20,365 nucleotides of DNA, taken from positions 1-20,365 of IMG/VR virus record IMGVR_UViG_3300020558_000044. One strand, given 5' to 3'. The position numbers and the translations under genes were made by a program. Under the pieces are notes generated by a model. The model was not told where the DNA came from. It saw only the letters and a list, made by a program, of their open reading frames with translations, and did not search any database. The number at the start of each line of letters is the position of its first letter. Within the stretch, counting starts at the first letter, position 1. The DNA is from a virus. Positions 1-20,365 of the stretch are shown one piece after another.

Positions 1-419
1 TAAGTTATAATTTAATGGGGCCCAATGCATTACCTCAAGTTTGGGCTACTGCATTTATTTTTAAAAAAACTGAAAAAACAAAAAGTTTTTTTAATTTAAT
101 TGAAAGAATACAATTAAATTACAATTATTATAGAGTATTATTTGGAATAAGAGAACAAAATTTTAGAAATGATTTTGCATTCAGTATGGCAAATATTATA
201 CTCAATGGATATACAATTGATCCTACGATTAATTTTCCTTGGGCAATCTTTACTATAGAAGACACTCTATTCAAAATAGAATTACACAAAACTTTTTTTG
301 TTGCAAGATTAAAAAATACCGCACCAATACTACCTATACAAAATATTCATTTTATGGATAAGGATTATTTACAATCTGACGATTTTACTTATTTTATAGA
401 GAAAATACTAAATGAGTAA
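1..419 (+). CDS. glycosyltransferase-like protein, C-terminal part (truncated by window edge)
   Basis: The reading frame is open to the first base of the window (codons from base 3 on), so the ATG at 15 is probably internal and the gene starts upstream. What remains looks like the C-terminal half of the same family as the next gene. NALPQVWATAFIFKKTEKTKSFF here matches NLPNVYNGLMYFRKTVEAEKFF in the neighbour in spacing and hydrophobic pattern, followed in both by an Ile-rich helix. I infer a nucleotide-sugar transferase-like fold from the neighbour, because no catalytic motif lies in this part. The stop overlaps the next start by 8 bases, so the two are translated as a unit. It may be a tandem duplicate of the next gene. 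Confidence 0.5.
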   Translation, partial: SYNLMGPNALPQVWATAFIFKKTEKTKSFFNLIERIQLNYNYYRVLFGIREQNFRNDFAFSMANIILNGYTIDPTINFPWAIFTIEDTLFKIELHKTFFVARLKNTAPILPIQNIHFMDKDYLQSDDFTYFIEKILNE

Positions 420-1278
420 TATAGGATTTCTGACTATTGCTCAAAATAATAGAAATACAAATTATTTAAAATTGGCCTACCTACAAGCAATGAATATCAA
501 ATTGTTACATCCTGAATACCAATATGCAGTAATTGTGGACAAAAATACTTTAAATCAATTAACTAGTAAAATGCAAAAAGTATTCGACCATGTAATAAAT
601 TTGCCCATTGATTATGCAGAAAATGATGAATTAAAATACGCAAATGAGGTAAATGTTTTTAGATTAACTCCTTTTAAGGAAACTTTTAAAGTAGAAAGTG
701 ATTTACTCTTTACTAGACCTGTAAACAATTGGATATCTGCATTAAGATTAAAATCTATAGTACTAAGCTATGGATGTAAAAATTATAAAAATATGTTATC
801 TAATAATTTAAATTACAGACAAATTTTTGTTAATAATAATTTACCAAATGTTTATAATGGGTTAATGTATTTTAGAAAAACTGTAGAAGCAGAGAAGTTT
901 TTTCTATTAGCAGAGAAAATTTTGATAAATTGGACAATTATTAAAGATCAACTTATTGGTTGTACAGAAGACAAACCTAGTACAGATGTACTCTATGCAT
1001 TAACGGCAAAAATATTTAAATTAGAAAATTGCACTATGCCTAGTTTAGATTTTTTTAACTTTATACATATGCCTATAGACACAATGGATTGGGGAAAAGA
1101 TAAAGAAGGTTGGACTAATAAAATGTCACACGAAAAAGATAATTTTATGATTAGAATAGGTAATTTAAATCAATATTATCCAGTTCATTATCAAGATAAA
1201 AAATTTTGTGACGATAATATAATTGAATGGTATGAGGAAAAATATGAACAGTTGGGACGAATTAATAAAAGCCTTTGA
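412..1278 (+). CDS. glycosyltransferase-like protein (GT-A type, phage family)
   Basis: 288 residues. The N-terminus (FLTIAQ, then YLKLAYLQAMNIK and YAVIVD at about 39-43) reads like the first strands and helices of a GT-A sugar transferase. KVESDLLF (about 93-100) sits where these enzymes carry the metal-binding acidic motif; it is E-S-D rather than a classical D-x-D. NLPNVYNGLMYFRKT (about 144-158) is the probable acceptor-side region shared with the preceding truncated gene. From memory, proteins of this shape occur in T4-like marine phages and are usually called hypothetical or glycosyltransferase. Donor and acceptor are unknown. The start overlaps the upstream stop by 8 bases, and the 3' end overlaps the following gene by 35 bases. 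Confidence 0.55.
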   Translation: MSNIGFLTIAQNNRNTNYLKLAYLQAMNIKLLHPEYQYAVIVDKNTLNQLTSKMQKVFDHVINLPIDYAENDELKYANEVNVFRLTPFKETFKVESDLLFTRPVNNWISALRLKSIVLSYGCKNYKNMLSNNLNYRQIFVNNNLPNVYNGLMYFRKTVEAEKFFLLAEKILINWTIIKDQLIGCTEDKPSTDVLYALTAKIFKLENCTMPSLDFFNFIHMPIDTMDWGKDKEGWTNKMSHEKDNFMIRIGNLNQYYPVHYQDKKFCDDNIIEWYEEKYEQLGRINKSL

Positions 1279-1606
1279 CTTAGGATTAATAGACGGAGAA
1301 AAAGAAGTTGAATACCAACATAGATTGTATTATGATGTGTCTGGGAACATTATCAAAACTACAGCATTTAAATCAGATCCTATCTATGACCAACCATTTA
1401 TAATTATTGATCAAGTACCAAACAATTTATTCGAATATAAGATTAAAAATAATAAGTTAGTAAAAAACACTATTAGTAATCAACAGATACATGGACTAGT
1501 AAAAGCTCAGTCTGGCTTTAAAGTGGTATTAAATAACCCAGCATTATTACTTTTCCATGACGAAGTCTTTAATGAAACTGAATATTATGACCTTAGAAAT
1601 AATTAA
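1244..1606 (+). CDS. conserved phage protein of unknown function
   Basis: 120 residues from the ATG at 1244, chosen because GAGGA lies just upstream at a good distance; the TTG at 1223 in the same frame has no such signal. The protein is acidic at its N-terminus (MNSWDELIKAFD) and then alternates hydrophobic and polar residues in likely beta strands (HRLYYDVSGNIIKTTAF, PFIIIDQV, LFEYKIKNNKLVK). I see no catalytic motif, signal peptide or membrane segment. It overlaps glycosyltransferase-like genes on both sides (35 bases upstream, 20 downstream), so it probably works with that pathway. I do not recognise a family. Confidence 0.6.
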   Translation: MNSWDELIKAFDLGLIDGEKEVEYQHRLYYDVSGNIIKTTAFKSDPIYDQPFIIIDQVPNNLFEYKIKNNKLVKNTISNQQIHGLVKAQSGFKVVLNNPALLLFHDEVFNETEYYDLRNN

Positions 1607-2489
1607 TATTAGCGATTTAGACTGTATTTTTTTAACATACGACGAACCTAAAAAAGAAGAATTTTGGATACAAATACAAAATTTAATCCCATGGGTTAAA
1701 CGAGTTGATGGGGTTCGAGGGTCAGATTCAGCTCATAAGGCGGCTGCTAGTGCAAGTGAAACTGATAGATTTATTGTGATTGATGGTGATAATATTCCTG
1801 ACCCATCGTTTTTTAAAAAAACATTAACATTAAATAATCAAAGTAAAGATTATGTTTTTAGATGGAAAGCCCGTAATGTCATTAATGAGCTAACATACGG
1901 TAATGGTGGTATAAGCTGTTGGACAAAAAATTTTGTAAACAGTATGAAAACTCATGAAAATACAGATGGCCAAGATTACACTAAATTTGAATTTTGTTAT
2001 AATAAAAATTATGTTTCAATGCACGATTGTTTTAGCACTACTTATCCAAACGCAACTCCTTATCAAGCTTGGAGAGCAGGATTTAGAGAGGGAGTTAAAC
2101 TTTGTTTAAATAAGGGAGTAAAACCTAATATTAATAACTTTAAACAAAATATTCACATAAGAAATTACGAATTACTAAGTATATGGCATAATATAGGTCA
2201 AGATATTGAAAATGGTTGGTGGGCCATTTATGGAGCAAGATTGGGAACTTATTTAACACTACTAAGACAGTGGGATTATACCAAAGTTCAAAGCTTTGAT
2301 GAACTAAAAGCTCTTTGGAATAGTTTTAGTAAAGATACCCAATACGCTTGCGAAAGTTTAGGAAAAACGCTAAAATTGAAGCTAAATTTACCCATAGTAG
2401 AAATGAATGCCGAACAAAGTAAATTCTTTAAGTCTTTTTATGCTAAACAACATACAAATAAAGGTATAATGGAATTCGATAAACCGTAA
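1587..2489 (+). CDS. glycosyltransferase-like protein with DGD metal site
   Basis: 300 residues from the ATG at 1587 (MTLEIINISDLD). An upstream ATG at 1557 is in frame but would overlap the previous gene much further. DCIFLTYDEP (12-21) is the usual first strand of this phage glycosyltransferase group, HKAAASASETDRF precedes the core, and VIDGDNI (64-70) gives a clear D66-G-D68 motif that would bind the metal and sugar-nucleotide diphosphate. The C-terminal module has YQAWRAGFREGVKL (159-172), shared with the two-module protein at 4354-5457. The stop TAA overlaps the next ATG by one base. I am fairly confident of a GT-A-type sugar transferase; the substrate is not visible. Confidence 0.6.
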   Translation: MTLEIINISDLDCIFLTYDEPKKEEFWIQIQNLIPWVKRVDGVRGSDSAHKAAASASETDRFIVIDGDNIPDPSFFKKTLTLNNQSKDYVFRWKARNVINELTYGNGGISCWTKNFVNSMKTHENTDGQDYTKFEFCYNKNYVSMHDCFSTTYPNATPYQAWRAGFREGVKLCLNKGVKPNINNFKQNIHIRNYELLSIWHNIGQDIENGWWAIYGARLGTYLTLLRQWDYTKVQSFDELKALWNSFSKDTQYACESLGKTLKLKLNLPIVEMNAEQSKFFKSFYAKQHTNKGIMEFDKP

Positions 2490-3319
2490 TGAAAAGAATA
2501 CAAGTATTCGGGGGCCTAGGATATATAGGTTCTAATTATGTAACCCATACACCTAATTGTATAGTAAATTTAAAAATAGACTATACAGTTTACCCATCTG
2601 CTACTGATATAGTTTATTTTATTAGTACTGTGTCTAACTATAATGTATTAACAGATCCATACTTAGATATTGACACAAACTTGATACTTTTAATTCAAAT
2701 CTTAGAGCAGTGTAAAAACAAAAATATTACATTTAATTTTATTAGTAGTTGGTTTGTCTATGGGGACACTATTGTGCCTGCAGACGAATCATCTGCCTGT
2801 AACCCTAAGGGATTTTATAGTATTACTAAAAGAACAGCAGAACAATTACTAATTTCCTATTGTAATACTTTTAACATAAAATATAGAATAATACGATTAG
2901 CTAATGTGGTGGGCGGACATGATCCTAAAGCTACTGCACAAAAAAATGCTCTAACTTTTATGATTAAAGAATTAAAACAAGGTAGAAATATAAATTTATA
3001 CGATAATGGTAATTTGTATCGTGATTATATCCACAACAATGATGTTGCTGCTGCAATTAATCTTATCTTAGATAAAGGTAATATTAATGAAATATATAAT
3101 GTGAGCAATGGTGTTCCTTATATGTTTAAAGATATAATATATTCTGCTTACAAATTAATAAAAAATCCAGGAAAAATTATACCTATTGAAGTTCCTAAAT
3201 TCCACCAAACTGTACAAGTATACAGTATGTGGATTAAAAATGATAAACTAAAAAAATTAGGATATGTGCCTAACTATGATATGGATAAAATTGTACGAGA
3301 TTTAGTTTTTAACTCATGA
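2489..3319 (+). CDS. NAD-dependent sugar epimerase/dehydratase (extended SDR)
   Basis: 276 residues. The N-terminal Rossmann motif G8-x-x-G11-x-x-G14 (VFGGLGYIGS) binds NAD(P). The catalytic Y110-x-x-x-K114 is in GFYSITKRTAEQL, with a Ser pair at 86-87 (ISSWFVYG) supplying the third catalytic residue. RLANVVGG and RDYIHNNDVAAAI are typical of nucleotide-sugar epimerases and dehydratases such as GalE/RmlB relatives. At 276 residues it is somewhat shorter than the usual 310-340. It would change the sugar of an NDP-sugar in the cytoplasm, feeding the glycosyltransferases on either side. It starts inside the previous stop (TAATG) and ends with an ATGA overlap. Exact substrate cannot be told. Confidence 0.8.
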   Translation: MKRIQVFGGLGYIGSNYVTHTPNCIVNLKIDYTVYPSATDIVYFISTVSNYNVLTDPYLDIDTNLILLIQILEQCKNKNITFNFISSWFVYGDTIVPADESSACNPKGFYSITKRTAEQLLISYCNTFNIKYRIIRLANVVGGHDPKATAQKNALTFMIKELKQGRNINLYDNGNLYRDYIHNNDVAAAINLILDKGNINEIYNVSNGVPYMFKDIIYSAYKLIKNPGKIIPIEVPKFHQTVQVYSMWIKNDKLKKLGYVPNYDMDKIVRDLVFNS

Positions 3320-3879
3320 TAATAATTAAACTACAAGGGTCTTTTGATCAACATAATTATATGTTTCAAGATGAAAATTTTGAAACAATGTGGGATCAAC
3401 TTAATAATAATCTTTATTGCAAAAAAGACGACGCAACATTTATACTGCCAGTATCCATACTATCTATCTCAAATCTACAACATTCGATTAATCTAATACA
3501 TGGATTGCGGTCAATTTATTCTTTAACTAATCAAAATATTTTATTTAACTTTAGCTTAGACAATATTCCATTACATATGGATATACGAATTTTGCCTATT
3601 GAATATATAGATATGCTAGAACATGCTTGGTCTTTTATGTTAAAAAAAATTATTGTTGAGAAAAATACTTATAATGGTTTTTACCATCACGAGTTAACTA
3701 AACTTGAACATATCATTGATTATATGAATACTGGTAAAGATTTAGAAAATGATTTATTGACAAAAAGTAGAAAATATTTTTATCAAATAATTAATGAATA
3801 TGATCATGCGAATAACAAAAACTTTTGCGCAATTTTTCCTGATATGATTAATTTTTATGAGTTGTGTAGTAAATTATGA
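3316..3879 (+). CDS. protein of unknown function in the glycan gene cluster
   Basis: 187 residues with an ATGA overlap at both ends, so it is translationally coupled to the epimerase before it and the dCMP deaminase after it. The N-terminal half has short hydrophobic strands (MIIIKLQGSF, FILPVSILSI, ILFNFSL) and the C-terminal half is probably helical and rich in Tyr, Asn and Lys. I see no nucleotide-binding or metal motif and no membrane segment. I do not recognise it. Its position suggests an accessory role in sugar metabolism, but that is inference from neighbours only. Confidence 0.55.
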   Translation: MIIIKLQGSFDQHNYMFQDENFETMWDQLNNNLYCKKDDATFILPVSILSISNLQHSINLIHGLRSIYSLTNQNILFNFSLDNIPLHMDIRILPIEYIDMLEHAWSFMLKKIIVEKNTYNGFYHHELTKLEHIIDYMNTGKDLENDLLTKSRKYFYQIINEYDHANNKNFCAIFPDMINFYELCSKL

Positions 3880-4361
3880 AATCTAAATTCATAAAACTTT
3901 TTTCTGATATAGCTAGTAGAACTGCAGAAATGAGCAGTGCCAAACGCCTGAAGGTTGGTGCTATAATTGTTAAAGATGATAGAATAATTAGTTTGGGTTA
4001 CAACGGAATGCCTGCAGGTTGGGATAATAACTGTGAATATAAAGACTACGCTCCTACTTCAGACCGCACTGAATCTGACCACGAATATCCATTAAAAGAT
4101 GAGCAAGGACAATATAGACTCAAAACACGCCCTGAAGTATTACATGCAGAAATGAATGCATTAATGAAATTAGCTAAAAGCACTGAAAGTGGGGAGAATG
4201 CAAGTCTTTTTATTACTCATGCTCCCTGTTTAGAATGCGCTAAAGGTATATATCAATCTGGCATTAAAGAAATCTATTATAGAGATCAGTATAGGTCTAC
4301 ATCTGGATTAGAGTTTCTACAAAATTGTGGAATTAATATTACTAAAGTGTCAGATGTTTGA
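3876..4361 (+). CDS. deoxycytidylate (dCMP) deaminase
   Basis: 161 residues. It converts dCMP to dUMP, the substrate of thymidylate synthase. H90-A-E92 (VLHAEMNAL) carries one zinc ligand and the catalytic glutamate; P117-C118-L-E-C121 carries the other two zinc ligands. SAKRLKVGAIIVKDDRIISLGYNGMP (about 20-45) is the substrate-binding part typical of the T4 Cd and ComEB family, and the length fits. Genes for the next steps of dTMP synthesis (thyA and dihydrofolate reductase) lie 2-3 kb away on the opposite strand. It is an odd member of a cluster of sugar genes, to which it is coupled by ATGA overlap upstream and an 8-base overlap downstream. Confidence 0.9.
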   Translation: MKSKFIKLFSDIASRTAEMSSAKRLKVGAIIVKDDRIISLGYNGMPAGWDNNCEYKDYAPTSDRTESDHEYPLKDEQGQYRLKTRPEVLHAEMNALMKLAKSTESGENASLFITHAPCLECAKGIYQSGIKEIYYRDQYRSTSGLEFLQNCGINITKVSDV

Positions 4362-5457
4362 TATTGCTATAATTAAATTAATTAACAATGATAAAGTAAT
4401 TAATGAGTTATTAAACAGATTTCCTTTCGCCAAAGTTTTTGAAAAACAAGATAATCAACTTAATTTAATTAAAGATATAGTTAATTGGGCCAGAACAGAA
4501 TATGTTTGGATCTTAAGTGATATTAATGATTATACATATTTCGATTTATATTTCATACCTGTGCCTGATCAAAAATATCAAGTACATGCTTGGCCCAATG
4601 ATGATTATAATTATCACACATTTTTAGTGCCAGTAAATTATTTTAAAAATCAATTTACAATTCAAGATTTAAATCAATATAAACATGTTAATTGGCATGA
4701 TACTTTTATTCATAAAGATACAAATGTAAAAAATAATTTAGAACCATTAGACATTTTTTATGTTAGTAACGGTGAACCCTATGCTAAAATTAATTATCAG
4801 TGTGCTTCATCTATCATTAATAGACCTATAACTTGGATAAAGAATATTAATAGTAGAACAAAAGCATTGCAATATGCAGCAGAATTATCTTTGACTGAAT
4901 GGTTTTTCGTTATACCAGCTAAGTTGCAAATAACAAAAGATTTTAATTGGGATTGGCATCCAATTTTATATCCTATGTTACAATATTATAAACATCCCAA
5001 AGATCTAAAACATTTTGTGTTTACAGCTAAAAATCCATTGAATAAATTAGAATATGGGCATATGGCATTAGTTGCTTATAATAAGAGTTTGGTATTAGAT
5101 ACTAATGATCCAGGACTAGACTTTACTTTAAGTAAACCATACGAATCTATCCCTATTAATAGTGGTATTGCAAATTTTAATTTAGATCCACTAACAACTT
5201 GGCGCACTGCTTTTAGAGAAGTTATAAAATTAAGCTATTATAATAAAACACTGCCAGATAAATGTACTCAAGAAAGATTAGAAACCTGGATATCAAAAGC
5301 TGACGGGTTAAATGCAGAGTGGTGTCTATTGGGTGCAAAAGACGCTATAGAATATTTTAATTCTGTCCATGGAGATTATGCATCAATATTAAAATCATAC
5401 AATTGGCAATGGACAGACAATTATGCTAAACAAAAAGGATATAAATTATGGAATTAA
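4354..5457 (+). CDS. two-module glycosyltransferase-like protein lacking the DGD motif
   Basis: 367 residues from the ATG at 4354; a GTG at 4327 is in frame but would overlap the deaminase more. Two repeated modules are visible. In the first, TEYVWILSDINDY (48-60) and WPNDDYNYHTFLVPV. In the second, PLDIFYVSNGEP (131-142), then TEWFFVIPAKLQI (181-193), then TTWRTAFREVIKLSYYNK (281-298). The second module aligns with the protein at 1587-2489 throughout (DCIFLTYDEP, TDRFIVIDGDNI, YQAWRAGFREGVKL), but VIDGD has become VIPAK, so the metal-binding acids are gone there. The first module keeps acids (S-D-I-N-D). It could be a transferase using the first module, or a non-catalytic partner of the DGD protein. 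Confidence 0.55.
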   Translation: MFDIAIIKLINNDKVINELLNRFPFAKVFEKQDNQLNLIKDIVNWARTEYVWILSDINDYTYFDLYFIPVPDQKYQVHAWPNDDYNYHTFLVPVNYFKNQFTIQDLNQYKHVNWHDTFIHKDTNVKNNLEPLDIFYVSNGEPYAKINYQCASSIINRPITWIKNINSRTKALQYAAELSLTEWFFVIPAKLQITKDFNWDWHPILYPMLQYYKHPKDLKHFVFTAKNPLNKLEYGHMALVAYNKSLVLDTNDPGLDFTLSKPYESIPINSGIANFNLDPLTTWRTAFREVIKLSYYNKTLPDKCTQERLETWISKADGLNAEWCLLGAKDAIEYFNSVHGDYASILKSYNWQWTDNYAKQKGYKLWN

Positions 5458-5990
5458 ATAAAGATTGTTTTAGTTCTGGACAAATAACTAGCAAGTTATG
5501 GTTATGTAAAAAGTTAGAAGATTTAAATTGGGAGTCAGATAATACCGCTATATACGGAGGTTGGCAGGGCATGTTAGCTTTTTTACTTTTATCCCGAGGC
5601 AAATTTAAAGTTAAAAAGATTAGAAGTTACGACATAGAACCTAAATGTGAACCTATTGCCGATGCAATGAATGAAAATTGGGTCATTAACAATTGGCAGT
5701 TTAAAGCTTTTACCAAAGATTGTAATCTAATTATACCAGACAGTGATTTAATAATTAACACTGCTACAGAACATTTTGATAGTGACCGATGGTTTCAAAA
5801 TATTCCGTCGGGAACAAGAGTAATACTACAAAGTAATAATATGAAAAGAGACGATCATAATAATACAGTAGATAATTTAGACCAATTTAAGGAACGCTAT
5901 CGTCTTAACGATGTTTTATTAGCAGAAAAGATTAATTTTAGATACCCAACATGGTTTTTTGATAGATTTATGTTAATTGGTATTAAGTGA
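5448..5990 (+). CDS. class I SAM-dependent methyltransferase-like protein
   Basis: 180 residues. TAIYGGWQGMLAFLLLSRG (33-51) has the form of motif I, the glycine-rich SAM loop. IRSYDIEPKC (58-67) would be the second strand, whose acid (D62 or E64) holds the SAM ribose. INTATEHF (103-110) fits the motif IV region and RVILQSNNM the fifth strand. This is a short, single-domain enzyme. From memory, similar stand-alone methyltransferases occur in T4-like marine phages; the methyl acceptor (sugar, protein or small molecule) is unknown. The start overlaps the upstream gene by 10 bases, with AGGA a little upstream. It is the last gene of the + strand unit and its last 18 bases overlap the convergent gene. 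Confidence 0.6.
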   Translation: MELNKDCFSSGQITSKLWLCKKLEDLNWESDNTAIYGGWQGMLAFLLLSRGKFKVKKIRSYDIEPKCEPIADAMNENWVINNWQFKAFTKDCNLIIPDSDLIINTATEHFDSDRWFQNIPSGTRVILQSNNMKRDDHNNTVDNLDQFKERYRLNDVLLAEKINFRYPTWFFDRFMLIGIK

Positions 5991-6230
5991 ATTACTAAAT
6001 TTTAGCAAAAAATAAGTAGCTGATTCTTCTGTTAAGTTCGCAATAATACTAACTTTTTGCTGAAAAGTATGTCTATCTGCATTACAATACCAAACAGGAG
6101 TTTCTAATGCATGCTGCATAACCCATTGGCCTTTTTCACTTTTTTCAAATTTATATAATGGTTCTGCTACATAAATTTCAATATCTTCCACATCACTCAT
6201 GTAAAACTCATGCACAACTATTTTTTTCAT
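5973..6230 (-). CDS. small conserved phage protein of unknown function
   Basis: 85 residues, rich in acidic and aromatic positions (EFYMSDVEDIEIYVAEPLYKF, WVMQHALETPVWY). It lies two bases downstream of the thyA stop, so it is probably translated from the thyA message; no good ribosome binding site is visible. It ends inside the convergent methyltransferase gene. No membrane segment or catalytic motif is seen. The pattern of conserved-looking aromatic and acidic residues suggests a real, folded protein, but I cannot assign a function. Confidence 0.6.
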   Translation of the reverse strand: MKKIVVHEFYMSDVEDIEIYVAEPLYKFEKSEKGQWVMQHALETPVWYCNADRHTFQQKVSIIANLTEESATYFLLKFSNSLNTN

Positions 6231-6232
6231 TA

Positions 6233-7132
6233 TTATACAGCCATTGGTGCTTTAATTGAATCATGACTGATATAATTATACAGCTTTATATCAGACATAG
6301 TGAACTTTGTAATGTCTTTAATATCAGGGTTTAACCACAATGTAGGTGGGGCGAAAGGCTGTCTAGATAGTTGAATTTTAACCTGTTCTACATGGTTTAG
6401 ATATATGTGTGCGTCTCCCGTAACATGTATAAACTCACCTGGTGTTAAGTCACACACTTGTGCAATCATGTGTGTTAGCAAAGAATACGATGCGATGTTA
6501 AAAGGAGAGCCTAAAAACAAATCATTTGATCGTTGATACATTTGACAACTAAGTTTTCCATTTGCAACATAGAATTGTGCAAAACAATGACAGGGAGGCA
6601 AAGCCATGTCATCTAACTCAGCTGGATTCCAAGCAGTTAAGATATGACGCCTACCATGCGGATCTTTTTTAATCCCTTCAATAAGATTAAGTAATTGGTC
6701 GATTTCATGTCTATCAGTTGCTATTCTAGTACCGCCTAGATGAGCTGGGCCCATGTCTTTTTGTTCAACATATTTACGCCAATGTCGCCATTGGACTCCA
6801 TAAACTCTACCTAGATCGCCTGGGAATTTAGCTTTAGATTTCCAGTATGGGGCAAGTGCATTTGGGGTCCAAATAGTAACTGTGCCGTCTTTGGTGCCAT
6901 GAGTAATTTCAGCTAATCTGCGTTCATCACCACTGCCTTCAATGAACCAAAGTAACTCACCTACCACTGCTTTCCAGGCTAATTTTTTTGTAGTAACTGC
7001 TGGAAATCCATCTTGAAGATTGTATCGTTGTTGCAAACCAAAGACACTAATAGTACCTGTACCAGTCCTATCATTTTTAGTAGTGCCATTGTCTAAAACA
7101 AACCGTAAAGCATTTAAATATTGATTTTCCAT
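6233..7132 (-). CDS. thyA: thymidylate synthase
   Basis: 299 residues from the ATG at 7132. An in-frame extension to 7219 lies within the upstream gene and is not part of the family. The enzyme methylates dUMP to dTMP with methylene-tetrahydrofolate. DRTGTGT (21-27) carries the phosphate-binding Arg, LPPCHCF (178-184) the nucleophile C181, and YQRSNDLFLGSPFNIASY (199-216) the dUMP and folate contacts. The C-terminal APMAV is the usual closing tail. It is a little longer than the E. coli enzyme (264), with extra residues around 125-145. It follows the dihydrofolate reductase gene by 19 bases and supplies dTMP together with the dCMP deaminase. There is no Shine-Dalgarno sequence before the ATG. 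Confidence 0.96.
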   Translation of the reverse strand: MENQYLNALRFVLDNGTTKNDRTGTGTISVFGLQQRYNLQDGFPAVTTKKLAWKAVVGELLWFIEGSGDERRLAEITHGTKDGTVTIWTPNALAPYWKSKAKFPGDLGRVYGVQWRHWRKYVEQKDMGPAHLGGTRIATDRHEIDQLLNLIEGIKKDPHGRRHILTAWNPAELDDMALPPCHCFAQFYVANGKLSCQMYQRSNDLFLGSPFNIASYSLLTHMIAQVCDLTPGEFIHVTGDAHIYLNHVEQVKIQLSRQPFAPPTLWLNPDIKDITKFTMSDIKLYNYISHDSIKAPMAV

Positions 7133-7141
7133 GTTGGATAT

Positions 7142-7168
7142 ATTATATAAATTATCTAAAGATGTCAA
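7142..7168 (-). promoter_or_regulatory. sigma70-like promoter before thyA
   Basis: On the - strand a perfect -35 box TTGACA (7163-7168) is followed after 15 bases by a perfect -10 box TATAAT (7142-7147). With 17-base spacing the -10 would be TAATAT. Transcription would start near 7135, only about three bases before the thyA ATG, and no Shine-Dalgarno sequence is present. It lies over the last codons of the reductase gene. The short 15-base spacing is the weak point. Confidence 0.45.
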
Positions 7169-7655
7169 TATTTTTATAGACCATCCAATTACAATCTTTA
7201 TCTGTACTTGCTTTAGCACTTGTTACTCTAAAGCCTAGTAAAAATTTGGATAGATCTAATTTACAATCATTCTTATATGAGCCTTTCATATGAGTAATAT
7301 GGAGTTCATCTAGGATATGTCTTGTTTGTAGTAAAAGACTAGGGCCCCCAATAATCCATACATGTAATTTAGGATAATTTTTTTGAATATTTAAAATCTT
7401 TTGATCTATATCTTCACCACTAATTGTTTTTGCCAATGAGTTGTTTAATTTGGTGTTAGTAGCTACATAGCATATGCGATTGGGTAAAGGTTTAGGCATT
7501 TTGGGATCGTCCCAAGTTCGCCTACCCATGATTACTATGTTATTAATAGTATTATCTTTAAAGTATTGGAAGTCTTCTTTATGTGTTGGCCAAGGTAATG
7601 AACCATTGAAGCCCATACCGCCCCAATAGTCCACAGCAAAAATAGCTTTGATCAT
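7152..7655 (-). CDS. folA: dihydrofolate reductase
   Basis: 167 residues, the usual length. It reduces dihydrofolate, made by ThyA, back to tetrahydrofolate with NADPH. AVDYWGGMGFNGSLPWP (7-23) is the Met20-loop region, E27 (KEDFQYF) the catalytic acid, VIMGRRTWDD (41-50) and CYVATN the cofactor-binding parts, and WIIGGPSLL (about 110-118) the family GG motif. The start overlaps the upstream stop as ATGA, so translation is probably coupled. It stands directly before thyA, the common pairing of the two genes in phages and bacteria. Confidence 0.93.
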   Translation of the reverse strand: MIKAIFAVDYWGGMGFNGSLPWPTHKEDFQYFKDNTINNIVIMGRRTWDDPKMPKPLPNRICYVATNTKLNNSLAKTISGEDIDQKILNIQKNYPKLHVWIIGGPSLLLQTRHILDELHITHMKGSYKNDCKLDLSKFLLGFRVTSAKASTDKDCNWMVYKNIDIFR

Positions 7656-7996
7656 AGTTTAAATTTATTAAGTATCCGATCAGTTTCTTGTTGAACTGTT
7701 TTTTCTATTTGGTCTATATCTATATAGAAATTTACATTTTGGATATAAAGTTCTAAAGACTCTAATTTTGTATTTAGTTCTTTTTCTACAATATCTGGAT
7801 CAGCGCCATTACTAAGTAGTTCTTTAATATTAACAGGAACTTCAGTCCCATCCTTTAGCAAAACCACTATTTTTTCTAACACATGGATGGGAACTTCTTT
7901 TTTCTCTACTTCCTTAATAATTTTACGCCAGGAACTTTTCTTACTTAATTTAATTAACCTTGCTTGCTGTCTTTTTGGTTTTTCTTGTTTTGACAT
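7652..7996 (-). CDS. basic/helical protein of unknown function
   Basis: 114 residues from the ATG at 7996; an in-frame ATG at 8032 would add 12 residues and deepen the overlap with the upstream gene. Neither start has a clear Shine-Dalgarno sequence. The first 30 residues are very basic (KPKRQQARLIKLSKKSSWRK). The rest alternates charged helices, including a segment with heptad-like spacing (IVEKELNTKLESLELYIQN) and an acidic-basic C-terminus. This looks like a nucleic-acid- or protein-binding adapter, but that is a guess from composition. It is coupled to dihydrofolate reductase by ATGA. Confidence 0.5.
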   Translation of the reverse strand: MSKQEKPKRQQARLIKLSKKSSWRKIIKEVEKKEVPIHVLEKIVVLLKDGTEVPVNIKELLSNGADPDIVEKELNTKLESLELYIQNVNFYIDIDQIEKTVQQETDRILNKFKL

Positions 7997-8639
7997 TTGT
8001 TTTAGTGGCGCCAGAAATATTTGTTGCTTCATTTTGTAGTCTTTCAGCTTCTGCCATAAGTTGTTTTGCTTCTGTAATCATCTTCTGGGCCTGAGCTAAT
8101 CTTTGTGCTGCAAGTTGTTCGTCACTAAGAACCTCGGTCATTGAAATACTTGTTTCTACTTCTGCTGGCACACTTCTGCTCTGACTAGGTACTCTAACTT
8201 CACCTAAATTCCTATTTTCAGTGACTCGCTTTTTCTTACCAGACAACCCACTATTTTTGTCTAGATCTGCAAGTTCTTTAATTGCTTCTTCCCCTTGTTC
8301 CATTTTTGTAAGAATATTATTAAGTTCATCTAGTCTCACATTACTGTTATTGGTTGGAGTTACAATAACTTGATTTGTAGGCACTTTTTTAATCATACCT
8401 TCTTTGTGTAAGGTGGTCAACGCATTATTACCATCACTTAAGGTATATCTGAACAAATAATCACTAAACTCTTTTGCTTGCTGTCCTGAGTCTGATTCTA
8501 GTGCTTTCATTATATCATCATGAATGTGTCTAGGTAAAACTTCTGGGTAAACTAATAGACACATATGCGTTTCACCAGGCACTGTCCTATATAAAATTAC
8601 AACTTTTTTATTATTATGTTTGCCAACATGCTTAATCAT
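7950..8639 (-). CDS. conserved phage protein with coiled-coil and basic tail, unknown function
   Basis: 229 residues, started by ATG after GAGGA at a good distance. There are three parts. First, a compact N-terminal domain (VVILYRTVPGETHMCLLVYPEVLPRHIHDDIMKALES, then SDYLFRYTLSDG...KVPTNQVIVTP; about 10-95). Second, a charged linker. Third, an Ala/Glu/Gln-rich helix (about 173-208, LAAQRLAQAQKMITEAKQLM) that should form a coiled coil, ending in a Lys/Arg/Thr tail (about 212-229). From memory, related proteins occur in T4-like cyanophages as hypotheticals. The last 47 bases also code the start of the next gene in another frame. No enzymatic motif is seen; a scaffold or adapter role is possible. 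Confidence 0.65.
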   Translation of the reverse strand: MIKHVGKHNNKKVVILYRTVPGETHMCLLVYPEVLPRHIHDDIMKALESDSGQQAKEFSDYLFRYTLSDGNNALTTLHKEGMIKKVPTNQVIVTPTNNSNVRLDELNNILTKMEQGEEAIKELADLDKNSGLSGKKKRVTENRNLGEVRVPSQSRSVPAEVETSISMTEVLSDEQLAAQRLAQAQKMITEAKQLMAEAERLQNEATNISGATKTNVKTRKTKKTASKVN

Positions 8640-8832
8640 TTTTTAATTCCTCGGTTGGTGGCTCTGTACTATTATTAGTGCCAGCAGCTTGTACTATTGC
8701 GCTAAGTTTTTGAAACATTGCACCTACTGTAGAATACTCTTCTACTCGGAAAGCATTCCTTGTACTTGCAACATTTAAAATATCTAAAATTACAACTATA
8801 TCCTGTAAACTTAGACTGGGTTTTAGGTCCAT
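8632..8832 (-). CDS. small protein of unknown function behind a hairpin-masked ribosome binding site
   Basis: 66 residues from the ATG at 8832 (MDLKPSLSLQDIVVILDIL). This start is preferred because GGAG lies five bases upstream. The in-frame ATG at 8874 has no Shine-Dalgarno sequence, and its extra 14 codons coincide with a perfect inverted repeat. The protein is mostly helical (LQDIVVILDILNVAS; VGAMFQKLSAIVQAAG) with an acidic Asn/Thr/Glu tail. It overlaps the following gene by 8 bases. Function is unknown. Confidence 0.55.
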   Translation of the reverse strand: MDLKPSLSLQDIVVILDILNVASTRNAFRVEEYSTVGAMFQKLSAIVQAAGTNNSTEPPTEELKND

Positions 8833-8839
8833 ATATGCT

Positions 8840-8863
8840 CCATAGTAAAAGTATTTACTATGG
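8840..8863 (-). promoter_or_regulatory. perfect 10-bp hairpin overlapping the Shine-Dalgarno sequence
   Basis: In the - strand message the arms CCATAGTAAA and TTTACTATGG are perfectly complementary and separated by the four bases TACT. The 3' arm ends in GG, which are the first two bases of the GGAG ribosome binding site of the gene starting at 8832. No T-run follows, so it is not an intrinsic terminator. It could control translation of that gene. Confidence 0.5.
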
Positions 8864-8884
8864 TTTACAGACATTAAAATTTTT

Positions 8885-9175
8885 TTATATAGTAAAGGCT
8901 GACTTGTTTAATTTGTCTAGCATGAAACAAAAAAATGTGCTTTCACTGTGAATCTCAAACGCCACCACCTTCTGTACAACAATATTCCCATCTGATTGTT
9001 CTACTATCTCATCACCTAGATAAAATCTACCCTCTAAATTCTCATAAATCCAATCTACAAAAACTCTATCATGCACTTTGCTATCAAAATGTACTTTTTC
9101 TAAATGAGGAGAGCAATAATTTAGCCTCCTCAAGTCAAAAATATTAAGCGGATTAGGCTCACCGTATTTTATCAT
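8885..9175 (-). CDS. small conserved phage protein of unknown function
   Basis: 96 residues with an ATGA overlap with the VWA protein gene upstream, so translation is probably coupled. The protein has many aromatic and charged residues (FDLRRLNYCSPHLEKVHFD, RVFVDWIYENLEGRFYLGDEIV, VVAFEIHSESTFFCFML). It looks like a small alpha/beta fold without membrane segments. Three Cys are present but not in a recognisable metal motif. Its tight link to the VWA/AAA+ genes makes it a candidate partner of that system. Confidence 0.6.
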   Translation of the reverse strand: MIKYGEPNPLNIFDLRRLNYCSPHLEKVHFDSKVHDRVFVDWIYENLEGRFYLGDEIVEQSDGNIVVQKVVAFEIHSESTFFCFMLDKLNKSAFTI

Positions 9176-10452
9176 TTTTTACGACCAGCATGCTCGTAAA
9201 TAGCCCATACTCCGAATGGTGGTTGTGCATTTTCATTGCCTTTAATAATAAAGACCGTATCACAATAATTTTCGTCGCCCCATGAACCAAAAGGACATCC
9301 GTCAGTAAACATAATAAACTTTTTAGGCTGGATATTGTTGTCTTTCATAAAAGTATAATTAGCCATAAAGTCAGTGCCACCACCACCTGCTGGCTTATAG
9401 TTTCCAATATCCTCTAAACTCTCACTGGTATATTCTTGATGGTTATAAACTTCTGTATCGAAACTCCACACTTGAATTTTGTACTCATCGTATGCTTCCA
9501 TAATGCCTTGAATTTCTGTCATAAAGGCACTGATGTCGTTTTCAGAAATACTGCCACTAGTATCAATAGCAATAGCTACATCGATTTGTTCTCCAGGTTT
9601 CATACCAGGCATAACTGCATCGATATGCCAAGATTTTCTACTTGGGCGCATCCAAGTGTAGTCATTTTTAATAGTACTAAGAATTTGTTGTTGTAATAGT
9701 TCACGCCAGTCAACAACTGGTTGGGTCATATTTTTAATAAGTCTAGACACCCCAGCTGGCAAATTTCCTGCACCTGTAGATTGTGCAGCTTGCAACACTG
9801 CCTCACGAATTTCATCTTTAATTGCCTGCCGTTCTGCAGCACTTAGGCGAGGTTTTTTAGATTTAGTTTCGTCCCCGTCGCCATCTGCATCATTATCACT
9901 ATCATCGTCCAAATGATCGTCCAACAGTTGATCGATAAGATCTTCTACATTAATTTTTTCTGCATTTTCGTATAAATCGTCATATACTTCTTCTGCACTC
10001 CATCCTTTATATTTGGCATCATAAAGGCAAGGATTAATACGATCACCAATGCCAAATTGAATTAGGTCATTGTTAACGCAATAGTCTGCAGCACAATTAA
10101 ATAGCATTGAATCACGCTCTTTGCCTGTACGGCCAAGATGATCGTATACATTGTGCAACACTTCATGGCCAAATAAAAACTCAACTTCTTTGGCTTTAAG
10201 TTTACCCACAAATTCAGTATTGTAATAAAATTTACGGCCATCAGTTGCAGCAGTTCCGCACCAACTATCTGCGTTTACTAGTTCAAGCCGTGTAGCAAGA
10301 TTGCCAAAAAATGGAGCTTTAAGCAAAAGTCCAATACGAGCTGTGGTTAGTTTTTCACGGATTTCACGATCCTTATTTTTATCAATTTCGGTAGTAAGGC
10401 GTCCAGCAAGTTTTTGCCCTTTAGGTGCCTTAGAGGTACTAGTAGTTGCCAT
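9172..10452 (-). CDS. CobT-like protein: zinc metallopeptidase-like domain plus VWA domain
   Basis: 426 residues. The N-terminal domain has H96-E-V-L-H100 (HExxH) in FLFGHEVLHNVYDHLGR, the form of a zinc peptidase and of the DUF2201 N-terminal family. A very acidic linker (176-196, Asp-rich) follows, as in CobT. The C-terminal VWA domain has the MIDAS motif D297-T-S299-G-S301, T360 (GGGGTDF) and D384 (MFTDG). Such proteins work with MoxR/CobS-type AAA+ ATPases as chaperone- or chelatase-like pairs, and that ATPase is encoded just upstream. The start has AAGGA at seven bases and its own promoter. Whether the HExxH is catalytically active is unknown. Confidence 0.85.
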   Translation of the reverse strand: MATTSTSKAPKGQKLAGRLTTEIDKNKDREIREKLTTARIGLLLKAPFFGNLATRLELVNADSWCGTAATDGRKFYYNTEFVGKLKAKEVEFLFGHEVLHNVYDHLGRTGKERDSMLFNCAADYCVNNDLIQFGIGDRINPCLYDAKYKGWSAEEVYDDLYENAEKINVEDLIDQLLDDHLDDDSDNDADGDGDETKSKKPRLSAAERQAIKDEIREAVLQAAQSTGAGNLPAGVSRLIKNMTQPVVDWRELLQQQILSTIKNDYTWMRPSRKSWHIDAVMPGMKPGEQIDVAIAIDTSGSISENDISAFMTEIQGIMEAYDEYKIQVWSFDTEVYNHQEYTSESLEDIGNYKPAGGGGTDFMANYTFMKDNNIQPKKFIMFTDGCPFGSWGDENYCDTVFIIKGNENAQPPFGVWAIYEHAGRKK

Positions 10453-10477
10453 AATTGATCCTTTTAACTATTGCATT

Positions 10478-10506
10478 ATTATAACAAGTGTTGGATTTTT
10501 TGTCTA
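10478..10506 (-). promoter_or_regulatory. strong sigma70-type promoter for the VWA protein gene
   Basis: On the - strand TAGACA (10501-10506, five of six to consensus) and TATAAT (10478-10483, perfect) are exactly 17 bases apart. The three bases before the -10 are TGT, giving an extended -10 element. The start of transcription would be near 10471, leaving a leader of about 19 bases that holds AAGGA before the ATG. It lies in the 92-base gap between genes. Confidence 0.7.
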
Positions 10507-10544
10507 TTTTTTTCATTATAGGTATTTAACAAATCCTACTTAGG

Positions 10545-10856
10545 TTAACACCATTTCAAATTAAACATTGATGTTTCTAGATCGGTAGCAAAGTACAATG
10601 AAATTTCTTGTCTACCCTCAGTGATAAAGTGCCAAGTCCATTTACGAATAAATGTAGGCTCATTACCGGCCATTACCATGTAAAGTAATATATCTCTTTC
10701 GTAAGTATCACCAAATACATTCCAACACCAAGTTCTTAACTCAATAAATTTTTTATATCGTTCAGATTTCGGTCCTAAAATAAGAACACGATGTTTGAAG
10801 TATTGGTTGCCAGTGAATTTTTTATCTAATTTCTGCCAGACTAGAGAGGCACTCAT
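10545..10856 (-). CDS. small conserved phage protein between the AAA+ and VWA genes
   Basis: 103 residues. RVLILGPKSERYKKFIELRTWCWNVFGD (about 23-50), RKWTWHFI and EISLYFATDLETSMFNLKW suggest a compact alpha/beta protein rich in Trp and basic residues. From memory, similar short proteins occur in T4-like cyanophages without a known role. AGGAA precedes the ATG by six bases. Both lie in the loop of a 9-bp inverted repeat, whose downstream arm is codons 3-5. Its place between the AAA+ ATPase and its VWA partner suggests a related job. Confidence 0.65.
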   Translation of the reverse strand: MSASLVWQKLDKKFTGNQYFKHRVLILGPKSERYKKFIELRTWCWNVFGDTYERDILLYMVMAGNEPTFIRKWTWHFITEGRQEISLYFATDLETSMFNLKWC

Positions 10857-10884
10857 AATGGTTCCTGTATATAAATGCCTCTCT
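10843..10884 (-). promoter_or_regulatory. 9-bp inverted repeat that places ribosome binding site and start codon in its loop
   Basis: In the - strand message AGAGAGGCA (10876-10884) pairs perfectly with TGCCTCTCT (10843-10851). The 24 bases between hold AGGAA and the ATG of the gene ending at 10545. Five of nine pairs are G-C in an AT-rich genome. The upstream arm is in the gap after the ATPase gene; the downstream arm is within the first codons. Confidence 0.5.
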
Positions 10885-10891
10885 TTATGTT

Positions 10892-12022
10892 TTATCGTGA
10901 GTTAGCAGCAATGATATATTTGCCAAATCGTTTGTGGAACTCATCAAAGTTCTTCATCTTGTTTGGCAGGAACGGTAGGTTATAAGTAGTTAGAGCTACT
11001 CGAGCGCCCATTACAGTAAGTTCTGTGGTAAAGTTATCCATCATAAACTTAAAGAAATTGTCTGCCATTGCATGCCATTCTGCATTAGGTTGGGTCTTTC
11101 CATGTTTTTGCAGTTGATCTTGAAGTTCATAGCACAGGCTAATAACCATACTATACATAGCACTGATTTCTTTAACCTTCAATTCTGTAACTTGACCCGA
11201 TAGAACAGTTTCTGGACGAGGAAGTTGGCCTGCAATTTTACGATGCGCCATGAATTTTACAGCCACACCTTCACCTACTGCGCCTGAAACAAGGTCAGTA
11301 AGATCATTGTCAGAAACATCACTATCTGTAAGTAGCCTACTTACGAAAGTCCAACTGCGTGGGGTAGCGAATGCGCGACTTGAACTACGAGGATCAAAGT
11401 CATTAAGATCCTGTTTTGCAAAACCAATGTAACCAACTACATCCTTATGAATACGATTTAGAGTAGCCCACTTTTCCCAACTTTCATGATCTACTCGCAT
11501 TTCAATATGCAAGAAACGATTTGCAAGTGGACTAGGCATGCGATAAGTTACACCTTTGTCACTTTCACGATTGCCTGCTGCTACGATCACTACATTGTCT
11601 GGCAATACATATTTGCCTACACGACGATTCAATACAAGTTGATATGCGGTGCTTTGAGTAGCAGGTGCAGCACTATTCATTTCATCCATGAATAGTACCA
11701 CAATGGGATATTGTTTTGCAGTTTCCTCATCGGGCAGATCAATGGGAGGAGCCCAATCCATTTTACCAAGTTCTTTATTATAAAATGGAATACCGCGAAG
11801 ATCGGTAGGGTCCATCTGTGCTAGGCGTAGATCAATCATTAGTCCGCCTAGTTCTTTTGCAATACTGGCAACAACTTCACTTTTGCCAATACCAGGTGGT
11901 CCCCAAAGGAATACTGGTTGTTTAATATTAAATGCTGTCAACAGGCATCGACGAGCAGTTTCTGCAGTAACAGTTCGGGTTTCAGTTACAGATGATTTCT
12001 TTTGCGTATCTAGGCTACTCAT
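10892..12022 (-). CDS. cobS: CobS/MoxR-like AAA+ ATPase
   Basis: 376 residues. Walker A is GPPGIGKS (41-48), Walker B VVLFMDEMN (108-116, D113-E114), sensor 1 VAAGNR (147-152) and the arginine-finger region SPLANRF (164-170). This is the MoxR/CobS class of hexameric AAA+ ATPases, which remodel or load metal into partner proteins together with a VWA-domain protein. That partner is encoded one gene downstream. CobS-type genes are common in T4-like cyanophages, where a cobalt-chelatase role is assumed but unproved. The start has AGGAG six bases upstream and a promoter about 100 bases upstream, giving a long leader. Confidence 0.88.
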   Translation of the reverse strand: MSSLDTQKKSSVTETRTVTAETARRCLLTAFNIKQPVFLWGPPGIGKSEVVASIAKELGGLMIDLRLAQMDPTDLRGIPFYNKELGKMDWAPPIDLPDEETAKQYPIVVLFMDEMNSAAPATQSTAYQLVLNRRVGKYVLPDNVVIVAAGNRESDKGVTYRMPSPLANRFLHIEMRVDHESWEKWATLNRIHKDVVGYIGFAKQDLNDFDPRSSSRAFATPRSWTFVSRLLTDSDVSDNDLTDLVSGAVGEGVAVKFMAHRKIAGQLPRPETVLSGQVTELKVKEISAMYSMVISLCYELQDQLQKHGKTQPNAEWHAMADNFFKFMMDNFTTELTVMGARVALTTYNLPFLPNKMKNFDEFHKRFGKYIIAANSR

Positions 12023-12122
12023 TGGGTTCTCCTAAGTGATAGAACAAGTTTACAGTGAACAGGAATATTTGTCTAGAGAAAAATTTTGTAAATGTTGTTT
12101 ATTTGCAACACTAACAATAACC

Positions 12123-12151
12123 ATTTTATATTATAAGCTATTATTTGTCAA
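12123..12151 (-). promoter_or_regulatory. sigma70-type promoter for the CobS-like ATPase gene
   Basis: On the - strand TTGACA (12146-12151, perfect) and TAAAAT (12123-12128, five of six) are exactly 17 bases apart. Transcription would start near 12116 and give a leader of about 94 bases before the ATG at 12022. The -35 overlaps the last codons of the upstream gene. In that leader a short 5-bp stem (GTTCT at 12041-12045 with AGAAC at 12026-12030) covers part of the ribosome binding site. Confidence 0.65.
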
Positions 12152-12542
12152 CCGAACTATTGGCTAAATTTTCCAAGTATCCTATCAGATCCCCGCCCAT
12201 TAAAATAATAAGGGTTACATAGTCTTCATCAAACAATATTATTTTTTGTGCAGTGGGCAATACATATACACCTGGATAGTGGCGTTCTAATATAAGAAGA
12301 TGTTTATTAACTAAAATTTGTGAATCTAATACTACTTCATGGCATTTATAGCCAAGTTTTTTGAATAAAAGATAGCCTTTGTAATTTAATCTTAGGCTGT
12401 TGTCGTCTGTTGGATTATACCAAATTTGTTGTCGTAATAGTTGCCAAAAGGACGCAAAGTCTTGTAAATTTTGTGTCTCTTTTGCCAATATTTTTGTTAG
12501 TTGTATTTGGCTATATTTTTTAGGGGAAGATTTTATCACCAT
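12141..12542 (-). CDS. conserved phage protein of unknown function
   Basis: 133 residues starting at the ATG at 12542, overlapping the upstream gene by 23 bases; no good Shine-Dalgarno sequence is seen. It is probably a mixed alpha/beta protein: a basic N-terminus (MVIKSSPKKYSQ), a Trp/Gln-rich helix (FASFWQLLRQQIWY), then LNYKGYLLFKKLGYKCHEVVL and a hydrophobic segment (YVTLIILMGGDLIGYLENL) that is probably a buried helix and not a membrane span. No function can be assigned. Confidence 0.6.
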   Translation of the reverse strand: MVIKSSPKKYSQIQLTKILAKETQNLQDFASFWQLLRQQIWYNPTDDNSLRLNYKGYLLFKKLGYKCHEVVLDSQILVNKHLLILERHYPGVYVLPTAQKIILFDEDYVTLIILMGGDLIGYLENLANSSVDK

Positions 12543-12807
12543 GCTTTAACAAAACCACACTAAATTGGTCTGTTTTAAATAATGTATTTAACTTTTTGCA
12601 AAGATTAATAGCATGGCCTTTATTACTGAAACTACTCTTTTTATATTTGGGACCTGGGTAATTGATTAGCATATTACCAGACTTTAAATTGATTGGCTTA
12701 TCTTGATAAAAAATGGCCCAAATGCCTTCACTTAACAGCACCTGCTCGGTTTTGTAATTGGTTTTATTTACATACTCAATAAGAATGTGTGGTTTAGGTC
12801 TACTCAT
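12520..12807 (-). CDS. small basic protein of unknown function
   Basis: 95 residues, Lys-rich (about one residue in six), with strands such as HILIEYVNKTNYKTEQVLL and FSVVLLKHGDKIF. GIWAIFYQDKPINLKSGNML reads like one or two beta hairpins. No motif is recognised. It is the first gene after a T4-late-type TATAAATA box and shares 23 bases with the next gene. Late expression would fit a virion or assembly role, but that is inference from the promoter only. Confidence 0.6.
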   Translation of the reverse strand: MSRPKPHILIEYVNKTNYKTEQVLLSEGIWAIFYQDKPINLKSGNMLINYPGPKYKKSSFSNKGHAINLCKKLNTLFKTDQFSVVLLKHGDKIFP

Positions 12808-12828
12808 AATTGAAAGTTCTCACTATGT

Positions 12829-12836
12829 TATTTATA
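12829..12836 (-). promoter_or_regulatory. T4-type late promoter (TATAAATA)
   Basis: A perfect TATAAATA lies on the - strand in the 43-base gap upstream of the gene starting at 12807. In T4 this box is the only conserved promoter element of late genes and is read by the gp55/gp33/gp45 system. The start of transcription would be about 6-7 bases further, leaving a short leader with GAGAAC before the ATG. In AT-rich DNA an 8-base match alone is modest evidence; the location is what supports it. Confidence 0.5.
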
Positions 12837-12850
12837 CATAAACTGCGTAG

Positions 12851-13072
12851 TTAAAACTTACCGCCATCCATATTAAGAGTAATTACATCAACAGCAGGTT
12901 CAGCTCTTAAGTGTTTATTCAACGCATTATATTGATTCAATAGTTCAAAAATATCCGCATGCAAATTTCTAGCCTCTTGAGCTGATAACACAAGGTCCTT
13001 ACTATTAGACTGATTCATTAGTCGCACCTTACTATTAAACATAGTAAAGTGTAAGGGCATGTTATTCTCCAT
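12851..13072 (-). CDS. small conserved phage protein of unknown function
   Basis: 73 residues from the ATG at 13072, which has AAGGG seven bases upstream; an in-frame TTG at 13087 lacks this. LHFTMFNSKVRLMNQSNSKDLVLSAQEARNLHADIFELL suggests a short strand pair followed by a helix. From memory, similar short proteins with the ARNLHADIF helix occur in T4-like cyanophages as hypotheticals. A hairpin lies in codons 8-16, and an internal ATG after it has AAGGTG upstream, so a shorter second product is conceivable. The start overlaps the upstream gene by 11 bases. Confidence 0.6.
   Translation of the reverse strand: MENNMPLHFTMFNSKVRLMNQSNSKDLVLSAQEARNLHADIFELLNQYNALNKHLRAEPAVDVITLNMDGGKF
13025..13051 (-). 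promoter_or_regulatory. 11-bp hairpin in an early coding region, masking an internal ribosome binding site
   Basis: In the - strand message CACTTTACTAT (13041-13051) pairs with ATAGTAAGGTG (13025-13035) across a five-base loop, with one G-U pair. The 3' arm contains AAGGTG, which lies six bases before an in-frame internal ATG. The core TTTACTAT is the same as in the hairpin at 8840-8863. Confidence 0.35.
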
Positions 13073-13568
13073 TATTAAACCCTTCAAGATTGTTTTTAAA
13101 TCTAGCTTGTTCTAGTGCTTCTAATTTTGTTTTAAATGGGCCAATAAATTCATATCTATTCAAGGTAATAAGTTTTGGACAATAGGCTTTAACCCAACCA
13201 TGATTAAATTTAATTGCATAATACCCGGCACAGAAAAAACTTTTACTTTTTTTGTTTTTTGTAAAAACTGCAAATTTATGTTGAATATCCCAATATATAT
13301 TATGTGCAGTTTGACTAATAGGAAAACCGTAAAGATCGTGTAGTTCTACATTACTTTGTTGGGTTTTCTTAGATTTATCAAATGAAATATTATGTTGTGC
13401 AGTTAGTAATTTAATACTAGGATATTTTTGCCTTGTGCTTTGTTTATCTACAAATACAAAGGAACCATCTTCAACTGCTTGAATAGTTGCAACTTTATTG
13501 TTAGTAGAATCTTCTACAATCCAAAATTTATTTTTTAAAATTGTTTTAGCTAATAGTTGTTCACTCAT
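13062..13568 (-). CDS. conserved phage protein of unknown function
   Basis: 168 residues. The N-terminal half looks like a beta-rich unit (KNKFWIVEDSTNNKVATIQAVEDGSFVFVD). The C-terminal part has FAVFTKNKKSKSFFCAGYYAIKF, CPKLITLNRYEFIGPFKTKLEALEQARF, again mostly strands with a closing helix. Basic overall. No catalytic or metal motif, no membrane segment. It overlaps the preceding gene by 8 bases and the following by 11. I believe related proteins exist in marine T4-like phages but know no function. Confidence 0.6.
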   Translation of the reverse strand: MSEQLLAKTILKNKFWIVEDSTNNKVATIQAVEDGSFVFVDKQSTRQKYPSIKLLTAQHNISFDKSKKTQQSNVELHDLYGFPISQTAHNIYWDIQHKFAVFTKNKKSKSFFCAGYYAIKFNHGWVKAYCPKLITLNRYEFIGPFKTKLEALEQARFKNNLEGFNNGE

Positions 13569-13791
13569 GTTTTAGTCTCGCAAAAGTAATTTCATGATCA
13601 TACACTGTGGCTACTGGCTTAAGCCAGCCATTTTGTAGGCACTCCGTAATGACTCTCTTATAACTATGAGGGCATCGGGTATCTATTTCGAATCCTGCTC
13701 GGGGGGAAACAACGAATTGATCCTTTAACAAAAAATCTGGATCATTGGGTTTTAGTGTAACTAAACTTGTTTTATTGACTTTATACTTCAT
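13561..13791 (-). CDS. small conserved phage protein downstream of the nuclease gene
   Basis: 76 residues from the ATG at 13791, chosen over an upstream in-frame start at 13806 because AGGAT lies six bases before it. DPDFLLKDQFVVSPRAGFEIDTRCPHSYKRVITECLQNGWLKPVATV (about 18-64) is a compact pattern (strand, loop with Pro-Arg-Ala-Gly, helix) that I remember from T4-like cyanophage hypotheticals. The start overlaps the nuclease stop by 11 bases, so the two are made together. No function assigned. Confidence 0.62.
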   Translation of the reverse strand: MKYKVNKTSLVTLKPNDPDFLLKDQFVVSPRAGFEIDTRCPHSYKRVITECLQNGWLKPVATVYDHEITFARLKHE

Positions 13792-14776
13792 CTGGATATC
13801 CTGCACTTAGAAATTCACTGTATCCACTTACTTGTTCTGAAATTTTAACTAGATCGTATTTACCACAAAATTTCAAAAACTTTGCACCCACCATGGGTAA
13901 ACTTTTTGTTCTTGAATTTTCCTTAATACAAGATATAATTTTTTCTTTTATTTCGTCTGGTTGAGCAGTTAGATCAATAAGAGTTCTATTACGCTCATAG
14001 TCATCTAATACTCTATGCTCTACACCATTATGATCTGTCCATCGTTGCAGCATTATATTATTCCATGCAAACCCTTTTTTGCCACTGTCACTATAAGCTT
14101 CTAATAGTCCTACTTTATTTTTAGTTCCTTTAGTTCTTACACCAGGATAGGCACTAAAAACATTATCTGTAGGATCACCACGCATACATTTTTCAAACAA
14201 AATCCACTTTGGGTCAGGAATAGTTTTAGGCTCTTTAGTTTTCTTATCAATTACAAGCTTGCCTTTTCTATCGAAAATTCCCTCAATAGTATACAATTCG
14301 TCTGCAACACCATTATATTGCTTTACATTGTTGTTTAACAATTGATGAAAGTCACTGTCACTACTGATAATAATATGCTGGTCTGTTGGATGTGATTGAA
14401 TCCAACCTGCAATTAAATCATCTGCTTCTAGTTGAGGATGTTGTAATACTGTACAATTGGAACTGTCTGTTAAAAACTTTTTAAGGTCGTCAAATGTTTG
14501 CCAAAACATCTGATCTTCCTCTTGTTCTGATTCAGTTAAGGCAGCACGAGCTACTGCTCTGTTGGCTTTATATTGGGCATAAAAATCTTTACGCCAACTT
14601 CTACCCTCTAAGCAGAAAATTACATGATCAGCTTTGTGTTCACGCCATGCTTTATTTACACTACTTAAAGTAACATGAACAGCAAAACCTAGTTTTGTCC
14701 ATAAGTCACTTTGTCGATGTGCACTATGCCTGGCACGAAAAAAAGTATTTGCGGTGTCAATAATGATATATTTCAT
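13781..14776 (-). CDS. rnh: FEN/T4 RNase H-family 5'-3' exonuclease
   Basis: 331 residues, close to T4 RNase H (305). Metal-binding acids of the PIN/FEN fold are visible in order: D7 (IIDTANTFFRA), E57 (CLEGRSWRKDFYAQYKANR), E117/D119/D120 (EADDLIAGW), D140/D142 (ISSDSDFHQLL) and D201/D204 (RGDPTDNVF). The basic stretch GVRTKGTKNKVG (212-223) marks the helix-3-turn-helix that grips DNA. It would remove RNA primers and flaps from the lagging strand during phage DNA replication. No Shine-Dalgarno sequence is seen before the ATG, and promoter-like boxes lie right upstream. Confidence 0.88.
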   Translation of the reverse strand: MKYIIIDTANTFFRARHSAHRQSDLWTKLGFAVHVTLSSVNKAWREHKADHVIFCLEGRSWRKDFYAQYKANRAVARAALTESEQEEDQMFWQTFDDLKKFLTDSSNCTVLQHPQLEADDLIAGWIQSHPTDQHIIISSDSDFHQLLNNNVKQYNGVADELYTIEGIFDRKGKLVIDKKTKEPKTIPDPKWILFEKCMRGDPTDNVFSAYPGVRTKGTKNKVGLLEAYSDSGKKGFAWNNIMLQRWTDHNGVEHRVLDDYERNRTLIDLTAQPDEIKEKIISCIKENSRTKSLPMVGAKFLKFCGKYDLVKISEQVSGYSEFLSAGYPDEV

Positions 14777-14785
14777 AGTACAATA

Positions 14786-14814
14786 ATAGTAGCATATTAT
14801 ACTATATAAGTCAA
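14786..14814 (-). promoter_or_regulatory. possible promoter and small inverted repeat before the nuclease gene
   Basis: On the - strand TTGACT (14809-14814, five of six) and TACTAT (14786-14791, four of six) are 17 bases apart, which would start transcription about three bases before the ATG. A perfect TATAAT lies between them without a matching -35. The same segment holds the 6-bp inverted repeat ATAGTA (14800-14805) and TACTAT (14786-14791). The reading is uncertain because the DNA is very AT-rich. Confidence 0.3.
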
Positions 14815-15227
14815 CTTACTTCTGTTCTACCATCTCCAATATCTTTACGCTGGACTCCAGAAACTGGTCTTGGGCTATTAGCTTCATACTGTTCGTAAGT
14901 TTCCATAACAACATTTCTACAAATATCAGTAAACCATTGGTCTACGATTTCTTCTTCACTAGTGCCTTTATATCCAGCATTTAATAGTTTTGCTATGAAA
15001 ATTTCGTTCCAATCTAGTTCAAAAGCACCTATACCAATATTATCTGGACTTAGTTCCATTGCTAGCACACTGATATATGGTTGTCCTTTTTTTGTTGCTA
15101 GTTCTTTAGCAGTTGGTTTAGGTTTTGGTTGTTTAGGCTGTCGTTTAGGTTTAGGGAGTGTTGAAGGTACAGGATCTGGTTCCTGTGGTTTATCTTTTTT
15201 AATTCGATTTTTAAATAAATTGAACAT
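14811..15227 (-). CDS. conserved phage protein with Pro/Lys-rich N-terminus, unknown function
   Basis: 138 residues. The first 50 are a short hydrophobic-basic start (MFNLFKNRIKK) and a disordered Pro/Lys/Gln-rich stretch. The rest is a folded domain: YISVLAMELSPDNIGIGAFELDWNEIFIAKLLNAGYKG, an acidic helix (SEEEIVDQWFTDICRNVVMETYEQYE) and a basic end (KDIGDGRTEVS). I remember this C-terminal pattern from hypothetical proteins of T4-like cyanophages. There is no Shine-Dalgarno sequence, and a TATAAATA box ends five bases before the ATG. Function unknown. Confidence 0.65.
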   Translation of the reverse strand: MFNLFKNRIKKDKPQEPDPVPSTLPKPKRQPKQPKPKPTAKELATKKGQPYISVLAMELSPDNIGIGAFELDWNEIFIAKLLNAGYKGTSEEEIVDQWFTDICRNVVMETYEQYEANSPRPVSGVQRKDIGDGRTEVS

Positions 15228-15232
15228 AAAAG

Positions 15233-15240
15233 TATTTATA
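15233..15240 (-). promoter_or_regulatory. T4-type late promoter (TATAAATA) abutting a start codon
   Basis: A perfect TATAAATA on the - strand, in the 37-base gap after queE, ends only five bases before the ATG at 15227. With the T4 distance, transcription would begin at or next to the ATG, giving a leaderless message. This fits the absence of a Shine-Dalgarno sequence but could be chance in AT-rich DNA. Confidence 0.4.
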
Positions 15241-15264
15241 AGTTATTAGTATGGATATTTTTAA

Positions 15265-16125
15265 TTAAGTCGACCATGCATTCTTAAAGAGAGGAACCTG
15301 CAGCCTATCACTATATCTAAAGCCATGTTTCATAGCCAATAGTGCAACATTTTTATTATATAACTCATAAACACTTTCTACGCCACCTACAGGCATAAGA
15401 TAAACTGGGCCAGTAAATCCTGCATCACGATAAGCATTCACTGCTTCTAAAATTTCCTCAGTATCTTGCTCTCCAGCTACAACAAATTTCAAATAAGTAT
15501 ATCCCAATAGATTGTAATCACATACTATATCAGGTTTAATTGCATCAGACCATTTTTCTCCACTCACACTAAGTTTAGGACTTACACTAAAAGTAATTTC
15601 TTTAACTAATGTATCTTCCATAAGATAGTGAAAAAATTCTCCAGTAAGCTCTTGAGTGCCATTTGTTTCAAAGGTAAGTTCTTGTAAACTTTGCATAAGT
15701 GGATGTTCTAACAGTTCTGGATATGCTCTTTGCCATCCTAATAGTGGTTCTCCACCAGTAATTACTAAATGCTCATCTTGCCATGTTTTTTGCGGCAATA
15801 AATCCACAATACTTTTAGCTAATTGATCTGCAGTATCTTTCATTACAAATTTTTTAAATTCAGGATATACTGAACTATAACTATCACATCCTGTTTTGAC
15901 TAATGGCAAGTCTTTAAAATCATTATAATTGTCTATATTACGAATAATTTCAACCACTTCTGGATTGTGTGTAATTTCCTCTCCAAGAATATGTTCCTGA
16001 TATCTATTAAAATTTTTGCATCTAAAATTGCAGCCAAACATACGAAGGAATACACTAGGTACTCCCATGTAACGGCCTTCTCCCTGAATGGAATAGAATT
16101 TTTCTGTGTAATGAAATTTACTCAT
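15265..16125 (-). CDS. queE: QueE-like 7-carboxy-7-deazaguanine synthase (radical SAM)
   Basis: 286 residues. QueE turns carboxy-tetrahydropterin into 7-carboxy-7-deazaguanine, the third step from GTP to preQ0. YSIQGEGRYMGVPSVFLRMFGCNFRC (11-36) is the clear QueE start, and VITGGEPLLGW is the SAM-binding GGE region. The iron-sulfur motif is split: C32 and C36 are present, but residue 39, where the third Cys is expected, is Phe; the expected C-D-S-Y follows at C80 after an insertion of about 43 residues. From memory this arrangement is known in a phage-type QueE group. The start has AAGGA seven bases upstream. FolE and QueD are encoded nearby on the same strand. Confidence 0.85.
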   Translation of the reverse strand: MSKFHYTEKFYSIQGEGRYMGVPSVFLRMFGCNFRCKNFNRYQEHILGEEITHNPEVVEIIRNIDNYNDFKDLPLVKTGCDSYSSVYPEFKKFVMKDTADQLAKSIVDLLPQKTWQDEHLVITGGEPLLGWQRAYPELLEHPLMQSLQELTFETNGTQELTGEFFHYLMEDTLVKEITFSVSPKLSVSGEKWSDAIKPDIVCDYNLLGYTYLKFVVAGEQDTEEILEAVNAYRDAGFTGPVYLMPVGGVESVYELYNKNVALLAMKHGFRYSDRLQVPLFKNAWST

Positions 16126-16155
16126 TTATTGTCCTTAAATTAATTAATGTATGAT

Positions 16156-16371
16156 TTAGTATAAAAACCCTATTACATATACAAGGCTTAAAATAGCATT
16201 TCCTGTCCATAAACTAGGTTGTCGCCACATAATACCTACCAAGGTCCATGTAATACTGCCAGTTAAGAAAAGATATTTATTAAGTGGTGTATAGTCAAAA
16301 CTTGTAGCAAAAGCACCCAATAAAATTAAAAAATTACTGGACCACTTTAGGATCCATTCTATAATGTTCAT
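16156..16371 (-). CDS. small membrane protein with about three transmembrane segments
   Basis: 71 residues, almost all hydrophobic. Likely membrane segments are at about 12-26 (NFLILLGAFATSF), 33-49 (YLFLTGSITWTLVGIMW) and 56-71 (GNAILSLVYVIGFLY), joined by short polar loops. No signal-peptide cleavage site is seen. It would sit in the inner membrane. The start overlaps the dehydrogenase stop as ATGA. Small multi-span proteins like this could act in transport, superinfection exclusion or lysis timing, but nothing in the sequence decides. Confidence 0.6.
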   Translation of the reverse strand: MNIIEWILKWSSNFLILLGAFATSFDYTPLNKYLFLTGSITWTLVGIMWRQPSLWTGNAILSLVYVIGFLY

Positions 16372-17159
16372 TCTTTTCGTAGATCTTTATTTATTATAAC
16401 TGCTTGTTCCAACAAAGTCAATTTTATTCCCAACTTGTTGGCAAATTGTAACCAAGCACTTGTATCTTTAGGAAAACAATGACCACCGAATCCATATAAA
16501 CCATCTGGTCCTGGAACTTTGCAGTGACTTAGTCCAACTCTTGGGTCTTTTTGTAATAATCCAACAACATTATTCCAATTTAAATTACATCTTTCTGCAA
16601 GAAGAGCCATTTCGTTCATAAACACAACTTTTGTCGCAAGGAAAGAATTTTCTACATATTTTACAAAGGCTGCTTCTTTACAGCTAGAAATGTAACTTGA
16701 TCTTAATTTTAATTGTCCTAACCTAGTTAGTTCCATTGCTTGAACTATAAATTCCTGACGCAATAAATCGCCACCAATAATGTTGTCTATCTCGTCTGCA
16801 TAGTCATTAATGCTATTATTTGCAGTAAGAAACTCAGGAATGTGTACAAGGTTAGGAAATTTATTAGATAAAGTTTCGTATATATCTGGAGTTGCAGTGG
16901 TTTTAGATATAATTAATTTATTGTAATTAGTAAGCTGATCTAAAGTATTAATTAAAATAGATGCATCGCAAGAGCCATCTTCCGATGCTGGGCTGGGCAC
17001 ACAAATAAAAATAGCATCCGTACTAAAAAGATCATCAAAGTTATGAGTTGATTTTGTTTTGTCTATATCTACACATACTAAGTCATACTGTTTACTTTTA
17101 TAAACATTCTTAACTGCATTTCCTACATATCCTAGTCCAATTATGCCTAATGATTTCAT
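16368..17159 (-). CDS. short UDP-glucose/GDP-mannose dehydrogenase-like protein
   Basis: 263 residues. The N-terminal NAD-binding motif is G8-L-G10-Y-V-G13 with D31 for NAD, followed by CVPSP (53-57) and PEFLTANNSINDY (108-120). The central domain has K167-Y-V-E-N171 and the active-site segment GFGGHC228FPKD232, so both NAD site and catalytic Cys are present. The family oxidises UDP-glucose or a related sugar to the uronic acid. Normal members are about 390-450 residues; the C-terminal UDP-binding domain is missing here, and the protein stops soon after the central helix. It may be active with an unusual substrate, need a partner, or serve a phage-specific step in glycan synthesis. Confidence 0.8.
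   Translation of the reverse strand: MKSLGIIGLGYVGNAVKNVYKSKQYDLVCVDIDKTKSTHNFDDLFSTDAIFICVPSPASEDGSCDASILINTLDQLTNYNKLIISKTTATPDIYETLSNKFPNLVHIPEFLTANNSINDYADEIDNIIGGDLLRQEFIVQAMELTRLGQLKLRSSYISSCKEAAFVKYVENSFLATKVVFMNEMALLAERCNLNWNNVVGLLQKDPRVGLSHCKVPGPDGLYGFGGHCFPKDTSAWLQFANKLGIKLTLLEQAVIINKDLRKE
16388..16395 (-). promoter_or_regulatory. possible late promoter (AATAAATA) before the membrane protein gene
   Basis: On the - strand AATAAATA matches seven of eight bases of the T4 late box, 16 bases before the ATG at 16371 and inside the end of the dehydrogenase gene. It could allow late expression of the membrane protein and queE. Low certainty given base composition. Confidence 0.25.
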
Positions 17160-17524
17160 TTTAAGTAATTTCCTTTATTGGGTATAACATGTCTCACGCC
17201 GCCTCTCGGGTCATCACAATCCCCGTTACGACGAGGAATCATATGAACATGTGGATACATCACAGTTTGTCCTGCACTGTGACCTACATTTTGGCCCACA
17301 TTAAATCCTTGCCATCTGTCTAGATCAATGCCATTATATCCCCATTTGTATGCTGCTTGGTAGCAACTCATCAAACATTCTGTATTTTGAAATACTGGGA
17401 CAAATAATAAATGACCTTCTGTAACAGGGTAGGCATCTCTAAATACCCAAAATGTTTTAGATCTGAATTCTATCTCTGTCCAAGGTGCAATTTTAGCATC
17501 AAGTGCCTGTTCAATATCGGTCAT
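17156..17524 (-). CDS. HIT-family protein (Ap4A hydrolase-like)
   Basis: 122 residues. FWVFRDAYPVTEGHLLFVP (25-43) and the C-terminal block QTVMYPHVHMIPRRNGD (86-102), followed by DPRGGVRHVIPNKGNY (105-120), match a bacterial and phage group of HIT nucleotide hydrolases or transferases. The triad H-x-H-x-H appears as Y90-P-H92-V-H94: the first His is Tyr, while the two that include the nucleophile are kept. It would cleave a nucleotide such as Ap4A or an AMP-adduct. It overlaps the dehydrogenase gene by four bases and follows queD. Its role in infection is not clear from context. Confidence 0.8.
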   Translation of the reverse strand: MTDIEQALDAKIAPWTEIEFRSKTFWVFRDAYPVTEGHLLFVPVFQNTECLMSCYQAAYKWGYNGIDLDRWQGFNVGQNVGHSAGQTVMYPHVHMIPRRNGDCDDPRGGVRHVIPNKGNYLK

Positions 17525-17537
17525 TTATATATTTCTT

Positions 17538-18047
17538 TTAAATATCTTCTAAAAGATTTTCGTTCCACTCTCTATGTCCTTCTCTAAATGCCATATTGCT
17601 TTGAGTTTCTCGTACTTCGACTTTATAGCACCAAACTCTTTCAGATTCAACTTGGCCCAAATAGTCAGGAATAAAAACAGAATTAACAAATTTATATAAC
17701 ATATCAGCGATTCTTTCGCAACCCATACCAGGCAATACAGTTAAATCTAAAATGCCATCTTTTTCAAGTTGCCTATATCGTTCTAGATCAGGATCATCAT
17801 AAGCGATCAATGTTTTATGATCGAATTGATCTTTAAGAAGTTGTTTTAGTTCTTTTAGTCCACCGTAATCAATTACCCAGCCTCTTTTATCTAATTCATT
17901 TGCACCAAAGTAAAATTTTAAACTAAATGAATAGCCATGATTTTTATTACAATGTGTATCTGCCTTCCATTGTTTGTAGGCAACTGGAAATTCATCAATA
18001 TATTCTTTTGTTGATGTAAATTTATAAACGATTGGTTGATATAGCAT
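17538..18047 (-). CDS. queD: QueD-like 6-carboxy-tetrahydropterin synthase
   Basis: 169 residues. QueD makes carboxy-tetrahydropterin from the FolE product. C33-N-K-N-H37-G-Y39 is the catalytic Cys and zinc region (usually CxxxHGH), then KRGWVIDYGGLKELKQLLKDQFDHKTL (about 54-80) with the conserved D-H pair, and VEVRETQSNMA near the C-terminus with the catalytic-site Glu. Two expected zinc ligands are Tyr: Y24 (VAYKQW, usually A-H) and Y39. H32 and H37 remain. HGY is, from memory, normal in a phage-related branch; Y24 is the odder change. AAGGAT precedes the start. Confidence 0.78.
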   Translation of the reverse strand: MLYQPIVYKFTSTKEYIDEFPVAYKQWKADTHCNKNHGYSFSLKFYFGANELDKRGWVIDYGGLKELKQLLKDQFDHKTLIAYDDPDLERYRQLEKDGILDLTVLPGMGCERIADMLYKFVNSVFIPDYLGQVESERVWCYKVEVRETQSNMAFREGHREWNENLLEDI

Positions 18048-18056
18048 TCTTTATCC

Positions 18057-18389
18057 TTAGTTTTTTTTATCTTTACGATCCATAGTTTCTTTTATATTAT
18101 GGCTTCTAACTCTTTCGTTGAATTTAAGCATAAACATACTAGCAGTGCCTATATCTTGTCCTAAAAAGTGTAATCTAGTTCCAAAAAGACCATTACTATG
18201 ATGATGGCACCATTTGCTATTATATCTTACATAGTGTCTTACAATATTTCTACCTCTAGGGTCATAGTATGTATCTGTTTTTACTTCGCCACCGATTAAT
18301 TTATACCATTCTATTATTTCTTCTGTTAGTAAATCTATATCTATCCAGATAGAGTATGTTACTGAGCATCCTGGTGGCAACGGTATCAT
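18057..18389 (-). CDS. conserved phage protein of unknown function
   Basis: 110 residues from the ATG at 18389, which forms an ATGA overlap with the cupin stop; an in-frame extension to 18428 would run deep into the cupin gene. SIWIDIDLLTEEIIEWYKLIGGEV, YYDPRGRNIVRHYVRYNSKWCHHHSNGLFGTRLHFLGQDIGTASMFMLKF suggests an alpha/beta protein. A cluster of His (C-H-H-H, about 61-64) and a later His could bind metal, but the pattern is not a known site. The C-terminus is basic. I remember similar proteins in T4-like cyanophages only as hypotheticals. Confidence 0.6.
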   Translation of the reverse strand: MIPLPPGCSVTYSIWIDIDLLTEEIIEWYKLIGGEVKTDTYYDPRGRNIVRHYVRYNSKWCHHHSNGLFGTRLHFLGQDIGTASMFMLKFNERVRSHNIKETMDRKDKKN

Positions 18390-18838
18390 TGTTTTCTTTC
18401 TAGTAAATATTGCTCCCATTGAATCCAAATATTATTTTTAAGAAATCCCCATTCGCGTTGGTGTGGTCCTGGCATAAACAATGTCCAGGCTGTTACCCCT
18501 TCTTTTAATTCAATACGATGATATGAAGTGGAAGAAGCGAATCTAAAATGACCAGGGCCACGCCAATGTTTTGTTTCCCCAATTTTTTCACCGTTGCTAT
18601 TAAATTTAGGAGTCCATTCATAGTAGCCTCCTTTTAGTATTAATGTAGCATAGGGCCAAGGATGATCATGTAAATCATCTGGGTCTGATTTTAAAAATTT
18701 ATGTAAAAATAAATTAAATGGAAAATTTTTTCTATCTTTTATAAACAGATAATAACGCTCTAGATAAGGTTCATCGTTAACCCTATCCATTACAATGCGT
18801 TTACGATCTAATTTCTCTAAAAGTTTAAGTAAAATCAT
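18386..18838 (-). CDS. cupin-fold protein
   Basis: 150 residues. H57-D-H59 (DDLHDHPWPYATLILKGGYYEW) followed by G70 and E74 is the first cupin motif, and H107 (SSTSYHRIELKEG) fits the second, giving a possible metal site of two or three His. The middle loop is charged (FNSNGEKIGETKHWRGPGHF). Cupins range from dioxygenases to sugar epimerases and binding proteins. This one resembles, from memory, cupin proteins of marine T4-like phages of unknown substrate. ATGA overlaps bind it to genes on both sides. A role in the deazapurine or sugar pathway nearby is possible. Confidence 0.65.
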   Translation of the reverse strand: MILLKLLEKLDRKRIVMDRVNDEPYLERYYLFIKDRKNFPFNLFLHKFLKSDPDDLHDHPWPYATLILKGGYYEWTPKFNSNGEKIGETKHWRGPGHFRFASSTSYHRIELKEGVTAWTLFMPGPHQREWGFLKNNIWIQWEQYLLERKQ

Positions 18839-19107
18839 TGTTTATATAGTTCCATTGCAACAATTCTACCTATTTCTTCTGCATAGTCTTTGTTGTCGGT
18901 AATAATATAAAGTGACACATCATTTCTATCTTTGGGTCTATTATATCTACTAAATGATAACAAAATACCACCTTGAGCAGGTGTTACTCTAAAGTTCATG
19001 GAATGTCCTGTTTGGACATCGTTATCAGCTGTAGGAGTTATTGATAGCTCTGCTAATTGTTTATTAGATTGGTTGTTACGATTAAACAGTTTGGAAAAAA
19101 TATTCAT
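18835..19107 (-). CDS. small protein of unknown function
   Basis: 90 residues. A short hydrophobic-basic N-terminus (MNIFSKLFNRNNQSNK) resembles that of the unrelated protein at 14811-15227 (MFNLFKNRIKK). The remainder has strands (MNFRVTPAQGGILLSFSRYN, VSLYIITDN) and a final helix (YAEEIGRIVAMELYKQ), a ferredoxin-like layout. No catalytic motif. Its start overlaps the folE stop by one base and its stop overlaps the cupin start, so it is translated with both. Confidence 0.6.
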   Translation of the reverse strand: MNIFSKLFNRNNQSNKQLAELSITPTADNDVQTGHSMNFRVTPAQGGILLSFSRYNRPKDRNDVSLYIITDNKDYAEEIGRIVAMELYKQ

Positions 19108-19793
19108 TAATTATGTCCTTTCATACTTAGGCAAATATCGTAAAATTCTTTTTTAAGAGGGGGATGTGTATCAAAAGCACCTAGCATAATAGCAGTTGTC
19201 ATATCAGACTCATGTTCTCTAACACCGCGTTGTGTCATACAATGATGTTCTGCTTTTACGATTACAGCAATATGTTCTGTTTTAGCATATTGTCTCAATG
19301 CTTCTGCAATTTGTGTTGTCATTTCTTCCTGAATTTGAGGCCGTTCACAGATATGATGTACAATACGATTAAATTTGCTAAGGCCAATTACTTCATCTTG
19401 TGGAACAATACCAACCCAACATCTACCAACAATGTTTTGAAAGTGATGAGCACAAGTACTACGGATGCTAATAGGGCCAGTAGTGTATAGGCTTTTATAG
19501 CCAAGGTTAGGAAATGCAGTAACTTTTGGTACAGGTTTATAGCGGCCGCTGAAAGTTTCTTGAATGAACATCTTGGCCACTCTATGAGCAGTTTCTTGAG
19601 TATTGTGATCATGATCTGTATCAATAATTAAACTAGATAAAACTCCTTGGAATTTCGTTGCAACTTCATCTACAAGTTTATCTAATTCGCCTTCTTGAAT
19701 ATAGTCTGAAATATTATCATTTGCATGAAATCTTGCACCTGCTGTCTTGATTCGGTTTCTAATAGCATCACTGATATATGTGCCGTGTTCCAA
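19107..19793 (-). CDS. folE: GTP cyclohydrolase I
   Basis: 228 residues. FolE turns GTP into dihydroneopterin triphosphate, the first step to both folate and 7-deazaguanine. Zinc ligands C114 and H117 are in RSTCAHHF and C185 in EHHCMTQRG; GLSKFNRIVHHICERPQIQE (137-156) is the family signature. The N-terminal extension (first about 45 residues) is typical of the bacterial and phage long form. The start is TTG at 19791-19793, chosen because AGGAG lies six bases upstream and no ATG occurs in the first 70 codons. Promoter boxes lie just before. With QueD and QueE nearby its product probably goes to preQ0. Confidence 0.93.
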   Translation of the reverse strand: MEHGTYISDAIRNRIKTAGARFHANDNISDYIQEGELDKLVDEVATKFQGVLSSLIIDTDHDHNTQETAHRVAKMFIQETFSGRYKPVPKVTAFPNLGYKSLYTTGPISIRSTCAHHFQNIVGRCWVGIVPQDEVIGLSKFNRIVHHICERPQIQEEMTTQIAEALRQYAKTEHIAVIVKAEHHCMTQRGVREHESDMTTAIMLGAFDTHPPLKKEFYDICLSMKGHN

Positions 19794-19830
19794 AATTTAC
19801 TCCTAATTTATATTATTTAGACAAAAAACA

Positions 19831-19859
19831 ATTATACAACAAAATAATTATAAAAACAA
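19831..19859 (-). promoter_or_regulatory. sigma70-like promoter for folE
   Basis: On the - strand TTGTTT (19854-19859, three of six) and TATAAT (19831-19836, perfect) are 17 bases apart, in the 66-base gap after the glycosyltransferase gene. Transcription would start near 19824 and give a leader of about 30 bases with AGGAG. The -35 is weak and the gap is nearly all A/T, so this is moderate evidence. Confidence 0.45.
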
Positions 19860-20365
19860 TTATTTCAATGATAAAATGTTTTCAACCAATTTGTTTGCAC
19901 TAAAAAAATGTTGTGTTAAAAATTGTGTTTGTTTATGTAGTTCTAATAATCTATTGTTATAGTCTTGCATGGTAATATTAATAAAGTGGCATAATTGATC
20001 TTTATTAACTTTATAACTATCCCATGATTCTGTCCAAACACTAGGATACTTAAACATATCAAAATACATTTCTTTATAGCTTAATCTATCAGGCACAATA
20101 GGAATAGCACCCAGTAATGCACCTTCGTAACAGCCTATACCTAAAGTCTCTTGCAAACTAGCACTAAAAACAATTTTGGCTTCAGACAGAATATTATGAT
20201 ATTGGTCTTTGGTCAAATTTTGATCTTGGCATACTATAAATTCGTATTGTGGTAAATTATCGGCAAGAGCTCTAAAAATATCTACTTGTTTTTCTGGAGC
20301 GATTCTATGGGGAAAAACAATTAAATCTCGTTTAGATGATTGTTTAAAATTATGCAATAGAGTAG
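19860..20365 (-). CDS. GT-B (family 4-like) glycosyltransferase, C-terminal part (truncated by window edge)
   Basis: At least 168 residues; the frame stays open to the window end, so the TTG at 20357 is probably internal and the N-terminal domain lies outside. LIVFPHRIAPEKQVDIFRAL is the typical opening of the nucleotide-sugar-binding half. SEAKIVFSASLQETLGIGCYEGALLGAIPIVPDRLSYKEMY carries the E-x(7)-E pattern (QETLGIGCYEG), the acids that hold the donor ribose. It uses an NDP-sugar in the cytoplasm. It belongs with the sugar genes at the left end of the window (same theme) but lies on the other strand. Acceptor unknown. Confidence 0.78.
   Translation of the reverse strand, partial: TLLHNFKQSSKRDLIVFPHRIAPEKQVDIFRALADNLPQYEFIVCQDQNLTKDQYHNILSEAKIVFSASLQETLGIGCYEGALLGAIPIVPDRLSYKEMYFDMFKYPSVWTESWDSYKVNKDQLCHFINITMQDYNNRLLELHKQTQFLTQHFFSANKLVENILSLK

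Follow-up and report, generated by a model that had tools for sequence, protein, structure and literature searches.

RNA structures that hide the translation start have been described for the phage T4 genes e, soc, 49 and I-TevI, and in gene e late promoters lie inside the 5' strand of the structure (available part of PMC3014915). In the longer early transcripts the gene e structure cuts lysozyme synthesis 100-fold, and the transcripts from the late promoters lack its 5' portion (same part of PMC3014915). Gene e is a classic case in which promoter choice sets the translatability of an mRNA. Among jumbo phages, ATAAATA late promoters have been reported for CBB and GAP32 (available part of PMC5259590).

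The DNA analysed here, called the window, is a virus record of 20,365 bases that represents a fragment. On its - strand, a hairpin covers the ribosome binding site of a 66-aa gene. An initial annotation of this DNA had considered a translational operator at this place to be something new; in view of the precedents at T4 e, soc, 49 and I-TevI (available part of PMC3014915), the control is not new in kind. The hairpin is most likely another control of the gene e kind, located at a jumbo-phage gene without an assigned function. We assign a probability of roughly 0.6 to the reading that it is a timing lock of this type, by which read-through mRNA would be sealed and late mRNA would be open.

The inverted repeat and its gene neighborhood

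The hairpin is a perfect 10-bp inverted repeat with a 4-nt loop on the - strand of the window (8863-8840). It consists of the 5' arm CCATAGTAAA (8854-8863), the loop TACT (8850-8853) and the 3' arm TTTACTATGG (8840-8849). The 3' arm ends in two bases that also open a Shine-Dalgarno GGAG (8838-8841, - strand), which is followed by CATAT and the ATG at 8832. Both the perfect hairpin over the ribosome binding site and the contribution of its 3' arm to GGAG, five bases before the ATG, were confirmed as initially annotated. The hairpin lies between a 96-aa gene (8885-9175, - strand; stop codon 8887-8885), which is the putative source of read-through RNA, and the 66-aa gene (8632-8832, - strand), assigned to phrog_13789. 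Folded alone, the hairpin has a stability of -10.8 kcal/mol. Dinucleotide shuffling of the window as a whole yielded 0.45 perfect stems of at least 10 bp (loop 3-8) per window, and 0.17 stems per window of equal or greater stability, so the hairpin by itself is only a mild surprise. The weight of the case lies in the position of the hairpin and in its relatives rather than in the hairpin alone. An intrinsic terminator has a G+C-rich stem and a T-run; no T-run is present here, and no terminator-like site was found on the - strand from 9172 to 8832, which bears out the earlier view that the hairpin is not a terminator. At the gathering score, Rfam gave no matches in the window and eight relatives.

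The ATG at 8874, named initially as a possible real start, was rejected as the start of the small gene. In 14 of 24 distinct relatives with an ATG start, an in-frame stop is located at most 14 codons upstream of the homologous start. Structure prediction for the 66-aa protein from its single sequence gave two helices with a pLDDT of 63 and a pTM of 0.33, too poor for use.

Upstream and codirectional with the small gene are a gene for a DUF2201 putative metallopeptidase with a VWA-like domain (9172-10452, - strand) and a gene for an AAA (MoxR-like) ATPase (10892-12022, - strand), with a 103-aa gene between them (10545-10856, - strand). Candidate sigma70-like promoters, each with 11/12 matches to the consensus and identified by that match only, precede the ATPase gene (TTGACA-17-TAAAAT, 12123-12151, - strand) and the DUF2201 gene (TAGACA-17-TATAAT, 10478-10506, - strand). 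Over the region as a whole, the scan returned 20 sites compared with 18 by chance, so that support for upstream early promoters is weak. From the codirectional genes, the lack of a terminator-like site and the two sigma70-like sites upstream, we infer read-through into the small gene.

Two further features of this neighborhood were recorded. Homologs of the DUF2201/VWA gene (9172-10452, - strand) carry the label "HNH endonuclease" or "homing endonuclease" in many phage records, apparently through the spread of a misannotation. A second hairpin, AGAGAGGCAUUUAUA/UAUGAGUGCCUCUCU, is found at 10843-10884 (- strand); its 5' arm starts 8 nt past the ATPase gene, and its 3' arm consists of the first codons of the 103-aa gene (10856-10545), start codon included. 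It is kept with other bases in the relatives L015, L035 and L010 (in the last as GGAGUCGAAGACA/UGUCUUCGACUCC), and resembles a lock for translational coupling that has no late promoter. In L006, L012, L013, L016, L027, L028 and L031, the region before the homolog of the 103-aa gene has, instead of the second hairpin, another element that is structured and G/C-rich, of the type GGGGCAGGG...CTCCTTT...CCGTAAGTCCCC. No Rfam match was obtained for this element in L006, L012, L013, L016 and L031, the five of the seven loci that were searched.

The TAAATA motif within the hairpin

A near DNA search of the window in phage records gave no match. With the small protein as query, only two near-identical relatives (L002 and L003) were retrieved from viral contigs; their hairpin is identical to that of the window and is uninformative on pairing. 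Therefore, the neighboring DUF2201 protein, which shares up to 44% identity with proteins of jumbo phages such as PA5oct, was chosen as anchor for a wider search and yielded 54 viral-contig loci. When the open reading frames of loci L001-L057 were searched with a profile, 40 loci proved to have a homolog of the small gene. One of these is the window itself and two contigs are represented twice (L002/L004 and L003/L005), which leaves 37 other records. No homolog was seen in the available stretch of 17 of the 54 DUF2201-anchored loci; for one of the 17, L006 (contig G008), it is encoded elsewhere in the contig.

The sequence GTAAATA, a T4-type late promoter motif, is located at 8858-8852 on the - strand and spans the 5' arm and the loop of the hairpin; a position within the 5' strand or loop is characteristic of the gene e type. 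TAAATA was found at -24 to -40 in all 26 distinct 70-nt homolog leaders and also before the homolog in G008, which amounts to 27/27 distinct upstream regions with the motif 24-40 nt from the start. In Salicola phage SCTP-2 it is positioned at -26, and it is absent upstream of the PA5oct homolog. The motif is widely used in the relatives. In the largest contig it precedes 96 of 407 open reading frames (9.2 expected) and in the second 38 of 192 (3.5 expected), and in both it is the most enriched upstream hexamer; in the third it precedes 21 of 135 (4.4 expected) and ranks fourth among hexamers. In the three contigs taken together, it occurs most often at -35..-21. The gp55-like late-sigma family phrog_12791 was detected in 7 of 11 records searched (E 1e-73 to 1e-116), including both ~355 kb records, PA5oct and SCTP-2, and was found neither in the window record nor in three other partial contigs. 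Judged from its sequence context, the TAAATA motif is a T4-type late promoter.

Among ten large genes of contig G001 with the motif, three had informative PHROG names, all structural (tail fibre, tail tube, virion structural); the named genes among ten large ones without it were DNA polymerase, groEL, a protease or tail-fibre-assembly match and a tail protein, the sample being small and picked by size. At the homologs the motif reads [G/T]TAAATA, compared with mostly ATAAATA at the control promoters of G001. An A/T tract, AAAAAAATTTT (8876-8886, - strand), overlaps the stop codon of the 96-aa gene and is conserved ~20 nt before TAAATA in the homolog leaders. In the window (8876-8886, - strand) and the homolog leaders this tract was also recorded as AAAAATTTTT. 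The 52 other late promoters of G001 have neither the A/T tract nor G/T before the motif. The tract may resemble an UP element.

If transcription starts ~6 nt after TAAATA, as at T4 late promoters, the late mRNA would begin at ~8846 (- strand), inside the 3' arm, and would lack the 5' arm. Because the motif lies within the 5' arm and loop, a late transcript would be without the hairpin. By analogy with T4, this would leave a late leader of 14 nt with a Shine-Dalgarno sequence free of a partner.

Arm pairing and predicted sealing of the start

In a MAFFT alignment of 13 leaders the stems were out of register. Because the leaders are too divergent to be aligned reliably, an alignment-free partner-swap test was used and no alignment-based pair counts were made. 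Each leader contributed a 5' piece (up to TAAATA) and a 3' piece (to the ATG), which were combined with each other and with the pieces of other leaders, in a sample of 22 homolog leaders at most 85% identical. From the controls of this test, as well as from those of the opening-cost test and the sealing test at P of at least 0.9, leaders matching that of a homolog were left out. Own partners gave -11.15 kcal/mol compared with -8.27 kcal/mol for swapped partners (z -5.5, p 0.0002, which is the floor of 5000 permutations). For 91 other genes with the motif, the values were -5.86 and -5.56 (p 0.09). The effect persisted when the identity cut-off was set to 0.85, 0.70 or 0.60 and with each of three geometries; a piece taken from farther upstream gave a null result (p 0.23).

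The paired arms themselves differ, being GUAUCUCCAUUG/CAAUGGAGAUAC in L036, GUCUCCGUA/UACGGAGAU in L044, CUCCGU/ACGGAG in L020 and CCAUAGUAAA/UUUACUAUGG in the window. Pairing is kept in related phages (partner-swap p 0.0002, n=22), as expected for control of the gene e type. The initial annotation had held that freely varying arms would speak against the hairpin and that compensatory changes would speak for it; the sequences do vary among the relatives, pairing is maintained, and the partner-swap result supports compensatory change.

A start counted as sealed if its Shine-Dalgarno sequence or AUG was predicted to pair with RNA lying upstream of the putative transcript start. P of at least 0.9 was reached by 13 of 22 homologs; among the controls it was reached by 16 of 91 (Fisher p 0.0002), and among the 462 swaps by 33%. 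With the cut lowered to P of at least 0.5, the corresponding values were 16 of 22, 46 of 91 and 73%; homologs and swaps are alike at this level, so only the 0.9 cut separates them. Six of the 22 relatives (L056, L042, L045, L017, L018 and L030) had no seal at P of at least 0.5. The cost of opening compared with shuffled flanks gave p<0.05 in 7 and p<0.1 in 12 of 28 homolog leaders, which are not independent, and p<0.05 in 8 and p<0.1 in 12 of 82 controls. T4 gene e, computed in the same way as a positive control, behaved as expected, with an opening cost of 19.3 compared with 8.8 for shuffled flanks and 2.3 in late RNA (p 0.010, the floor). SCTP-2 has the motif and showed no seal (p 0.90).

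For the window, opening from the Shine-Dalgarno sequence to the AUG cost 6.9 kcal/mol compared with 5.5 kcal/mol for shuffled flanks (p 0.21); the model of the late RNA gave 3.8. The stem covers only two of the four Shine-Dalgarno bases. In a short context, the predicted pairing with the upstream arm was 0.53 for the Shine-Dalgarno sequence and 0.90 for the AUG. With 35 nt on each side, the Shine-Dalgarno sequence was unpaired at 0.63 in read-through RNA versus 0.37 in late RNA, that is, there was no extra pairing in read-through. The minimum free energy fold of the short leader contains a predicted outer stem in which GUCUGUA (8866-8872, - strand) pairs with UAUGGAC (8833-8827, - strand) over the start codon. 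In a longer context an alternative outer stem, CUGUAAAC/GUUUACAG, was predicted instead, joining 8870-8863 with 8810-8803. In these models sealing in the window is partial, and weaker than in the strong members of the set.

This weakness would fit an explanation in which the late promoter is real and the lock works in the relatives, and the hairpin of the window itself is due to chance or has no effect. The expectation of 0.17 stems of this stability per window, the weak sealing of the Shine-Dalgarno sequence (p 0.21) and the relatives that have the motif but no seal all agree with it. However, the arms of the window pair with -15.0 kcal/mol compared with a mean of -7.4 kcal/mol for swapped arms, a value reached by 2% of swaps, and they do so at the same place as the stems of the relatives. 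We consider a chance hairpin unlikely.

Proposed control of the small gene and comparison with known systems

In the timing-lock reading, the genes for the MoxR-like ATPase, the 103-aa protein, the DUF2201 metallopeptidase and the 96-aa protein would be transcribed early, from promoters of the host type, and RNA polymerase would continue from them into the small gene. In this long RNA the 5' arm would pair with the Shine-Dalgarno and start-codon region, and translation would be low. Later, the gp55-like sigma would start transcription at GTAAATA within the hairpin, and the late mRNA, beginning at ~8846 without the 5' arm, would be translated. The proposal of the initial annotation that a start-hiding hairpin controls translation here stands in part. 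Hiding of the start is backed by compensatory evolution; in place of the regulators considered then (temperature, a protein or ribosome passage), the evidence favors promoter choice.

A translational operator or RNA thermometer, that is, a hairpin present in the working mRNA and opened or closed by a protein or by temperature, would also be compatible with a start-covering hairpin of conserved pairing, which fits any translational control, and with the A/U-rich stem of the window and its moderate opening cost. However, with the late motif in the 5' arm and loop in 27/27 distinct leaders, the late RNA would be without the hairpin, and arm and loop sequences diverge widely among the relatives, unlike those of a protein operator with conserved loop bases. 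Such control is improbable. Translational coupling, in which ribosomes finishing the 96-aa gene would melt the structure and the small gene would be translated from the same RNA, is also improbable. The two genes lie close together in the same direction, the predicted outer stem begins 13 nt past the stop codon, and the second hairpin of the window, 8 nt after a stop codon, is placed as coupling predicts. However, the inner hairpin begins 22 nt past the stop codon with the A/T tract between, a distance probably out of reach of the terminating ribosome, and coupling leaves the invariant late motif unexplained. It is very unlikely that the repeat is a DNA operator bound by a dimeric repressor or activator of the late promoter: the inverted repeat is perfect, its center is near the inferred start site and the opposite strand passes the partner-swap test too (z -4.6), as expected for an inverted repeat, so that this test alone cannot separate RNA from DNA, but the repeats vary in sequence, length and register among the relatives, whereas the site of one protein would keep its bases.

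The timing lock may extend beyond the small gene. The GH19 endolysin gene of G001 (PF00182, E 5e-7) is preceded by AACTCCTTTG, TAAATA in the loop and CAAAGGAGTT (z 6.8, p 0.010), and the SprT-like gene of G001 has a similar leader. We tentatively suggest that late promoters nested in start-sealing hairpins might be a recurrent timing device in the jumbo phages of this lineage. It would be conserved where one late unit begins behind an early operon, here with a promoter subclass marked by the A/T tract ~20 nt before [G/T]TAAATA, and would recur at the unrelated GH19 endolysin and SprT-like genes of G001. A general use at endolysins was rejected; TAAATA is present in 6 of 9 homologs and a strong nested hairpin in one of the nine (G001). 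At the endolysin homolog L118 (contig G012), a hairpin CTTGAGT/ACTCAAG was observed downstream of TAAATA, in the predicted late leader and just before the Shine-Dalgarno sequence.

If the timing lock is real, distant jumbo phages would share the T4 gene e architecture, with compensatory evolution, and it would represent a general solution for a late gene located behind an early operon. TAAATA between pairing arms provides a searchable signature for other phages, and the lock points to a small conserved gene whose product may be harmful or useless if made early. Literature searches for cases beyond T4 returned reviews on T4 and papers on promoters of jumbo phages; as far as this literature was covered, it contained no description of a late promoter within a hairpin in jumbo phages.

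Among the known systems, Wroclawvirus PA5oct (Arenbergviridae) encodes a homolog of the small protein, EST35_0345, with 46% identity over 46 residues, and its genome contains a gp55-like sigma. In contrast to the window, the start of EST35_0345 overlaps the preceding gene and no TAAATA precedes it. With CBB and GAP32 the present phages share a T4-like late motif before structural genes together with a gp55-like sigma in a jumbo phage; no hairpin is described in the available part of PMC5259590, and the term "hairpin" occurs 0 times in that paper. Compared with T4 gene e, the control proposed here concerns another gene, with no function assigned, in jumbo phages related to PA5oct, and it is predicted from the sequence alone; it also differs in the [G/T]TAAATA motif, the additional conserved A/T tract and the weaker seal in the window. 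The arrangement would otherwise be that of T4 e as given in the available part of PMC3014915: a late promoter, TATAAATA, is located in the DNA for the 5' strand of a stem that hides the Shine-Dalgarno sequence and AUG, and the late mRNA lacks this strand in T4 and would lack it here.
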